Part shown: in pieces, positions 1-59,045 of the stretch
Layout: every line of letters begins with the position of its first letter
Position numbering within the stretch: position 1 is the stretch's first letter
Assembly: GCA_902826575.1 (NCBI GenBank)
Contig: CADEFJ010000006.1
Coordinates: 2,413 to 61,457, forward strand
Source of the DNA: an uncultured Pseudomonadota bacterium
GTDB lineage: Bacteria; Pseudomonadota; Gammaproteobacteria; Steroidobacterales; Steroidobacteraceae
Reading direction: 5' to 3'
DNA length: 59,045 nucleotides
The notes under the pieces: model-generated
What the model saw: the letters and a program-made list of their open reading frames with translations, nothing else
Database searches by the model: none
Told to the model about the DNA's origin: nothing
Position numbers and translations under genes: made by a program

Positions 1-195
1 TCGGTCGCCTTTATCGCCGGCACGGTCCCACTCGTGCTCTCGCACGGCGCCGGCAGCGAGGTGCGTACCGTCACCGGGATCACGGTGTTCGCCGGCATGC
101 TCGGCGTGACGCTGTTCGGGCTCTTCCTGACCCCCGTGTTTTACGTGGCGCTGCGCAAGCTCGTGGCGCCGCGACTGGAGCTGGCTCATGCGTAA
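1..195 (+). CDS. RND efflux pump inner-membrane subunit, C-terminal end (partial)
   Basis: Only the last 64 codons are inside the window, open at the 5' side and ending TAA at 193-195. They encode the final two transmembrane helices typical of AcrB/MexB-type (HAE1) proton-driven drug exporters: a GITVFAGMLGVTLFGLFLTP stretch followed by a short cytoplasmic tail. The stop overlaps the start of the outer-membrane lipoprotein gene by 8 bases, which indicates translational coupling in one pump operon. The adaptor gene is presumably upstream of the window. Substrate cannot be judged from this fragment. Confidence 0.85.
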   Translation, partial: SVAFIAGTVPLVLSHGAGSEVRTVTGITVFAGMLGVTLFGLFLTPVFYVALRKLVAPRLELAHA

Positions 196-1633
196 GCAGG
201 GATCGATCCTCGCGCTCGCGATCGTCGCGGCACTCACCGGTTGCGCGGTGGGGCCCGACTATGTGCGCCCCGACATGGCCGTGCCGGCCAGCTTCGCCGG
301 CGCGCAAGGCGGCGCGGCGGATGCGACGACTGGATCGGAAGCGGCGACCGATGTGGTGCTTGCGCCGACGGTGGATCCCGGGTTCTGGCGCGACCTCGGC
401 GATCCGGTGCTCGCGCAGCTCATCGATGCAGCGCTCGAGTCGAACCACGACCTGCGCATCGCGCTCGCGAACTACGATCGCGCCAACGCGCTGCTGCGCG
501 GCACGCGCCTCGACCGTTACCCGACCGTGACGGCGGGCGCCTCGGCGGCCAGCACCCGAGCGAGTGCGGATGAAGCGCCGGGCGTGGCGCGCGAGGAGCG
601 CGACACCGACCGCTACAACGCCGATATCCGCGCCGGCTGGGAGCTCGATGTCTTCGGGCGCGTGCGTCGCTCCGTCGAGGCGCAGCGCGCGGAGCGCGAT
701 GCGGCGGCCGGAGACCTCGGCGCCATGCAGGTCGCCATCGTCGGCGAGGTCGCGCGCGGCTACATGGAATTGCGCGGACTGCAGGAGCGGCTGCGTGTCG
801 CGCAGGCGAACGCCACGAACCAGCGCGAGACGCTGGAACTGGTCGAGGCGCGCGTCAACGCGGGGCGCGGCACGGAGTTCGACACCTCGCGCGCCCGGGC
901 GCAGCTCGAAACCACGCTGGCGAGCGTGCCGGCGCTCGAATCCAGTGTCTCGGCCACCATGCACCGGCTCGCGGTGCTGACCGGCCAGACGCCGGAGGCG
1001 CTCATATCGCGGCTCGCGAGTGCCGCGCCGCTGCCGGCGCTGCCGGCGCCGATCGATGCGGGCACGCCCGGCGAACTGCTGCGCCGCCGGCCCGACGTGA
1101 TCGCCGCCGAGCATCGCCTGCACGCCGCGACGGCGCGCGTCGGCATCGCCACGGCCGACCTGTTCCCGCAGTTCACGCTGGCCGGGCTGATCGGCACGCA
1201 GGCCATCGACACGAGCGCGCTGTTCGAACGCGACGCCGACGTGCGCTTCGCCGCGCTCGGAGTCGACTGGTCGTTCCTCGATGTGGGGCACGTGCGCGCG
1301 CGCATCGCGGCGGCCGACGCCGGCGCAGCGGCGGCCCTTGCGGGCTACGAGCAGACCGTATTGCTGGCGCTCGAGGACACCGAGAACGCCCTCGTGCGGC
1401 TCGCAAAGGCGCGCATCGAGGACCGGCACCTCGAGAGCGCCGCGCTCGACAGCGCCACGGCGGCGCGTCTTGCGCGACTGCGCTTCGAGGCAGGCGCCGT
1501 AGACTTGCTTGACGTGCTCGACGCAGAGCGCACGCAACTCGCGGCACAGGATGCGTTCGCCGACGCGCGTACGCGCAGCGCCACCGCGGCCGTCGCGCTC
1601 TACCGGGCGCTCGCGGGCGGCTACGGCACCTGA
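188..1633 (+). CDS. Outer-membrane efflux lipoprotein, NodT/OprM family
   Basis: This 481-residue protein is the outer-membrane channel of the tripartite RND pump whose inner-membrane subunit ends just before it. The N-terminus is a lipoprotein signal with lipobox LTGC, so Cys19 should be lipidated; CAVGPDYVRPD after it is the usual start of the mature OprM/NodT family. Two OEP repeats follow (about 65-260 and 285-475), including the family motif with GELLRRRPDVIAAEHRL near residue 290-310 and an SFLDVG segment near 360. Length is normal. The ATG lies inside the last codons of the pump gene. The 3' end overlaps the convergent downstream gene by 13 bases. Confidence 0.92.
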   Translation: MRKQGSILALAIVAALTGCAVGPDYVRPDMAVPASFAGAQGGAADATTGSEAATDVVLAPTVDPGFWRDLGDPVLAQLIDAALESNHDLRIALANYDRANALLRGTRLDRYPTVTAGASAASTRASADEAPGVAREERDTDRYNADIRAGWELDVFGRVRRSVEAQRAERDAAAGDLGAMQVAIVGEVARGYMELRGLQERLRVAQANATNQRETLELVEARVNAGRGTEFDTSRARAQLETTLASVPALESSVSATMHRLAVLTGQTPEALISRLASAAPLPALPAPIDAGTPGELLRRRPDVIAAEHRLHAATARVGIATADLFPQFTLAGLIGTQAIDTSALFERDADVRFAALGVDWSFLDVGHVRARIAAADAGAAAALAGYEQTVLLALEDTENALVRLAKARIEDRHLESAALDSATAARLARLRFEAGAVDLLDVLDAERTQLAAQDAFADARTRSATAAVALYRALAGGYGT

Positions 1634-2151
1634 GCGGCGGCGCCGAAGGCCGGATCGTCGAAGAACTTCCCGTACGCCTCAAGCGCGCCGTGCACGAGGA
1701 CGGCGCCGTCGCGCCGCGTGCGCGACGGATCGCCGCCGCGCATCTCGTTCACGCCGCGCAGCAGGTCCGCGATGATGTAGTGCAGGTTCGCGTCGGCAGC
1801 CGGCGGCAGCTTGCAGTTGCGCACGATGTCCTGCACCCGGGCATCGATCTCGCCCGCGAGCGCGTCGTACTGCGCATCGCCCGCGCTGCCCGTATCGATC
1901 GCGGCGTGCTCCGCCTCGAACGCCCCAAGGACCGCGGCCATGCCCGCGCGCAGCGGCTCATCGGTCTGCCACTTCTGTCCCGCCTCAAGCGCGAGCTGTT
2001 CGATCGCCGCGCCGCCGGTGGTGTGGGCGTCGTGCCGCCCGCTGTCGTGTTGTGCGGTGTCGTGCCTGGCGCAGGCCGCCGGCAGCGTACCGAGCGCGAT
2101 CGCGAGCGAGGCGAGGAGAGCGGCGCGGGCGCGGTGGAGTTGGTGATTCAT
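1621..2151 (-). CDS. Exported protein of unknown function
   Basis: A 176-residue protein I cannot assign to a function. It starts with a basic n-region and a hydrophobic segment (about residues 8-27) ending in TLPAAC; the cysteine suggests a lipoprotein, but proline at -3 is not a canonical lipobox, so ordinary signal-peptidase cleavage is also possible. The mature part is mostly helical, with a conserved-looking core around residues 75-140 (a single Cys in RNCKLPP, then HYIIADLLRGVNEMRGG). It is convergent with the efflux lipoprotein gene and overlaps its 3' end. Codon usage matches neighbours. Confidence 0.6.
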   Translation of the reverse strand: MNHQLHRARAALLASLAIALGTLPAACARHDTAQHDSGRHDAHTTGGAAIEQLALEAGQKWQTDEPLRAGMAAVLGAFEAEHAAIDTGSAGDAQYDALAGEIDARVQDIVRNCKLPPAADANLHYIIADLLRGVNEMRGGDPSRTRRDGAVLVHGALEAYGKFFDDPAFGAAAQVP

Positions 2152-2211
2152 GGGCGCAATACTAGCGCCGTTTGCCGGCGCTGCCGAAGGCCCCTAGAAT
2201 CGTGGCAACGC

Positions 2212-2285
2212 GCGGGTGTAGTTCAATGGTAGAACTGCAGCTTCCCAAGCTGCTAACGTGGGTTCGATTCCCATCACCCGCTCCA
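2212..2285 (+). tRNA. tRNA-Gly (anticodon CCC)
   Basis: A 74-nt cloverleaf with encoded CCA. The acceptor arms GCGGGTG/CACCCGC pair, the D arm contains AATGGTAGA, the anticodon stem GCAGC/GCTGC closes the loop TTCCCAA, giving anticodon CCC (reads GGG), and the T arm is GTGGGTTCGATTCCCAT. The encoded CCA ends at 2285, only one base before the ATG of the next gene. Confidence 0.96.
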
Positions 2286-2286
2286 C

Positions 2287-2940
2287 ATGACGCCCCGACT
2301 GCGCGGCAAACTTGTTACATGGAAGCCTGACAAGGCTTTCGGCTTCATCCGCCCGGATCAGGGCGGCAAAGACGTCTTCGTGCATCAGCGGGATTTCGGT
2401 TCGATCAGCCGGGCTCCCCGAGCGGGCGACCTTGTCTATTTCCAGCGCGTGGCAGACGGCAAGGGTCGATACCGGGCTGCGGACGTGCAGGTGGAAGGGC
2501 TGCAGCGCGCAGCGGTATCCGCCGCGCCACGCCGCCAACGCACGGGACGTCGCGCCAGGGGCGCTTCACTTGCGTCGCGAACGGGCCTGCTGATCACGGC
2601 AATATTCGCCTGTGTGCTTGCGGGACTCGCGGTATTCACGCGCCTCCCGATCATCGTCCTGCCTGTGTACGTGGTGGTGAGCCTGCTGGCATTCCTGCTC
2701 TATGCCTTCGACAAGTCGGCGGCGATGAATGGTCGTTGGCGCACTCCCGAAAGTACCCTGCTCCTCATTGGCCTTGTCGGCGGCTGGCCCGGCGCACTGG
2801 TGGCCCAGAGCCTGTTTCGGCACAAGTCGAGCAAGGCTCCATTCCAGGCGTCGTTCTGGTTTTCCGTGCTGGTCAATTGCGCGGCACTGGCGTGGATGTG
2901 CACGGCGGACGGTGCTGCGGCAATCCGGACCATGCTCTAG
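2287..2940 (+). CDS. Cold-shock domain / DUF1294 membrane protein
   Basis: This 217-residue fusion has an N-terminal cold-shock (OB-fold) domain, residues about 5-70, with the nucleic-acid-binding RNP-like strands KAFGFIRP and DVFVHQ. A basic linker (RRQRTGRRARG) follows, then a DUF1294 integral-membrane domain from about residue 97 with four predicted helices and the family signature YAFDKSAA...GRWRTPE...HKSSKAPF. CSD-DUF1294 fusions are a known architecture of unproven role, perhaps tethering RNA at the membrane. The start codon lies one base after the tRNA-Gly CCA, so there is no room for a Shine-Dalgarno outside the tRNA; the message may be leaderless after tRNA processing. Confidence 0.9.
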   Translation: MTPRLRGKLVTWKPDKAFGFIRPDQGGKDVFVHQRDFGSISRAPRAGDLVYFQRVADGKGRYRAADVQVEGLQRAAVSAAPRRQRTGRRARGASLASRTGLLITAIFACVLAGLAVFTRLPIIVLPVYVVVSLLAFLLYAFDKSAAMNGRWRTPESTLLLIGLVGGWPGALVAQSLFRHKSSKAPFQASFWFSVLVNCAALAWMCTADGAAAIRTML

Positions 2941-3308
2941 ATATCGACGAACGGCTTGAAGCCGCCAAAGAACATGCGCTTGCCGTCGAACGGCATGTTC
3001 TTCGGATCCATGTACTTCTTCCACTTGGGATCCGCCATGAACTGCTTCATGACTCGCTGGTTGACGCGGTCGCGCTGCGCGCGCGACCGGTAGACGACGA
3101 ACGAGAAGATCACGACCTCGCCGCGCTTGAGCTTGACGGCCTGCGGAAACGAGGTCCACTTGCCGGGTTTCACGTCGTCGGCCACGGCCTCGACGTACTG
3201 GAGCGCGCCATGTTTGCGCCAGACCTTGCCGGCATCCGCCGCCATGCGCCGGTAGGCCGCCAGCTTCTTGCGCGGCACCGGCAGTATGTATCCATCCACG
3301 TAGCTCAT
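2937..3308 (-). CDS. DUF1428 family protein (YbaA-like)
   Basis: A 123-residue cytoplasmic protein whose opening MSYVDGYILPVPRKKLAAYR is the hallmark of the DUF1428/YbaA family, a dimeric alpha-beta (ferredoxin-like) barrel of unknown biochemical role. The family core KPGKWTSFPQAVKLKRGE and the C-terminal MPFDGKRMFFGGFKP are both present, so the gene is full-length. It lies 12 bases downstream of the SDR gene on the same strand and is probably co-transcribed with it. It overlaps the convergent CSD-DUF1294 gene by four bases. Confidence 0.88.
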   Translation of the reverse strand: MSYVDGYILPVPRKKLAAYRRMAADAGKVWRKHGALQYVEAVADDVKPGKWTSFPQAVKLKRGEVVIFSFVVYRSRAQRDRVNQRVMKQFMADPKWKKYMDPKNMPFDGKRMFFGGFKPFVDI

Positions 3309-3320
3309 GTCCGTTTCCCG

Positions 3321-4124
<804 letters not shown>

Positions 4125-4197
4125 TCAGCGAATGCGGGATTTCCGGGTCTGTCCACCCGATGTTACGACTTTGCTACCCTCGCGTGACGGAGGTCCG

Positions 4198-4509
4198 ATG
4201 CACTATCTGCTGATGTACGAATTCGTGCCCGACTATCTCGAGCGGCGCCAGCCGCTGCGTGCGACACACCTCGCGCTCGCCTGGGCGGCACACGATCGCG
4301 GCGAACTCGTGCTGGCCGGCGCGTTTGCGGACGCGCCGGCGGGCTCGGCGTTGCTGTTCCAGGGCGAGACGCCGGAGGCCGCCGAGCGCTTCGCGCAGGC
4401 CGACCCCTATGTGACGGCCGGGCTCGTCATTCGCTGGCACGTGCGCCCATGGACCACGGTCGTCGGCCGCGACGCGGCGGCGCCCGTGCGGCCTCAGGCC
4501 GGCGGGTAG
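4198..4509 (+). CDS. YciI-like protein
   Basis: A 103-residue protein of the YCII family (dimeric ferredoxin-like fold). The opening MHYLLMYEFVPDYLERRQPLR, the conserved His in THLALA and the later GELVLAGAF and FAQADPYVTAGL segments are typical. Family members have been linked to small-molecule lyase or dehalogenase-like activities, but the function here is unknown. The ATG at 4198 was chosen because GGAGG at 4189-4193 stands four bases upstream and because the YCII fold begins exactly there. Divergent from the SDR gene. Confidence 0.82.
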   Translation: MHYLLMYEFVPDYLERRQPLRATHLALAWAAHDRGELVLAGAFADAPAGSALLFQGETPEAAERFAQADPYVTAGLVIRWHVRPWTTVVGRDAAAPVRPQAGG

Positions 4510-4528
4510 GGTTGCGCGCTCCCGCCGT

Positions 4529-5929
4529 TCATGGAGCGGCGGGCTTCGCGCCGCCGAGGTCGACTGCAAGCGCGTAGATGTGATCGAGCCCCTGATAGAA
4601 GGACTGGACCGGCAGGCGCTCGTTCAGCCCGTGGGCGAACATCTGCGAGGGCTTCGAGAACAGGCCTGAGCTCGCGAAGGTCGGGATACCGGCCGTGCGA
4701 TAGACCTTGCCGTCGGTGCCGCCCGATTCGAGATACGGCACGACCGCGACGCCCGGGTAGTGCTCGTGCACCGCCCGGCCGATGGCCGCCATGACATCCG
4801 GCCGCATCTCCGACACCGGGCTCGCCGTCGGCGAGTCCCGTGTCGTCACGGTCACGTCCGGATCGGCGATCGCCGCCTCGAGCTCACGGCGGACCGTGTC
4901 GACTGCGACGCCGGGAAAGATGCGGCAATTGATCGCAGCGCCGGCCGTCTGGGGCAGCGCATTCTCCGCATGGCCGCCCGAGAGCAGCGTTGCGACGCAG
5001 GTCGTGCGCGTCGTGCCGGCAAACTCCGGCGAGTCGGCGAGCACGGCGGCGGCGGCCGCATCGTTCGGGTCTTTCGCAAAGGCGCGCAGCGCCTCGCCGG
5101 TCGGGCCGGACTGCGCATTGCCCACCGCACCCAGGTAGGCCCTCGTCAGGTCGTTCGACATCACCGGGAAGCGGTGTGCCTGCACCTTCAGCAGCGCCTG
5201 GGCGAGCTGGTAGATCGCGTTGTCGGCGCGCGGGCGCGAGCTGTGCCCGCCCGGATTCGTGACCGCGAGGTCGAACGTCGCAAATGTCTTCTCCGCGCCC
5301 TGCACCAGGTAGACGAGCGGCTTGCCGGTGGCGTCGTCGAGCAAGCCGCCGCCGGCGTCGGTGTTGATCGCGAACTCGGCATCGCGCACCCAGGGATGGG
5401 TGGCAATGGCGCGGGTCGTCTCCATGCCCGTTTCCTCGTCGCCGACGAACGCAAACAGCAGTTCGCGCGCCGGTTGTAGCCGCTCGGCCTTGAAGCGCAG
5501 GATCGTCGCGACGAGCGCGGCCACCCCCGCCTTGTTGTCCATCGTGCCGCGGCCGTAGAAATTGCCGCCCTCCTCGATCAGCGTGAACGGGCTGCGTTGC
5601 CAGTCCTCGGGGAGCGCATCGACCACGTCCATGTGCGCCGAGAAGAGGATCGGTCGCGCCGCTTCCGTGCCCGGCAGGCGCACGATCATCGCAGTGGCGC
5701 CGCCCGCCTCTAGGGTTGCGATGTCGAGCGCGGGAACCCCGCCCTGGCGCAAGACATCAGCGAGGTACGCCACCATCGCCGGCGTCTCGCCATGGCCGGC
5801 GGCCGTGCGCAGCGAAATGATATGCGCGTAGACCTCACGCGCCGTCGCCTGGTCGACATTCGATTCGGCGAGCAGCGGTGCGCCGGCCGCAGCAACGGCG
5901 AAAAAGAGGGCGGCAGCAAGTCTTTTCAT
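4529..5929 (-). CDS. Exported M20 family metallopeptidase
   Basis: A 466-residue zinc peptidase of the M20 clan (ArgE/DapE/carboxypeptidase type). A Sec signal peptide occupies residues 1-21 (ends PLLA), placing the enzyme in the periplasm. Di-zinc site motifs are present: SAHMDVVDA (His/Asp), GRGTMDNKAG (bridging Asp), GDEETG (catalytic and metal Glu), an NTDAGGG segment and C-terminal ESGGTDGK; the lid/dimerisation domain lies roughly in residues 200-330. Likely cleaves peptides or N-acyl amino acids at the carboxyl side; substrate unknown. GGGAG stands upstream of the ATG. Confidence 0.92.
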   Translation of the reverse strand: MKRLAAALFFAVAAAGAPLLAESNVDQATAREVYAHIISLRTAAGHGETPAMVAYLADVLRQGGVPALDIATLEAGGATAMIVRLPGTEAARPILFSAHMDVVDALPEDWQRSPFTLIEEGGNFYGRGTMDNKAGVAALVATILRFKAERLQPARELLFAFVGDEETGMETTRAIATHPWVRDAEFAINTDAGGGLLDDATGKPLVYLVQGAEKTFATFDLAVTNPGGHSSRPRADNAIYQLAQALLKVQAHRFPVMSNDLTRAYLGAVGNAQSGPTGEALRAFAKDPNDAAAAAVLADSPEFAGTTRTTCVATLLSGGHAENALPQTAGAAINCRIFPGVAVDTVRRELEAAIADPDVTVTTRDSPTASPVSEMRPDVMAAIGRAVHEHYPGVAVVPYLESGGTDGKVYRTAGIPTFASSGLFSKPSQMFAHGLNERLPVQSFYQGLDHIYALAVDLGGAKPAAP

Positions 5930-6050
5930 CCCGAACTCCCTGTGGATGAGCGTTGCGATCAGGCGAGTTTATCCGCGTTCATGCGGTGTCGTAGCGTTTC
6001 CGGTATGGTTCCGGCTTGCATCGCCGATGCACACACCGGCAGGAGTCATC

Positions 6051-7226
6051 ATGAAATCAGCCACCAGTCTGTTGGCCCTGGGCGCAGCCGCGACGCTGCT
6101 TGCCGCGTGCGGCGGGCCGGATAGCAAGGCCGCGGCGAATGCCGCCTCGACGCAGACCGCAAGCGCGCCCGCGGCAACGTCCATCGATGGCATCGTCGTC
6201 ACCCCGGTTGCGAAGTTCACTGCGCCCTGGGCGATGACTTTCCTGCCGGACGGGCGCCTGCTCGTGACCGAGATGGCCGGAGCGCTGAAGTTGCATGATC
6301 TGGCCGGCAACAGCACCGGCGTCGTGAGCGGCGTGCCGGCTGTGTTCCACAAGAACCAGGGCGGGCTCGCCGATGTGGTGCTGCATCCGCAATACGAGTC
6401 GAACCATCTCGTCTACATCAGCTTCGCGGAACCCGGTGACGGCGGTGCCGGCGCTGCCGTGGCGCGCGCGCGGCTCGCGCTGGATGACAAGGGTGGCGGT
6501 GCCCTCGAGGGTCTCGAAGTGATCTGGCGCCAGGTGCCGAAGAAGAGTGGCGCCGGCCACTTCGGCCAGCGCATCGCGTTCGATCGCGACGGCAAGCTGT
6601 GGATCAGCTCGAGCGAGCGCCAGGAGTTCGATCCCGCCCAGGACATGAAAACCAACCTCGGCAAGATCGTGCGCCTCAATGACGACGGCAGCGTGCCGGG
6701 GGACAACCCGTTCGCGGACCGGGGTGGCGTGACCGCGCAGATCTGGACGCTGGGCCATCGCAATATCCTCGGCCTCGCGTTCGACGCACAGGGCCAGCCG
6801 TGGAATCACGAAATGGGGCCCATGGGCGGCGACGAACTCAATCGGGTCGAAAAGGGCGCCAACTACGGCTACCCGATCGTCTCGAATGGCGATCACTACG
6901 ACGGCAGGGTAATTCCCGACCACGACACGCGCCCGGAGTTTCGCGCACCGGTCATCACCTGGAAGCCGGTGATTTCACCGGCGGGCTTCATCATCTACAG
7001 CGGCGGGATGTTCCCCGACTGGAAGGGCAATGGCTTCATCGGCGGCCTGTCGTCGATGTCGCTGGTGCGCGTCGCGTTCGATGGCGCCAGCGCGCACGAA
7101 GCGCAGCGCTTCGACATGCAGCGCCGCATCCGCGAAGTGGAGCAGGGCCCGGACGGCGCGATCTGGCTGCTGGAAGACGGCACCCGCAACGGCCAGGGCT
7201 GGCTGCTGAAGCTCACGCCGCGGTAG
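6051..7226 (+). CDS. PQQ-dependent aldose-sugar dehydrogenase (lipoprotein)
   Basis: A 391-residue beta-propeller of the soluble glucose/aldose dehydrogenase family (Asd/YliI-like). The start at 6051 is set by AGGAG at 6041-6045 and by the lipoprotein signal MKSATSLLALGAAATLLAAC with lipobox LAAC (Cys20). Family blocks are present: PDGRLLVTEMAGALKL near 60, the H-containing GHFGQRIAFDRDGKLW, GHRNILGLAFD, EMGPMGGDELN and NYGYP. It should oxidise aldose sugars with PQQ in the periplasm, attached to a membrane. No PQQ biosynthesis gene is in the window. The 3' end overlaps the convergent lysR by 14 bases. Confidence 0.9.
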   Translation: MKSATSLLALGAAATLLAACGGPDSKAAANAASTQTASAPAATSIDGIVVTPVAKFTAPWAMTFLPDGRLLVTEMAGALKLHDLAGNSTGVVSGVPAVFHKNQGGLADVVLHPQYESNHLVYISFAEPGDGGAGAAVARARLALDDKGGGALEGLEVIWRQVPKKSGAGHFGQRIAFDRDGKLWISSSERQEFDPAQDMKTNLGKIVRLNDDGSVPGDNPFADRGGVTAQIWTLGHRNILGLAFDAQGQPWNHEMGPMGGDELNRVEKGANYGYPIVSNGDHYDGRVIPDHDTRPEFRAPVITWKPVISPAGFIIYSGGMFPDWKGNGFIGGLSSMSLVRVAFDGASAHEAQRFDMQRRIREVEQGPDGAIWLLEDGTRNGQGWLLKLTPR

Positions 7227-8121
7227 TGTGCAGCGTGCGGGTGGCGTACTCGGCCAGGAAGTCGACGAAGGTGCGCACCTTGGCCGAGAGGTGCCGTCGG
7301 CTCGGATACACGGCCGAAATGGGTGAGCGCGCCAGCGTGTAATCGGCGAGCACGCGCACGAGCGCGCCGGAACGCAATTCCGGCGCCACGATGAAGTCCG
7401 GCTCGATGACCACGGCAAGCCCGGAGGTGGCGAGTGCCGTGAGAACGCGGCCGCTGTTGGCGCGATGGCGTGTCGTCACGCGGATCTCATGGCGGGTGCC
7501 TTGCGCCGATTCGAAGCGCCACACATTCGGCAACGGCATCAAGGTGTAGGTGAGGATGTCGTGCGAGCCGAGCTCCTCGGGCGTGCGCGGCGTGCCGTGC
7601 CGCCGGAGCCAGGCGGGCGATGCGCAGCACATCGGGTAGGTCCAGCCAATGCGGCGCGCGACGAGTCCCTGGTGCACGATCACACCGATCCGGATCGCGA
7701 GATCAAAGCCTTCCTCGACCAGATCGACGGGGCGATCCGACAGGTCGAGGTCGAAGACCAGTTGCGGATGCAGCGCGCTGAACTCGCAGATCGCAGGGGC
7801 CAGGAAGTGCTCGCCGAAGGTCACCCCGCAGCTGAGCCGCAGCGTGCCCTTGGGCGACACGGCACTCGCCCGCACCGAACTTTCGGCTTCCTCGAGATCG
7901 AGCAGCAACGGTACGCTGCGCTCGTAGAACGACTGTCCTGCCTCGGTGAGGGACAGCCGCCGCGTCGTGCGGTTGATCAGTCGCGACTCGAGATGCGCCT
8001 CGAGGTCGGCCACGAGGCGCGAAATGGCCGAAGTCGAGATCCCCAGCCGCTCGGCCGCACGCGCGAAGCCGCCGAACTCGACGACTCTTGCGAACGCCTC
8101 GATGGCTCTGAAGCGATCCAT
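7213..8121 (-). CDS. LysR-family transcriptional regulator
   Basis: A 302-residue LTTR with the N-terminal winged helix-turn-helix at residues 2-60 (AFARVVEFGGFARAAERLGISTSAISR) and the type-2 periplasmic-binding-like effector domain from about 90. It resembles the subgroup that includes YafC and DmlR-like regulators next to dehydrogenases or GSTs. It is divergent from the gst-dioxygenase pair across 111 bases, the usual LTTR arrangement, so those two genes are its likely targets. Effector unknown. Confidence 0.93.
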   Translation of the reverse strand: MDRFRAIEAFARVVEFGGFARAAERLGISTSAISRLVADLEAHLESRLINRTTRRLSLTEAGQSFYERSVPLLLDLEEAESSVRASAVSPKGTLRLSCGVTFGEHFLAPAICEFSALHPQLVFDLDLSDRPVDLVEEGFDLAIRIGVIVHQGLVARRIGWTYPMCCASPAWLRRHGTPRTPEELGSHDILTYTLMPLPNVWRFESAQGTRHEIRVTTRHRANSGRVLTALATSGLAVVIEPDFIVAPELRSGALVRVLADYTLARSPISAVYPSRRHLSAKVRTFVDFLAEYATRTLHTTAA

Positions 8122-8128
8122 TCTCTAA

Positions 8129-8139
8129 TTATTGCATAA
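8129..8139. promoter_or_regulatory. Possible LysR-type operator dyad
   Basis: TTAT-TGC-ATAA is a short AT-rich dyad (4-bp arms, 3-bp centre) lying within the otherwise GC-rich divergent lysR/gst intergenic region, 7 bases upstream of the lysR start. Position and base composition suit an autoregulatory LTTR half of a larger site, but the dyad is short, so this is a candidate only. Confidence 0.3.
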
Positions 8140-8232
8140 ATCACAACAATCTTTCCCAGGGGAGAGCCTTTATCCCGGTTCTGAGGGCGATCAGTATCCC
8201 TGCACGCAGTCAATCCACCGAGGTACCCATCC

Positions 8233-8838
8233 ATGAAGCTCTACTACACGCCTGGTGCCTGCTCCCAGGCTCCCCACATCGCCGTCAACGAACTTGGCCT
8301 GTCCGTCGATTCCGTGAAGGTCGATCTGGCCACGCACAAGCTTCCCGACGGCACCGACTTCTACAAGGTCAACCCCAAGGGCTACATCCCGCTGCTCGAA
8401 CTCGACGACGGCACGACGATCTCGGAAGCGAACGTGATCCTGCAGTACCTCGCGGACCAGAAGCCGGGCACGCTCGCGCCGAAGTTCGGCACGATCGAGC
8501 GCTGGAAGCTGATGGAGATGCTCTCGTTCGTCTCCACGGAAGTGCACAAGGGTTATGCCGCGCTGTGGAATCCGCAGACGCCCGCCGACGTGCGCAAGGC
8601 CGCAGTCGACAAGCTCGGCACGCGCTTCGACCTGCTGGCAAAGACACTCGCGTCGCAGCCGTACCTGACCGGCAGGGAGTTCTCGGTCGCCGATGCGTAC
8701 CTGTTCGTGCTGCTCAACTGGACGAAGATCCACAAGATCGATCTCGCGCCGTGGCCGGCGCTGCAGGAATTCCAGGCGCGCGTGGCCGCAAGGCCCGCGG
8801 TGCAGGCGACGCTCAAGGCCGAGGGCCTGCTGAAGTAG
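8233..8838 (+). CDS. gstA: Beta-class glutathione S-transferase
   Basis: A 201-residue cytosolic GST. The N-terminal thioredoxin-like domain (1-80) begins MKLYYTPGACSQAPHIAV with Cys10, the residue that characterises bacterial beta-class enzymes, followed by the cis-Pro motif GYIPLLEL and SEANVILQYL (glutathione gamma-glutamyl site). The helical domain (about 88-195) contains FSVADAYLF with the N-capping box. It should conjugate or transfer glutathione onto electrophiles. The next gene starts three bases after its stop, so it forms an operon with the dioxygenase, divergent from lysR. Confidence 0.93.
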   Translation: MKLYYTPGACSQAPHIAVNELGLSVDSVKVDLATHKLPDGTDFYKVNPKGYIPLLELDDGTTISEANVILQYLADQKPGTLAPKFGTIERWKLMEMLSFVSTEVHKGYAALWNPQTPADVRKAAVDKLGTRFDLLAKTLASQPYLTGREFSVADAYLFVLLNWTKIHKIDLAPWPALQEFQARVAARPAVQATLKAEGLLK

Positions 8839-8841
8839 CCC

Positions 8842-9624
8842 ATGGCGACGCTGCCGACACTGTTCCTGTCGCACGGCTCGCCACTGCATGCCCTCGATGC
8901 CGGCGGCGCGGGCCCGGCGTGGGAGGCGCTTGCCGCCTCCCTGCCGAGGCCGCGCGCCCTCCTGGTCGCGTCGGCGCATTGGGAAACCACGTTGCCGATG
9001 CTCACGGGCGGCGAGCGGCTCGAGACGATCCACGACTTCAGCGGCTTTCCACCCGAGCTCTATCGCCTGCGTTACGACGTGGCCGGCGCGCCGGAACTGG
9101 CCGCGCGCGCTGCGCAGCTGCTGAAAGACGCCGGCCATACGCCGGCGATCAATGGTTGTCGCGGCATCGATCACGGCGCATGGGTGCCGCTGAAGTGGAT
9201 GTATCCGGCGCGCGATATTCCCGTCGTGCAGCTCTCGGTACAGACGGCGCTCGGCGCCGCGCATCACCTCGGGGTCGGCGAGGCGCTTGCTCCGTTGCGG
9301 GACGAGGGTGTGCTCGTGATCGGCTCGGGACATGTGACGCACAACCTGCGCGATTGGGTGGGGCATCGCGGCGACCCGCAGCCCGCGGACTACGTCGTGC
9401 AGTTCTCCGCATGGCTCAACGAACGGCTGGCGCGCGGCGCGCATGACGAACTCATCGCCTGGCAGGATCGCGCCCCGTCGGCAATGCGCGCGCATCCGAC
9501 CGCCGAGCATTTCCTGCCGCTGTTCGTTGCGCTGGGCGCCGCGGGTGCGGCCGCCGCGGCCACGCGCTTCTACACCGCGATCGACGCCGGTGTGCTGTCG
9601 ATGGACGCGTATCGTTTCGACTGA
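8842..9624 (+). CDS. ygiD: Class III extradiol dioxygenase-like protein, DODA/YgiD family
   Basis: A 260-residue protein of the 4,5-DOPA extradiol dioxygenase family, which binds a metal with three histidines. Visible blocks: LFLSHGSPLHALD at the N-terminus, SAHWETT near 48, the IHDFSGFPPELY motif near 62-73, NGCRGIDHGAWVPLKWMYP near 105-125 and GSGHVTHNLRDW near 155. These cover the known metal and catalytic histidines. Ring-cleaving activity on a catechol is the family expectation; the native substrate in bacteria such as E. coli YgiD is unclear. Follows gst by three bases, suggesting a shared aromatic-compound or detoxification role. Confidence 0.88.
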   Translation: MATLPTLFLSHGSPLHALDAGGAGPAWEALAASLPRPRALLVASAHWETTLPMLTGGERLETIHDFSGFPPELYRLRYDVAGAPELAARAAQLLKDAGHTPAINGCRGIDHGAWVPLKWMYPARDIPVVQLSVQTALGAAHHLGVGEALAPLRDEGVLVIGSGHVTHNLRDWVGHRGDPQPADYVVQFSAWLNERLARGAHDELIAWQDRAPSAMRAHPTAEHFLPLFVALGAAGAAAAATRFYTAIDAGVLSMDAYRFD

Positions 9625-9628
9625 CGCG

Positions 9629-10204
9629 TCAGCGTTGCAGGCCGCCGGTCAGCACGATGCGCATCGCGGCTTCCACCGACAGATCGGTCGGCTCGATGTG
9701 GCTGCGCGGCAGGTAAACCGTGTAGCCGCCGATCTGGTAGCTCATCGGCAGGTAGACCGCGACGAGATCGCTGTCGGTGTCGATCCCGGGCAGCGCGGCG
9801 TGCTCCTGCGTGACGAAGCCCATCACGCGACCCGGGCCGAACCGCACCATCACCACGCGCTCGAGCTCGCTCTTGCGTCCGCTCGTGTCGACAAGCTTGG
9901 TGACGTCGCGCAACGCGCCATAGACGGTCTTCACCACCGGCACGCGCATCACGAGGCTCTCGACGACCTTCATGCTGCGGCGAATCACATACGCATTGAC
10001 CAGCAGGCCCACGACGAACAGCACGATGAAGCCCGCGATCAGGCCCATGCCGGGGATGTAATCGGCCGGCGGGACGAACCAGTGGATCGGCCCCGACAGC
10101 AATTCCTCGGTCGTGATGCCGAGCCAATAGATCAGATAGAGGGTCAGCCCGATCGGCAGGATCGCGACGAGACCTTTGAGGAGGATGCGGCCGAGCTGGC
10201 TCAA
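9629..10204 (-). CDS. DUF502 family membrane protein
   Basis: A 191-residue DUF502 protein. Two transmembrane helices lie near residues 10-30 (LLKGLVAILPIGLTLYLIYWLG) and 53-75 (GLIAGFIVLFVVGLLVNAYVI), followed by a soluble domain with the family pattern RVPVVKTVYGALRDVTKL and GGYTVYLPRSHIEP. The family is widespread in bacteria and in plants (COV1-like) but its biochemical role is unknown. The gene stops five bases from the convergent dioxygenase. Confidence 0.9.
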   Translation of the reverse strand: MSQLGRILLKGLVAILPIGLTLYLIYWLGITTEELLSGPIHWFVPPADYIPGMGLIAGFIVLFVVGLLVNAYVIRRSMKVVESLVMRVPVVKTVYGALRDVTKLVDTSGRKSELERVVMVRFGPGRVMGFVTQEHAALPGIDTDSDLVAVYLPMSYQIGGYTVYLPRSHIEPTDLSVEAAMRIVLTGGLQR

Positions 10205-10287
10205 TGAGTGGCTCCCGGTGCGGGGAGCGTGATTCTAGTCGATCGCCCCCGCGAGGCGGAGCCAGGCTGCGGCGACGCCCGCGCTCG

Positions 10288-10818
10288 TCAACCCTCGGTG
10301 ACGACCTTGCCGTCCTTGACCGGCAGCCGCGAACCGGGATCGCGATCCATCTTGACCGTGTGCTCGGCGTCGTCCAGGCGGTAGCGCACCTTGAACTGCC
10401 CGGTGGGCACCTGTTTCGCGTCGTACACGGTTTCGCAGCGGGTCACCGCGACCTGCTCCGTGTTGCCTTCCTGGATGCGCTCCTGGGCCTTGTTGCCGGC
10501 ATAGCCGCCGGCCGCCGCACCCGCCACGGTCGCCACATCACGTCCCGAACCGCTGCCGATCTGGCTGCCGAGCACGCCACCGACCACCGCCCCGACGACC
10601 GAACCGGTCACCTGGTGCTTGTCCTTGACCGGCTTCTGCTGGGTCACGATCTCGTCGTGGCAGACTTCGCGCGGCGTACGCTCGGTGCGCTGGATTTCCT
10701 CGACGGAGAGGACCTCGGCATACGCTTCGTTCGACATCACGCGGTAACCCGCAAGTGCGGCAACGCCTGTGACCAGGACCGCGCCGGCGACGGCGCCAAT
10801 CATCGTTTGTCTGTTCAT
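10288..10818 (-). CDS. Glycine-zipper 2TM (17 kDa surface antigen-like) envelope protein
   Basis: A 176-residue envelope protein with an N-terminal hydrophobic anchor (about residues 5-22) and a glycine-zipper 2TM domain (about 75-115: VTGSVVGAVVGGVLGSQIGSGSGRD and the following AGAAAGGYAG), as in Rickettsia 17-kDa antigen and SlyB-like proteins. A preceding segment with PREVCHDEIVTQQKPVKDKHQ and a later CETVYDAKQVPTGQFKVRYRLD are the usual flanks. No lipobox is seen, so the N-terminal helix may remain as an anchor. Probable envelope-integrity role, inferred from the family. Confidence 0.87.
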   Translation of the reverse strand: MNRQTMIGAVAGAVLVTGVAALAGYRVMSNEAYAEVLSVEEIQRTERTPREVCHDEIVTQQKPVKDKHQVTGSVVGAVVGGVLGSQIGSGSGRDVATVAGAAAGGYAGNKAQERIQEGNTEQVAVTRCETVYDAKQVPTGQFKVRYRLDDAEHTVKMDRDPGSRLPVKDGKVVTEG

Positions 10819-10859
10819 GGCGGGAATCGTGGCCGGGTCATGGAGGCGCGACTGCGGGA

Positions 10860-12515
10860 TCAGATCGCATTCGCGTGTGCGAATCGTCCTACATGCGCGG
10901 CGGCGCGGAAGGCGAGCGCCTGGATCGTCATCGTGGGCTGCCCGCGACCGGAACTGACGAGACTCGAGCCGTCGCAGATGAACAGGTTGGGCACGTCATG
11001 TGAGCGGTGGTAGCGGTCGACGACCGAAGTCGCCGGGTCGTTGCCCATGCGGCAGGTGCCGAGGAGGTGGGGCGAGTACATGTTCTCGGTCTCGGCAAAA
11101 CGCGCGGTGCGCAGCGCACCTGCGGCCTGCAGGATTTCCTCGGTCCGTGCCGCCAGGAAGCGGGCATTGGCGACGTCGTCCGCGTGATCGCGGTAGGTTA
11201 TCCGGATGCAGGGCTGGCCCCAGGCATCGCGCAGCCGCGGATCGAGGCTCACGCTGTTCGATTCCTGCGGCAGCGAGGTACCGTGCGCAACCGCCACCAG
11301 CGAACGGTTGAAAGCCTTCAGGTGCCGCTTGTATTCGTGGCCCCAGCGCGCCTGTCCGAGCGGCATATCGATCGCCCACACGGCCGGGGCCGGGCCGATG
11401 CGCGCATCGATGCCGCCGCCGCCATACCAGCCGCGCTTTGGATCGGTGTCGTAGAAGTCGTGCACGATGCGCGTGACCTGCACGCTCTTGTACTCGTTCA
11501 GCGGATGTTCGAACTCGGCGTGCACCGGCGCGTAGGTGTTGAACATCAGGTGGCGGCCGACGAGGCCGCTCGAATTGGCGAGTCCCTGTGGAAAGCGTGC
11601 GCTGTCGGAGGCGAGCAGCAGTCGCGGCGTCTCCGCGCCATTGGCGCTGAGCACGACGGCGCGCGCACGCTGGAAGTGCTCGCGGCGCTGCGCATCGAAG
11701 TAGTGCACGCCCGTGACCCGGCCGGCGGCGTTGGTCGGCACGCGGAACACGTAGCTGCTGTCACGCACTTCGCAGCGCCCGGTGGCTTCGGCCTCCGGGA
11801 TCATCGTGTACAGGGTCGATGACTTGGCCATGGACTCGCAGCCATAACCCATGCAGAAGCCGCAGTGGATGCACCCCGATCGGCCGCGGTACGGTATCGA
11901 GGCGATCGCCATGGGTGCCGGAAAGGGATGCAGGCCCAGCTTGCGCGCGCCGCGCTCGAGCAGCACGCCGGAGGATTTCACCGGCAGCGGCGGCATCGGA
12001 TAGGGCCGGGAGCGCGGCGGATCATTGGGGCAGGCGCCGGCGAGGCCCGACACCCCGATCTCCCAGTCGACCTTCGTGTAATAGGGTTCGAGCTCGGCGT
12101 AGCTGATCGGCCAGTCGGCGAAGCCGGTGCCCTCAATCGGGCCGAGCAGGCTGCGCTCATTGAAGTCGTTCTCGTGGAAGCGCCAGAAATTGGCGGTGAA
12201 GTGCGTGGTGCTGCCGCCGACCACCTGCGCATAGAACGCCGGCATCAGGCCTTCGGTGAAGGGCTTTGCCTCGCTGGCCGGATCGCTGCGGAAGGACTGC
12301 GGCGAGGTCTTGCCGCTGTTGGTCAGGGCGTCGAGGAAGAAGTACTTCAGCTCGTCGTGCTCGAACATCGCGGGCGTGAAGCGCGGCCCGCGCTCGAGCA
12401 GCACGACGCTGAATCCCGCCTGCGACAGTTCGCGGGCCATCACGCCGCCGGCGGCGCCCGAGCCTACGACCGCGAAGTCCACTTCCTCGCTGTCGCGGTA
12501 GGTGCGGGCGTTCAA
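10860..12515 (-). CDS. GMC-family FAD oxidoreductase (gluconate 2-dehydrogenase-like large subunit)
   Basis: A 551-residue flavoprotein of the glucose-methanol-choline family. FAD-binding Rossmann motif VGSGAAGGVMARELS lies near residues 17-31; a ferredoxin-like segment with GCIHCGFCMGYGCESMAK near 215-232 is typical of the gluconate/sorbitol dehydrogenase branch; C-terminal LLGTCRMG near 485 and the family end VSSGRGQPTMTIQALAFRAA follow. It oxidises a sugar or polyol and should pass electrons to the membrane chain. It starts at a TTG that overlaps the stop of the small subunit (TTGA at 12512-12515), so the two are translationally coupled. No cytochrome c subunit gene is nearby. Confidence 0.9.
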   Translation of the reverse strand: MNARTYRDSEEVDFAVVGSGAAGGVMARELSQAGFSVVLLERGPRFTPAMFEHDELKYFFLDALTNSGKTSPQSFRSDPASEAKPFTEGLMPAFYAQVVGGSTTHFTANFWRFHENDFNERSLLGPIEGTGFADWPISYAELEPYYTKVDWEIGVSGLAGACPNDPPRSRPYPMPPLPVKSSGVLLERGARKLGLHPFPAPMAIASIPYRGRSGCIHCGFCMGYGCESMAKSSTLYTMIPEAEATGRCEVRDSSYVFRVPTNAAGRVTGVHYFDAQRREHFQRARAVVLSANGAETPRLLLASDSARFPQGLANSSGLVGRHLMFNTYAPVHAEFEHPLNEYKSVQVTRIVHDFYDTDPKRGWYGGGGIDARIGPAPAVWAIDMPLGQARWGHEYKRHLKAFNRSLVAVAHGTSLPQESNSVSLDPRLRDAWGQPCIRITYRDHADDVANARFLAARTEEILQAAGALRTARFAETENMYSPHLLGTCRMGNDPATSVVDRYHRSHDVPNLFICDGSSLVSSGRGQPTMTIQALAFRAAAHVGRFAHANAI

Positions 12516-13072
12516 GACGGCTTCCCCGCGGGCTCGAAGCCGGGGTAGTCACGGTCGTAGTACCCGAACGGCGGCTGGAATGCATGCACGTCTTCGAAGC
12601 CGATCAGTTGCCAGCCGAGGGCGCCGCGGTTGCCGCCGTAGGACGGCGAGGCAAACATGCCGAGGATGGTCAGCAGGCGCAGCGACTCGAACAGCGGCTG
12701 GCCCTCCATCGCGCTCAGCGCTGCGATCTGTGCCGGTTCGTCGAGGTCGGCGAAGCGTTGCGGCAGGGCTGCGAGCGCGCTCGTGATGGTGTCGCGCTGG
12801 CTGGCAAAGAACGAGCCCAGCGCACGGTCGATGAAGAAGACCACGCCGGCTTCGCGGGCGCCCGGACCGTCATCGCCCGATGGCACGATGCAACTCGTGA
12901 TCGCCTCGATGTCCCGGGCCTGGGCGGCGCTGAGCGTTTCGAATTCCGGCGGCGGGCCGGCCGCCGTCGCCATGCTCGCATGCGCATGGGCCGCAGCGGC
13001 GGCAATGGCATCGGCGCTGGCGGCCAGCCAGGCCGCACCGAGCCCTTCCATGAACCCGCGACGCGTGCGCAT
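12512..13072 (-). CDS. Gluconate 2-dehydrogenase subunit 3-like, Tat-exported
   Basis: A 186-residue small subunit of the gluconate 2-dehydrogenase subunit 3 family, partner of the GMC flavoprotein encoded immediately downstream. The start at 13072 is chosen because it puts a twin-arginine motif (TRRGFM, residues 3-8) at the N-terminus followed by an alanine-rich h-region ending AAAAHAHA; partner flavoproteins of this type are exported folded with such a Tat subunit. The family core ALSAAQARDIEAITSCIVPS and VVFFIDRAL and the C-terminal GWQLIGFEDVHAFQPPFGYYD are present. An upstream extension is possible but lacks family similarity. Confidence 0.87.
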   Translation of the reverse strand: MRTRRGFMEGLGAAWLAASADAIAAAAAHAHASMATAAGPPPEFETLSAAQARDIEAITSCIVPSGDDGPGAREAGVVFFIDRALGSFFASQRDTITSALAALPQRFADLDEPAQIAALSAMEGQPLFESLRLLTILGMFASPSYGGNRGALGWQLIGFEDVHAFQPPFGYYDRDYPGFEPAGKPS

Positions 13073-13104
13073 GCCGGTCGTCCTTGTAACTGCGGTCAGC
13101 GATC

Positions 13105-14193
13105 CTACATTGCGGCTTCGCGTTTGGCGATTACGGCTTCCGGAACGAGGCGCATCCAGATGCGCTCGGTCTGCTGCGCCGGCGTGCCGGCCGCGCGCAA
13201 GGTGGCGAGTGCCGCATCGTCGGTTACCGCGCCGGATGAGCGCAGGACCGCAAGTGCCCCGGTGAGCCGTCCGAACCACACGCTGCGGCCAAGTGGCGTC
13301 AACTCCCGCGCAGAGGCGGCCACACGCTGCTCCGCCAGCGCCGCGAGCGCGCGTTCCGACAAGCCCCAGCTGGTGGCGACGGCATGCGCTGCGCGCGCGG
13401 CGTGCCTGTCGATCATGGCCGCAATGAGTGCCGGGGGCGGAGCCTCACCGCCGTAGCGTTCGAATGCCATGCGATACACGATGATGCTGCCAAGGCCCAT
13501 CAACAGCGCGAGCAGCTGGGCCGCGAACGGATCGCTGCCGTCGACGATCGCCGCGTACGACTCGGCGGCGATGCCAGACCTGAAGGCGTGATCCCAGGTC
13601 ACGTCGGGAAAGCGCGCGTGCCCGCCCTGCGCGCGAAATACCGGTTGCAAGAGCGCCGCCGCCACCAGCCGGCGGATGCCTTCCGAGCCCAGCACGGCAA
13701 CCGCGCGGTCGATGCTTTCGACAGGCTTCGCCGAGATGCGGTAGTACGGGCTGTTCGCGAGCCGCAGCAGGTCGGCGGCCAGCGCCGGATCGCGCGCGAT
13801 GATGCCGGCGAGTTCGCGCCGCGAAGTCTCGGTGTCGTTCACGGCGCGCACCAGCTGTGGCAGCAGCAGCGGCCGGCGCGGCATATGGCGATCCTGCGCC
13901 ACCAAGGAGTCGATCCCGGCAGCAAACCAGTCCACCACGTCCTCGTGGCCCGCGGGAACCTGCGGTTCGAGCTGCGGGGCGGACAACGCCAAGCGGTGCA
14001 AGGCCGTCCATGCCTCGGCGGCGGCCGGGCTGCCCGACTCGCCGGGCGCAGCCACGGCTTCGGGCAATGTCGCACGGGCAGGCCCGGGCGGCGCGGCCCG
14101 CGCTGGGCGCGAGCGACGCCACGCCGCGACCGCCGCGCCAATGGCCGTGGCGCCGAGCAACACGGCGACGATCAACGGCGCGAAGCGGGACAA
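13105..14193 (-). CDS. Membrane-anchored HDOD-domain protein
   Basis: A 362-residue protein with one N-terminal transmembrane helix (about 4-24) and a proline/alanine-rich linker, then an HDOD domain (about 95-300). HDOD signature LLRLANSPYYRISAKPVESIDRAV near residues 140-165 and GSEGIRRLVAAALL are clear. HDOD is an HD-fold without the metal-binding His/Asp pair, often found in regulators that act through protein contacts; no GGDEF, EAL or receiver domain accompanies it here. The start is a TTG at 14193 with AGGA five bases upstream. It directly follows the membrane-protein gene, seven bases apart, in one unit. Confidence 0.8.
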   Translation of the reverse strand: MSRFAPLIVAVLLGATAIGAAVAAWRRSRPARAAPPGPARATLPEAVAAPGESGSPAAAEAWTALHRLALSAPQLEPQVPAGHEDVVDWFAAGIDSLVAQDRHMPRRPLLLPQLVRAVNDTETSRRELAGIIARDPALAADLLRLANSPYYRISAKPVESIDRAVAVLGSEGIRRLVAAALLQPVFRAQGGHARFPDVTWDHAFRSGIAAESYAAIVDGSDPFAAQLLALLMGLGSIIVYRMAFERYGGEAPPPALIAAMIDRHAARAAHAVATSWGLSERALAALAEQRVAASARELTPLGRSVWFGRLTGALAVLRSSGAVTDDAALATLRAAGTPAQQTERIWMRLVPEAVIAKREAAM

Positions 14194-14200
14194 GCGTGTC

Positions 14201-14875
14201 CTAGGTGGGCTTGGCGATGCCGATGAATGCGGCCGCGAGCAGCCCGACCCAGATCGCGAGCACGTAGGGCCGGCAGGAGCGCAGCCCTTCCGACATGTCG
14301 CGATCGCTTTCTTCGGTGGCGCCGCTCGTCAGCAGCTGCTTGTAACCTGCGACGAATCGCGGCAGCTTCAGGCGAATCACCAGGCCGCAGAAGATCAGGA
14401 ACGCGAAGATCAGCAGCTTGGCAGCGAGCCACGGGTAGGGCCGCATGCGACCGTCGCCGTAGGCGTAACCCACCGACGCGATCAATGCCACGATCATGAA
14501 GCAGCGAAAATAGAAGTCGAACTTCGTCAGCTTCTGCCCGATCGGCTGGCCCTGGTAGTGATGCACGGCCCAGACGAGCAGTACCCACAGCGGGCCGAGC
14601 AGCAGGATCAGTGGCAGTTGTCCCGGCAGGTGCGGCACCCCGATGTAGTATGCGAGCAGCCCGCCGACCGACAGCATGAGTGCCAGGCAATAGCGCGGCA
14701 GCATGTCGAGTTCGGCGAAAATCTTGAAGGCGGTGAGGCGTGCATCACGCGACAGATTCGGGTTGATGACGAAGCCGCTCGAATAGAACACCCCGACGTC
14801 GCCGCCCAGCCAGTACACGAACAACAGCACGTGGGCGAACTTGACGACCAGGTACGCTAATGACTCCTCGAACAT
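14201..14875 (-). CDS. Six-helix integral membrane protein of unknown function
   Basis: A 224-residue integral membrane protein with about six predicted helices: residues 5-30, 58-76, 86-105, 124-143, 152-172 and 203-220. The first helix (VVKFAHVLLFVYWLGGDVGVF), with His in a KFAH...WLGGD pattern, resembles CopD/DUF2269-type membrane proteins, but copper or haem binding cannot be claimed. The short polar segment before the last helix contains Cys204-like and acidic residues. It is divergent from the PAS kinase gene and is followed by the HDOD gene. Confidence 0.62.
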   Translation of the reverse strand: MFEESLAYLVVKFAHVLLFVYWLGGDVGVFYSSGFVINPNLSRDARLTAFKIFAELDMLPRYCLALMLSVGGLLAYYIGVPHLPGQLPLILLLGPLWVLLVWAVHHYQGQPIGQKLTKFDFYFRCFMIVALIASVGYAYGDGRMRPYPWLAAKLLIFAFLIFCGLVIRLKLPRFVAGYKQLLTSGATEESDRDMSEGLRSCRPYVLAIWVGLLAAAFIGIAKPT

Positions 14876-15031
14876 GCCTTGTCTCCCGTTGGGCTATGGC
14901 GCTGGGTAAAGAGCCGCGATGTTATCCCGGCGGAGGCAAAGTGCGAACTGCATCACAACTGCCCGGGGCGAATGGCGCCGATCGATAATTCCGTCAAATG
15001 GCGGTGCGCGCCAATCGGACAGAATGCGCAA

Positions 15032-18000
15032 ATGAGCACGCCGCTGCACGCCGCCATCGCCGGCGACCTCGCCCCGGGGCTGTTTCGGGACATGGCCGAA
15101 CAGTGGCCGGGCGCCGTCATGGTCGTCAATCGTGAAGGCGTCATCCGCTGGTTGAACGACGCTGCGCACGATTGGGCGCCGCCCGGCGCTGGTGCGCTGA
15201 TCGGCGCGTCGATCGACAGCATGCACCTGCCCTGGCTGCAGGATCACCACGATCTGGCGGTGGTCCTGCTGGGAGGGGCCCAGCAGCTCGCGCCCCGCGC
15301 GGTCATCGACCGACACGGTCGCGAGCGCTACTGCGGGCTGCGACTCGTGCCGCTGCGCCGTGGGCAGGTGATTTGCGGCGCGATGCTGTTCGTCGAGGAA
15401 GGCCCTGCGGTCGACGGCTCGACCATCTTGCAGGCACCGCCGATGTCCGACACCGCCCGCGCCATCGCCCTCAGCGCATCCGAGGTCGGTGTGTGGAGCC
15501 GCGACCTGCACAGCGGGGAAGGTGGCGTCGACGCGGTGTGGTGCGCGGCGCTGCGCCTCGACCCCTGCACGGGTCCCGATCATGTCGCGCGCTGGGAAAA
15601 ACAGGTCCATCCCGACGACCTGTCGGCGTACCGCGAGAGCTGGGACGAATTCACGCAGGGCGCCAGGGCCTCTTTCGAAGCGGAGTTCCGCGCGCTCACC
15701 GCCGACTCGCGCTGGCTGTGGCTGCTGCAGCGCGGGCAGGTGGTCGAACACGACGAAGCCGGGCGACCGCGGCGCACTGCCGGCATCTGCATCGAGATCG
15801 ACGCGCGCAAGCGTGCCGAGGTCGCACTGCAGGAGAAAGAGTCGCGTCTCGCCACGGCATTGTGGGGCGCGCGCGCCGCCTTCTGGCACTGGAACATCAC
15901 GAGCGACGTCTCGACGCACAGCGCCATGTGGTTCGCGATGACGGGCTACCAGCGCGAGGAATGGGAACGCCAGGCGCGGCCCTGGCATTCCCGCCTGCAT
16001 CCCGACGACGCCGAGCGCGTCGAGCGTACGATCCGCGACCACTTCGAGGGGCGCACCCAGTCGCTCGAGATGGAGTACCGGATCCGCGTCGCCTCGGGCG
16101 AGTACCGCTGGATGCAGGATCGCGGTCGCGTCAACGAGTGGGATTTCGAGGGCAACCCGACCGTCGCGATTGGCGTCTCGCTCGACATCGAGTCGCAGAA
16201 GCGGGCCGAACTCGAACTGCGAGCCAGCGAGGCGCGCCTCGAAACGGCCGTCTGGGGCGCAAAGATCGGGCTCTGGGAACTCGACCTCGGGACGGGCCAG
16301 GCGCGCTGGTACAACGACTGGTGCGAACAGGTGGACTTCGATGCCTGCGAGGGCGCCGATCACCAGGCGCGCTGGGAGGCGAACATCCACCCCGACGATC
16401 GCGCCGAAGTGGACCGCAGCTTCGACGAGCATTTCGCGGGGCGCGTCGAGCATTACGATGCCGAGTATCGCGTGCGCACGCGCGGCGGCGAATGGCGCTG
16501 GATCTTCGAGCGCGGGCGCGTCACGGCGCGCGCGCCGGACGGCTCGCCATTGCGGATCGTCGGCGTGTGCATGGACATCGATGAGCGCACGGTCGCGGCA
16601 CGCGATGCGCGCGAATTGCGCGAGCGCCTCGAACGTGCGATCGACGTGGCCCGCATCGGCATCTGGAGCTGGGATGTCCACGACGGCGTGTTCCACTGCA
16701 ACGATCTGTACGCCGACTACGCTTGCGGTGGCGAGGTGCCGCGGGATGCGGCCGAGCGCCAGCGTGCGCGCATGGCGCGCATGCATCCGGACGACATCGA
16801 GGCTATGCGCATGCTCGAAGAGGCGGTGCGCGCCGGCAGGCAGGACGAGTTCGAATGCCGGCACCGCGTGCGCCACGCGCACGGCGACTGGCGCTGGGTC
16901 CTGCAACGCGGTCGCGTGACCGCGCGCGCAGCCGACGGCTCCCCCGCCCACATGGCCGGCTTCCTGGTCGACGTCAGCGACAGTTACGAAGAGGTCAGGA
17001 CGCGCGAGAAGGCCGTGGCGAAGCTGCAGACCCTCGCCGAGCACGCGCCTGACTACCTGCTGCTGCTCGATCGCGACCTGCGCGTGCAGATCGCGAACCG
17101 CGGCTGGGGCGCTCACCGCGCGGCCGACATCGTCGGACGCAGCGTGCTCGACTTCGTGCCGGAGGCGAACCGGCAGGTGCTCACCGAGCTGTATACCAAT
17201 GTGCTCGCCAACGGCACGTCGGACGAGCGCACGGTCGAGCAACCGCGGGCCGATGGCAGCGGAACGCTGGCCTTCGTGCATCGTGTCTCGGCAGTGCGGG
17301 AAGGCGGCGTGGTCACCGGTCTCACGCTCGCGATGACCGATGCCACGGCGCGTCTGCGGGCGGAGGAACGCTCGCGCGCGACCGAGTCGGTACTGCGGAC
17401 GATCGCCGAGGTGACTTCGGACTGGCTCGTCATGCTCGATGCGGACCTGCGCTTCACCTTCATCAATCGCAGGATCGGCGGCCACGAGCCCTGCGAGATC
17501 ATCGGGCGCAGGCTCGCCGAGCTTCCGTTGCGGGTACTGGGCAGCGGCGTGCGTGAACTGGTCGAGAGCGTGCTGCGCAGTGGCCGGCCGCGCACCGAGG
17601 AGCACGACTTCCTCGCCCCCGACGGTGCGCCGCGCCGCTTCGAGCTGCGGGTTCGGCCGGTGCACGCGACAGCGACCGGGAGCGGCCCCGGACAGGGCCT
17701 CGTGATCACGGCCACCGATGTGACGAAACGAAAGGCGCTCGTGCGCGAGATCCTCGAGATCGCCCATCGCGAGCAGCAGCGCATGGGCAGCGATCTCGAC
17801 GACGGGGTGGTCGAGAACCTCACCGGCATCGCGTTGCAGTTGCGCGGCGTGGCCGGGCAGCTGCGCAAAGAGGGCTCGGAAGCGCGGGCCGACGTCGAGG
17901 AAGTCATCGGCCAGGTCAATGCGGCGATCGAGACCACGCGGGCGCTGGCGAGTGGTCTGTCGCTCGTCGGTGCCGAGCGCGGTGGGCTCGTCGCCGCGCT

Positions 18001-18391
18001 CGAAACGCTTGCCGTGCGCACGCAGGACCGGCATGGTGCAAAGGTGGAGGTGGTGGCGCGGCTCACCACCCCCCTTGTACTTGGCCATGGAGCGCTCGAT
18101 CATCTGTACCGGATCGCTCAGGAAGCAGTGATCAATGCTGTACGGCATGGACAACCGAAGCACGTGCGGATCGAACTCACGCTGGAGGACGGTCGGGTCC
18201 GGCTTCGCGTCAGCGACGACGGTCGCGGCCTCGGGCCTGCGGCTGCCCATTCGACCGGACTTGGGCACAGGATCATGCGCTTCCGGGCGCAGCTGCTCGA
18301 TGGCGAACTCACCTTCAAGCCAGGTGAGCCGGGTCTCGTCGTGGAGTGTGTATGTCCGGTAACGAACCACCAGCGCGCCGCACTGTCCTGA
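15032..18391 (+). CDS. Seven-PAS NarL-type sensor kinase homologue lacking the phospho-acceptor His
   Basis: A 1119-residue cytoplasmic protein without transmembrane segments. About seven PAS domains are arrayed: one at ~25-125, four PAS_3-like units at ~145-650 with repeated RW..HPDD and (W)RW(I/V)..RGR...DGSP motifs, and two at ~660-900. A DHp segment of the HisKA_3 type follows, then a HATPase with N-box QEAVINAVRHG, DDGRGLG and GLGHRIM. In the DHp motif where relatives have L-H-D, this protein reads L-D-D: codon 923 is GAC (17798-17800). The rest of the motif, EQQRMGSDL..GVVENLTGIALQ, is intact. Kinase activity by His autophosphorylation is therefore doubtful. The start at 15032 is preferred over in-frame upstream ATGs, which precede no conserved sequence. 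It overlaps its response-regulator gene by 40 bases. Confidence 0.87.
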   Translation: MSTPLHAAIAGDLAPGLFRDMAEQWPGAVMVVNREGVIRWLNDAAHDWAPPGAGALIGASIDSMHLPWLQDHHDLAVVLLGGAQQLAPRAVIDRHGRERYCGLRLVPLRRGQVICGAMLFVEEGPAVDGSTILQAPPMSDTARAIALSASEVGVWSRDLHSGEGGVDAVWCAALRLDPCTGPDHVARWEKQVHPDDLSAYRESWDEFTQGARASFEAEFRALTADSRWLWLLQRGQVVEHDEAGRPRRTAGICIEIDARKRAEVALQEKESRLATALWGARAAFWHWNITSDVSTHSAMWFAMTGYQREEWERQARPWHSRLHPDDAERVERTIRDHFEGRTQSLEMEYRIRVASGEYRWMQDRGRVNEWDFEGNPTVAIGVSLDIESQKRAELELRASEARLETAVWGAKIGLWELDLGTGQARWYNDWCEQVDFDACEGADHQARWEANIHPDDRAEVDRSFDEHFAGRVEHYDAEYRVRTRGGEWRWIFERGRVTARAPDGSPLRIVGVCMDIDERTVAARDARELRERLERAIDVARIGIWSWDVHDGVFHCNDLYADYACGGEVPRDAAERQRARMARMHPDDIEAMRMLEEAVRAGRQDEFECRHRVRHAHGDWRWVLQRGRVTARAADGSPAHMAGFLVDVSDSYEEVRTREKAVAKLQTLAEHAPDYLLLLDRDLRVQIANRGWGAHRAADIVGRSVLDFVPEANRQVLTELYTNVLANGTSDERTVEQPRADGSGTLAFVHRVSAVREGGVVTGLTLAMTDATARLRAEERSRATESVLRTIAEVTSDWLVMLDADLRFTFINRRIGGHEPCEIIGRRLAELPLRVLGSGVRELVESVLRSGRPRTEEHDFLAPDGAPRRFELRVRPVHATATGSGPGQGLVITATDVTKRKALVREILEIAHREQQRMGSDLDDGVVENLTGIALQLRGVAGQLRKEGSEARADVEEVIGQVNAAIETTRALASGLSLVGAERGGLVAALETLAVRTQDRHGAKVEVVARLTTPLVLGHGALDHLYRIAQEAVINAVRHGQPKHVRIELTLEDGRVRLRVSDDGRGLGPAAAHSTGLGHRIMRFRAQLLDGELTFKPGEPGLVVECVCPVTNHQRAALS

Positions 18392-19029
18392 TCGTCGACG
18401 ACCATCCCATCGTGCGCCAGGGCCTCGCGCGCATGATCGAAGCCGCTCCCGACCTGTCCGTATGCGGCGAAGTCGAGAACCTGGCGGATGCGAGGCGCGC
18501 CATTCGCGAACTGCAACCCGACGTGGTGATCGTCGACCTGACCCTGGGGCAGGGCGACGGCCTCGAGCTCGTGCGCGACGTGCGCGCGCATCATCCGCGC
18601 CTGCCGATGCTGGTGCTCACCATGCACGAGGAGGGCATCTACGCCGAGCGGATGCTGGCCGCCGGTGCACGCGGTTACATCATGAAGGAGGCGGCGTCCG
18701 AGCAGTTGCTGACCGCCCTGCGCCGCGTCCTCGCGGGCAAGGTGTATCTCAGCGATGCGCTGGCTGCGCGCCTGCGCGCCCGCGACGCCATGCCGGAGGG
18801 CGAGGCGACCGAGGATCCTCTGTCCCGGCTCAGCAACCGCGAAATCCAGGTACTCGCGAAGCTTGGCCGGGGGATGTCCTCGCGCGCGATCGCGAGCGAT
18901 CTCACGGTGTCGGTGAAGACCGTCGAGTCCCACCGCCAGAGCATCAAACGCAAGCTCAACCTCGCTTCCAACTCGCAACTGCTGCAATACGCGCTGAGCT
19001 TCGTGGCCTCGACCCGCGGGGGCGCCTGA
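18352..19029 (+). CDS. NarL/FixJ-family response regulator
   Basis: A 225-residue response regulator. The receiver domain (about 12-130) keeps the acidic pair in LIVDDHP (Asp16/Asp17), phospho-accepting Asp62 in VIVDLTLG, the Thr in VLTMHE and the Lys in IMKEAA. The C-terminal LuxR-type HTH (about 155-215) contains LSNREIQVLAKLGRGMSSRAIASDLTVSVKTVESH. The start is inside the kinase gene (ATG 18352; a GTG at 18346 is an alternative), so the pair is translationally coupled. The receiver looks fully competent although the partner kinase lacks its His. Confidence 0.93.
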   Translation: MSGNEPPARRTVLIVDDHPIVRQGLARMIEAAPDLSVCGEVENLADARRAIRELQPDVVIVDLTLGQGDGLELVRDVRAHHPRLPMLVLTMHEEGIYAERMLAAGARGYIMKEAASEQLLTALRRVLAGKVYLSDALAARLRARDAMPEGEATEDPLSRLSNREIQVLAKLGRGMSSRAIASDLTVSVKTVESHRQSIKRKLNLASNSQLLQYALSFVASTRGGA

Positions 19030-19051
19030 GCGCAATCCCCCGGGGGGGGCC

Positions 19052-19080
19052 TTAAACCCCGGCGGCCCGAAACGCTTCCA
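19052..19080 (+). promoter_or_regulatory. Possible promoter of the ECF sigma operon
   Basis: Between the response-regulator stop and the sigma gene lies a G/C-homopolymer stretch (CCCCCGGGGGGGG) followed by TTAAACCCC...GAAACGCTTCCA. The TAAACC block resembles -35 elements of autoregulated ECF promoters, and the spacing to the sigma start would fit. No -10 element can be identified with confidence, so this is a candidate only. Confidence 0.25.
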
Positions 19081-19102
19081 AGCCATGCATAAGGAGGATC
19101 CC

Positions 19103-19675
19103 TTGGCAGACGGTGGGACAGCGAGCGCCCGGGTCATGGACGTGGCGGGCATCGAAGATGCGCTGGTGGTACGGGCGCGGCGGGGCGATGCACGGGCGTT
19201 CGAGCGCCTGTATCGCGAGCACGCCGGTCGGGTCCACGGCCTGTGCCTGCGGATGACCCGCGATCCGCAGCTGGCCGAGGACTACACGCAAGAGACATTC
19301 ATCCGGGCATGGCGCGCACTCGATCGCTTCGAGGCGCGCAGCCGGATGTCGACCTGGCTGCACAGGATCGCCGTCAACGTGATCCTCGAACACCGCCGCC
19401 GCCGTGATGTGCCTCTGGAGTTCGTCGAGGACGCGGCAGACTACGAACGCGACAACGACACGCTCGATACGCCTGTCGAAGAGGCGGAGCTAGAAGCGGC
19501 GATCGGCTCGCTGCCGCCGGGCGCGCGTGACGTGCTGACGCTCTGCGGGATTTACGGTTACGCCCACGGTGAGGCCGCCGCGATGCTCGGTATTGCGGAA
19601 GGGACCTGCAAGGCACAGCTGCACCGCGCGCGTGCCCTGATGCGCGCGCGGTTGGCGGGTGGAGAAGCACGATGA
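19103..19675 (+). CDS. ECF RNA polymerase sigma factor
   Basis: A 190-residue group-IV sigma-70 factor. Sigma region 2 (about 30-95) contains FERLYREHAGRVHGLCLR and AEDYTQETFIRAWRAL; region 4 (about 130-180) contains LPPGARDVLTLCGIYGYAHGEAAAMLGIAEGTCKAQLHRARALMR. The start is decided by a perfect AAGGAGG at 19091-19097 five bases before TTG 19103; the in-frame ATG at 19085 lies upstream of that Shine-Dalgarno and would have none of its own. The stop overlaps the next ATG (ATGA), typical of sigma/anti-sigma pairs. It lies just downstream of the response regulator, which might feed into it. Confidence 0.9.
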   Translation: MADGGTASARVMDVAGIEDALVVRARRGDARAFERLYREHAGRVHGLCLRMTRDPQLAEDYTQETFIRAWRALDRFEARSRMSTWLHRIAVNVILEHRRRRDVPLEFVEDAADYERDNDTLDTPVEEAELEAAIGSLPPGARDVLTLCGIYGYAHGEAAAMLGIAEGTCKAQLHRARALMRARLAGGEAR

Positions 19676-20232
19676 TCAAGCACGAACGCAAGGTGGGCTC
19701 GCCCGGTGACTTGCCGCAGGACATTGCGCCGGGGCGCGACCTGTGGCCCGGCATCGCCGCGGCCATCGGCGCCGATGCCGGACCGCGCACCGGCAGTGCG
19801 GCAATGGCGCCGCCGCCTCGACCCCATACCCCGCATCCGCTGCTGGCGCTGGCCGCCGCGGCAGCCTGCGTGGCGGTGGGTGTGTGGCTCGGTCGCGCAA
19901 CAGCGCCCCCGCCCACCGCGGCCGTCGCACCACCGCCATCGAGCGCCGTGCCGGTCAGCTATGCGCCGGATGCGCGCTTCGATCGCACGCGCGAGGAACT
20001 GTTGCGGGACGTGGGCGTGCGCCTGGCCGCCCTGCCACCGGAAAGCCGCGCGAAGGTCGAGGCGAGCCTCGCCGACCTGCAGCGTGCGCGCACCGAGATC
20101 GAATCGGCGCTCGGGCGCGATCCGGGCAATGCACTGCTGCAGGCCATGTTGGTGAACAGTTATCAGGACGAGATGCGGGTGCTCGCGGCGGTACGCGAGA
20201 CGTGGGCATCCATAGAGGAGATTGGAGCATGA
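19672..20232 (+). CDS. Putative membrane anti-sigma factor
   Basis: A 186-residue single-pass membrane protein. A cytoplasmic N-terminal part (1-55; contains LPQDIAPGRDLWPGIAAAI, a phrase common in anti-sigma factors of this type) precedes a transmembrane helix at about 58-76 and a proline-rich periplasmic linker. The periplasmic part (about 100-180) is helical and likely coiled coil (ESRAKVEASLADLQRARTEIESAL). There is no zinc-binding HxxxCxxC motif, so it is not a ZAS protein. Function is inferred mainly from four-base overlaps with the sigma gene before it and the DUF4097 gene after it. Confidence 0.7.
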   Translation: MIKHERKVGSPGDLPQDIAPGRDLWPGIAAAIGADAGPRTGSAAMAPPPRPHTPHPLLALAAAAACVAVGVWLGRATAPPPTAAVAPPPSSAVPVSYAPDARFDRTREELLRDVGVRLAALPPESRAKVEASLADLQRARTEIESALGRDPGNALLQAMLVNSYQDEMRVLAAVRETWASIEEIGA

Positions 20233-21134
20233 GAATGTATGCGATGAAGGACGTCGTCGGCTTTGCGCTGGTCGCGATGTTGCTGGCGACACCAGCGCTG
20301 GCGCGCGACGACCGGCCGCTCAATGAGCGCATCGCGGCCGACGCGGACGGTGAGGTGATCGTCAGCAATGTCAGCGGTTCGGTACGCGTCGAAGGTTGGG
20401 CCCGGAACGAGGTCGAGGTGACCGGCTCCATCGATGAAGACGTGGAGCGCGTCGAGGTGGCGCGTGACGGCAAGCGGGTGACCGTCAAGGTGGTGCTGCC
20501 GAAGGGTTCATCGAACGATTCGGACGCCGACCTCACGATCCGGGTGCCGGCCGCATCGCGCCTCGAGGTGACCAGCGTCAGTGCCGATGGCACGGTGCGC
20601 GGTGTCACCGGCGCACTGCGGCTGAAGTCGGTGAGCGGCGAGATCGAGGCCCGCGGCGTCGCGAGCGACAGTGATTTCAAGACCGTCAGTGGCGACATAC
20701 GCGTCGCGGCGGCAGCGACGCCGGTCAAGCTGCGCGCCACCAGCGTCAGCGGCACGATCATCGTCGACGATGTGTCGGGCGAAATCGAAGCGCTGACGGT
20801 GAGCGGAGAAATGCTGCTCGACCTCGATGCCATCACGTACGCCCGGGCGAGAACCACCTCGGGTGACTCCCGCGTCAGCGGGCAGCTCGCGAAAGATGCC
20901 CGGGTCGAGTTCGAAAGCGTGAGTGGCGACGTGATCCTGAAGCTCGGCTCCGAGGCGGGCTTTGCCGCCAGCGCGGAGTCGTTCAGCGGCGAGCTGTCGA
21001 ACTGCTTCGGGGTGAAACCCGAGGCGGTGAGCAAGTACGGGCCGGGGGAGCGGATGTCGCTGACACGCGGCGAGGGCAGCGCGCGGGTACGCATCCAGAC
21101 GATGAGTGGCGATGTGAGGATCTGCGACCGCTGA
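20229..21134 (+). CDS. Exported DUF4097 repeat protein
   Basis: A 301-residue protein with a Sec signal peptide (about 1-24, ending ALA) and a right-handed beta-solenoid-like DUF4097 domain. The repeat unit is about 20-25 residues with the recurring (S/T)VSG(E/D/T) turn, visible at least eight times (NVSGSV, SVSGEI, TVSGDI, SVSGTI, DVSGEI, TVSGEM, TTSGDS, SVSGDV). Such proteins frequently accompany ECF sigma/anti-sigma genes in gammaproteobacteria; a role in envelope sensing or as the regulon target is plausible but unproved. Its ATG overlaps the previous stop by four bases. Confidence 0.85.
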   Translation: MRMYAMKDVVGFALVAMLLATPALARDDRPLNERIAADADGEVIVSNVSGSVRVEGWARNEVEVTGSIDEDVERVEVARDGKRVTVKVVLPKGSSNDSDADLTIRVPAASRLEVTSVSADGTVRGVTGALRLKSVSGEIEARGVASDSDFKTVSGDIRVAAAATPVKLRATSVSGTIIVDDVSGEIEALTVSGEMLLDLDAITYARARTTSGDSRVSGQLAKDARVEFESVSGDVILKLGSEAGFAASAESFSGELSNCFGVKPEAVSKYGPGERMSLTRGEGSARVRIQTMSGDVRICDR

Positions 21135-21167
21135 CGGCCCGGGATCGCCGGCAGCTAGAATGGATCC

Positions 21168-22451
21168 GTGCGCATCGCGAAATGGATCCTGATCGGAATC
21201 GGTGGGCTGCTCGCGGTGGTGGCGCTCGCCATCCTCGTCCTCACCCGGCTCATCGATCCCGCCCGCTTCAAGGGGCCGATCGAGCGCCAGGTCGCTGCCG
21301 CCACGGGGCGCGATTTCAGGCTGGCCGGCGACATCGAACTCTCTTTCTTTCCGTGGCTTGCCCTGACCACCGGCGCCGCGCAGTTGCCGGCGCCGGCAGG
21401 TTTCGCCGACCCGCGGTTTCTCGCCTGGCAGGAAGCGCATGTCGGCGTGCGATTGCTGCCGCTGTTGCGTGGCGAACTTGTCGTCGATCGCGTGCGGCTC
21501 GCCGGGCTCGAGGCGCGGCTCGTGAAGGCGGTCGACGGACGCGTGAACTGGGCATTCGACCAGGCCGGCGGTGATGCCACGAGCATCGGAGATACGAGCC
21601 GAGACGGCGAGCTGCCCGATATCGCCGGCATCGAACTGCGCGAGGCGCACATCACCTATATCGACGAGGCGGCCGGCACGCAGTTCGAACTGGCCGAGGC
21701 CCGCGTCGATGTCGAACCCCTGCGCAGCGGCGCCCCGATGCACATCGACGCGGCGGCGGTTGCCTCGAGGGCGGGGATGCCCGAGCGAGTCGCGTTCGAG
21801 CTTGAGTCGCGCGTCACGCCAGGTCCGTCCGTGGTGGCCCACGCGACGACCCTGTCCGGCACATTGCGCGATGGCCGATTCGGCGCAGATGGCGTGCCGT
21901 GGCGCCTGGCCGCACCACTCGTGACTTACGATGCGGCGAGCGGTGCGCTCGACGCCCCCGAGTGGCAGCTGCGCTTCGCGGAGGCGCAGTTGAGCGGCGT
22001 GCTCGCAGCGCACCTGGGCGATGTGCCCGCAGCCGAGGGCCGGGTCCGCCTGGCGCGGGTCTCGCTGCGCGAGACACTCGCTGCTGCGGGGATCTCCTTG
22101 CCGCCGACGCGCGATAGAGAGGCCTACGATCGCCTCGAGCTGGATGCCGGCTTCCGGATCTCCGGTCCCGGTTTCACGGTGTCGCCACTCACCATCCGCC
22201 TCGATGACACGAGCCTCAGCGGCACCATCGAGCGGGACTCGTTCGAGGACAGCCTCATCCTCTTCGCGCTGCACGCCGATCGCATGGACGTCGATCGTTA
22301 TCTGAAGCCCGCGGGCACGCCCAGCGAACCGTTCGTCTTTCCGGCGGACGCCCTCAAGGGCCTGCGCGCGAGGGGTACGCTCGCGATCGACGCAGCCACG
22401 CTCGAGGGTGTGCATCTGCGCGGCGTGCGGTTCGAAGCCGATACGCCATGA
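21168..22451 (+). CDS. asmA: AsmA family protein, C-terminally shortened
   Basis: A 427-residue AsmA-type protein starting at GTG 21168. The N-terminal transmembrane anchor (about 5-25) and the family start [40 protein letters not shown]-like region are clear, followed by the beta-rich bridge domain. AsmA proteins are envelope-spanning lipid-transfer/outer-membrane-homeostasis proteins and usually run to 600 residues or more. Here the frame stops right after the conserved [20 protein letters not shown] region, overlapping the mutY ATG. The usual second C-terminal domain is absent from the window in every frame, so the protein may be a natural truncation. asmA-mutY-yggX order is conserved in gammaproteobacteria. 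Confidence 0.8.
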
Positions 22452-23491
22452 TCCCGCTCGCCGACGCACTCCTGCCCTGGCATCGCGACCATGGCCGCCA
22501 CGACCTGCCGTGGCAGCGCGACCGGTCCCCGTACCGCGTGTGGATCTCGGAGATCATGTTGCAGCAGACGCAGGTGGCGACCGTGATCCCGTATTTCGAG
22601 CGCTTCGTGCAGCGCTTCCCCGACGTGGTGACACTTGCCGACGCGCCGCTCGATGAAGTGCTGCACCTGTGGTCCGGCCTTGGCTATTACGCGCGTGCGC
22701 GCAACCTGCATCGCGCCGCGCAGCGCGTTCGCGACGAGTTCGCAGGCCGCTTTCCCGCGACTTTCGCGCAGATCGAAGGCTTGCCGGGGATCGGCCGCTC
22801 CACCGCCGGCGCGATCCTCGCGCTCGCGCGCGGCGAGCGCTTTCCGATCCTCGATGGCAACGCCAGGCGCGTGCTCGCGCGCGCGTTTGGCATCACCGGC
22901 GCGCCCGGCGAGCGCGCCTTCGAGCAGCGCCTGTGGGTGCTCGCCGAGGAGAACACGCCGCGCGCGCAGGTCGAGGCGTACACCCAGGCGATCATGGATC
23001 TCGGTGCGACCGTGTGCGTACGCCGGCGGCCGCTGTGTCCGTTGTGCCCGCTGCGCGACTGTTGCATCGCGCACCGCACCCATCGCGAGCACCTGATTCC
23101 CGCGCCGCGCGCGCGCGCCCGCGGCGTGCGGCGCGTACGCGAAGTCGTGATGCTGGTCGCGCAGCGCGAGGACGGCGCCGTGTTGCTCGAGCGCCGGGCG
23201 CCGGCGGGCATCTGGGGCGGCCTGTGGTGCCTGCCGGAGTTCACGAGCGAGTCCGCGGCGCGCAGTTACGCGGCCTCGCAACTCGAAGGCGTCGCGCTCG
23301 CCGCGCAGACGCTTACCCCTGTGCCCCATGCCTTCACGCATTTCGATCTCGTGATCACGCCGCTGCTCGCGCACTGCCGCGACGGCGGGTCTATCGCGGA
23401 GGAGGGGCGGGCGCTGTGGTATGACATCCGCTCGCCGGCACGGGTAGGATTGCCGGCCCCGGTACAGCTGATCCTCGCGAGCCTGACATGA
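22448..23491 (+). CDS. mutY: A/G-specific adenine DNA glycosylase MutY
   Basis: A 347-residue glycosylase that removes adenine mispaired with 8-oxoguanine. The catalytic Glu is in [10 protein letters not shown] near residue 37, the helix-hairpin-helix is [14 protein letters not shown] near 112-126, and the catalytic Asp is in [12 protein letters not shown] near 138. The [4Fe-4S] cluster ligands are Cys190, Cys197, Cys200 and Cys206 (C-X6-C-X2-C-X5-C). A C-terminal NUDIX-like domain (about 230-345) for 8-oxoG recognition is present. The ATG overlaps the asmA stop; the stop overlaps the yggX ATG by four bases. Confidence 0.97.
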
Positions 23492-23757
23492 CCCGAACCG
23501 TACATTGCGTGATGTTGAAGAGGGAGGCCCCCGGCCTCGACCGGCCGCCCTATCCGGGCGCGCTTGGCCAGCGGATCTTCGAGGAAGTCTCGAAGGAAGC
23601 GTGGGCGCGCTGGGTCGGCCACCAGACGATGCTGATGAACGAGTACCGCCTGACGCCGGTGGATCCGAAGGCGCGCAAGTTCCTCGAGCAGGAAATGGAA
23701 AAGTTTTTCTTCGGCGAGGGGTCGGGATTGCCGGAGGACTATCGTCCTCCGGGCTGA
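23488..23757 (+). CDS. yggX: Fe(2+)-trafficking / oxidative damage protection protein YggX
   Basis: An 89-residue YggX protein, full-length for the family. It opens [20 protein letters not shown], with the single conserved Cys7 in the usual place, and contains [19 protein letters not shown] and the C-terminal [17 protein letters not shown]. YggX protects Fe-S clusters against oxidative damage and may carry iron; being translated together with the Fe-S enzyme MutY is functionally sensible and conserved in the group. Confidence 0.96.
23731..23752 (+). terminator. Hairpin at the 3' end of yggX
   Basis: A perfect 9-bp inverted repeat, CCGGAGGAC-TATC-GTCCTCCGG, lies within the last yggX codons and stops five bases before the stop codon. 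No T-tract follows (GCTGAGAG instead), so it is more likely an RNA-stabilising or attenuating hairpin than a strong intrinsic terminator. Confidence 0.4.
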
Positions 23758-23773
23758 GAGCTGAGAGCTGAGG
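23753..23773. repeat. Short tandem repeat GCTGAGA x3
   Basis: Three consecutive 7-base units (GCTGAGA, GCTGAGA, GCTGAGG) begin in the yggX stop codon and fill most of the yggX-gst gap. The complementary word CTCTCAGC recurs after the DUF885 gene (about 57500-57507), suggesting a genome-wide family of small intergenic repeats. Confidence 0.5.
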
Positions 23774-23782
23774 GCCAGAGGC

Positions 23783-24442
23783 ATGTCGCTCGTGTTGTTT
23801 GCGCATCCGTTCAGTTCCTATTGCCAGAAGGTGCTTACTGCGCTGTACGAGAATGCGACGCCGTTCGAGTACCGGCTGCTGGCGCTGGGCGATCCGGCCG
23901 CCGCCGCCGAGCTCGACGCACTGTGGCCGCTCGGGCGCTTCCCGGTATTGGTCGACAATGGCGCGACGGTCGTTGAAGCCACGATCATCATCGAGCATCT
24001 GGACCTGCTGCATCGCGGGCCGGTGCGGTTCCTGCCCGACGATCCGCGCGCCGCGCTCCACGTGCGCATGATGGACCGCTTCTTCGACAACTACGTGATG
24101 ACGCCGATGCAGAAGATCGTGTTCGATTGCATTCGCGCCCCCGAGGATCGTGATCCGCAAGGCGTCGCCGATGCGCGCTCGATGCTCGACAAGGCCTGCC
24201 TGTGGCTCGACAGGCGCATGCAGGACCGCGAATGGGCTGCGGGTGAGGACTTCAGTCTGGCCGATTGCGCAGCGGCGCCGTCACTCTTTTATGCGGATTG
24301 GGTGCATCCGATCGGCGTGGAACTCGCGAACGTGCGCGCCTATCGGCAGCGGTTGCTCGCGCGGCCGTCCTTTGCGCGCGCCGTGGACGAGGGGCGGCCC
24401 TATCGGCAGTACTTCCCGCCGGGCGCTCCGAACAGGGATTGA
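23783..24442 (+). CDS. Glutathione S-transferase family protein
   Basis: A 219-residue GST-fold protein. The N-terminal thioredoxin-like domain (1-80) has SSYCQKV near residues 11-17, a cysteine in the active-site position, and the cis-Pro block GRFPVLVDNGATVVEATIIIEHL. The C-terminal helical domain includes FSLADCAAAPSLFYADWV with the N-capping box. It belongs to a different subgroup from the beta-class enzyme at 8233. Natural substrate unknown. It ends convergently with the HdeD-like gene, separated by a long inverted repeat that includes both stop codons. Confidence 0.9.
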   Translation: MSLVLFAHPFSSYCQKVLTALYENATPFEYRLLALGDPAAAAELDALWPLGRFPVLVDNGATVVEATIIIEHLDLLHRGPVRFLPDDPRAALHVRMMDRFFDNYVMTPMQKIVFDCIRAPEDRDPQGVADARSMLDKACLWLDRRMQDREWAAGEDFSLADCAAAPSLFYADWVHPIGVELANVRAYRQRLLARPSFARAVDEGRPYRQYFPPGAPNRD

Positions 24443-24547
24443 AGGAAAAGCGAACAGCGAATAGCGAATAGCGAACAGACTACAGCCAGATCATCGGCGG
24501 CGCGCCTCTGGCTGTAATCCGTTCGCTGCCCGCTGTTCGCTCCTTCA
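24440..24547. repeat. Long imperfect inverted repeat with GCGAATA units (probable bidirectional terminator)
   Basis: The left arm (24440-24490) begins TGAAGGA, contains the repeated units GCGAACAGCGAATAGCGAAT, and ends TACAGCCAGA. The right arm (24507-24547) is its imperfect reverse complement, starting TCTGGCTGTA and ending TCCTTCA. The inner 10-bp arms pair perfectly around a 16-base loop, and the outermost 7 bp pair perfectly and include the stop codons of both convergent genes. This can form a long hairpin in RNA from either strand, suited to transcription termination or mRNA 3'-end protection. GCGAATA-type repeats look like a mobile or expanding repeat family. Confidence 0.6.
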
Positions 24548-25090
24548 GACGCCCATCGGGCGCCGCTTGTTGCGAAAGCCCCTAATCCGCAAACCGGAAA
24601 TCACCAGCACGACGCCGATCACGAGCGCGAAGGCGCCAATCAGCGTGGCGATGGCCAGCGCGCCGGCCGCCGGCTGGCGCAGCACGAGCACGCCGAAGAC
24701 GATGCTGACGAGGCCCGAGATTCCGAGCCACCACTCGAAGTCGATTTCGTTGCGGAAGCGGATCGCGGTGTAGATATCGAGCAAGCCATGCGCAATCGCC
24801 CAGACGGCGATCACGATCAGGATCGAGATCGCGGCAAGCCCGGGCGCGAGGACCGCGACGGCACCCGCCGCGATGCTGATGATGCCGCTCCAGAACGGCC
24901 AGCCCCAGTGCTTCGCCTTGGCGGCGTAGTAGATCGAGGCGATGCCGTCGACGATCCAGTAGGCCGCGATCAGCATCAGGAAGGCGAGCAGGCTGATGCC
25001 GGGCCAGGCGAACACGAGGATGCCGAAGAGGATGGCGACCACGCCTCGCACGATCGGTACCCACCAGAAATCGAGCAGGGTCTTCTCCAT
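24545..25090 (-). CDS. HdeD/DUF308-family membrane protein
   Basis: A 181-residue integral membrane protein with six transmembrane helices in three DUF308 repeats, the HdeD family; the first is VRGVVAILFGILVFAWPGISLLAFLMLIAAYWIVDG-like and the GI(A)SIYYA motif recurs. HdeD is an acid-resistance membrane protein in E. coli; the role here is inferred only. The start at 25090 is chosen because GGGGAG stands eight bases upstream and the first helix begins soon after MEKTLLDFWW. The stop codon forms part of the shared inverted repeat with the GST gene. Confidence 0.85.
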   Translation of the reverse strand: MEKTLLDFWWVPIVRGVVAILFGILVFAWPGISLLAFLMLIAAYWIVDGIASIYYAAKAKHWGWPFWSGIISIAAGAVAVLAPGLAAISILIVIAVWAIAHGLLDIYTAIRFRNEIDFEWWLGISGLVSIVFGVLVLRQPAAGALAIATLIGAFALVIGVVLVISGLRIRGFRNKRRPMGV

Positions 25091-25246
25091 GATCAGCGCT
25101 CCCCGGGCGATGGTTATTCTCGCCGCTAGCATGGACCTGCCGGATACCCGCGGGCAATGGTGTCTGGGTAATCAAGGACTTGGCGCAGGCCTCGCTTGAC
25201 GCCCCGCTGCGCCGCGGCTCTAATACGCGCCCCTTCTTCCAACGGC

Positions 25247-25322
25247 GGCCAGGTAGCTCAGTTGGTAGAGCAGCGGATTGAAAATCCGCGTGTCGTTGGT
25301 TCGATTCCGACCCTGGCCACCA
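25247..25322 (+). tRNA. tRNA-Phe (anticodon GAA)
   Basis: A 76-nt cloverleaf with encoded CCA. Acceptor arms GGCCAGG/CCTGGCC pair, the D arm is GCTCAGTTGGTAGAGC, the anticodon stem GGATT/AATCC closes loop TTGAAAA (anticodon GAA), the variable region is GTGTC and the T arm is GTTGGTTCGATTCCGAC. It precedes the arsenic operon by under 200 bases. Confidence 0.97.
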
Positions 25323-25330
25323 TTTCACCG

Positions 25331-25389
25331 CGACCACACCGTCAACTCTCGTGGTCGAAGTAGATCCTTCTCGGGCCGAGGCAGGCCCG
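25331..25389 (+). other. Two hairpins downstream of tRNA-Phe
   Basis: Two perfect inverted repeats follow the tRNA: CGACCAC/GTGGTCG (25331-25337 with 25351-25357) and CGGGCC/GGCCCG (25372-25377 with 25384-25389). Neither has a clear T-tract. They may end or process the tRNA transcript. The rest of the 187-base gap to arsR holds only the ars promoter/operator. Confidence 0.35.
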
Positions 25390-25471
25390 TCCGCACATCT
25401 TCCAGGGGCCAGGTCCCGCAATTGCGCATTGCTGCAGTCGGCCGGGCGGGGCTGACCGCAATTCGGCGGTC

Positions 25472-25502
25472 TTGACGTTACGATATTACTTGTAATATCG
25501 TA
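25472..25502 (+). promoter_or_regulatory. ars promoter and ArsR operator palindrome
   Basis: A perfect 24-bp palindrome (25479-25502; arms TACGATATTAC / GTAATATCGTA around TT) ends seven bases before the arsR ATG. A consensus-like -35, TTGACG, at 25472-25477 abuts it, and TAATAT at 25493-25498 (or TATCGT a little further) inside the right arm could serve as -10. A repressor dimer on the palindrome would cover the promoter, as ArsR/SmtB regulators do. The AT-rich island stands out in GC-rich surroundings. Confidence 0.8.
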
Positions 25503-25509
25503 TCAAAAC

Positions 25510-25866
25510 ATGACGACCACTGAAGCCATTGCCGCGCTGGGTGCGCTGGCACACGAGCATCGGCTCGCAATCTATCGACTGCTGGTGTCCAGGGGCCCCC
25601 TGGGGCTGGCGGCCGGTGCGATCGCCGCAAAGGTGGGCCTGGCGCCGTCCTCGCTCACCTTTCACTTGCAGAACCTGCAACGTGCCAACCTCGTCAGGCA
25701 GCGCCGGGATGGCCGCCAGCTCATCTACGCTGCAGATTTCGGCGTCATGACTACGCTGGTGGGTTATCTCACCGAAAACTGCTGCGGCGGAACATCGGCC
25801 TGTGCGCCCTCGTGCGCGCCGGCTCCCGCGGCGGCCAGGGCACGCAAGCGCAAGCGGGCGGCCTGA
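25510..25866 (+). CDS. arsR: ArsR-family arsenite-responsive repressor
   Basis: A 118-residue ArsR/SmtB winged-helix repressor. The HTH is at about 30-62 (LAAGAIAAKVGLAPSSLTFHLQNLQRANLV) and the wing is RQRRDGRQLIY. The classical CVC metal motif in the recognition helix is absent; instead the C-terminal helix carries Cys91, Cys92 and Cys98 (NCCGGTSAC), the C-C-X5-C spacing known for the Acidithiobacillus ferrooxidans ArsR As(III) site, plus Cys102. The tail ends in a basic RARKRKRAA. It heads the operon arsR-arsI-arsC-acr3 and should repress it from the palindrome seven bases upstream until As(III) or methyl-As(III) binds. Confidence 0.92.
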   Translation: MTTTEAIAALGALAHEHRLAIYRLLVSRGPLGLAAGAIAAKVGLAPSSLTFHLQNLQRANLVRQRRDGRQLIYAADFGVMTTLVGYLTENCCGGTSACAPSCAPAPAAARARKRKRAA

Positions 25867-25909
25867 CGTTCCCGCCATTAACGACCACAAACTGACAGGA
25901 GTCCCCGCA

Positions 25910-26374
25910 ATGAAACGTATGCACGTGCATGTAGCTGTCGACGATCTCGACGCCTCCATCCGCTTCTACTCACATCTCTTCGCCACCGGACCGACCGTCG
26001 CGAAGCCCGACTACGCGAAATGGATGCTCGACGATCCGCGCGTCAATTTCGCCATCAGCGCGCGGGGCGCGCAGGCGGGCATCGAGCATCTCGGCATCCA
26101 GGTCGAGGACCGCGGCGAGCTTGCCGAGATCTACGAGCGGCTCGAGCGTGCCGACCGCCCGGTGCTCGCGGAAGGCGCGACTACCTGCTGCTATGCGAAG
26201 AGCGAAAAGAGCTGGATTGAGGATCCGCAGGGCGTGAAGTGGGAGACATTCCTTACCACCGGCGAGAGCACGCAATATGGCAACGAGCGATCGCTGCCGG
26301 GCGCCACCGCCGCGTGCTGTACGCCCGCAGAAAAGGCGCAGGCGATAGCCGCCAAGGCCGCATGCTGTGGCTGA
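25910..26374 (+). CDS. arsI: ArsI-type organoarsenical C-As lyase (CadI/ArsI family dioxygenase)
   Basis: A 154-residue vicinal-oxygen-chelate (glyoxalase/bleomycin-resistance) protein of the ArsI/CadI family. The paired beta-alpha-beta modules give candidate Fe(II) ligands at His7 (MHVHVAV), His60 (GIEHLGIQV) and Glu112 (VKWETF). The substrate motif TTCCYAKSEKSWIEDPQG holds the vicinal pair Cys93-Cys94, which in characterised ArsI binds trivalent methyl- or aromatic arsenicals before the C-As bond is cut with O2, giving As(III). Two further CC pairs lie at 136-137 and 152-153. As(III) released would be exported by the Acr3 encoded in the same operon. Cadmium-related naming in databases is historical. 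Confidence 0.88.
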   Translation: MKRMHVHVAVDDLDASIRFYSHLFATGPTVAKPDYAKWMLDDPRVNFAISARGAQAGIEHLGIQVEDRGELAEIYERLERADRPVLAEGATTCCYAKSEKSWIEDPQGVKWETFLTTGESTQYGNERSLPGATAACCTPAEKAQAIAAKAACCG

Positions 26375-26383
26375 TCGGTAACG

Positions 26384-26899
26384 ATGGGCGGGAAGACGCG
26401 CAACGTCTTGTTCCTGTGCACGGCAAACTCGGCGAGGAGCATCCTCGCCGAGTCGTTGCTGAACCACTGGGGGCAGGGCAGGTTCCGGGCCTACAGCGCG
26501 GGCAGCTTCCCGAGCGGCACGGTAAATCCGCTGGCCCTGCAGCTACTTGTGCAGCTTGACCTGCCGACAGATGGACTGCGCAGCAAGAGCTGGGATGAGT
26601 TCGCCCGGCCCGAGGCGCAGTTGATCGACTTCGTCATTACCGTTTGCGACAACGCCGCCGGAGAAACCTGTCCGGTGTGGCCTGGTCAGCCGGTCACTGC
26701 GCATTGGGGCATCCCCGACCCGGCGGCGGTCGCGGGGACGGAGGCGCAGAGAATGGGGGCGTTTCGGCAGGCCCTGCACTCACTCGAGCGCCGCATCAAG
26801 GCGCTTGTCGCCCTGCCGATCGAATCGCTCGACCGCCCCGCGCTTCGCCAGGCGCTGGCCGCCATCGCGCAGTCGCCTCCGCCCGCAGCGGATCGGTGA
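26384..26899 (+). CDS. arsC: Arsenate reductase, low-molecular-weight phosphatase type
   Basis: A 171-residue reductase with the LMW protein-tyrosine-phosphatase fold. The P-loop CTANSAR (Cys12 to Arg18) binds arsenate; the family motif YSAGSFPSGTVNPLAL and the second catalytic region VITVCDNAAGETCPVWPG with two Cys (near 88 and 95) follow, then the general-acid Asp region IPDPAAV. The CDNAAGE...CP arrangement is that of ArsC enzymes recycled by thioredoxin or glutathione/glutaredoxin rather than of a phosphatase. Converts As(V) to As(III) for export. Its TGA shares a base with the acr3 ATG (TGATG). Confidence 0.92.
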   Translation: MGGKTRNVLFLCTANSARSILAESLLNHWGQGRFRAYSAGSFPSGTVNPLALQLLVQLDLPTDGLRSKSWDEFARPEAQLIDFVITVCDNAAGETCPVWPGQPVTAHWGIPDPAAVAGTEAQRMGAFRQALHSLERRIKALVALPIESLDRPALRQALAAIAQSPPPAADR

Positions 26900-27978
26900 T
26901 GTCGGTCTTCGAGCGCTACCTGACGGTCTGGGTCCTCGGCTGCATTGTCGCGGGCGTCGCCCTCGGGCACTTCTTTTCCGGCCTGTTCGCGACCATCGGC
27001 AACATCGAACTCGCGCAGGTGAACCTGCCGGTGGCGATCCTCGTGTGGCTGATGATCATCCCGATGCTGGTGAAGATCGACTTCGCCTCGCTGCACCGGG
27101 TGAAGGATCACTGGCGGGGGATCGGCGTCACGCTGTTCGTGAACTGGGCCATAAAGCCGTTCTCGATGGCGCTGCTCGGCTGGCTCTTCATCGGCAACTT
27201 GTTCCGACCTTACCTGCCTGGCGAGCAGATCAGCTCCTACATCGCCGGGCTCATCATCCTGGCCGCGGCGCCGTGTACCGCCATGGTGTTCGTCTGGAGC
27301 CACCTGACGAAGGGCGAGCCGCACTTCACGCTCTCTCAGGTCGCCCTGAACGATGTGCTGATGGTGTTCGCCTTCGCGCCCATCGTAGGCGTGCTGCTCG
27401 GCATGGCGGCCATCAGCGTGCCGTGGGAGACACTGCTGCTCTCGGTCCTGCTCTACATCGTGGTGCCGGTGATCGTCGCGCAGGCCATCCGCCGCATGGT
27501 CCGCGGCCGCGGCGGCCAGGGGGCGCTGGATCGGCTGATGAAGGCCCTCGGTCCCGTCTCCATCATCGCGTTGCTCGCGACTCTCGTGCTGCTGTTCGCG
27601 TTCCAGGGCGAGCGGATCCTCGCGCAGCCGCTAGTGATCGCGCTCATCGCCGTGCCGATCCTCATACAGGTCTACCTGAATTCAGGCCTGGCTTATGTGC
27701 TGAACCGCTGGGCCGGCGAGATGCACTGCGTGGCGGGTCCCTCCGCCCTGATCGGCGCCAGCAACTTTTTCGAACTCGCAGTGGCTACGGCGATCAGCCT
27801 CTTCGGCATCGAGTCAGGCGCTGCCCTCGCGACGGTCGTGGGCGTCCTGATCGAAGTGCCGGTCATGCTGTCGGTGGTCAGGATCGTGAATGCGAGCAAG
27901 GGCTGGTACGAGCGCGGCAGCGCCGTTCGCAGCCGACTCGTTTCGCACGGGAGCCGCAGCACGCTGCAGTCGCGCTGA
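26899..27978 (+). CDS. arsB: Arsenite efflux carrier, Acr3 family
   Basis: A 359-residue, ten-helix Acr3/BART-superfamily carrier that exports As(OH)3 driven by proton motive force. Recognisable blocks are MSVFERYLTVWVLGCIVAGVALG at the N-terminus, NLPVAILVWLMIIPMLVKIDF, the essential-cysteine segment AAPCTAMVFVWSHLTKG near residue 125 and the GASNFFELAVATAI segment near 300. It is not of the ArsB (NhaB-like) family despite the common gene name arsB. The ATG at 26899 overlaps the arsC stop, so the proteins are coupled. The C-terminus is basic and cytoplasmic. Confidence 0.93.
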   Translation: MSVFERYLTVWVLGCIVAGVALGHFFSGLFATIGNIELAQVNLPVAILVWLMIIPMLVKIDFASLHRVKDHWRGIGVTLFVNWAIKPFSMALLGWLFIGNLFRPYLPGEQISSYIAGLIILAAAPCTAMVFVWSHLTKGEPHFTLSQVALNDVLMVFAFAPIVGVLLGMAAISVPWETLLLSVLLYIVVPVIVAQAIRRMVRGRGGQGALDRLMKALGPVSIIALLATLVLLFAFQGERILAQPLVIALIAVPILIQVYLNSGLAYVLNRWAGEMHCVAGPSALIGASNFFELAVATAISLFGIESGAALATVVGVLIEVPVMLSVVRIVNASKGWYERGSAVRSRLVSHGSRSTLQSR

Positions 27979-28057
27979 CCTCCGACGGGTCAGCGCGCAC
28001 AGTCCGCTGTTCGAACCGCTCGATGCGTGTGGGCGCAGGCCACATCGACGCGAAATA

Positions 28058-28072
28058 CACTTGCTACAAGTG
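28058..28072. promoter_or_regulatory. Perfect 6-bp dyad in the acr3-DUF1838 gap
   Basis: CACTTG-CTA-CAAGTG is a perfect inverted repeat about 105 bases upstream of the DUF1838 start. It could be a regulator site or a small hairpin. The rest of the 199-base gap holds only the suspected receptor remnant at 28084-28164. Confidence 0.3.
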
Positions 28073-28083
28073 CGCCCGCCTGA

Positions 28084-28164
28084 ACTCGACATTCGGCCTC
28101 TTGGGACGTCGTGGTGCCGATCGGGATGCACGAATTCGGCGTTCGCGTCCGCTACGAATTCTGA
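28084..28164 (+). pseudogene. Likely C-terminal remnant of a TonB-dependent receptor
   Basis: An open stretch of 26 codons between an in-frame TGA at 28081-28083 and TGA at 28162-28164 ends WDVVVPIGMHEFGVRVRYEF. Alternating hydrophobic/polar residues and a terminal Phe preceded by Tyr are the signature of the last outer-membrane beta strand; VVPIG..(E)FGVR(V/L)RY(E/D)F is a very common ending of TonB-dependent receptors. There is no start codon and no upstream beta barrel. The simplest reading is a receptor gene deleted to its last codons. Short length keeps the confidence moderate. Confidence 0.5.
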
Positions 28165-28177
28165 AGGGGAGGTTCCC

Positions 28178-29152
28178 GTGAGCAATGACAATGAGAAGAT
28201 GCTGACCCGCCGCAAGGCGCTGGCGTTGACGGCCGCGGCGCCGGCCCTGGCGCCCGCCATTGCGCTCGGCAAGGAGAGCGCGCGGCGCGAGCCGATACGC
28301 TTCGACGACCCGGTCTGGAATCGCGAGCAGATCGCGCGGCTCGAGGCCGACACGGCGCCGGGCAAGTTCGTGAACAGCTATGTCACGGGCAAGGTGCACG
28401 GCGTGCGTGACGGCGAGGCCGTGCGCGACCTGATGGGCTTCGAGGTGTACAGCTCGACCCGCGTGCTGCGCCAGCCCGACGGCAGCTACCAGCGCCTGTG
28501 CCGTGAGCTCATCTTCTATCGCAATCTCGAGACCGGCAAGTTGATGGACGAGTGGACCAACGTCTACACCGGCGAGAATGTGCGGGTGGTCGACGTGGCC
28601 AACGACCCGTACAACTACAAAATCAGCGAATGGCTCCCGGGTCCGCCGTCGCAGGGCGGCCAGAACAAGTCGGCGCCGCCGCCGCGCCTGCCGCTGCGTC
28701 TCGACTGGGGCGTCATGGGCAAGTCCGTAACGCTCAATCGCGGCGTGCACCTGTACTACCCCAACAAGCTCGATCCGGCAGAGTGGCCGCGCGAATCGGC
28801 GGGCAAGATGAATCGCGTGTCGGAACTGTTCTGCTACGCGATTCGCCGCGAGGACATCGAGAATCCCGAGCTGACGCACCTGCCCTTCACCGGCGTCTGG
28901 GTGCGCATCACGCCGTGGCTGCCGTGGATGCTGATGGGCCAGGCCCCGGGCCACATCCATTACCTCGGCATGTTCAGCACCGTCGAGAACGGTTTCGACA
29001 ACGTGCCGGACGACGTCGCGGAGCGCGTGAAGTCCCGCTATCCCTTGTACATGACGGCGCCGGAAGCGTGGCAGGAGCCAAGCTACTCGAGCCTCGAGAA
29101 CTACGTCCGCTTCGAGAAGCCCGCGCCGCCACGTACCGGCGACAAGAGGTAG
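28178..29152 (+). CDS. DUF1838 family exported protein
   Basis: A 324-residue DUF1838 protein starting at GTG 28178, with GGGAGG five bases upstream. The N-terminus resembles a Tat/Sec export signal (LTRRKALALTAAAPALAPA, residues about 9-27). DUF1838 core segments are visible: NSYVTGKVHGVRDGEAVRDLMGFEVYSS, LIFYRNLETGKLMDEWTNVYTGE and LPFTGVWVRITPWLPWMLMGQ. Function is unknown; these genes often lie beside TonB-dependent receptors or aromatic-compound genes, in keeping with the receptor remnant just upstream. Confidence 0.85.
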   Translation: MSNDNEKMLTRRKALALTAAAPALAPAIALGKESARREPIRFDDPVWNREQIARLEADTAPGKFVNSYVTGKVHGVRDGEAVRDLMGFEVYSSTRVLRQPDGSYQRLCRELIFYRNLETGKLMDEWTNVYTGENVRVVDVANDPYNYKISEWLPGPPSQGGQNKSAPPPRLPLRLDWGVMGKSVTLNRGVHLYYPNKLDPAEWPRESAGKMNRVSELFCYAIRREDIENPELTHLPFTGVWVRITPWLPWMLMGQAPGHIHYLGMFSTVENGFDNVPDDVAERVKSRYPLYMTAPEAWQEPSYSSLENYVRFEKPAPPRTGDKR

Positions 29153-29173
29153 GCGGCACACCTGCCGACGTCA

Positions 29174-29974
29174 TCACTTGCCGGCGGTAACGATCAGCGC
29201 CGGCATCCCAAAGGCAACCCTGCCGTCCGTGGCGACGAAGGGTTCGAGCGACTCCTGCGCCGCGGCGCGCAGGCGCTCGAACTGCGAGTCGTCGAGTAGT
29301 CCTCCAAGCGTCCAGACACAGGCGCGTTCGGTCGAGACGAGCGCATCGATCGACTCGAAACGCACGGTGCCGTCGTGGCGCGAGACGACAGCGTCGGTTA
29401 TTCCCGCATGCGCGCAGATCGACCGCAGGCGCTGCGGATCGCCCATCGAGAATGGCGCGCGGAAGGCATCCGCGACCTCGCCGCCGAACAGGCGCTGCAG
29501 AAGCTCGGCGAGCACCGAGTAGCCGGGTGAATGATCGATCGCGTCGCACACGGCGATCGCGAGGCGCCCGCCGGGACGCAGCACGCGCAGCATCTCTCGC
29601 AGCGCAGCAAGCGGATCCTCGAAGAACATCAGGCCGAACTGGCTCGTGACGGCATCGAAGCCCGCATCCGGCAGCGGCAGCATCTCCGCGCGGCCCTGCT
29701 GCCACGTGACTGCGCCGGACTTGCGCCTCGCGACATCGAGCATCTCGCCGTTGATATCGACTCCGGTGACTTTGCCTTTGGGTGCGACGCGATCCACGGC
29801 GGCACAGGCGAGGGCGCCCGTGCCGCAGGCCACATCCAGTACGTTGTCGCCGGGCTGCACGCGCGCGGCATCGAGTACCACCGGTGCCCACTGCCGGAAC
29901 AGCGCCGGCACGAAGTACCGCTCATAGATTTCCGCCGGCAGGGGAGCCACTTGGCGGGTGGTTTCAGGGTCCAT
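29174..29974 (-). CDS. Class I SAM-dependent methyltransferase
   Basis: A 266-residue methyltransferase of the Methyltransf_11/UbiE-like superfamily. SAM motif I is NVLDVACGTGALACAAV near residues 44-60, acidic motif II is VTGVDING near 70, and GFDAVTSQFGLMFFEDP near 105-121 is motif IV, followed by REMLRVLRPGGRLAIAVCD. The second half (about 170-260) is helical and includes the substrate cap. Small-molecule substrate unknown. It is convergent with the DUF1838 gene. Confidence 0.9.
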   Translation of the reverse strand: MDPETTRQVAPLPAEIYERYFVPALFRQWAPVVLDAARVQPGDNVLDVACGTGALACAAVDRVAPKGKVTGVDINGEMLDVARRKSGAVTWQQGRAEMLPLPDAGFDAVTSQFGLMFFEDPLAALREMLRVLRPGGRLAIAVCDAIDHSPGYSVLAELLQRLFGGEVADAFRAPFSMGDPQRLRSICAHAGITDAVVSRHDGTVRFESIDALVSTERACVWTLGGLLDDSQFERLRAAAQESLEPFVATDGRVAFGMPALIVTAGK

Positions 29975-30056
29975 GGGAACCTCCGCGGGGAGTGATCATA
30001 GTCCCGCGACGTATTGGACGGGTATGCCAGGGACCGGCGTGGCAGGATAGCCATGT

Positions 30057-30638
30057 ATGTCAACGCAACCCGATACACCACTCGCCCGCTTGCCGCGCGA
30101 GCAACTGCCCGAGCACATGCGCGGCGCCTGGGACCAGGCGCTCGCCCTGCACGGCGATACCACTTTCGTCGAGGTCTTCGGGCAGGCCCCGCACGTGTAC
30201 GACTGGTACCTCGAGGAGTACTACCGCAAGCTCTTCTATTCCGGGCGCATCGAGCGCAGTGTCGTCGAGCTCGTGCGGCTGCGGCTCGCGAATGTCCACG
30301 GCTGCGCGTTCTGCAATCGCTCCGACACGCTCGCGGCACTCGCCGGCGGTGTACCGCAGGCGAAGATCGATGCGCTCGCGGACTACGAGGGCGGGCCGTT
30401 CACGGAACGGGAGAAGGCAGCGCTCGCGCTCGCGGATGTCATGGTGCTGACCAATGCACGCGGCCACATCACGTCGGAGCTGTATACGCGAATGCGTGCG
30501 CACTACAGCGACGGCGAGATCGTCGAACTCGGCGTCATCATGGCGGTCCTCTGCGGCATGGCGAAGATGGTGTTTGCCTTCGACCTGGTGGAGAAAATGG
30601 ACTCGTGTCCGTACCTGCCGCCCGCAAGCCCGTCGTAG
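30057..30638 (+). CDS. Carboxymuconolactone decarboxylase (AhpD-like) family protein
   Basis: A 193-residue all-helical CMD-family protein. The AhpD core, ERSVVELVRLRLANVHGCAFCNRSDTLAA near residues 72-100, carries the CAFC pair expected for a peroxidase-type disulfide. A second ATG four bases upstream (30053) is out of frame. Family members are either alkylhydroperoxidase-like proteins or decarboxylases; the CXXC favours redox activity. It overlaps the next gene by 34 bases if that gene starts at GTG 30605. Confidence 0.87.
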   Translation: MSTQPDTPLARLPREQLPEHMRGAWDQALALHGDTTFVEVFGQAPHVYDWYLEEYYRKLFYSGRIERSVVELVRLRLANVHGCAFCNRSDTLAALAGGVPQAKIDALADYEGGPFTEREKAALALADVMVLTNARGHITSELYTRMRAHYSDGEIVELGVIMAVLCGMAKMVFAFDLVEKMDSCPYLPPASPS

Positions 30639-31780
30639 TCAGCGTCGCGCGTGCGCGGCGCATGTGGCTGCACGCGCAGCGCCTCGATGCGCACGCGCCG
30701 TTCGGCGACGGCCCGCAGGCGACGCGGGCCGCCGTCGAGCACCTTGGCTACGTGCAGATCGACACGATCCACGTGGTCGAGCGCTGCCACCACCAGATCC
30801 TCTATACGCGCATACCGGATTACCGGCGCGAGCACCTGCACCAGGCGCAGACGATCGACAAGAGCGTGTTCGAATGCTGGACGCACGCGTTGGCTTATGC
30901 GCCGACGCGCGACCTGCGGGTACACCTCGGCGCGATGCGCCGCAACTGGCAGGGCAACAGCGGCTGGTTCGGATCCGTGACTCGCGCCGATCTGCGGCGC
31001 GTGCTGGCGCGCATACGCACGGACGGCGCGCTGTCGATCCGTGACATCGACGACGAGGCGCTGGTCGACAAGCACCATCCATGGGCCAGCCGCAAACCGT
31101 CGAAGCGCGCGCTGGAGTGCGCATTCTTCAAGGGAGTGGTGACGGTCAGCGAGCGGCGCGGCATGTTGAAGACCTATGAACTCATCGAGCGACACTTCGG
31201 CTGGGACAGATCGCCCAGGCTGGCGCCCGAACGCGAGATCCTCGCGCACAGGCTCGACGCTGCATTGCGGGCCCAGGGCCTTGTGAGCCTCGATTCGATC
31301 TGCCATCTCGATGCGCGACGCAAGCCCGCGATGCGGCGGCTCATCGAGGCCAGGCTGCGCCGCGGGGAGCTCCGGCCAGTGGTGGTCGACGGCGCGGAGA
31401 AGGTGCCGCACTGGGCGCTGCCGCAGGTACTGGAGGCGCAGGTGGATGGGCCGGGTGAGCAAGTGCATATCCTCTCGCCGTTCGATCCGCTCGTGATCCA
31501 GCGGCGGCGCTTGCAGTTGCTGTTTGGCCACGAGTATCGCTTCGAGGCCTATGTACCGAAGGAGAAGCGGGTCTTCGGCTACTTCGCCCAGCCGGTGCTG
31601 GCCGGCGATGAAATCGTCGCGCTCATCGATCTCAAGGCCGATCGCGAGCGGCGCAGGCTCCTCGTGCCGCAGTGGACCTGGCTGATCAGGCGCGGACGGC
31701 GGGCAGTGAAGCCGCACATCGAGGCCGCACTGCACCGTTTCGAGCGCTTCCAGTTCAATTCCGCGGGCGGCACGCAATAA
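30605..31780 (+). CDS. YcaQ-like winged-helix protein (crosslink-repair glycosylase family)
   Basis: A 391-residue protein of the HTH_42/YcaQ family. YcaQ of E. coli unhooks DNA interstrand crosslinks as a glycosylase. Family blocks are present: SVARARRMWLHAQRLD near 13-28, HLGYVQIDTIHVVERCHHQILYTRI near 45-70, FECWTHALAYAP near 85, and the C-terminal LSPFDPLVIQRRRLQLLFGHEYRFEAYVP near 300. The QIDTI and FDPL motifs correspond to the catalytic segment of the family. Start GTG 30605 is favoured because the conserved N-terminal helix begins shortly after it; ATG 30662 would cut that helix. Confidence 0.85.
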   Translation: MSVPAARKPVVVSVARARRMWLHAQRLDAHAPFGDGPQATRAAVEHLGYVQIDTIHVVERCHHQILYTRIPDYRREHLHQAQTIDKSVFECWTHALAYAPTRDLRVHLGAMRRNWQGNSGWFGSVTRADLRRVLARIRTDGALSIRDIDDEALVDKHHPWASRKPSKRALECAFFKGVVTVSERRGMLKTYELIERHFGWDRSPRLAPEREILAHRLDAALRAQGLVSLDSICHLDARRKPAMRRLIEARLRRGELRPVVVDGAEKVPHWALPQVLEAQVDGPGEQVHILSPFDPLVIQRRRLQLLFGHEYRFEAYVPKEKRVFGYFAQPVLAGDEIVALIDLKADRERRRLLVPQWTWLIRRGRRAVKPHIEAALHRFERFQFNSAGGTQ

Positions 31781-31834
31781 CCGCACAGGTGACGGCCAGA
31801 GTGTTACCGTGGCTGGATATCACGGGAGCATCCA

Positions 31835-32164
31835 ATGGTGTATGACACGAATCCGGGCCGGACACACACGTCGGCCGCCATTCACGGCGAGCTCATGACG
31901 GATGTCCGCGCGCGAATCGCGCAGGAGCAGGCCGAGGCCGCCGAGCGTCGACGCGCTGAGCTCGCCGACCAGGCTTCATCCCGGTACACGGCACGCGAGC
32001 GCGTGCGCATGTGGGAGCGGTTGCATGGCCTCACCCTGCCACGCCAGCCGAGCCCTCACCTGATGACCATTGTCGCGAAGGACACAGCGCTCACGCTCGA
32101 GCAGGTGACCGAAGAGCAGCAGCGGCGCGCGGCCGCGAGGACGCCGGTCGAGCCGAAGAGCTGA
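31835..32164 (+). CDS. Small hypothetical protein
   Basis: A 109-residue hydrophilic protein I do not recognise. It starts with ATG preceded by GGGAG, has no signal peptide or membrane segment, and is rich in Arg, Glu and Ala. Residues about 18-60 (RARIAQEQAEAAERRRAELADQ) are likely a long helix or coiled coil; the C-terminal part (LTLEQVTEEQQRRAAARTP) is similar. Codon usage matches neighbours, so a real gene is likely. It stands alone between the YcaQ-like gene and the convergent zinc-transport unit. Confidence 0.5.
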   Translation: MVYDTNPGRTHTSAAIHGELMTDVRARIAQEQAEAAERRRAELADQASSRYTARERVRMWERLHGLTLPRQPSPHLMTIVAKDTALTLEQVTEEQQRRAAARTPVEPKS

Positions 32165-32270
32165 TCCGCGCGCCGCGCCTCGCGGCGATATGACCAATCG
32201 GCCCGAATGCGCCCGAAGCTCGGGCATCAGCGCGACAGCAACATGGTGACGCTGCGCGTGTCGGTGCCGG

Positions 32271-33056
32271 TCAACTGAACGGTGCCGCGGCCGGGCGGGC
32301 GCGCTGCCGCCCGGCCGTGAGGTGCAGGATCAGCGCAAGCGCCGCCATTGTCCAGACGATCACCGCACTCGTCGGCAGATCGCTGACCACCGAGATCGCG
32401 ATGCCGACCAGATAGCTCGCGAACGTGAGCGCGTAGCCAAGGCCGAGTTGGTGCCGCGCGGCGGCGCGATACGTGGCGACCGCCGGTACGATCAGCGTGG
32501 TGAACACGAGGTACACGCCGACGAGCTGCACCGACGCGGTGACGACCAGCGCGAACAGCACGTAGAAGCCGATACGCCCGATCCGCTCGCGGCTCGTGAA
32601 CCACACCGCCGCGAACACCGCGGTGACGATGCCGGTGCGGATCAGCTGCTCATGCGAGACCCACAGGATCTGGCCGGCGAGCAGCTCCTTCAGGTTGTCA
32701 CCGCCATGCGGGTCGCTCGCAAGCGCCAAGATCTGCGCCGTCGATGCGAGCACGAACAGGATGCCGATCAGCGCCTCCTGCACTTCCGGTCGCCGCCGCT
32801 CGGTCCAGGTCAGCAGCAGCGCGCCGGCGAGCGCAGCGGCGCCGGCCGCGGCCTGGGCACCCCAGCCGGTGATCGGCAGGCCGAACGAACTCGCGACGAT
32901 CACGCCGAGCCCTGCGACCTGGGCGATCGCGAGATCGATGAACACGATACCGCGCGCGAGTACCTGCTGGCCGAGCGGCACGTGCGAGACCGCGACCAGC
33001 AGGCCCGCGACGAGCGCGGGCCACAGGATGCCGATGTCGGCCTCGAGAAGACTCAT
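32271..33056 (-). CDS. Zinc/manganese ABC transporter permease (ZnuB-like)
   Basis: A 261-residue integral membrane protein of the ABC-3 (ZnuB/MntB) family with about eight helices. Recognisable segments are GILWPALVAGLLVAVSHVPLGQQVLARGIVFIDLAIAQVAGLG (conserved in the family), EALIGILFVLAST, and LVGVYLVFTTLIVPAVATYR with the cytoplasmic coupling region. It starts at ATG 33056, overlapping the stop of the binding-protein gene by four bases. It should translocate Zn(II) or Mn(II) together with an ATPase, but no ATPase gene is in the cluster; a ZnuC from elsewhere would have to serve it. Confidence 0.88.
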   Translation of the reverse strand: MSLLEADIGILWPALVAGLLVAVSHVPLGQQVLARGIVFIDLAIAQVAGLGVIVASSFGLPITGWGAQAAAGAAALAGALLLTWTERRRPEVQEALIGILFVLASTAQILALASDPHGGDNLKELLAGQILWVSHEQLIRTGIVTAVFAAVWFTSRERIGRIGFYVLFALVVTASVQLVGVYLVFTTLIVPAVATYRAAARHQLGLGYALTFASYLVGIAISVVSDLPTSAVIVWTMAALALILHLTAGRQRARPAAAPFS

Positions 33057-33958
33057 TTCGTCACCGCGAGCAGCCGGTCGAGCGTGTCGTCGAACAGGCC
33101 GAACAGGTCCTTCGCACCCGGCGTGCCGCCGACCGAGAACGGCAGCGTCACGACGGGCACGTGGATGCGCGCCGACAGCCACTCCGCGGCCTTCTGGTCG
33201 TTGTAGGTATTGCGCAGGATGAGGCGCGGCGGCGCGGCGCCGAGTTTTACGACGAGCTGACCGAGATAGCCAGCGCTCGGCGGCACGCCAGGCTTCGGCT
33301 CGATCGCGGCGACCTCGTCGAGTCCGAGCCAGTGGCACAGGTACACCTGGTCGCGATGCATCACCACCACCGGCGCACCGGCGAGCGGCGCGGCGCGGCT
33401 GTTCCAGCGCGCGATCGCGAGCTGCCAGCGGGTGTCGAAGTCATGGCCGCGCTCGGCGTAGTACGCGGCGTTAGCCGGATCGAGCGCCGCGAGCCGCGTG
33501 GCAAGCGCCTTCGCGACTATGCCGATGTTGCGCGGGTCGAGCTGCACGTGCGGATTGCCGAGCGGATGGATGTCGCCCATCGCGCGATCGAGCCGCGTCG
33601 GCACTTCGAGCAGCCGCAATTGCGCGGCAGCCTCGAAGTAGCCGGGCGCGCCGGGCTGAATTCGCCGGTTGCCCGATTCGCGCACCAGCACCGGCAGCCA
33701 ACCGATCTCGAGTTCGGCACCGTTCGCGACCAGCAGGTCGGCGGTGCGCGCGCGCGCGAGCAGGCTCGGCTTCGCCTCGACGCGATGCACGTCCTGCAGC
33801 GCGCTCGTCGCGACGTACACGTCCACCTTGTCACCACCGAGTTCGCGCGTCAGCGCGCCCCAGTCGCTCGTCGTCGCGAGCACCTTGATCGCGGCCTGCG
33901 CGGGCAGGCCGGCCAGCAATATCGTCAGCGCGAGCGCGCTGCGCAGCAGTATCGTCAT
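33053..33958 (-). CDS. Zinc/manganese ABC transporter substrate-binding protein (ZnuA-like)
   Basis: A 301-residue cluster A-I metal-binding protein with signal peptide (1-22, ending AQA). Metal ligands expected for the family are visible: the His in DVHRVEAKPSLLARARTADL near 60, the NPHVQLDPRN segment near 140 with His, a further His in VVMHRDQVYLCHWLGLD near 206-216 and a C-terminal Asp. There is no long His-rich loop, unlike E. coli ZnuA. VHRVE replaces the more usual HxxE/HDYE. The start at ATG 33958 gives a proper signal. Lies between the porin and the ZnuB-like permease in one transcription unit. Confidence 0.87.
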   Translation of the reverse strand: MTILLRSALALTILLAGLPAQAAIKVLATTSDWGALTRELGGDKVDVYVATSALQDVHRVEAKPSLLARARTADLLVANGAELEIGWLPVLVRESGNRRIQPGAPGYFEAAAQLRLLEVPTRLDRAMGDIHPLGNPHVQLDPRNIGIVAKALATRLAALDPANAAYYAERGHDFDTRWQLAIARWNSRAAPLAGAPVVVMHRDQVYLCHWLGLDEVAAIEPKPGVPPSAGYLGQLVVKLGAAPPRLILRNTYNDQKAAEWLSARIHVPVVTLPFSVGGTPGAKDLFGLFDDTLDRLLAVTK

Positions 33959-33968
33959 GATCCGGCTC

Positions 33969-35393
33969 CTAGTATTTGTGGGCGCCGTGCGCGCCGATGC
34001 CGAAGAGGTATTGCAGCGTGAACTGGCGGTCACGCACGCCCTCGGCGCGCGCGTCGTCCCATGCGTATTGCGCGCGCAGGCGCGAGAACTCGCTCGGGTT
34101 CCAGTCGAGCATCACCGATACGCGATCGGGATCCGCCGCACGCAGCAACGGGAAGTCGCCGGCGCCGAGTACGCCGTCATCGATCAGCGCGATGCGCGTC
34201 GTGCCGGTATTGAGCGCGTCGTAGCGCGCACCTACGCGCCAGCGCGGGCGGAACTGGTAGACGCCCTGCAGGTACCAGCCGGAGCCGGTGCCGCGATAGG
34301 CGCCTGCGAGGCCCGATCCGTCGATGTCGTACGCGAGTTCGCCTTGCTCCTCCCGCCGCATGTACTCGCCCTGCAGCTTCAACTGGCGCTGCGCGGCGTT
34401 GCCGTCAGGCGCCCACTTGAGCACGGCATCGGCGACCCAGGTGCGCGCTTTTCCGGAGAACGCGTTGGCGACCGGATCGCCGAGCGCGTTCACGTCCTCG
34501 TACACGCGTTCGTCGGCGCGCTGATCGAGCCACGAGACGCCGGCGCGCCAGCTTGTCGACACGCCGATATCGCCGCCGACGTGCGCGAACAGTGTCGTCG
34601 CGTCGAGTCCGCTGCGATTGCGCCGCGTACCGGGGAAGGCCGAGCCGTTGCCGGCCTCAATGCCGAACTCGATGAGCAGGTCGGCGGGCGCGATCCACTT
34701 CAGCTGCAGGCCCTCCTGCGCCATCTGGTTGCCGAAGAACGCCTGGTAGACGAGCGGCTGTTCGGCAAAATCCCACGCATGGGCGTGCACTTCGTTCAGA
34801 TAGCCGAAGCCGGAGAAGAAGCGCCCGGCCTTCGCGTTCAGACCCGCGGGCAGCGCGAGCGTGCGCACGAAGGCCTCCTCGACTTCGATTTCATTCTCGC
34901 CGCTGATCGCCGCGGTCAGCATCGCGCTGAAGTACGGATCGACGTTCGCTCCGAGCGTCAGCTCGGACTCACCGAGATTGAAGCCGCGCGCGCCCGGGCC
35001 GACCTCCCCGCCGCTCGGCATGAAGCCGGCGACCTGCCAGTCTTCGGGGCCGCGCGAGGCGGTGTGGTAGCTGCCGCCGATGACCAGCGAGATCGCGGGG
35101 TTGAAGGCGGTCGTCGCGCTGCGTGAATCGGACGATGGCAGTGCCGGTGCGAGATCGGGTGGAGCGGCTGATGAGATGTCGGCGGGAGTTTCGGTCGGGG
35201 CCGTCGGCGCGGTGCTCGCGGCTTCCAGCCGGGTGATGCGCGCTTCGAGCGCTTCGACACGCGCGGCGTATTGTGCCTGCAGGGACTGCAGTTCCGCGCG
35301 CAACGCCGTGGCGTCATCCGCAGCTTCGGTCGTGATGGGCAACAGTGTTAGCCCGAGCGCGCACAGCGCTGCGATGGAATGATAACCAGACAT
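33969..35393 (-). CDS. Outer-membrane porin-like protein of the zinc cluster
   Basis: A 474-residue outer-membrane beta-barrel. A signal peptide (1-24, ending TEA) precedes a short coiled coil (about 30-58, ALRAELQSLQAQYAARVEALEARITRLEA), which is typical of trimeric porins with a periplasmic coiled-coil, and a Pro/Thr-rich linker. The barrel follows from about 95 and has amphipathic strands up to the C-terminal QFTLQYLFGIGAHGAHKY; the last residues, with His and Tyr instead of a terminal Phe, are unusual. It has the look of a metal- or phosphate-selective porin. Genomic position just before ZnuA suggests a role in zinc entry. Confidence 0.8.
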   Translation of the reverse strand: MSGYHSIAALCALGLTLLPITTEAADDATALRAELQSLQAQYAARVEALEARITRLEAASTAPTAPTETPADISSAAPPDLAPALPSSDSRSATTAFNPAISLVIGGSYHTASRGPEDWQVAGFMPSGGEVGPGARGFNLGESELTLGANVDPYFSAMLTAAISGENEIEVEEAFVRTLALPAGLNAKAGRFFSGFGYLNEVHAHAWDFAEQPLVYQAFFGNQMAQEGLQLKWIAPADLLIEFGIEAGNGSAFPGTRRNRSGLDATTLFAHVGGDIGVSTSWRAGVSWLDQRADERVYEDVNALGDPVANAFSGKARTWVADAVLKWAPDGNAAQRQLKLQGEYMRREEQGELAYDIDGSGLAGAYRGTGSGWYLQGVYQFRPRWRVGARYDALNTGTTRIALIDDGVLGAGDFPLLRAADPDRVSVMLDWNPSEFSRLRAQYAWDDARAEGVRDRQFTLQYLFGIGAHGAHKY

Positions 35394-35422
35394 GAGAAAG
35401 CCCTCGTGAGGCCAATAAGTCC

Positions 35423-35445
35423 GGGCCCGCGCCGAAGCGCGGCCC
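35423..35445 (-). terminator. GC-rich hairpin with UUCG loop before the porin gene
   Basis: On the minus strand the RNA reads GGGCCGCGC-UUCG-GCGCGGGCCC, a stable stem with one bulged G and a cUUCGg tetraloop, between the small exported peptide gene and the porin gene. No U-tract follows. It could partially terminate, or protect the 3' end of the small upstream message and lower porin-znu expression relative to it. Confidence 0.5.
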
Positions 35446-35450
35446 TGCGA

Positions 35451-35765
35451 TTATCGAACCGGGAGGACGCGGGGAGGTGCGCGGGAGCGATAGAACTGTG
35501 CGGACGGGTGCCGGGCCTGAATGACCGACTCGGCAGCGATCGTGAATATCGAGAGCCAGTCGGCGAGCGGCAGGATGCAGGTCGTCGGGCCTGCGGCGCC
35601 CTGCAACGGCGCGACCGACAGGCACGCGCCGCAGAGCTGCGTCGCCGGCGCGCCATGCGTGTCAGTCGTGAAATGCGAATAGGCATGCGCCTCGGCGCCC
35701 AGCTGCGCAAAGAGCAGCGCGAGCGACAGTACGCACGCGATCAGCTTGACGTGTCGGCTGTGCAG
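35451..35765 (-). CDS. Small exported His/Cys-containing protein of the zinc cluster
   Basis: A small exported protein of roughly 104 residues; I do not know its function. It has a hydrophobic signal (HVKLIACVLSLALLFAQLGAEAHA) and a mature part opening with AYSHFTTDTHG, followed by a CGAC motif (QLCGACLSVAPL), one more Cys, and an Arg-rich, Pro-rich end. His plus Cys residues suggest metal binding. The frame has no ATG or GTG; AGGAGG at 35772-35777 points to a CTG start at 35765, whereas TTG at 35780 or 35783 would lie upstream of that Shine-Dalgarno. Placed between the TolB-like gene and the porin. Confidence 0.6.
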   Translation of the reverse strand: MHSRHVKLIACVLSLALLFAQLGAEAHAYSHFTTDTHGAPATQLCGACLSVAPLQGAAGPTTCILPLADWLSIFTIAAESVIQARHPSAQFYRSRAPPRVLPVR

Positions 35766-35794
35766 ACGCGGCCTCCTCAACAAGGCCGGAGTAT

Positions 35795-36886
35795 CTACTG
35801 TCGCAGCTCCGCTGTCATCGGCTCGCCCCAGGACGGGTTGAACGGCACCGCATTTTCCGGTCCGATGCCGAGCGAGGAGACGTCCATCACGAAGGTGCGG
35901 ATGCCCTGCATGAAGCCCGGGCGGGTCGAGCGGGCCCAGTTCATCTTCCGGCCGTCCGGCGAGACATGGGCGAGCAGGTCGAGGCCGTCGGAGTACGTGA
36001 GACGGCGATGCTCTCCGCCGGCGAGGTCGCCTAGATAGACCTCCCAGTTCGTCTCGGTGAGCGCCTTGACGTAGACATAATGGCGCCCATCGGGTGCCGG
36101 CACCGGGTGCCAGTTCATGCCGTTGTCGTAAGTGTGGCGGCGCCAGTTGGTGCCGTCGCGCCTGATCGTGAATACCGTCATCGGCGTTGGCCGCACCTTC
36201 TTGTAGTCGGTGCGCTTCCATGCGCGGAAGATGATGTGCTCGCTGTCCGACATGAAGAACGGGGCGCCCTCCTGCCAGTCGTCGGTCCGCGTGACCTGGA
36301 ATTCGTCCGTGCCGTCCGCGCGCATCACCCAGATGTCCATCTTGCCGTCGATCTGCCGGCCAAAGGTGATCCACTGGCCGTCGGGTGACACCGAGACTTC
36401 CGCTTCGTACCACTCGTTGTCGGTGAGTCGCTGCAGCTGGCTGCCGTGCAGGTCGGAACTGTACAACTCGGCGCCCTGGGGATAGTTGTCCGAATCGGAC
36501 CAGTTGCCGACGGGCATGTCCATGCGATCGCGTGTCGAGGTCCAGACGATGCGCTGGCCGCCGGGGAAGAAGAACGAGCAGCCGTCCTGGCCGTGGTCGT
36601 TGACGTTCCACATCTCCTTGCCATCGTCGGTGAAGATCCAGGTGAGCGCGCCCGGGCCGCCGGACTGCGTCGGCACCGCGCGTGGATCACGCGTCTGTGC
36701 GATCAGGTGGCGCGAATCCGGCGCCCAGTACGCTTCGGCGGCATCGGGGATGTTCGGGATCATGTACGAGGGCAATTCGCGCGGATCGTGCGGCGGCACG
36801 GTCTCGCTCGCGATCAGTGCGCGGCCGGTCGCGAACAACGCGATGGCAGCACCGAGGACCGGGAACACGAGCGGCTTCAGCGTCAT
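35795..36886 (-). CDS. TolB-like (PD40) beta-propeller protein, exported
   Basis: A 363-residue protein with a hydrophobic N-terminus (about 5-24), probably a signal, and a propeller built from PD40/WD40-like TolB repeats: DAAEAYWAPDSRHLIAQT, GGQRIVWTSTRD, VSVSPDGQWITFGRQIDGKMDIWVMRADGTDEFQVT, SDSEHIIFRAW and HVSPDGRKMNW. Such repeats bind peptides or oligosaccharides; no peptidase domain is fused. Start ATG 36886 is chosen; GTG 36895 is an in-frame alternative. Divergent from padR and upstream of the small exported protein and zinc genes on the same strand. Confidence 0.78.
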   Translation of the reverse strand: MTLKPLVFPVLGAAIALFATGRALIASETVPPHDPRELPSYMIPNIPDAAEAYWAPDSRHLIAQTRDPRAVPTQSGGPGALTWIFTDDGKEMWNVNDHGQDGCSFFFPGGQRIVWTSTRDRMDMPVGNWSDSDNYPQGAELYSSDLHGSQLQRLTDNEWYEAEVSVSPDGQWITFGRQIDGKMDIWVMRADGTDEFQVTRTDDWQEGAPFFMSDSEHIIFRAWKRTDYKKVRPTPMTVFTIRRDGTNWRRHTYDNGMNWHPVPAPDGRHYVYVKALTETNWEVYLGDLAGGEHRRLTYSDGLDLLAHVSPDGRKMNWARSTRPGFMQGIRTFVMDVSSLGIGPENAVPFNPSWGEPMTAELRQ

Positions 36887-37049
36887 GGCACTCACCGTTT
36901 TCTCGGCGGTCAATGGCGCATCTTCCGCCCGGCACCCGCGCGTCGCCAGCACCAGTAGCCCCGATGCGCATCGAGTCCACACCGTGGACGCCCGTGCCCG
37001 CAGTCCCGCGCGCCGCATGGCGCAGTTGCCGGCCGCCCCCCGGCCCTGA

Positions 37050-37068
37050 TACTTTGTTGAACAAGGTA
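37050..37068. promoter_or_regulatory. Operator-like dyad at the padR start
   Basis: TACTTTGTT-G-AACAAGGTA is a 9-bp inverted repeat with one mismatch and a one-base centre, ending seven bases before the padR ATG. TGATACTTT at its left edge could act as an extended -10. PadR repressors usually bind such dyads in their own promoters, so this is a likely autoregulatory operator for the exporter cassette. The remainder of the 189-base divergent gap shows nothing else clear. Confidence 0.6.
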
Positions 37069-37075
37069 AACAGCG

Positions 37076-37411
37076 ATGAACTTCGACCGCGAATTCCTGA
37101 CCGGCAGCCTCGGCACGGTGATTCTCGCGCTGGTCGGCGAGCGGCCGATGTACGGCTACGAGATGCTGCAGGAGTCGCAGCGTCGCAGCGGCAACCGGCT
37201 GCTGATGAAAGAGGGCACCCTGTACCCGGCCCTGCACCAGATGGAGCGCGCCGGCCTGCTCGCAGGCGAATGGCGGCGCGGCGAATCCGGTCGGGCGCGC
37301 AAGTACTACCGTCTCACGCCCAAGGGTCGCCGGCAGGCGCAGTCGAAACGCCGCCAGTGGCAGGCGATCGCTGCGGCGATGCGCGGCATCCTCGGAGACC
37401 AGCATGGATGA
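37076..37411 (+). CDS. PadR-family transcriptional regulator
   Basis: A 111-residue PadR-type winged-helix regulator. The core MYGYEMLQESQRRSGNRLLMKEGTLYPALHQMERAGLL (about 23-60) and the wing GRARKYYRLTPKGR are typical; the short form (PadR-s2) lacks the long C-terminal domain. It is followed, with an 8-base overlap, by a HAAS-like membrane protein, the commonest partner of short PadR regulators, and by an ABC exporter. A dyad in its own promoter suggests autorepression relieved by an effector. Confidence 0.93.
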   Translation: MNFDREFLTGSLGTVILALVGERPMYGYEMLQESQRRSGNRLLMKEGTLYPALHQMERAGLLAGEWRRGESGRARKYYRLTPKGRRQAQSKRRQWQAIAAAMRGILGDQHG

Positions 37412-38159
37412 GCGCGACGTCGAGGCGCTGCTGACGCGCATCGTGCGCGAGTCGCGCATCCCCTGGCGCCGCGCGCGCGCAGACCTGCGCCGCGAGCTCG
37501 CGAGCCATTTCGAGGCAGCCGGCGATGCGCGCGCCGCACTGCGCGCGTTCGGCGACGAGGCGGAGCTGATCGAGGAATTGCGCCGCGTGTACCGGCGCGA
37601 CTGGATCGCTGTCAATGTCGCCAAGCTGCTCGTCGGCTCTTGCGCGGCACTTGCAGTGGCGATTGCCCTGCAGCTCCTCGTCAACCTGCGTTTCGGCGGT
37701 ACGACGTCCACGTGGCACCTGTCGGCAGGTTTCCGGATGTCCGCCGTAACCGCGGGCGTGATGGTCCTCTGCCTGATCACCGCCTGGGGCTTCGCGCAGC
37801 GTCCGTTCGAGAGCGCGTGGGCATCCGGTGCACTGGCCTTGCGGTTGGGCCTCGCAGCGCTCGCGTTGCTGCTCTACGCCAGCGGCGGCATGGTGTTGTG
37901 GTCGGTCTCATTGGTGGCACTCGGCGCGTTGTGCCACCGCCTGCGGTGGCGCCAGGTGCGCTGGCCGCTGACTGTACTGGCATTTGCGCTCGCGATCGGC
38001 GCGTTGCACGGCCCGCAGCCGGGCGCGGTCGATTTCCGCCAGACGCTGCTCGCCAGCGCCGGGCTCGCCGCCGCCTGGCTGTCGATCCCGGTGGTGTTTC
38101 GCGGTGTCGAATTGTTGTTCGCGGCCTGCTTCGATCTGCCACAAGGAGAAAGCCCATGA
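37404..38159 (+). CDS. HAAS-type membrane protein
   Basis: A 251-residue protein with a cytoplasmic helical N-terminus (about 1-65) resembling the HAAS/permease-prefix domain: LRRELASHFEAAGDARAALRAFGDEAELIEELRRVYRR is the familiar hairpin with ELxxH and a G-D turn. About six transmembrane helices follow from residue 72. HAAS modules are usually encoded right after PadR regulators and are thought to relay signals to them. The stop overlaps the next ATG by four bases. Confidence 0.75.
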   Translation: MDERDVEALLTRIVRESRIPWRRARADLRRELASHFEAAGDARAALRAFGDEAELIEELRRVYRRDWIAVNVAKLLVGSCAALAVAIALQLLVNLRFGGTTSTWHLSAGFRMSAVTAGVMVLCLITAWGFAQRPFESAWASGALALRLGLAALALLLYASGGMVLWSVSLVALGALCHRLRWRQVRWPLTVLAFALAIGALHGPQPGAVDFRQTLLASAGLAAAWLSIPVVFRGVELLFAACFDLPQGESP

Positions 38160-38626
38160 GACTTGCGAGTCGCCTGCTGATTCCGTTCGCCCTCGGCGTG
38201 GCGGCAATCGCCACGGCCGCCGAGCCCGACTTCAGCGGCAAGTGGCTGCTCGACACGAATCGCGGCGAGAATCTCGGCATGATGTCGGCGCTCACCCAGA
38301 CCGTCGAGATCACGCAATCGACGCAAGCGCTCGTATTGCAGGAGAGCAGCGATTTCCAGGGGCAGAAGAGCAGCCGCGAGTTGCGTTACGACCTGACCGG
38401 CGCCGCGGTGCGCAACCCGGGCGCCATGGGCGGCGACGCCGAAACCGTTGCCCGCTGGGCCGACGGCCAGCTGGTCGTGACCTGGACTTCCGAAGGCGCG
38501 GTTGCCGGCACGCAGGTGGTGCGCACCGAAACGCGCTCGCTGAGCGCGGACGGCAGGTCGATGACCGTCGCAATCGTGCGCAACGGCGGCAAGCCCGTCG
38601 TCATGGTGTACGGAAAGAGCGAGTGA
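38156..38626 (+). CDS. Small exported protein, lipocalin-like
   Basis: A 156-residue protein with a Sec signal (1-22, ending ATA or TAA). The mature part looks all-beta, with the opening PDFSGKWLLDTNRGENLGMM found in many exported small beta-barrel proteins of unknown function, and strand patterns such as QTVEITQSTQALVLQESS and LSADGRSMTVAIVRNG. AAGGAGAA precedes the ATG. It is embedded in the exporter operon, overlapping the stop of the HAAS gene and the GTG of the adaptor gene, so it probably assists or senses the exported substrate. Confidence 0.72.
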   Translation: MRLASRLLIPFALGVAAIATAAEPDFSGKWLLDTNRGENLGMMSALTQTVEITQSTQALVLQESSDFQGQKSSRELRYDLTGAAVRNPGAMGGDAETVARWADGQLVVTWTSEGAVAGTQVVRTETRSLSADGRSMTVAIVRNGGKPVVMVYGKSE

Positions 38627-39690
38627 AACGTGGCGCGATGATCGCGGCCGCCGCGGTCCTGGCGATCGCGCTGGCTGTGGGCGTGTGGGGCTGGCAATCG
38701 CGGTCTGCATCGACCTCGTCGGCCAGCGCCCCGCGCAGCGTATCGCCCGAGCGCCGCAGCGTCGCCTCGTCGGTGCTCGCGACCGGCGTGGTGCGCCTGC
38801 GGGTCGGCGCCGAAGTGCGCGTCGGCTCGCAGGTCTCGGGCATCGTGCAGGAACTGCACGTGACGGTGGGCTCACACATCGAGCGCGACGCGGTGATCGC
38901 GCGCATCGATTCACGCGCGATCGAGGCGCGCCTTGCGCAGGCGCGCGCGCAGGTCGCCGTCAGCGAGCAGGAACTCGCGCGTGCGCGCGTGGAGCTCGCG
39001 CGCGTGCAGAAGCTCGAAGCGAGCAGACTCGTCGCGCCGAGCGAGGTGGAGGACCGGCAGCTCGCGCTGGCCGAAGCCGCCGCGAGGCTCGAGAAGGCGC
39101 GTCGCGACGCGCAAGTGGTCGAGACGGAACTCGGCTACACCGTGATACGCGCCCCGATCACCGGCACGGTCGCGTCGGTGACGACGCAGAAGGGGGAGAC
39201 CGTCGCAGCGTCGTTCACGACGCCGACCTTCGTCACGATCATCGGTGACGATGCATTGCAGCTCGTCGCGATGGTCGATGAAACGGACATCGGCAGCGTG
39301 GCCGCCGGCAACCCGGTCAGCTTCTCGGTGGAGGCGTTCCCGGCCGAGGAATTCAGCGGTCACGTCGAGAGCGTCGCGCCGCGGGGCACGATCATCTCCG
39401 GCGTCGTGAACTACGAAGTGATGATCGGCATCGACTCCCCGGCCGGCGTACTCAAGCCCGACATGACTGCGAACGTGACGATAGAGACCGCGCAGCGCAC
39501 CGCGCTCGTCGTGCCGAACGAGGCGATCCTGCGCGACGGCAGCGACCGCTACGTGTATGTCGAGGTCGACGGACGGCCGCAGCGGCGCGACGTGGTGATA
39601 GGCGCGCGCGCAGGCGGAGTGACCGAGATCCGCCGCGGGGTGACGCCGGACGAACGCGTATTGATCGGCGTGGAGGCGGGTGGAGGATGA
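38623..39690 (+). CDS. Periplasmic adaptor, HlyD/MacA family
   Basis: A 355-residue membrane-fusion protein starting at GTG 38623 in a four-base overlap with the preceding stop. N-terminal transmembrane anchor about 5-23. The barrel-sandwich (lipoyl-like) halves are EVRVGSQVSGIVQELHVTVGSHIERDAVIARID and YTVIRAPITGTVASVTTQKGETVAA, separated by a helical hairpin (about 85-150) rich in Ala/Arg/Glu; a beta-barrel and membrane-proximal domain follow. It is the MacA-like adaptor of the ABC exporter encoded next; an outer-membrane TolC partner is not in this operon. Confidence 0.9.
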   Translation: MKRGAMIAAAAVLAIALAVGVWGWQSRSASTSSASAPRSVSPERRSVASSVLATGVVRLRVGAEVRVGSQVSGIVQELHVTVGSHIERDAVIARIDSRAIEARLAQARAQVAVSEQELARARVELARVQKLEASRLVAPSEVEDRQLALAEAAARLEKARRDAQVVETELGYTVIRAPITGTVASVTTQKGETVAASFTTPTFVTIIGDDALQLVAMVDETDIGSVAAGNPVSFSVEAFPAEEFSGHVESVAPRGTIISGVVNYEVMIGIDSPAGVLKPDMTANVTIETAQRTALVVPNEAILRDGSDRYVYVEVDGRPQRRDVVIGARAGGVTEIRRGVTPDERVLIGVEAGGG

Positions 39691-40382
39691 GCATGATCGA
39701 AGCAATTCAGCTTTCGCGCGTCTACTTGCGCGGTGACGGCACGCCGGTGACCGCGCTGCGCGATGTGTCATTCGTGATCGGGGCCGGCGAGTTCGTCGTG
39801 ATCCGCGGCACCTCGGGCTCGGGCAAGTCATCGTTGCTCAATATCCTCGGCTGTCTCGATACGCCGACTTCCGGCACTTACCGCCTCTCCGGCGATGTGG
39901 TCGGCAGTCTGTCGGATGACGAGCGCTCGCATCTGCGCGCGAGGCGGATCGGCTTCGTGTTCCAGAGCTTCAACCTGCTGCCGCGCGCCACCGCGCTCGA
40001 GAACGTCGAGCTGCCGGCGCTCTATAGCGGGGCCGCGCCGGATCGCGGGCGCGCGCGGGAGTTGCTGGGGCGCGTCGGCCTCGGCGAACGGGCCGCGCAT
40101 TACGCGACCGAGCTTTCGGGCGGCGAGCAACAGCGCGTCGCGATCGCGCGCTCGCTGATGAACGATCCGCCACTGCTGCTCGCGGACGAGCCCACCGGCA
40201 ACCTCGACTCGGCGTCGGGGGAGAGCGTGATGCAACTTCTGTCGAGCCTGCATCGGGAGGGGCGCACGATCGTGCTCGTCACGCACGATGAGCACATCGC
40301 CTCGTTTGCCGGCCGCGAGCTCGTGATCCGGGACGGCGTGATCGCCTCCGATACCGTGCGCCGCGCGCAGGTGCCGGCGTGA
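39687..40382 (+). CDS. MacB-type ABC exporter ATP-binding protein
   Basis: A 231-residue ATPase. Walker A GTSGSGKS near residues 37-44, Q-loop VFQSFNLLPRATALENVELP near 90, signature LSGGEQQRVAIARSL near 142 and Walker B LLLADEPTGNLDS near 163, with the switch His in VTHDEH. The pattern is that of the LolD/MacB/FtsE family serving FtsX-like mechanotransmitter permeases. Overlaps of four bases on both sides tie it to the adaptor and the first permease. Confidence 0.95.
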   Translation: MSMIEAIQLSRVYLRGDGTPVTALRDVSFVIGAGEFVVIRGTSGSGKSSLLNILGCLDTPTSGTYRLSGDVVGSLSDDERSHLRARRIGFVFQSFNLLPRATALENVELPALYSGAAPDRGRARELLGRVGLGERAAHYATELSGGEQQRVAIARSLMNDPPLLLADEPTGNLDSASGESVMQLLSSLHREGRTIVLVTHDEHIASFAGRELVIRDGVIASDTVRRAQVPA

Positions 40383-41602
40383 ACGCCTCGCGGCTGCTTG
40401 CCAGTGCATGGCGTTCGCTCACGCGCAGCAAGTTGCGCAGCTTCCTGATGATGCTCGGCGTGATCGTCGGCATCGCGTCGCTGACGGCGCTCGCGTCGGT
40501 TGGCGAGGCAACCCGGCAGGAAACCATGCGCCAGTTCAAGCGCATGCTGGGCACCTTCGATACTCTGACGATCCGGCCAGGCGCCGGCAGCACGCGCGGC
40601 ATGCCTTCGCTCGGCGCGGTCGAGCCGTCGTTGAAGTTCGATGACGGCCCTGCGATCGTCGCGGGCGTGCGCGGCGTCAAACGCGTGGCGCTCGTCCAGC
40701 AGGCCTTCGATCTCGACGTCAGTTACCGTGACGAGACCGCGGTGCCGCTGGTGCTCGGTGTTTCGCCGAACTGGGCCGACGTGCGCGGCGAAGCGGTCGC
40801 AAGCGGCGAGCACCTGAGCGATGACGACGACCGCACGCTCGCCCGCGTGGCCGTGATCGGATCCGATGTCGCGCAGACGCTGTTTCACGGCGAGGAGCCG
40901 CTCGGCAAGGTGATCCGCATCGCCGACGTACCCTTCCAGGTCAAGGGCGTGATGGCTCCGCGCGGCGCCGGTCCCGGCGGCGTGAGCCTCGACAACATGC
41001 TCGTGATCCCGGTGTCGACCTCCGCCAAACGTCTGTTCAACCGTGACTATCTGACCACCCTGGTCGTGCAGCTCGAAGATGCGAACGAGAGCGATCGCGT
41101 CGCCGACGACGTGCGGGCGGTGCTGCGCGAGCGTCACCGGATCATCCCGCCGGCCGAGGACGATTTCACGGTCAGCAGCCCGCGCGCGACACTGGCGCAG
41201 ATCACCTCGGTCGGCACCATGCTCTCGAAGGTCGTCACCGGGGTCGCCGTGATCGCAACGCTGATCGGCGGCGCGGTGATCATGAGCCTGATGCTGATCG
41301 GTGTCTCCGAACGACGCCGCGAAATCGGCCTGCGGCGCGCGATCGGGGCGACGCGGCGCGACGTGTTGCGGCAGTTCCTCGTCGAAGCCGCGCTGATCGC
41401 CGTCGTCGGTGGGGCAATCGGCATCGTCGTCGGCGCGGGCGGTGCGACCATCGGAGCGCTGCTGCAGAAGCTGCCGCCCGCCTATGAGTGGCAGATCATC
41501 GGCGCCGCGTTTGCGATATCGCTCGCGGTCGGCATCCTGTTCGGCCTGTATCCCGCATGGAAAGCCGCCAACGTCGATCCTATCGAAGCGCTGCGCAGCT
41601 GA
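40379..41602 (+). CDS. MacB/FtsX-type ABC permease (first)
   Basis: A 407-residue permease with four transmembrane helices: one near 20-42 (LRSFLMMLGVIVGIASLTALASV), a large periplasmic MacB_PCD domain (about 45-280), and three C-terminal helices in the FtsX domain (about 283-400: VVTGVAVIATLIGGAVIMSLMLIGVSERRREIGLRRAIGA and GILFGLYPAWKAANVDPIEALR). The cytoplasmic RREIGLRRAIGA motif is the contact to the ATPase. It should work as a mechanotransmitter rather than a classical transporter. Starts at GTG 40379 overlapping the ATPase stop. Confidence 0.93.
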   Translation: MNASRLLASAWRSLTRSKLRSFLMMLGVIVGIASLTALASVGEATRQETMRQFKRMLGTFDTLTIRPGAGSTRGMPSLGAVEPSLKFDDGPAIVAGVRGVKRVALVQQAFDLDVSYRDETAVPLVLGVSPNWADVRGEAVASGEHLSDDDDRTLARVAVIGSDVAQTLFHGEEPLGKVIRIADVPFQVKGVMAPRGAGPGGVSLDNMLVIPVSTSAKRLFNRDYLTTLVVQLEDANESDRVADDVRAVLRERHRIIPPAEDDFTVSSPRATLAQITSVGTMLSKVVTGVAVIATLIGGAVIMSLMLIGVSERRREIGLRRAIGATRRDVLRQFLVEAALIAVVGGAIGIVVGAGGATIGALLQKLPPAYEWQIIGAAFAISLAVGILFGLYPAWKAANVDPIEALRS

Positions 41603-41619
41603 GCCGCTACCGCCGCCTC

Positions 41620-42822
41620 ATGCATGCGGCCGGGCTGCAGCTTTGGCGCTACCGCGTGCGCTCTCTGCTGGTCATGACCTGCGCGGCGCTCGGTGTCGCC
41701 GGCTCCATCGCCGCGGTGAACTATGCCTCGGGCGGACGCCAGCAGGTGATCGAGCAGGTCGCGCGGCTCGGCACCAACGTGATCGTCGTGTCGGCATTGC
41801 AGGATCGCGGGCGGGGCGGGCGCGCGCGCAGCGGCGCGATCGTGACCACGCTGCGCGAGGCCGACTACCGCGCAATCCGCCGCGATATTCCGGAGATCGT
41901 ACGTAGCTCGGCGCTCGTGTCCTCGGGACTGCGACTGAAGGCGGGCGGCCTGTCGAAGGTGGCGCCGGTGGTGGGCTGCGAGCCCGACTTCTTCCGCATC
42001 CGACACTGGGCGCTGGGTGACGGTGAGCCGTTCGATGACACCCACCTGCGGCGTTCGGCGCGCGTGGCGCTGCTCGGCGCGACCGTCGCGAAGGATCTGT
42101 TCGGCGCGGACTCGCCGATCGGCGAGCGCCTGTTCATCAACCGGGTGCCGTTCGAGGTGATAGGGGTGCTCGCCGAGCGCGGCCAGGGGCTCGACGTGAC
42201 GAACGAGGACGCGCAGGTATACGTGCCGCTGACGACGGCGATGCGTCGCCTGATGAACGCCGAGCACTACGGTTCGCTGGTGCTCGAAGTCGGCCAGTTT
42301 GCGCAGCTGCCGCGAGCCGTACGGGAAGTCACGGCGCTGTTGCAGGAGCGGCATCGCACCGGCCGCTTCCGGCCGGACGATTTCTCGGTGCTCAACCAGC
42401 AGGATCTGGCCGATACCCGCCTGGCGGCGGCGGCGCGGCTCGGCTTCTTCGTGCGCTGGATCGGCCTGTCGGCGCTGCTCGTGGCCGGCATCGGCGTGCT
42501 AGCCATGGCGTGGATCACGGTGCGCGAGCGCACCCGCGAGATCGGCACGCGGCGCGCACTTGGCGCGACCGCGGCCGACATCTTCTTCCAGTTCGCGTTC
42601 GAGGCAATGGTGCTCGCGACTTGCGGCGCCGCGCTCGGCGTGGCGATGGGCTGGGCCGTCTCCGCACTGGTCGCCGTGCGCGCCGGGATACCCTTCGTCT
42701 TCAATCTCGGCAATGCGACGCTTGCCTTCGCGGTCGCGGTCCTGGTCAATCTCGCGTTCGTCAGCTGGCCGGCGCGCCGCGCCGCGCGCCTCGATCCGAT
42801 CACCGCGCTGCGGCATGCCTGA
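41620..42822 (+). CDS. MacB/FtsX-type ABC permease (second)
   Basis: A 400-residue second permease of the same architecture: a helix near 12-32 (RVRSLLVMTCAALGVAGSIAAV), a periplasmic MacB_PCD domain, and an FtsX core with RTREIGTRRALGA and a C-terminal ASP/PARRAARLDPITALRHA ending. It shares the cassette with the first permease, so the exporter is probably a heterodimer on one ATPase, unlike homodimeric MacB. ATG 41620 is the first start after the preceding stop; earlier in-frame starts (for example 41557) lie inside the first permease gene. Confidence 0.9.
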   Translation: MHAAGLQLWRYRVRSLLVMTCAALGVAGSIAAVNYASGGRQQVIEQVARLGTNVIVVSALQDRGRGGRARSGAIVTTLREADYRAIRRDIPEIVRSSALVSSGLRLKAGGLSKVAPVVGCEPDFFRIRHWALGDGEPFDDTHLRRSARVALLGATVAKDLFGADSPIGERLFINRVPFEVIGVLAERGQGLDVTNEDAQVYVPLTTAMRRLMNAEHYGSLVLEVGQFAQLPRAVREVTALLQERHRTGRFRPDDFSVLNQQDLADTRLAAAARLGFFVRWIGLSALLVAGIGVLAMAWITVRERTREIGTRRALGATAADIFFQFAFEAMVLATCGAALGVAMGWAVSALVAVRAGIPFVFNLGNATLAFAVAVLVNLAFVSWPARRAARLDPITALRHA

Positions 42823-42849
42823 CCCCGACGTCGCGAGCCGCAGCAGCAG

Positions 42850-43560
42850 TCAATCCACAGCGCGCGACGACTCGCGCGGGCGCAACCACCCCGCCGCGAG
42901 CCAGCAGCCGAGCGCCCACGCCGCGCCGATGCACCAGCCGGCGAGCACGTCGGTCGGCCAGTGCACGCCGAGGAATACGCGGCTCACACCGATCAGCAAG
43001 GCGAGGCAAGCGCCAACCGCAAGCACATAGACCTTCATGCGGCGCGTCGATTGCACCGTCGCGAGCAGCGCGGCGAGCGTGAGCCAGGTGACAGTCGACA
43101 TCATTGCATGCCCGCTCGGAAAGCTGAGCGAGCTGACGTCGACGAGATGCGCGACGAGGTCGGGACGCGGTCGTTCGAAGGCCGCTTTCAGCAGATTCGA
43201 CACCAGCACACCGCCGCCGACCGCAACCGTGACGAGCAGCGCGGTCGCGCGTCGGCCCGCGAGCAGCAGATACCCGAGCGTGACCAGCGTGACGGCCGTG
43301 AGCACCGGAGTGCCACCGAGCGTCGTGATGTCACGGAAGGCCGCCTCCAGCCAGGCGGGGCCGAGCGGATCGGCGCTGTCGCCGGCGGTGCGCAGCGCGA
43401 GCAGCACGGCGCGATCGAAGCCATGCGTGTCGCCGTCGGTCACCTCGTCGGCGAGTTCCGCGAACGCGAGCAGCAGCCCCGCGACCAGGAGCAGCGCCGA
43501 CAGGGCCGCAGCGAGGCCGCGGCGGCCGCGCGCAGCCCGAGGTTCAGCGGGCAATCGCAC
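42850..43560 (-). CDS. PAP2-family phosphatase
   Basis: A 236-residue, roughly six-helix membrane phosphatase starting at GTG 43560. The three PAP2 motifs are present: KAAFERPRPD near 121-130, PSGH near 145-148 and SRVFLGVHWPTDV near 192-204, with the catalytic His in each of the last two. Likely dephosphorylates lipid phosphates such as undecaprenyl pyrophosphate or phosphatidate on the periplasmic face. Its start overlaps the end of the DctA-like gene by 17 bases on the same strand. Confidence 0.93.
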   Translation of the reverse strand: MRLPAEPRAARGRRGLAAALSALLLVAGLLLAFAELADEVTDGDTHGFDRAVLLALRTAGDSADPLGPAWLEAAFRDITTLGGTPVLTAVTLVTLGYLLLAGRRATALLVTVAVGGGVLVSNLLKAAFERPRPDLVAHLVDVSSLSFPSGHAMMSTVTWLTLAALLATVQSTRRMKVYVLAVGACLALLIGVSRVFLGVHWPTDVLAGWCIGAAWALGCWLAAGWLRPRESSRAVD

Positions 43561-44785
43561 GGCGCTCGCGCCCGAGCAGCACGGTCACGGCGAGATCGGC
43601 CGTGACATTGCAGATCGTTCGGAACACGTCCGGCAGTACCTCGACCGCGAGCAGCAGCGCGAGCACCTCGACCGGCAGGCCCATGGCGAGGCAGATCGGC
43701 ATCACACCGAAGAAGTAGCTCACCTGGCTCGATACGCCGACACTGCCGATGCTCGTTGCGATCGACACCATCGCGCCGGTGGCGATCTGCACTGGAGTGA
43801 GCTCCATGCCGTACAGAGCGGCGACGAAGATCGCCGCACTGAGGTTGGCAATGGCGGTGCTCACGCGAAACAGTGACACCGCGAGCGGCAGCACGAGGCC
43901 GGCCACGCCGGTGGGCAGTCGAAACTCCTTGTGCGCGACTTCGAGCATCGCCGGCAGCGTCGCGAGCGAGGACTGGGTGCTTGCGGCCACCACCTGCGCG
44001 GAGGCCGCGCCGCGCGCGAACCGGGGCAGCGTGATGTCCTTGCTGAGTGCCGCGATCGGATACATGGCGCCGGTGGCGAGCAGGCACATCACCGACAGCA
44101 GCACGATGTAGTAGAGGAGTGCGCCGGCCGCGTTGAGGCCGCCGTGGTAGCCGACGCCCAGCGCCAGTGCGAACACGCCGACTGGTGCCGCCCACAGGAT
44201 CCACTTCACGATCGTGATCATCGCGTCCGCGACGGCCTGGAAGAAGCCGGTGATGCGGTCGCGGGAATCCGGCGCGATGCGGGTGGTGGCGAATGCAAAG
44301 AACAGCGCGAACACGATCAGCGGCAGCACCGCGCCCTCGGCGGCGGCCTGCACCGGGTTGACCGGCACGATGCCGATGAGCCATTCGCCGACCGGCGCGA
44401 TGTCCGGCGCAGGCTGGTTCAGCGTGAGGGCGCCGGCGCGCAATGCCGCTGCGGCGCTCGAGGGAATCGGAAATGTATCGAGTATCAGCGGTGCGATCAG
44501 TGCGCCCGCCACGACCGCCCCGGCGAGAAACAGCAGGAACGTCGCCAGCGTGCGTGCCGCCAGCTTGCCGGCATTCGCGGCGCTCGCCGCCGACGCGACG
44601 CCGGTGACCAGCACCGAGAACACGAGCGGCATCACCGTCATGCGCAGCGCATTCACCCACAGCGTGCCCACCGGCTGCAGCACGGCGACGATGCGCGCGA
44701 GGTCGCTGCTGCCGAGTGCCGCAATGGCCGCACCGAGCCCGAGGCCCAGTACGAGGCTCAGGATGATGCGGTTGGTCGGCGACAT
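43544..44785 (-). CDS. Dicarboxylate/amino acid:cation symporter (DctA/GltP family)
   Basis: A 413-residue carrier of the DAACS (SLC1) family with eight helices and two re-entrant loops. Typical blocks are LAARTLATFLLFLAGAVVAGALIAP, the HP1 serine-rich segment AASTQSSLATLPAML near residue 270, the PLAVSLFRVSTAIANLSAAIFVAALYG segment (NMDG-like region reads FRVST) near 300, and HP2 SSQVSYFFG near 345. Imports C4-dicarboxylates, glutamate or similar with Na+ or H+; exact substrate not assignable. Transcribed ahead of the PAP2 gene and divergent from alkB. Confidence 0.9.
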   Translation of the reverse strand: MSPTNRIILSLVLGLGLGAAIAALGSSDLARIVAVLQPVGTLWVNALRMTVMPLVFSVLVTGVASAASAANAGKLAARTLATFLLFLAGAVVAGALIAPLILDTFPIPSSAAAALRAGALTLNQPAPDIAPVGEWLIGIVPVNPVQAAAEGAVLPLIVFALFFAFATTRIAPDSRDRITGFFQAVADAMITIVKWILWAAPVGVFALALGVGYHGGLNAAGALLYYIVLLSVMCLLATGAMYPIAALSKDITLPRFARGAASAQVVAASTQSSLATLPAMLEVAHKEFRLPTGVAGLVLPLAVSLFRVSTAIANLSAAIFVAALYGMELTPVQIATGAMVSIATSIGSVGVSSQVSYFFGVMPICLAMGLPVEVLALLLAVEVLPDVFRTICNVTADLAVTVLLGRERRAIAR

Positions 44786-44828
44786 GCGCGGGCTTTCTTG
44801 TTGCGCTTATCCGTGGCTACAGTGTCGC

Positions 44829-45449
44829 ATGAATCGGCAGGCCGCAATTGCCATCGCGCCCGAGGTGACGCTGCTGCGGGGCTTTGCCGCGCCGACCGGG
44901 CCCATCGTCGATGCGATAGGCCCAATCGCGGCACGCGCCCCGTTCCGTCGGCTGACGACACCCGGTGGCGGCATGATGTCGGTCGCAATGACCAACTGCG
45001 GCCCGTGGGGCTGGCACAGCGACGCGCGCGGCTATCGCTACGTCGCTCGCGATCCGCTCTCCGGCGATCCGTGGCATCCGATGCCGGAGCTGTTCTCCCG
45101 GCTCGCGACCACGGCGGCGGCGCGCGGCGGCTTCCCCGGCTTCGAGCCCGACGCCTGCCTCGTCAACCGCTACGAGCCGGGCGCGCAAATGGGCGCGCAC
45201 CGTGACCACGACGAGCTCGACATGGGCCATCCGATCGTGTCGGTCTCGATCGGACTGCCGGCGCTGTTCCTCTGGTATGGCGCGCGCCGCGGCGGCAAGC
45301 CGCTCGCCACGCTCGTCGAGGACGGGGACGTGGTCGTGTGGGGCGGCAGCGCACGCGCCGGCTATCACGGCGTGCGCAAGCTGCAGGCCGGCGAGCACCC
45401 GACGACGGGTGCGCTGCGTTACAACCTCACTTTCCGTCGCGCGAAATAG
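44829..45449 (+). CDS. alkB: DNA oxidative demethylase AlkB
   Basis: A 206-residue Fe(II)/2-oxoglutarate dioxygenase that repairs 1-methyladenine and 3-methylcytosine. Metal ligands are His124, Asp126 (AHRDHDE) and His180 (GYHGV), and the 2-oxoglutarate-binding Arg198 and Arg203 lie in RYNLTFR. N-terminal substrate lid includes MMSVAMTNCGPWGWHSD. The start at ATG 44829 gives the normal length; longer in-frame extensions run into the divergent DctA gene. Overlaps the convergent M19 gene by 23 bases. No ada or alkA is nearby. Confidence 0.95.
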   Translation: MNRQAAIAIAPEVTLLRGFAAPTGPIVDAIGPIAARAPFRRLTTPGGGMMSVAMTNCGPWGWHSDARGYRYVARDPLSGDPWHPMPELFSRLATTAAARGGFPGFEPDACLVNRYEPGAQMGAHRDHDELDMGHPIVSVSIGLPALFLWYGARRGGKPLATLVEDGDVVVWGGSARAGYHGVRKLQAGEHPTTGALRYNLTFRRAK

Positions 45450-46686
45450 AACTCGCCGCGGGCGTGCTCTTCTGCAGTTCGCGCGCCACCCGCTCGGCTT
45501 GCTCCATCGCGCGCAGCACGTTCTCCCCGGCGAGTTTCGCGAGGTCGCGGTCCGACCAGCCGCGGCGGATCAGTTCGGCGAACAGGTTCGGGTACATCGA
45601 CACATCGCTCAGGCCCTCGGGCCACAGGTCGTTGCCATCGAAGTCCCCGCCGATACCCACATGGTCGTGGCCCGCGAGTTTGACGACATGCTCGATATGG
45701 TCGGCGACGTCGCCAACGGTGACTCGGGGCAGCACCAGGTTCTTCTTGAATTCTTCGTACATCGCGCGGCGTTCGTCGGCCGACGCGGTCTGCGGCGAGC
45801 TCGCGTAGAACTCCTTCATGGCCGGAAACAGTACGTTTGCCGCATCGGCCGATACAAAACCGGCGACGAAGGTGACCATCAGCACCCCGCCGTTGGCCGG
45901 CAGGCGCGCAATGACGTCGTCCGGCACGTTGCGCGAGATATCGACCAGGCCGCGCGCCGCGGCGTGCGAGAAAATCACCGGCGCCTTCGACACGTCGAGC
46001 GCATCGTGCATCGTGTCGGCCGAAGTGTGCGACAGGTCGACGAGCATGCCGAGGCGGTTCATCTCGCGCACCACCTGCTCGCCGAACGGCGACAGGCCAT
46101 TGAACTTCGGTGTAGCGGGCATTGCCGAATCGGCCCAGTCGGTGTGCGAGTTGTGCGTCAGGGTCATGTAACGCACACCGAGGTCGTAGTAGGCGCGCAG
46201 CGGGGCGAACGAATTCTCGAGGCCGTAGCCGCCCTCCATGCCGAGCAGCGAGCCGATGCGCCCGGCCCGGTGTGCGGCACGCACCTCCGCCGCGGTGCCG
46301 GCGAGCCGGAACACATCCGGGTACTTCGTGATCAGGCGCCGCGCGATGTCGATCTGCTCGAGTTGCATGCGGGCCTGGCCGCTCTGCAGCTCGCCCGGGA
46401 TATACACCGACCAGAATTGTGCGCCGACATGCCCGGCGCGCAGGCGCGCGATGTCGGTCTGCCCGGGTACCGTGCCGCGCAGGTCGTATGCATCGACATC
46501 GCCCGGTGCCGCGGCGTAGCCGCGGATGGCGATCGGCAGGTCGTTGTGGCCGTCGACGAGGATGGTGTTCGACAGCACGCGATTGGCGCGCGCCAGCGCA
46601 TCGTCGTCGGCGCCAGCCGGGGACCAGGTCGCGGCAAGGAGCAGCGCGAGCGAGGCGGTCGTCCCGATTCCACGATGCGTTACCAT
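45427..46686 (-). CDS. Exported membrane dipeptidase, peptidase M19
   Basis: A 419-residue renal-dipeptidase-like (M19) metallopeptidase with amidohydrolase fold. Signal peptide 1-27 (ends SPAGA). The zinc site is shown by LVDGHNDLPIAIRG near 40-53 (HxD), the bridging Glu in LLGMEGGYGLE near 140, the His in TLTHNSHTDWAD, VDLSHTSADTMHDAL near 230 and the C-terminal HVGIGGDFDG near 345. Cleaves dipeptides, including D-amino-acid-containing ones, in the periplasm. Start at 46686 chosen because AGGAGA lies eight bases upstream and the signal begins there; ATGs further upstream are out of the usual spacing. Confidence 0.92.
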   Translation of the reverse strand: MVTHRGIGTTASLALLLAATWSPAGADDDALARANRVLSNTILVDGHNDLPIAIRGYAAAPGDVDAYDLRGTVPGQTDIARLRAGHVGAQFWSVYIPGELQSGQARMQLEQIDIARRLITKYPDVFRLAGTAAEVRAAHRAGRIGSLLGMEGGYGLENSFAPLRAYYDLGVRYMTLTHNSHTDWADSAMPATPKFNGLSPFGEQVVREMNRLGMLVDLSHTSADTMHDALDVSKAPVIFSHAAARGLVDISRNVPDDVIARLPANGGVLMVTFVAGFVSADAANVLFPAMKEFYASSPQTASADERRAMYEEFKKNLVLPRVTVGDVADHIEHVVKLAGHDHVGIGGDFDGNDLWPEGLSDVSMYPNLFAELIRRGWSDRDLAKLAGENVLRAMEQAERVARELQKSTPAASSISRDGK

Positions 46687-46732
46687 GCGACCATTCTCCT
46701 GGGGGATTCGAATCATGCGGGGAGTACGAAAC

Positions 46733-48175
46733 ATGACTTTAATGCGCTCTGGGTTCTTCGGACTGCTGATTGTAGCGACCGGTCCGTTGTACGGCGCCGA
46801 TCTGTCCGCCCGCGACCGCGACTCGCTGTTGCGCGCGGTCGATGCACACGCGGCACAGGCCGGCAGGGCCGCCCTCGAGATCTGGAACTGGGCCGAGGTC
46901 GGCTACCAGGAGGAGCGCAGCTCGGCGCTGCTGCAAGAGGAGCTTGCGGATGCGGGCTTCAGCGTGCAGACGGCAGTCGCCGGCATGCCGACCAGCTTCA
47001 TCGCGACCGCGGGTGCGGGCGAGCCGGTGATCGCGATCCTCGCGGAGTTCGATGCGCTGCCCGGGATTTCACAGGCGGCGGTCGCCGAGCGGCAGCTGGT
47101 CGAGGGCAAGAACGCGGCACATGCCTGCGGGCACAATCTCTTCGGCGCCGGCTCGGCCAGCGCGGCGATCGTCCTGAAGGACTGGCTCGCCGCGCGCGGC
47201 GTCTCCGGCACGATCCGCCTCTATGGCACGCCCGCCGAGGAGGGCGGCGCCGGCAAGGCCTATATGGTCCGCGCGGGCCTGTTCGATGACGTGGACGTCG
47301 CGTTGCACTGGCACGCCGGGGACCGCAACGACGCGAGCCAGAACGGCTCGAACAGCAACAAGTCAGGCAAGTTCCGCTTCCACGGCATATCGAGCCACGC
47401 AGCCGGCGCGCCGGACAAGGGTCGCTCGGCACTCGACGGCGTCGAGGCGATGAACATCATGGCCAACATGATGCGCGAGCACATGCCGACCGAGGCGCGC
47501 ATGCACTACGTGATCACACGCGGCGGCGCGGCGCCAAACGTCGTGCCCGACTTCGCCGAAGCTTTCTATTACGTACGCCATCCCGATCCGCGCATGGTGC
47601 AGCAGCTGTGGGAGCGCCTGACGAAAATCGCGGAGGGCGCCGCGCTCGGCACCGGCACGACCTGGGAGGTCGAGATCATCCACGGCGCCTATCCGCTGCT
47701 CGCCAATCACACGCTCGGTCGCGTGATGCAGGCGAATCTCGAGCGCGTCGGCGGCGTGCGCTACGACGCCGATGAGGCGGCATTCGCGCAACGCATTTTC
47801 GCGACGCTCGACAGTCCGCGGCGCGCACTCGGCAGCGAGCAGGTCGTGCAGCCCTACGCGCCCGAGCAGCATTTCGGCTCGACCGACGTCGGCGATGTCA
47901 GCTGGACCGTGCCTACGGTGGGGCTCAACACGGCGACCTGGGTGCCAGGCACGTCGTCGCATAGCTGGCAGGCCGCGGCGGCGGCCGGCATGAGCATCGG
48001 CATGAAGGGCATGAACAATGCGTCGAAGGCACTGGCGCTCACCGCTGCGCGCCTGTACCTCGACCCGGCACTCATCGCCGCGGCCCGCAAGGAGTTCCTC
48101 GCGGCACGCGGCGCGGATTTCGTCTATCGGCCGATGGTCGGCGATCGCGCGCCGCCGCTCGACTATCGCAAGTAG
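46733..48175 (+). CDS. Exported M20-family amidohydrolase (AbgB-like)
   Basis: A 480-residue zinc amidohydrolase of the M20D group, closest in pattern to p-aminobenzoyl-glutamate hydrolase subunit B. Signal peptide about 1-20 (ends LYGA). Metal/catalytic motifs: CGHNLFGAGSA near 125, YGTPAEEGGAGK near 162 (catalytic Glu pair), DVALHWHAGDRND near 190, GISSHAAGAPDKGRSALD near 219 with lid-domain His, and C-terminal SSHSWQA near 408 as the final His ligand. GGGGAG lies eight bases upstream. Divergent from the M19 dipeptidase across 46 bases, so both may share regulation. Confidence 0.92.
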   Translation: MTLMRSGFFGLLIVATGPLYGADLSARDRDSLLRAVDAHAAQAGRAALEIWNWAEVGYQEERSSALLQEELADAGFSVQTAVAGMPTSFIATAGAGEPVIAILAEFDALPGISQAAVAERQLVEGKNAAHACGHNLFGAGSASAAIVLKDWLAARGVSGTIRLYGTPAEEGGAGKAYMVRAGLFDDVDVALHWHAGDRNDASQNGSNSNKSGKFRFHGISSHAAGAPDKGRSALDGVEAMNIMANMMREHMPTEARMHYVITRGGAAPNVVPDFAEAFYYVRHPDPRMVQQLWERLTKIAEGAALGTGTTWEVEIIHGAYPLLANHTLGRVMQANLERVGGVRYDADEAAFAQRIFATLDSPRRALGSEQVVQPYAPEQHFGSTDVGDVSWTVPTVGLNTATWVPGTSSHSWQAAAAAGMSIGMKGMNNASKALALTAARLYLDPALIAAARKEFLAARGADFVYRPMVGDRAPPLDYRK

Positions 48176-49062
48176 AAGTCGATCAGCGGCACGCTGGCGA
48201 GCGAGGCAAGCACGCCGATCGCGAGCATGGCGTGTCCGACCGCCGCGTCGAGATTGCGCTCTTCGGCGAGGAGGGTCGCGGATACCATCGGGCCCATGGC
48301 GGCCTGCAGTACGCCGACCGTGAGCAACAGGCCCTGGGTGCCGATCGCAATGCCGAGCAGCCACACGAGCAGCGGCGCGGCCATGAGTTTCCAGCCGAGA
48401 CCCAGGCCGACCGCCTGCAACTGCGTGGCACTGATCCGCCAGCGCAGCTGCAGGCCGATCGCCAGCAGCGCGAGTGGCGAGAGTGTGGCGCCGACGATTC
48501 GCAATACCTGATCGAACCACGCCGGCCAGCCGCCGAGCTGGCCGGCGATGAAGCCGGCGATGCAGGCGAGGAACGGCGGGAACAACACGATGCGCCGGAT
48601 CAGCGCGCCCGCGCGTGCGCGCTCGCCGCCGTACCAGGAGGCGATGATCACGCCGCCGGTGGAGAGCGCGATGAAGCAACCGAGCTGATCGGCCACCGCG
48701 GCGAGCGGCAGGGCCTGCGGGCCGTGCAGCGCCTCGATCAGGGGATATCCCGTGAACGCCGTGTTGCCGAGGCCGGCGGTCAGCGCCACCGCGCCGATGC
48801 GCGCGCGCGACCAGCCGAAGTATGCGCCGCCCATCGCTGCCACGGCCCAGCCACCGGCGAACACGAGCCACATCGCGGCGACGAGGAACCACAGCTCGCG
48901 CTCGAAGGTGAGCCGCGGCAGCAGTGTCAGCACGAGTGCCGGCAACGCGATGCGCAGGACCCACCAGCTGATGGCGCGTGCCAGGCGCTGCGGGTCGCGA
49001 ATGACTCGCGCGGCAACGACGCCGAGGGCGAGACAGGCGACGAGCAGCGCAACGCCGGTCAT
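48163..49062 (-). CDS. AEC (auxin efflux carrier) family transporter
   Basis: A 299-residue, ten-helix carrier of the AEC/bile-acid-like superfamily. The two five-helix repeats are visible, with ISWWVLRIALPALVLTLL near 30-47, GLGNTAFTGYPLIEALHG near 95-112 (conserved N...GYP crossover), and the second-half equivalent GLLLTVGVLQAAMGPMVSATLLAEE near 228-252. Bacterial members move malonate, malate or other organic acids. Its 3' end overlaps the convergent amidohydrolase by 13 bases; the exporter operon lies upstream on the same strand, eight bases away. Confidence 0.88.
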   Translation of the reverse strand: MTGVALLVACLALGVVAARVIRDPQRLARAISWWVLRIALPALVLTLLPRLTFERELWFLVAAMWLVFAGGWAVAAMGGAYFGWSRARIGAVALTAGLGNTAFTGYPLIEALHGPQALPLAAVADQLGCFIALSTGGVIIASWYGGERARAGALIRRIVLFPPFLACIAGFIAGQLGGWPAWFDQVLRIVGATLSPLALLAIGLQLRWRISATQLQAVGLGLGWKLMAAPLLVWLLGIAIGTQGLLLTVGVLQAAMGPMVSATLLAEERNLDAAVGHAMLAIGVLASLASVPLIDFYLR

Positions 49063-49069
49063 GGCTGCG

Positions 49070-49741
49070 CTATGCGAGTCGGCCGTCGATGATCTCGACC
49101 TGTCGGTCGGCGCCCGCGGCGAAGTGATCGTCGTGCGTGACGGCGATGACCGTGCGATCGTGGCTGCGCACCAGCTCCTTCAGGATGTCCTTCACGTTGA
49201 TGCTCGATTTCGAATCGAGCGCGCCGGTGGGCTCGTCGGTGAGGATGATCGGCGGATCATTCGCCAGCGCACGGGCAATCGCGACGCGTTGGCGCTGTCC
49301 GCCGGAGAGCTGCGAAGGGCGCTTGTGCTCGTGCCCGGCGAGGCCGAGGTCCTGCAGCAACTGCAGCGCGCGCTGGCGCTGCCGGTCGGCGGGCAGGCGG
49401 CCGAGCCGGCGCATGGGCAGGCGCACGTTGTCGAATGCGGAAAACTCCGCCAGCAGGAAGTGGAACTGGAACACGAAGCCGAGCTTGGCAAGGCGCATGG
49501 CCGCGAGCCGGTCTTCGTCGTAGTCGGTGGTCGGCTCACCCTCGAGCGTGAGCGTACCCGAGGTCGGCTGGTCCAGCAGCCCGAGCAGGTACAACAGCGA
49601 AGACTTGCCCGATCCGGAAGGGCCCTTGATGACGACGAATTCGCCTCGATCAATGCTGAGCGAGACATCCCGCACCAGTGTCACCGGTACCTCGCCAGGC
49701 AGGGTGCGGGTGAGGTTCTCCGCGACGAGTATCGCGCTCAT
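49070..49741 (-). CDS. LolD/MacB-like ABC ATP-binding protein
   Basis: A 223-residue ATPase with Walker A GPSGSGKS near 39-46, Q-loop region VFQFHFLLAEFSAFDNVRLPM near 90, signature LSGGQRQRVAIARAL near 141 and Walker B IILTDEPTGALDS near 162; the conserved His is in VTHDDHF. It serves the FtsX-like permease whose gene overlaps its ATG by four bases (ATGA). Last gene of a three-gene unit: adaptor, permease, ATPase. Confidence 0.94.
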   Translation of the reverse strand: MSAILVAENLTRTLPGEVPVTLVRDVSLSIDRGEFVVIKGPSGSGKSSLLYLLGLLDQPTSGTLTLEGEPTTDYDEDRLAAMRLAKLGFVFQFHFLLAEFSAFDNVRLPMRRLGRLPADRQRQRALQLLQDLGLAGHEHKRPSQLSGGQRQRVAIARALANDPPIILTDEPTGALDSKSSINVKDILKELVRSHDRTVIAVTHDDHFAAGADRQVEIIDGRLA

Positions 49742-50982
49742 GCCGCACCGCGCAGGATCGCCACGGGTGCGAGACGCGCGCCGCGACGCGCGGGCAGGTA
49801 GGTGGCGGCGAGCGCCGACAGCATTGCGAACAGCATCGCCAGCGCGAACTGGCCTCCGCCCCAGTACACCGGCAGGTTGATCGGATCCGATTCGCCCGGC
49901 ACCGCCAGGCGCACCTGTCCTGTCACCCACATCAGGCCACTGCCGGCGAGGAAGCCGAGCACGCTGCCAGCCGCGCCGACCGCGAGCCCTTCGATCAGGA
50001 AGATGAGCTCGATGTCGCCGGCACGAAATCCCATCGACTTCAGGATCGCGATGTCGCGCGTCTTCTCCATGATGACGCTCGAGATCACGTTGTAGATGCC
50101 GAACGATGCGACCAGCAGGATCGCGCCGACGACGGTGAACATGATGACGTTGCGCACCATCAGGGTCGAGAGGATGTCCTCGCTCGCCTCCTGCCACGAC
50201 ACCGCCTTGTAGCCCGTCAGGCGCTCGACCCGCGCTGCCGTCGTGCGCGCGTCATAGGGATCCTCGAGCCGGGCGATGATCGTGTTGGCGACATTGGGTC
50301 GATTCAGCAGGGCCTGCACGCGGGTCAGCTGGGCGTAGGTCTGGGACTCGTCGAAGGCGGCGCGGCCGGTGTGGAACAGGCCCACGATCCGCATCACCCG
50401 CACGTTGCCGACCGGCGAGACCACCGAGACGGTGTCGCCCGTCGCGAGCGAGAGCTTTTGCGCGAGTGCCCGGCCGATGATGATGCCGTTGGGGTCCGCG
50501 TCGATCGCCTCGAGCGAGCCCTCGACGATGTCGTCCTCGATCGTGGTGACATCCTTCATGCGGGCCGGCTCTATGCCCGACAGGGTGACCGCCTCGTCGC
50601 GGCCCGCAAAGCTGAAGATCACCTGTCCGATCAGCACCGGTGCGGCGCGCAATCCGGGCATGGCATCGATTTGTTCGAGCCGCCGCTTGTACTGGCGGAT
50701 GCCGCGCCGCTCGGTGAGTGGCTTGACGTGCAGTACGCTCACCGCGGCGTCCGGATTGCGCTGTACCGCCGGCTGTACGTTCGGGTCGCGAAACTCGTCG
50801 GAAACGGTGATGTGCGGCGTGCTGTCGACGAGGCGCGCGATGAAGTCGAGCTCGGAGCCGCGCATCAGCGACGATACGGCGAGGAAGAATGCGACACCGA
50901 GGACCACGCCGAGCAGCGACGCAATGGTTTGCCGGCGCCGCGTACGCAGATGGCTCCAGGCGATGTCGAGATGCAGCTGCAC
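49738..50982 (-). CDS. LolC/E- or MacB-like ABC permease
   Basis: A 414-residue permease starting at GTG 50982. N-terminal helix near 15-37 (RQTIASLLGVVLGVAFFLAVSSL), periplasmic MacB_PCD domain to about 270, and three C-terminal helices in an FtsX domain including VVGAILLVASFGIYNVISSVIMEKTRDIAILKSMGFRAGDIELIFLIEGL. The EKTRDIAILKSMG motif is of the LolC/LolE kind. Adaptor on one side and ATPase on the other indicate a MacAB-like trans-envelope exporter rather than the Lol system, which lacks an adaptor. No Shine-Dalgarno is obvious. Confidence 0.9.
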   Translation of the reverse strand: MQLHLDIAWSHLRTRRRQTIASLLGVVLGVAFFLAVSSLMRGSELDFIARLVDSTPHITVSDEFRDPNVQPAVQRNPDAAVSVLHVKPLTERRGIRQYKRRLEQIDAMPGLRAAPVLIGQVIFSFAGRDEAVTLSGIEPARMKDVTTIEDDIVEGSLEAIDADPNGIIIGRALAQKLSLATGDTVSVVSPVGNVRVMRIVGLFHTGRAAFDESQTYAQLTRVQALLNRPNVANTIIARLEDPYDARTTAARVERLTGYKAVSWQEASEDILSTLMVRNVIMFTVVGAILLVASFGIYNVISSVIMEKTRDIAILKSMGFRAGDIELIFLIEGLAVGAAGSVLGFLAGSGLMWVTGQVRLAVPGESDPINLPVYWGGGQFALAMLFAMLSALAATYLPARRGARLAPVAILRGAA

Positions 50983-50998
50983 GGGCGCGGCGCGGGTG

Positions 50999-51997
50999 TC
51001 AGTCGGCGGTCCGGAACCGGTCGCCGGCCTCGATGTCGCCGGGGGGCGCGGCGATCAGCTGCTCGCCGCCCGCGATCCCGCTGCGGATCTCGGTCTGCAG
51101 CGCGCCAATGACGCCGACCTCGACCGGCAGTCGCACCGCGCGGCCCTCCGCAATCGTCCACACGGCCCCGTCGACCACTGCGGAGGAGGGCACCAGCAGC
51201 GCATCCTCGCGGCGCTCGAGCACGATGTTCGTCTCGGTGGTCATGCCGATGCGCAGCGGCGGGTCGTCCTCGAGTGCGATGCGCACGCGGTAGCTCCGCG
51301 CCACCGAGTCCCCGCGCGGCGTGATCTGCTCGACGCGTCCGTCGAACACGCGGTCCGGGAAGGCGTCGGTGCGGATCAGCACGGGCAGGCCCGGCTGCAC
51401 GCGCGGCAGGTCCTCTTCGTCGACATCGGCGGTGATGCGCAGCGGCGCGGGACCCGCCATGTGGAAGATCACCTGGTTCACGGGGATGAACTCGCCCACT
51501 TCGCCGTCGCGGCGCGTGATCTGCCCGGCGCTCGGTGCGGTGAGGCGCATGTGGCCGAGTTGTTCGCGCGCGCGCTTGAGCGCTGCGTCGGCGGCCTCGA
51601 GTTCGGCGCGCGACTTGTCGAGCGCATCGACCGAAACGAGTGCGCTGGCGCGCAGCGTCACGCTGCGCTCGTACTGCGAGCGCGCATAATCCGCGCGCGC
51701 GGCGAGTTCGGTGACCGATGCGGCGAGATCCGCAGCCTCGAGGCGTGCCAGCAACTGCCCCTTGCGCACCTGGGCGCCCTCATCGACCAGCAGCTCGACG
51801 ATCCGCCCGGCCGCGCGCGGCGCAATGCGGATTTCGAGGCCGGGCTCGACGACGCCGGTGGCGTACACCGCCTCGATGGCGGGACCGCGGGTCGGCACCG
51901 TGGTTGGCGCGAGCGGTGGCCGCAATGTGCGGTAGCCGCCATAGCCGACGCCGGCCAGCATCAGCAGCGCGACGAAGGCATGAATGGCGCGACGCAT
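50999..51997 (-). CDS. HlyD-family periplasmic adaptor
   Basis: A 332-residue membrane-fusion protein with an N-terminal anchor (about 5-23). Barrel-sandwich halves are GLEIRIAPRAAGRIVELLVDEGAQVRKGQLLARLE and HMRLTAPSAGQITRRDGEVGEFIPVNQVIFHMAG, enclosing a short helical hairpin (about 85-145). A beta-barrel (about 175-250) and C-terminal membrane-proximal segment follow. Start ATG 51997 places the anchor at the N-terminus; a 14-codon upstream extension is possible. First gene of the second exporter unit on the minus strand. Confidence 0.9.
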   Translation of the reverse strand: MRRAIHAFVALLMLAGVGYGGYRTLRPPLAPTTVPTRGPAIEAVYATGVVEPGLEIRIAPRAAGRIVELLVDEGAQVRKGQLLARLEAADLAASVTELAARADYARSQYERSVTLRASALVSVDALDKSRAELEAADAALKRAREQLGHMRLTAPSAGQITRRDGEVGEFIPVNQVIFHMAGPAPLRITADVDEEDLPRVQPGLPVLIRTDAFPDRVFDGRVEQITPRGDSVARSYRVRIALEDDPPLRIGMTTETNIVLERREDALLVPSSAVVDGAVWTIAEGRAVRLPVEVGVIGALQTEIRSGIAGGEQLIAAPPGDIEAGDRFRTAD

Positions 51998-52051
51998 GTG
52001 CGGCAGTCTAGCAAGCCGGCCCGCCGGCGCCGCCTGCATGTATGCGCTGGA

Positions 52052-53116
52052 TCAATCTGCGGATTCGGCGCCCGCGGCGACCCAGGCGAGGTCGGCGCTC
52101 GAGACTCGTTTGATATCAAATTGCTTCGCCGCGCCCGCCATGCGGGTCAGCGCCTGCGCCATCGGCATGACGGGTCCGGTGTCGCCTTTCCTGGCTTTGT
52201 GGAAACGGACCGGATTGATGCGCGCGATGACGTAGTTGCGAAGATACGGCGACTTGAGGCCGCGGGCCTGCAGCGCGCCGACGATGCGCTTCACGTCTGC
52301 CTCGATGCCGGTGAGCCGCGAGGCCCAGGCCTGCCGGTCGCGCAAGCTGGCCGCGAGCGGGCGCTCGGCGAAGCGGTCCACCTTCTTCAGGAACGGACTG
52401 TAGGCGCCGCCACCGAAGCGCGCGTTCTTCTCGTAGACGATGCCGAGCGTCAGCAGCTCGGCTGCCTCGAACTGCGCCGCGTACGCCGTCTCGCGCCGCG
52501 ACGGGTCGGCCTTTGCGAGCGCGCGTGCCATGCGGATCACCTCGAGGCTCTTGTCTTTCAGGTTGTGCGCCTTTTCGGTGTTGAGCGCGAGTATGCGGTA
52601 GGCGAGCGACTCGTCCGGCGAAACCAGGGCGGTGATCTGTCGCAGGCCGAGCACTTTTGCCGCCGCCAGCCGATGGCGTCCGTTCGGTGTCCAGAAGCCG
52701 CCCTGCGCGCCGCGCACCACGATCAGCGGATCGAGGAATGCCGCGGCCTCATCGATCTTCGCGGCGAGACGCTTCGTATGCGTCGGCGACAGATCGCGCT
52801 GGAACGGTGTCGGCTGTACCGCGGTGAGGGGCAGCGACGCCACGAGCAGCGCCCGCCCGCCGAGCGGGTCGCGATAGGCGCCGATCGGCGCGCCGCCCGC
52901 GCCGGTCACCTCTGCGGCAAGTGCCGCTATGTCGGGCGAGTCGAGGGCGAGGGCGACTTCGCGTGCCGCAAGCCCGCGGCGTTCGCGCGCCGGCGCGAGC
53001 TTGCCACGCGCCCGCGGTCTGGCGGTGGAGGTCTTGCGGGCGGAGCTCTTGCGCTTGGCGGCCACGGGGCGAGTGTGCACGCGGTGCGCCAGCGCAGCCA
53101 CCGGAAAATGTAACAT
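52052..53116 (-). CDS. ParB N-terminal-domain protein with basic N-terminal tail
   Basis: A 354-residue protein with a ParB/sulfiredoxin-like N-terminal domain from about 90 to 200: DLSPTHTKRLAAKIDEAAAFLDPLIVV, then WTPNGRHRLAAAKVLGL (the GxRRxxA-like box reads GRHRLAA) and ITALVSPDESLAYRILALNTEKAHNLKD. The remainder is helical with no obvious HTH. Residues about 20-55 are extremely Lys/Arg/Ala/Ser-rich (KRKSSARKTSTARPRARGK), like histone-like tails. No ParA is adjacent and the gene is far from any origin marker, so it is a ParB-fold orphan, maybe a CTPase-type or nucleic-acid-binding protein. Start ATG 53116 is uncertain; a GTG lies 15 codons inside. Confidence 0.72.
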   Translation of the reverse strand: MLHFPVAALAHRVHTRPVAAKRKSSARKTSTARPRARGKLAPARERRGLAAREVALALDSPDIAALAAEVTGAGGAPIGAYRDPLGGRALLVASLPLTAVQPTPFQRDLSPTHTKRLAAKIDEAAAFLDPLIVVRGAQGGFWTPNGRHRLAAAKVLGLRQITALVSPDESLAYRILALNTEKAHNLKDKSLEVIRMARALAKADPSRRETAYAAQFEAAELLTLGIVYEKNARFGGGAYSPFLKKVDRFAERPLAASLRDRQAWASRLTGIEADVKRIVGALQARGLKSPYLRNYVIARINPVRFHKARKGDTGPVMPMAQALTRMAGAAKQFDIKRVSSADLAWVAAGAESAD

Positions 53117-53124
53117 CGCGTGGC

Positions 53125-53691
53125 GTGCGTAACCTGTCCTGCCATGCTGCACCCGGCGACCTGCCTATCGAGCGCCTCGAAGCGGCCGTGACCGTCACTC
53201 CAGCCGCGTTGGGTGGCGACGCGCGCCTCAAGGTGCACTTCAGGCTCGTCGCGGACCTGCGGCAGTTGCGCCTGCCCTCGCCGCGACAGGGCCAGCGCCA
53301 GGATGTACTCTGGCGCCATACCTGCTTTGAAGTGTTTGCACGCGCGCGGGATGATGTCGGCTATGTCGAGGTGAACCTCGCGCCTTCCGGCGACTGGGCG
53401 GCCTACCGGTTCAGCGCGTATCGCGCGGGGCTGCAGCCGATCGCGCCGATGAGCACGCCTGCGCTCGAACTCGCGACGACCGCCACCACGCTCGACCTGC
53501 GCACGTCGCTGTCTCTCGGCGAGTTGCGAGTCGGCACGCCACAGCGGGCCGCGACGACACTCGATGTCGCTCTGGCCGCCGTGATCGAGGAGCGCAGCGG
53601 CGGGCTGTCATACTGGGCATTGACCCATCCCGATCCCCGGCGGCCGGATTTCCACCATCCCGAAAGCTTCGCGCATGAAATCCGGTATTGA
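53125..53691 (+). CDS. DOMON-like domain protein
   Basis: A 188-residue protein beginning at GTG 53125. The beta-sandwich pattern matches the family annotated DOMON-like type 9 domain: KVHFRLVADLRQLRLPSP, then RQDVLWRHTCFEVFARARDDVGYVEVNLAPSGDWAAYRFSAYRAGLQP, and the end GLSYWALTHPDPRRPDFHHPESF. DOMON domains bind haem or sugars; family function in bacteria is unknown. No signal peptide. It overlaps the following DUF1343 gene by 17 bases and is divergent from the ParB-like gene with starts only eight bases apart. Confidence 0.82.
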   Translation: MRNLSCHAAPGDLPIERLEAAVTVTPAALGGDARLKVHFRLVADLRQLRLPSPRQGQRQDVLWRHTCFEVFARARDDVGYVEVNLAPSGDWAAYRFSAYRAGLQPIAPMSTPALELATTATTLDLRTSLSLGELRVGTPQRAATTLDVALAAVIEERSGGLSYWALTHPDPRRPDFHHPESFAHEIRY

Positions 53692-54877
53692 GCGACTGAT
53701 CGGTGAGCCCCGCCTGCGGCGCGGGTTGTCGGGCCGGCGCGTGGCCCTGCTTGCCCATCCCGCGGCAGTGCTGCCGGATCTCGGCCATTCGCTCGACGCG
53801 CTGGCGGCACTGCCCGATATCGAACTCACCGCGGCGTTCGGCCCGCAGCACGGCCTGCGCGGCGACAAGCAGGACAACATGGTCGAGTCGAGGGACTTCG
53901 TCGATCCGGCATCGGGGATTCCCGTCTTCAGCCTCTACGGCGACGTGCGGCGCCCGACCCCGGAAATGCTGGCGAATTTCGACGTGTTGCTGGTCGACCT
54001 GCAGGACCTCGGTTGCCGGATCTACACCTTCATCACCACGCTGCGGTATGTGCTAGAGGCGGCGGCAGGACACGACAAGGCCATCTGGATCCTCGATCGG
54101 CCGAATCCGGTGGGCCGCCCGGTCGAAGGCACCCTGCTGCGCGCAGGATGGGAGAGCTTCGTCGGCGCGGGCCCCTTGCCGATGCGCCACGGATTGACGA
54201 TGGGGGAGCTCGCGCACTGGTTCGTTGCGACACTGAACCTCGATGTCGACTACGAAGTGGTGTCGATGCTCGACTGGCAGCCGCACGCCGCGCCCGGCTA
54301 CGGCTGGCCACTCGGTGAGCGCAGCTGGGTCAATCCGAGCCCGAACGCGCCCAACCTGTCGATGGCGCGCTGTTATGCCGGCACGGTCATGCTGGAAGGC
54401 ACCACGCTGTCGGAAGGGCGCGGCACGACGCGGCCGCTCGAACTGTTCGGCGCCCCGGACATCGATGCCGGGGCCGTGCTCCGCGAGATGCAGCGGATTG
54501 CGCCGTCGTGGCTCGAAGGCTGCCGGCTGCGCCCGTGCTGGTTCGAACCGACCTTCCACAAGCACGTCGGCAAGCTGTGCTCCGCATTGCAGATCCATGT
54601 CGACGATGGGGCTTACGCGCATGACGCCTTCAAGCCCTGGCGACTGATGGCAGCGGCGTTCAAGGCGATACGTGCGCTCGATCCCGACTATCCGCTGTGG
54701 CGCGACTTTGCCTACGAGTACGAGCACGACCGGCTCGCCATCGATCTGATCAACGGCAGTACCGTGCTGCGCGAATGGGTGGACGATCCTGCGGCGACGG
54801 CGGGCGACCTCGAAGCGATCGCGGCAGCGGACGAGGCGCGCTGGCGCGGGGAGCGCGAGGGCCTGTTGCTCTACTGA
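53675..54877 (+). CDS. DUF1343 protein, NamZ-like exo-N-acetylmuramidase family
   Basis: A 400-residue DUF1343 protein. Conserved blocks are GRRVALLAHPAAV near 20-32, LTAAFGPQHGLRGDKQDNM near 52-70 (catalytic-region His and Glu/Asp), VFSLYG, LLVDLQDLGCRIYTFITTLRYVLEAA near 107-132, ILDRPNPVGRPVEG near 142-155, and ARCYAGTVMLEGTTLSEGRGTTRPLELFGAP near 229-258. Characterised NamZ releases MurNAc from peptidoglycan fragments. There is no signal peptide here, so it would act in the cytoplasm on recycled muropeptides, unless an exported form exists. Coupled to the DOMON-like gene by overlap. Confidence 0.88.
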   Translation: MKSGIERLIGEPRLRRGLSGRRVALLAHPAAVLPDLGHSLDALAALPDIELTAAFGPQHGLRGDKQDNMVESRDFVDPASGIPVFSLYGDVRRPTPEMLANFDVLLVDLQDLGCRIYTFITTLRYVLEAAAGHDKAIWILDRPNPVGRPVEGTLLRAGWESFVGAGPLPMRHGLTMGELAHWFVATLNLDVDYEVVSMLDWQPHAAPGYGWPLGERSWVNPSPNAPNLSMARCYAGTVMLEGTTLSEGRGTTRPLELFGAPDIDAGAVLREMQRIAPSWLEGCRLRPCWFEPTFHKHVGKLCSALQIHVDDGAYAHDAFKPWRLMAAAFKAIRALDPDYPLWRDFAYEYEHDRLAIDLINGSTVLREWVDDPAATAGDLEAIAAADEARWRGEREGLLLY

Positions 54878-54891
54878 CGGACAGCCCGCCG

Positions 54892-55662
54892 CTACTGACG
54901 GGCGATCAGCGCCCGCAGCGTGACCAGTCGTTCCTTCACCACTGTGGCGTTGGCGTCGCCCATGCGCAGCAACAGTTTCTGCCCCGATGAGCGCGCCTCG
55001 AGTGCGGGATCCTTGAAGCGAAAGTGCACGCTCGGCTGTTCGAGCTCGATGGGCCCGGCGACCTGCGGCGTGGCGAGCAGTTCGTCGATGACCGCGATCA
55101 CGCGATCATTGAAATAACGGTCCGCGGGTCCGACTTCGCCATACGCCTGCTGCAGCAGCGGATAGATTCGCTGGTACAGCGCCGCGAGCTTGCCGACGTC
55201 GAGTCGTTCGACGAGCGCGACGTAGGGCGCATAACGCGCGAAGTTCGCCTCGTCGAGCGTGATGCGCTCCCCATCGCGCACCACGGCGAGACTGCCGGGG
55301 ATCGGGCCGACGGCGCGCGTGAGCACGGGCAGCTTGTCGCGACCGAGATGATCGACCGTGGCGACGAGGCGGCGTGCGACGCCCGGGACAGCGACCAGAT
55401 CGTGGGCCGACTGCGCACCGATGAGTTCACCGAGCGAGTCCACCAGGAATGTGTCGCTGTCAGCGAGTGCGGGCAGTGGCGCCGCGGCGCTGTCGGGCAG
55501 CGATTCGGGCAAGGGGTGTTCGATCGGTGGCGGTGCCGCCATGCCGGTTGCCTTTGCAGGCAGCACCGGCGGCTCCGCGATGGGCTTGGGCCAGAACAGG
55601 TAGGCGAGTCCGGCGATCGCTGCGAACGCGATGACCGCGCCGACGACGAGACGATGTCGCAT
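54892..55662 (-). CDS. DUF3014 family protein
   Basis: A 256-residue single-pass protein of the DUF3014 family. Transmembrane helix about 5-24 (VVGAVIAFAAIAGLAYLFW), Pro/Ala-rich linker to about 65, then the family domain: SLGELIGAQSAHDLVAVPGVARRLVATVDHLGRDKLP, YAPYVALVERLDVGKLAALYQRIYPLLQQAYGEVG and YFNDRVIAVIDELLATP. Function unknown; probably periplasmic or membrane-associated. Divergent from the DUF885 gene and convergent with DUF1343. Confidence 0.88.
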   Translation of the reverse strand: MRHRLVVGAVIAFAAIAGLAYLFWPKPIAEPPVLPAKATGMAAPPPIEHPLPESLPDSAAAPLPALADSDTFLVDSLGELIGAQSAHDLVAVPGVARRLVATVDHLGRDKLPVLTRAVGPIPGSLAVVRDGERITLDEANFARYAPYVALVERLDVGKLAALYQRIYPLLQQAYGEVGPADRYFNDRVIAVIDELLATPQVAGPIELEQPSVHFRFKDPALEARSSGQKLLLRMGDANATVVKERLVTLRALIARQ

Positions 55663-55738
55663 GCTGCTACCGTAATCGACGGGGCGTGATTGTCAATGCC
55701 GCGTGTGCGGTAGGATGCGTCGCAGGGAGGAAGCACCC

Positions 55739-57484
55739 ATGATCAGACAGGGGAGTATGTGGATCGTGGTCGCGGCGCTGGCGGCGATGTGCGCTGGCTG
55801 CAACACGCGTACCGACGACTTGCGGGCCGCCGCAGCAGCAGCGCCGGCCGCGTGGACGACCTTCCGCGACGCCTTCATCGAGGACGAGTTGCGCGACAAC
55901 CCGCCGTTTGCGGTGGACGCCGGCCGGCACGAGTACGATGGTGGCTTGCCCGACTGGAGCAAGGCGGGCATCGCGGCGCGCAACTCACGATTGCATGCCG
56001 CGCGGGATGCGGCGCAGAAGATCGGCCCGCTGGGACTCGACGCCGCGCAGCTCTTCGAACGCGACTACCTGCTGGCGCGTATCGATCGGGACCTGTTCTG
56101 GGACGAGGCGGCCGAACGCCCGTTCACGAACCCCACCTTCTACCTGGGTGGGCTCGGTCCATCGGTCTACCTCACTCGCGATTACGCGCCACTCGCCGAG
56201 CGCATGCGGGCCTATGTCACCTACGCGAAGGCGGTGCCCGGCGCTGTGGCCCACATAAAGGAAAACCTGCGCCTGCCGCTGCCGCAGACCTTCATCGAGC
56301 GTGCCATCTCCGGCTTCGCAGGTTTCGCCAGCTTCTTCGAAGCCGATGTGCCCGCGATCTTCGCGCCGGTCGACGACCCGGCGCTGCAGAGCGAGTTTGC
56401 GAGCGCCAACAAGGCCGCTGCCGACGCGATGCGCGACCTCGCGAAGCATTTCGAGGCGCAGCGCGCGAGCGCGACGCAGGACTTCGCGCTAGGCACGGAG
56501 AAGTTCGCGCAGATGCTCGTTGCGACAGAGCAGGTGACGACGCCGCTCGCCGAACTCGAGAAAATCGGACGCGCCGACCTCGAGCGCAACCTGGCCGCAC
56601 TGCGCGTTGCGTGCGAGAAATACACCCCCGGCAGGCCGATCAAGGCTTGTTTCGCGAAGCTCTCGGCCGACAAGCCCAGGGGCGGTCCGGTCGCCGGCGC
56701 CACTCGGCAGCTCGTCGAGCTGCGCCAGTTCGTCGTCGACCACAAAGTGGTGTCGGTGCCGAGCGAGGAGCAGGCGCTGGTTGCGGAAGCGCCGCCCTAC
56801 AGGCGTGCGAACTCCGCCTATATCGAGATTCCGGGGCCGTACGAGAAGTCTCTGCCGGCGACCTATTACATCGCGCCTCCCGATCCGAAGTGGAGCAAGG
56901 CGGACCAGCTTGCCTACATTCCGGGCGAGGCCGACCTGTTGTTCACCTCGGTGCATGAGGTCTGGCCCGGCCATTTCCTGAATTTCCTGCATGCGAACCA
57001 GTCGAAGTCGCTGGTCGGCCGGCTGTTCGTGGGTTACGCGTTCGCTGAAGGCTGGGCGCACTACACCGAGGAGATGATGGTCGAGATGGGCTTGCACAAG
57101 GACGATCCCGCGGCGCAGGTCGGGCAACTGTCGAACGCGCTGCTGCGCAACGTGCGCTACCTGTCGGCGATCGGCCTGCACACCGGAGGCATGACGGTGG
57201 AGCAGTCCGAGCGCATGTTCCTCGAGGAAGCCTTCCAGGATCCTGGCAACGCGCGCCAGCAGGCGGCGCGCGGCACCTACGATCCGGCGTACCTCAACTA
57301 CACGCTCGGCAAACTGATGATCCGCAAGCTGCGCGACGACTGGACCTCGACCCGCGGTGGCCGCAGCGCATGGAAGCAGTTCCATGACGAATTCCTGTCG
57401 TATGGGGGTCCGCCGATCCCCATGGTGCGCAAGGCCATGCTGGGCACCGACGACGACGGAGTGCTATTCAGCTCTGGCCCTTAG
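55739..57484 (+). CDS. DUF885 family lipoprotein, probable metallopeptidase
   Basis: A 581-residue DUF885 protein. GGGAGG stands eight bases before ATG 55739, and the N-terminus is a lipoprotein signal ending AAMCAGC (Cys20). The fold resembles M32-type/neurolysin-like helical metallopeptidases: HEVWPGH at 406-412 gives two His and a Glu, and EGWAHYTEEMMVEMG near 437 supplies the third ligand Glu. Upstream YEKSLPATYYIAPPD near 365 is also conserved. Exported and membrane-bound; substrate likely peptides. Length is within the family range. Confidence 0.9.
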   Translation: MIRQGSMWIVVAALAAMCAGCNTRTDDLRAAAAAAPAAWTTFRDAFIEDELRDNPPFAVDAGRHEYDGGLPDWSKAGIAARNSRLHAARDAAQKIGPLGLDAAQLFERDYLLARIDRDLFWDEAAERPFTNPTFYLGGLGPSVYLTRDYAPLAERMRAYVTYAKAVPGAVAHIKENLRLPLPQTFIERAISGFAGFASFFEADVPAIFAPVDDPALQSEFASANKAAADAMRDLAKHFEAQRASATQDFALGTEKFAQMLVATEQVTTPLAELEKIGRADLERNLAALRVACEKYTPGRPIKACFAKLSADKPRGGPVAGATRQLVELRQFVVDHKVVSVPSEEQALVAEAPPYRRANSAYIEIPGPYEKSLPATYYIAPPDPKWSKADQLAYIPGEADLLFTSVHEVWPGHFLNFLHANQSKSLVGRLFVGYAFAEGWAHYTEEMMVEMGLHKDDPAAQVGQLSNALLRNVRYLSAIGLHTGGMTVEQSERMFLEEAFQDPGNARQQAARGTYDPAYLNYTLGKLMIRKLRDDWTSTRGGRSAWKQFHDEFLSYGGPPIPMVRKAMLGTDDDGVLFSSGP

Positions 57485-57522
57485 CCCTTCGCACTCGGCT
57501 CTCAGCCCGCGCGGAGCGCGCA

Positions 57523-57789
57523 TCAGCCCCCGGCGCGCTTCGCGTCGAAGCCGCGCGCGCGCAGGGTCGCGACGATGGTGTCGCGATGATCGCCCTGGAT
57601 CTCGATGTTGCCGTCCCTTACGGTGCCGCCGCAGCCGCAGCGGCGCTTCAGGTCGCCGGCGATCGCCGCCAGCTCGGTCGCCGACAACCTGAGGCCGGTG
57701 ATCACGGTGACACCCTTGCCGCCGCGGCCCTTGGTCTCGCGGCCCACGCGCACGGGTACTGGTTTGCCGACTGCACTGCTCACCGGCAT
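57523..57789 (-). CDS. yciH: SUI1/eIF1-like translation factor YciH
   Basis: An 88-residue SUI1-domain protein. Core GRGGKGVTVITGL, followed by LAAIAGDLKRRCGCGGTVRDGNIEIQGDHRDTIVATLRARGF, is the eIF1-like fold; the CGCGG turn is typical of bacterial YciH. YciH inhibits aberrant initiation under stress. At 88 residues it is shorter than E. coli YciH (108), missing part of the variable N-terminus; no in-frame ATG or GTG restores it nearby. Divergent from the EF-hand gene. Confidence 0.9.
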   Translation of the reverse strand: MPVSSAVGKPVPVRVGRETKGRGGKGVTVITGLRLSATELAAIAGDLKRRCGCGGTVRDGNIEIQGDHRDTIVATLRARGFDAKRAGG

Positions 57790-57844
57790 ATTGTACGCGG
57801 CGGCAAGCTCGCGCTTTAATGCGCACCGACGGAAGGGAGAATCC

Positions 57845-58072
57845 ATGGGCGCGATGAGACCTGATGCCCTCGATGAGCTGCGTGAGCGCTTCCAGGAATA
57901 CGACACCGACGGCGACGGCCGCATCGTGTTCGCGGAGTTCTGCCAGCTGATGGCAGAGCTCGACGACGAGCTGTCGAAGGAGGAGTGCCAGCTCGCATTC
58001 CAGGGCGCCGACCACGACGATGACGGCACCATCGCCTTCGATGAATTCGTGGCCTGGTGGGTCGGGAGTTGA
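57845..58072 (+). CDS. Small two-EF-hand calcium-binding protein
   Basis: A 75-residue calmodulin-like protein with two canonical EF-hands: loop 1 is residues 20-31 (DTDGDGRIVFAE) and loop 2 is 56-67 (DHDDDGTIAFDE), each ending in the bidentate Glu, with helices before and after. No signal peptide, so probably a cytoplasmic calcium sensor or buffer. GGGAGA lies four bases before ATG 57845. The stop overlaps the TTG start of the MFS gene (TTGA), so the two proteins are coupled. Confidence 0.88.
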   Translation: MGAMRPDALDELRERFQEYDTDGDGRIVFAEFCQLMAELDDELSKEECQLAFQGADHDDDGTIAFDEFVAWWVGS

Positions 58073-59045
58073 CCCCGGGGCGCGGCATCGACCGCGCGCA
58101 CCGCCGTGTGATCTTCGCCTCGTCGCTCGGAACCGTCTTCGAGTGGTACGACTTCTACCTGTACGGTTCGCTGTCCGTGATCATCTCGCGGCAGTTCTTC
58201 TCCGGCGTCAATGAGACGACCGGATTCATCTTCGCGCTGCTTGCCTTCGCCGCGGGCTTCTTCGTGCGCCCGTTCGGGGCGCTCGTCTTCGGGCGGCTCG
58301 GCGACCTGGTCGGGCGCAAGTACACTTTCCTGATCACGATAGTGATCATGGGCGCCTCGACGGCGCTCGTCGGCATGCTGCCGTCCTATGCATCGATCGG
58401 CGTGGCGGCGCCGGTGCTGTTGGTGGCGCTGCGCCTGCTGCAGGGCCTCGCGCTCGGTGGCGAGTACGGTGGGGCCGCGGTGTATGTCGCCGAGCACGCG
58501 CCGCAGGGGCGCCGAGGCTATTACACGAGCTGGATCCAGACCACCGCCACACTGGGCCTGTTCCTGTCGCTGCTGGTGATCCTTGCGTGCCGGCTGCTGC
58601 TCGGCGAGCAGTTCGAGACCTGGGGCTGGCGCATTCCGTTCCTGCTCTCGATCGTGCTGCTCGGCATCTCGGTGTACATCCGCTTGCAGCTCGAGGAGTC
58701 CCCGGTGTTCATCGCGATGCGCAGCGAGGGCGCGCTGTCGAAGGCGCCGCTGGCCGAGTCCTTCGGGCGCTGGAGCAACCTGCGCCTCGTGTTGCTCGCG
58801 CTGCTCGGCGCCACGGCCGGCCAGGCGGTGGTCTGGTACGGCGGGCAGTTCTATGCCCTGTTCTTCCTCGAGAAGGTGCTGCAGGTCGATGCACAGGCCG
58901 TGACGATCATCATGATCGTCTCGCTGCTGCTCGCGACGCCGTTTTTCGTCGTGTTCGGTTCGCTGTCGGATCGCATCGGGCGCAAGCGCGTGGTGCTGGC
59001 CGGCTGCGCGCTTGCGGCACTGACCTACTTCCCGACGTTTCGCGC
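58069..59045 (+). CDS. MHS-family MFS transporter (partial, cut by window end)
   Basis: The first 325 codons of a major-facilitator protein of the metabolite:H+ symporter group (ProP, KgtP, ShiA relatives). The N-terminal motif FASSLGTVFEWYDFYLYGSL, the loop 2-3 signature GRLGDLVGRKYTF, the central LRLLQGLALGGEYGGAAVYVAEHAP and the second-half SLSDRIGRKRVVLAG are all canonical. Substrates of the group include dicarboxylates, citrate, proline or betaine. The TTG start at 58069 overlaps the EF-hand stop; GTG 58105-ish, just before the first helix, is a later alternative. The 3' end lies beyond the window. Confidence 0.9.
   Translation, partial: MTPGRGIDRAHRRVIFASSLGTVFEWYDFYLYGSLSVIISRQFFSGVNETTGFIFALLAFAAGFFVRPFGALVFGRLGDLVGRKYTFLITIVIMGASTALVGMLPSYASIGVAAPVLLVALRLLQGLALGGEYGGAAVYVAEHAPQGRRGYYTSWIQTTATLGLFLSLLVILACRLLLGEQFETWGWRIPFLLSIVLLGISVYIRLQLEESPVFIAMRSEGALSKAPLAESFGRWSNLRLVLLALLGATAGQAVVWYGGQFYALFFLEKVLQVDAQAVTIIMIVSLLLATPFFVVFGSLSDRIGRKRVVLAGCALAALTYFPTFR

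Follow-up and report, generated by a model that had tools for sequence, protein, structure and literature searches.

A HisKA_3 sensor kinase with Asp in place of the acceptor His, a probable pseudo-histidine kinase of a single lineage

A sensor kinase with seven PAS domains, encoded in a window of 59,045 nucleotides (the whole stretch of DNA analysed here) from an uncultured bacterium of the Steroidobacteraceae, carries replacements at both catalytic positions of its DHp domain: the phospho-acceptor His is Asp (Asp923), and Glu (Glu928) stands where the DxxxQ phosphatase motif has its Gln. Read from its sequence and its relatives, the protein is probably a lineage-specific HisKA_3 pseudo-histidine kinase, predicted to be dead as a kinase and as a phosphatase and kept for sensing and docking. 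By sequence, the PAS array, the ATP-site motifs, the reading frame, the gene order and the response regulator are all kept in this lineage. What could such a sensor still do? Pseudo-histidine kinases are already known, and this one offers a clear test of a two-component sensor working by binding alone. Its orthologues elsewhere in the genus share the gene order and bear the normal His; with them as natural controls, both catalytic losses can be assigned to a single branch.

The kinase gene, its acceptor column and its relatives

The features discussed here are as follows (coordinates of the window, scores from domain matches).

15032..18391, plus strand: gene of the sensor kinase (1119 aa; seven PAS domains, then HisKA_3 and HATPase_c), with Asp for the acceptor His
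15098..15373, plus strand: PAS domain 1 (PAS_4), 35.9 bits, cut-off 23.1
15584..15787, plus strand: PAS domain 2 (PAS_3), 49.9 bits, cut-off 25.6
15920..16177, plus strand: PAS domain 3 (PAS_3), 72.6 bits
16307..16567, plus strand: PAS domain 4 (PAS_3), 66.5 bits
16763..16963, plus strand: PAS domain 5 (PAS_3), 47.7 bits
17039..17353, plus strand: PAS domain 6 (PAS_4), 41 bits
17411..17734, plus strand: PAS domain 7 (PAS_4), 58.9 bits
17771..17959, plus strand: HisKA_3 (DHp) match, PF07730, residues 914-976, 28.7 bits, cut-off 24
17798..17800, plus strand: Asp923 at the phospho-acceptor position, codon GAC; His in six genus orthologues
17813..17815, plus strand: Glu928 at the position of the DxxxQ phosphatase Gln; Gln in six genus orthologues
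18098..18346, plus strand: HATPase_c ATP-binding domain, residues 1023-1105, 43.8 bits, cut-off 26.4; N-box and glycine boxes visible in the alignment
18352..19029, plus strand: NarL/LuxR-type response regulator, receiver and GerE domains by domain matches; overlaps the end of the kinase gene
18535..18537, plus strand: acceptor Asp62 of the regulator, codon GAC, numbered by hand from the ATG at 18352
19085..19675, plus strand: ECF sigma factor, at the same position in six genus relatives
19672..20232, plus strand: conserved small protein after the ECF gene, no Pfam match at E 0.001
20229..21134, plus strand: DUF4097 protein, belonging to the same conserved gene block

The kinase frame (15032-18391) reads through all 1119 codons with zero stops and zero frameshifts, and its PAS array consists of seven segments in series, every one above the Pfam cut-off of its own PAS family. 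A scan for promoters and terminators between 14800 and 19200 found none. Is Asp923 really in the place of the acceptor? The sequence-only reading had said so, pointing to the GAC codon within the motif R-M-G-S-D-L-D-D-G, and this stands: the codon was read in frame, the HisKA_3 profile matches around it, and the alignment places Asp923 in the acceptor column. That column was counted over 43 distinct loci (49, L001-L049, minus five duplicates and minus L048, which had no match at E 1e-6), of which 39 have His, one, the window kinase, has Asp and three lack cover, so that His is found in 39 of the 40 covering loci. Five residues downstream (H+5), the same 43 loci have 37 Gln, one Glu (the window kinase), one Gly (L001) and one Pro (L027), with three again lacking cover. 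L001, from contig C46 of the window's own genome, and L027 are themselves HisKA_3-type kinases that have the His but not the usual phosphatase Gln. No other His fits the acceptor position of the window kinase; the nearby His of the motif EIAH-REQ was considered and set aside as a replacement acceptor because it also occurs in L052 and L053, which carry the normal acceptor His too.

Two features of an active HisKA_3 histidine kinase are present, the HisKA_3 match over its cut-off and the HATPase_c domain with its boxes, and two are lacking, the phospho-acceptor His and the complete DxxxQ motif, of which D924 is retained and the Gln replaced. A protein otherwise whole with catalytic residues missing shows one of the marks of a pseudo-histidine kinase, and the earlier suggestion of a pseudokinase is thus backed at the level of sequence. 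The same reading held that everything besides the acceptor was intact. This is true of the PAS domains, of the ATP-site motifs and of the regulator with its Asp62, but it does not hold for the DHp domain, in which the window kinase alone departs at nine columns that do not vary among the five full-length genus orthologues: H923D, L926V, S927V, Q928E, D929N, M936Q, R948G, L961Q and P978L. Six of them (H923D, L926V, Q928E, M936Q, L961Q and P978L) stay unique to the window when the comparison is widened to the sixth orthologue, which is truncated, and to two outgroups from the family. The sequence-only reading had remarked on neither the second catalytic change, Q928E, nor the cluster around it. 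H923D and Q928E each correspond to one C-to-G change, whereas neither codon 927 nor codon 936 can be explained by fewer than two base changes; with eight further constant columns altered beside it, H923D is not a one-base slip, and the single-base cause proposed for it was too simple. The DHp changes, on their sequence, look like ordinary divergence rather than base-call error. In the CA domain, the GLGL box carries L1079H.

The transmitter was searched in 40 genomes including the window's own and found a match in 32 of them at E 0.001; further transmitter searches covered seven genus genomes, again including its own, and genome contigs (16 loci). Six genus relatives have one close orthologue apiece, 63-72% identical in the transmitter, with the acceptor His and with Gln at H+5. 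Five of the six orthologues are full length on their contig and alignable across nearly the entire protein, the contig of L052 stopping inside the kinase gene. The gene order around the kinase (regulator, ECF sigma factor, DUF4097 protein and further genes) is the same in all six relatives as far as the contigs extend. One orthologue per relative in the same gene order implies that the change occurred on the window's own branch and that the gene is not a recruited paralogue. The window's genome, a draft of 225 contigs and 89% completeness that is probably metagenome-assembled, is the sole one with the Asp/Glu variant. At that completeness it yields only two further HisKA_3 matches, both with His; in the search of this genome they score 51.4 and 45.5 bits, against 33.4 for the window kinase.

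Evolutionary rate along the protein

Where in the protein did constraint change? Over the six full-length sequences, the rate was counted as substitutions found in a single sequence where all the others agree. For the PAS region (901 columns) this gives 43 in the window kinase and 16, 50 (L051), 32, 24 and 17 in the others, or 139 together; for DHp plus CA (213 columns) the window kinase scores 18, and the others 2, 2, 1, 7 and 1, or 13 together. The window and L051 are two long branches and raw counts favour both, so other regions of the same six were used as controls. One of them, a set of eight neighbouring genes (64 unique changes in the window against 259 in the others), excludes the regulator, whose count had seven sequences. 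The excess of the window kinase in DHp plus CA is clear against these neighbours (Fisher one-sided, p = 1.1e-5) and against the PAS region (p = 1.9e-4). As the site had been picked for its oddity, the test was rerun without H923D, with p = 2.9e-5 and 4.0e-4, respectively. For DHp alone, and leaving out both H923D and Q928E, the excess is modest (p = 0.008 against the neighbours, 0.024 against PAS). The same test against PAS in the five other lineages gives p from 0.138 to 0.999.

Branch lengths on a fixed tree place the difference between the two long branches mostly in the DHp domain, where the window has 0.227 against 0.025 for L051 and is the longer branch in 60 of 60 column bootstraps. For PAS the lengths are 0.311 and 0.345, with the window longer in 14 of 60 bootstraps, and for CA 0.366 and 0.246, with 55 of 60, although the interval of the CA difference spans zero. 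Non-synonymous distances in the DHp domain are 0.105-0.145 for the five pairs that include the window and 0.046-0.080 for the ten others. The DHp dN/dS between window and L051 is about 0.22 (0.105 over 0.47). Synonymous sites have already diverged far (pS 0.28-0.59 across the pairs and regions compared). By these sequences, the constraint that sets the transmitter apart from the sensor in the sister species has weakened in the window lineage, clearly in the DHp domain and less clearly in CA, while the sensor evolves as it does in L051. The CA domain may thus be accelerated too, and together with L1079H this could mean that ATP binding is weakened.

Is the gene then simply on its way to becoming a pseudogene? 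Output function would have been lost in this species, and the regulator would be served by another kinase or act without phosphorylation. The acceleration of DHp, and less clearly of CA, on the window branch fits such an early decay, as do the hydrophobic-to-polar changes M936Q and L961Q, and a recent onset could give a similar picture. However, a frame of 1119 residues is open, the DHp dN/dS stays low, and if all constraint had been gone for the time that the DHp changes suggest, the PAS region would be expected to have speeded up as well, where the window has no more unique changes than L051 (the other four having 16-32) and a branch that is no longer. We regard this account as unlikely, if the most serious of the alternatives. 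Since total decay would raise the PAS rate, and that rate is not raised, the protein seems, in the one genome on which this rests, to be kept for a role other than its chemistry.

Residue roles, known systems and competing explanations

What would the two replacements do? Work on NarX found that both the Asp and the Gln of the DxxxQ motif after the acceptor are required for HisKA_3 phosphatase activity (PMC3510030), and the need for the Gln in this class is stated again alongside DesK, whose Gln193 sits where it can orient the attacking water while Asp189 and Leu200 contact the regulator (PMC5231405). ChrS Q191A is likewise described as phosphatase-deficient (PMC9491836). Glu at H+5 is hence predicted to mean loss of phosphatase activity, although the motif is elsewhere written DxxxQ/H (PMC11502775). 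DesK is the nearest solved relative by sequence that spans both domains, and Asp923, Asp924, Glu928 and Leu935 of the window kinase correspond to DesK 188, 189, 193 and 200 (HMMER alignment, hand numbering); both catalytic positions are replaced and the two docking positions, Asp924 and Leu935, retained. From the residue roles in NarX, DesK and ChrS we infer a loss of both kinase and phosphatase function.

The acidic residue at the acceptor position has an engineered parallel. DesK His188 is buried in the phosphatase state; the H188E variant is like phosphorylated DesK and binds DesR, whereas H188V is trapped as a phosphatase (PMC5231405). The window kinase shares with DesK H188E the HisKA_3 class and the acidic acceptor, but its change is natural and comes with a replaced phosphatase Gln and other DHp changes. 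By this analogy, Asp923 may lock the helices into a phosphorylated-like shape, and the phosphomimetic-like state that the sequence-only reading had offered is plausible. Asp at the acceptor together with the loss of the phosphatase Gln would point towards that shape and away from a phosphatase-only sensor.

How might the protein act without chemistry? There would be no autophosphorylation, no phosphotransfer to the regulator and no removal of phosphate from it. Dimerisation and docking of the regulator would, less certainly, persist through the retained Asp924 and Leu935, and PAS signals might then alter docking instead of chemistry. Any phosphate on the regulator would come from elsewhere, for example from a different HisKA_3 kinase encoded in the genome or from a small phosphodonor. 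It would last longer because the local phosphatase is lost. Docking without chemistry is the best supported of three routes, the others being pairing with another kinase and loss of output, as the sensor, the docking residues and the regulator are all kept. A more specific version, put forward tentatively as a possibility, is that the window kinase is a natural counterpart of DesK H188E, a catalysis-free switch evolved in one species lineage, by which a seven-PAS sensor would control the regulator of its own operon by docking alone; Asp923 would fix the phospho-like shape, and Q928E, by abolishing the phosphatase, would keep the docked regulator from being erased.

Which natural system comes closest? 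DivL of Caulobacter, which we take to be of the HisKA as opposed to the HisKA_3 class, acts on another kinase, CckA, and in both respects it differs; the DHp of the window kinase matches HisKA_3 and no second DHp family (E 0.001), and the HisKA-class DHp of the DivL family is absent. DivL is still the best functional precedent, sharing a replaced acceptor (Tyr550) and a PAS domain, and it is reported to have neither kinase nor phosphatase activity and still to bind the regulator DivK~P (PMC4211667).

Structure models speak to the fold of the transmitter and not to its activity. The AlphaFold model of the window transmitter has middling confidence (mean pLDDT 76.3, pTM 0.63), and a control model of the L050 orthologue (mean pLDDT 75.0, pTM 0.61) shows largely the same elements. 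Fold matches of the window model include VraS (CA domain only, rmsd 2.3 A), DesK, among the top ones, CpxA, EL346 and other kinases, and superposition of the two domains is loose, with rmsd 9.1-22.0 A among the 49 further matches listed. As the structure program tends to give back the family fold, the models weakly suggest that the transmitter fold is retained. A break in the H-box helix was considered as a sign of damage and rejected, since the L050 control also breaks at model residues 28-33, offset by a single alignment column and with similarly low confidence.

ChrS of Corynebacterium glutamicum, presumably also of the HisKA_3 class, brings up a second way for a dead kinase to work. Its pseudokinase form likewise sits beside an intact regulator, but it keeps the His and came out of a laboratory evolution experiment, by a frameshift within the CA domain; it acts through cross-phosphorylation by HrrS, with which native ChrS heterodimerises (PMC9491836). 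Could the window kinase pair in this manner with an intact HisKA_3 kinase and steer its phosphate to the regulator? The genome has three HisKA_3 matches, and on contig C4 (L100:4745-6829) it encodes a MASE1-HisKA_3-HATPase_c kinase with a normal His, beside which no receiver domain was found on that contig. However, the transmitters of the two kinases are only 27% identical, and the truncated ChrS pseudokinase itself showed no interaction (PMC9491836). Moreover, five of the six genus relatives, whose orthologue of the window kinase is normal, contain frames of 695-714 residues that resemble the C4 kinase in size and match, so nothing marks the C4 kinase as a new partner. Such a heterodimer, which the sequence-only reading had also named, or hetero-oligomer is in our view improbable.

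An assembly or sequencing artefact would fit a variant seen in a single, probably metagenome-assembled draft genome, but nine substitutions at constant DHp columns within an open frame, two of them in codons that a base-call error would hardly produce, and flanking genes in the order of the relatives, with no sign of a wrong join within the gene, make it very improbable. The phosphatase-only sensor that the sequence-only reading had also proposed draws on the dispensability of the acceptor His for phosphatase activity in HisKA_3 kinases (PMC12632262) and on the phosphatase activity kept by DesK H188V (PMC5231405), but it is opposed by Glu in place of the catalytic Gln and by an acidic acceptor that resembles phosphotransferase-state H188E, unlike H188V, and is scarcely credible.

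The pseudo-histidine kinase with both activities lost, which we prefer, also bears on a wider argument. Were dephosphorylation what pseudo-histidine kinases generally do, the acceptor His would be expected to be lost more often from HisKA_3 than from HisKA domains, and it is not (PMC12632262); in the window kinase the phosphatase residue is lost as well. The same source counts 56 of 16,025 sampled HisKA_3 domains (0.3%) without the acceptor His, the same class of loss as in the window kinase, so the kind of loss is already known and the window kinase represents a rare but known kind of change.

The regulator, the ECF operon and the search for further cases

The regulator has not accelerated, its 5 window-unique changes lying within the range of 0-9 in the six others. 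These include a Ser-to-Thr change at position 92 (numbered from the GTG at 18346), which we take to be the conserved Ser/Thr site. Has the ECF operon downstream taken over the output of the sensor, as had been speculated? The ECF gene also follows the normal, His-bearing kinase-regulator pair in six genus relatives, so a new takeover is not supported. The product of 19672-20232 is a possible anti-sigma partner, by its position only.

Among the matches listed in open-licence literature, no natural HisKA_3 kinase with an Asp acceptor was found described, nor a natural HisKA_3 sensor that combines His to Asp with Gln to Glu and stands next to an intact regulator in its operon. The Asp motif R-[I/M]-x-x-[D/E]-[L/F]-D-D-G was also run as a DNA pattern, covering some codon choices and motif forms and thus no census, over 396 genomes of the order. 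It gave 24 matches in 24 genomes including the window's, against one match for the reversed control, and of these 24, read in frame and by eye, that of the window alone reads as HisKA_3. The corresponding His-form pattern gave 73 matches at the DNA level in 59 of the 396 genomes, with 7 for its reversed control. Nine of the other 23 Asp-motif matches (L076-L084) share one context, presumably DnaE-like. On contig C4, apart from the MASE1 kinase, a UvrD-like helicase frame of 1097 residues (L100:9358-12651) has an Intein_splicing match (41.4 bits, cut-off 35.8) at residues 283-610, between the helicase halves, and may carry an intein.
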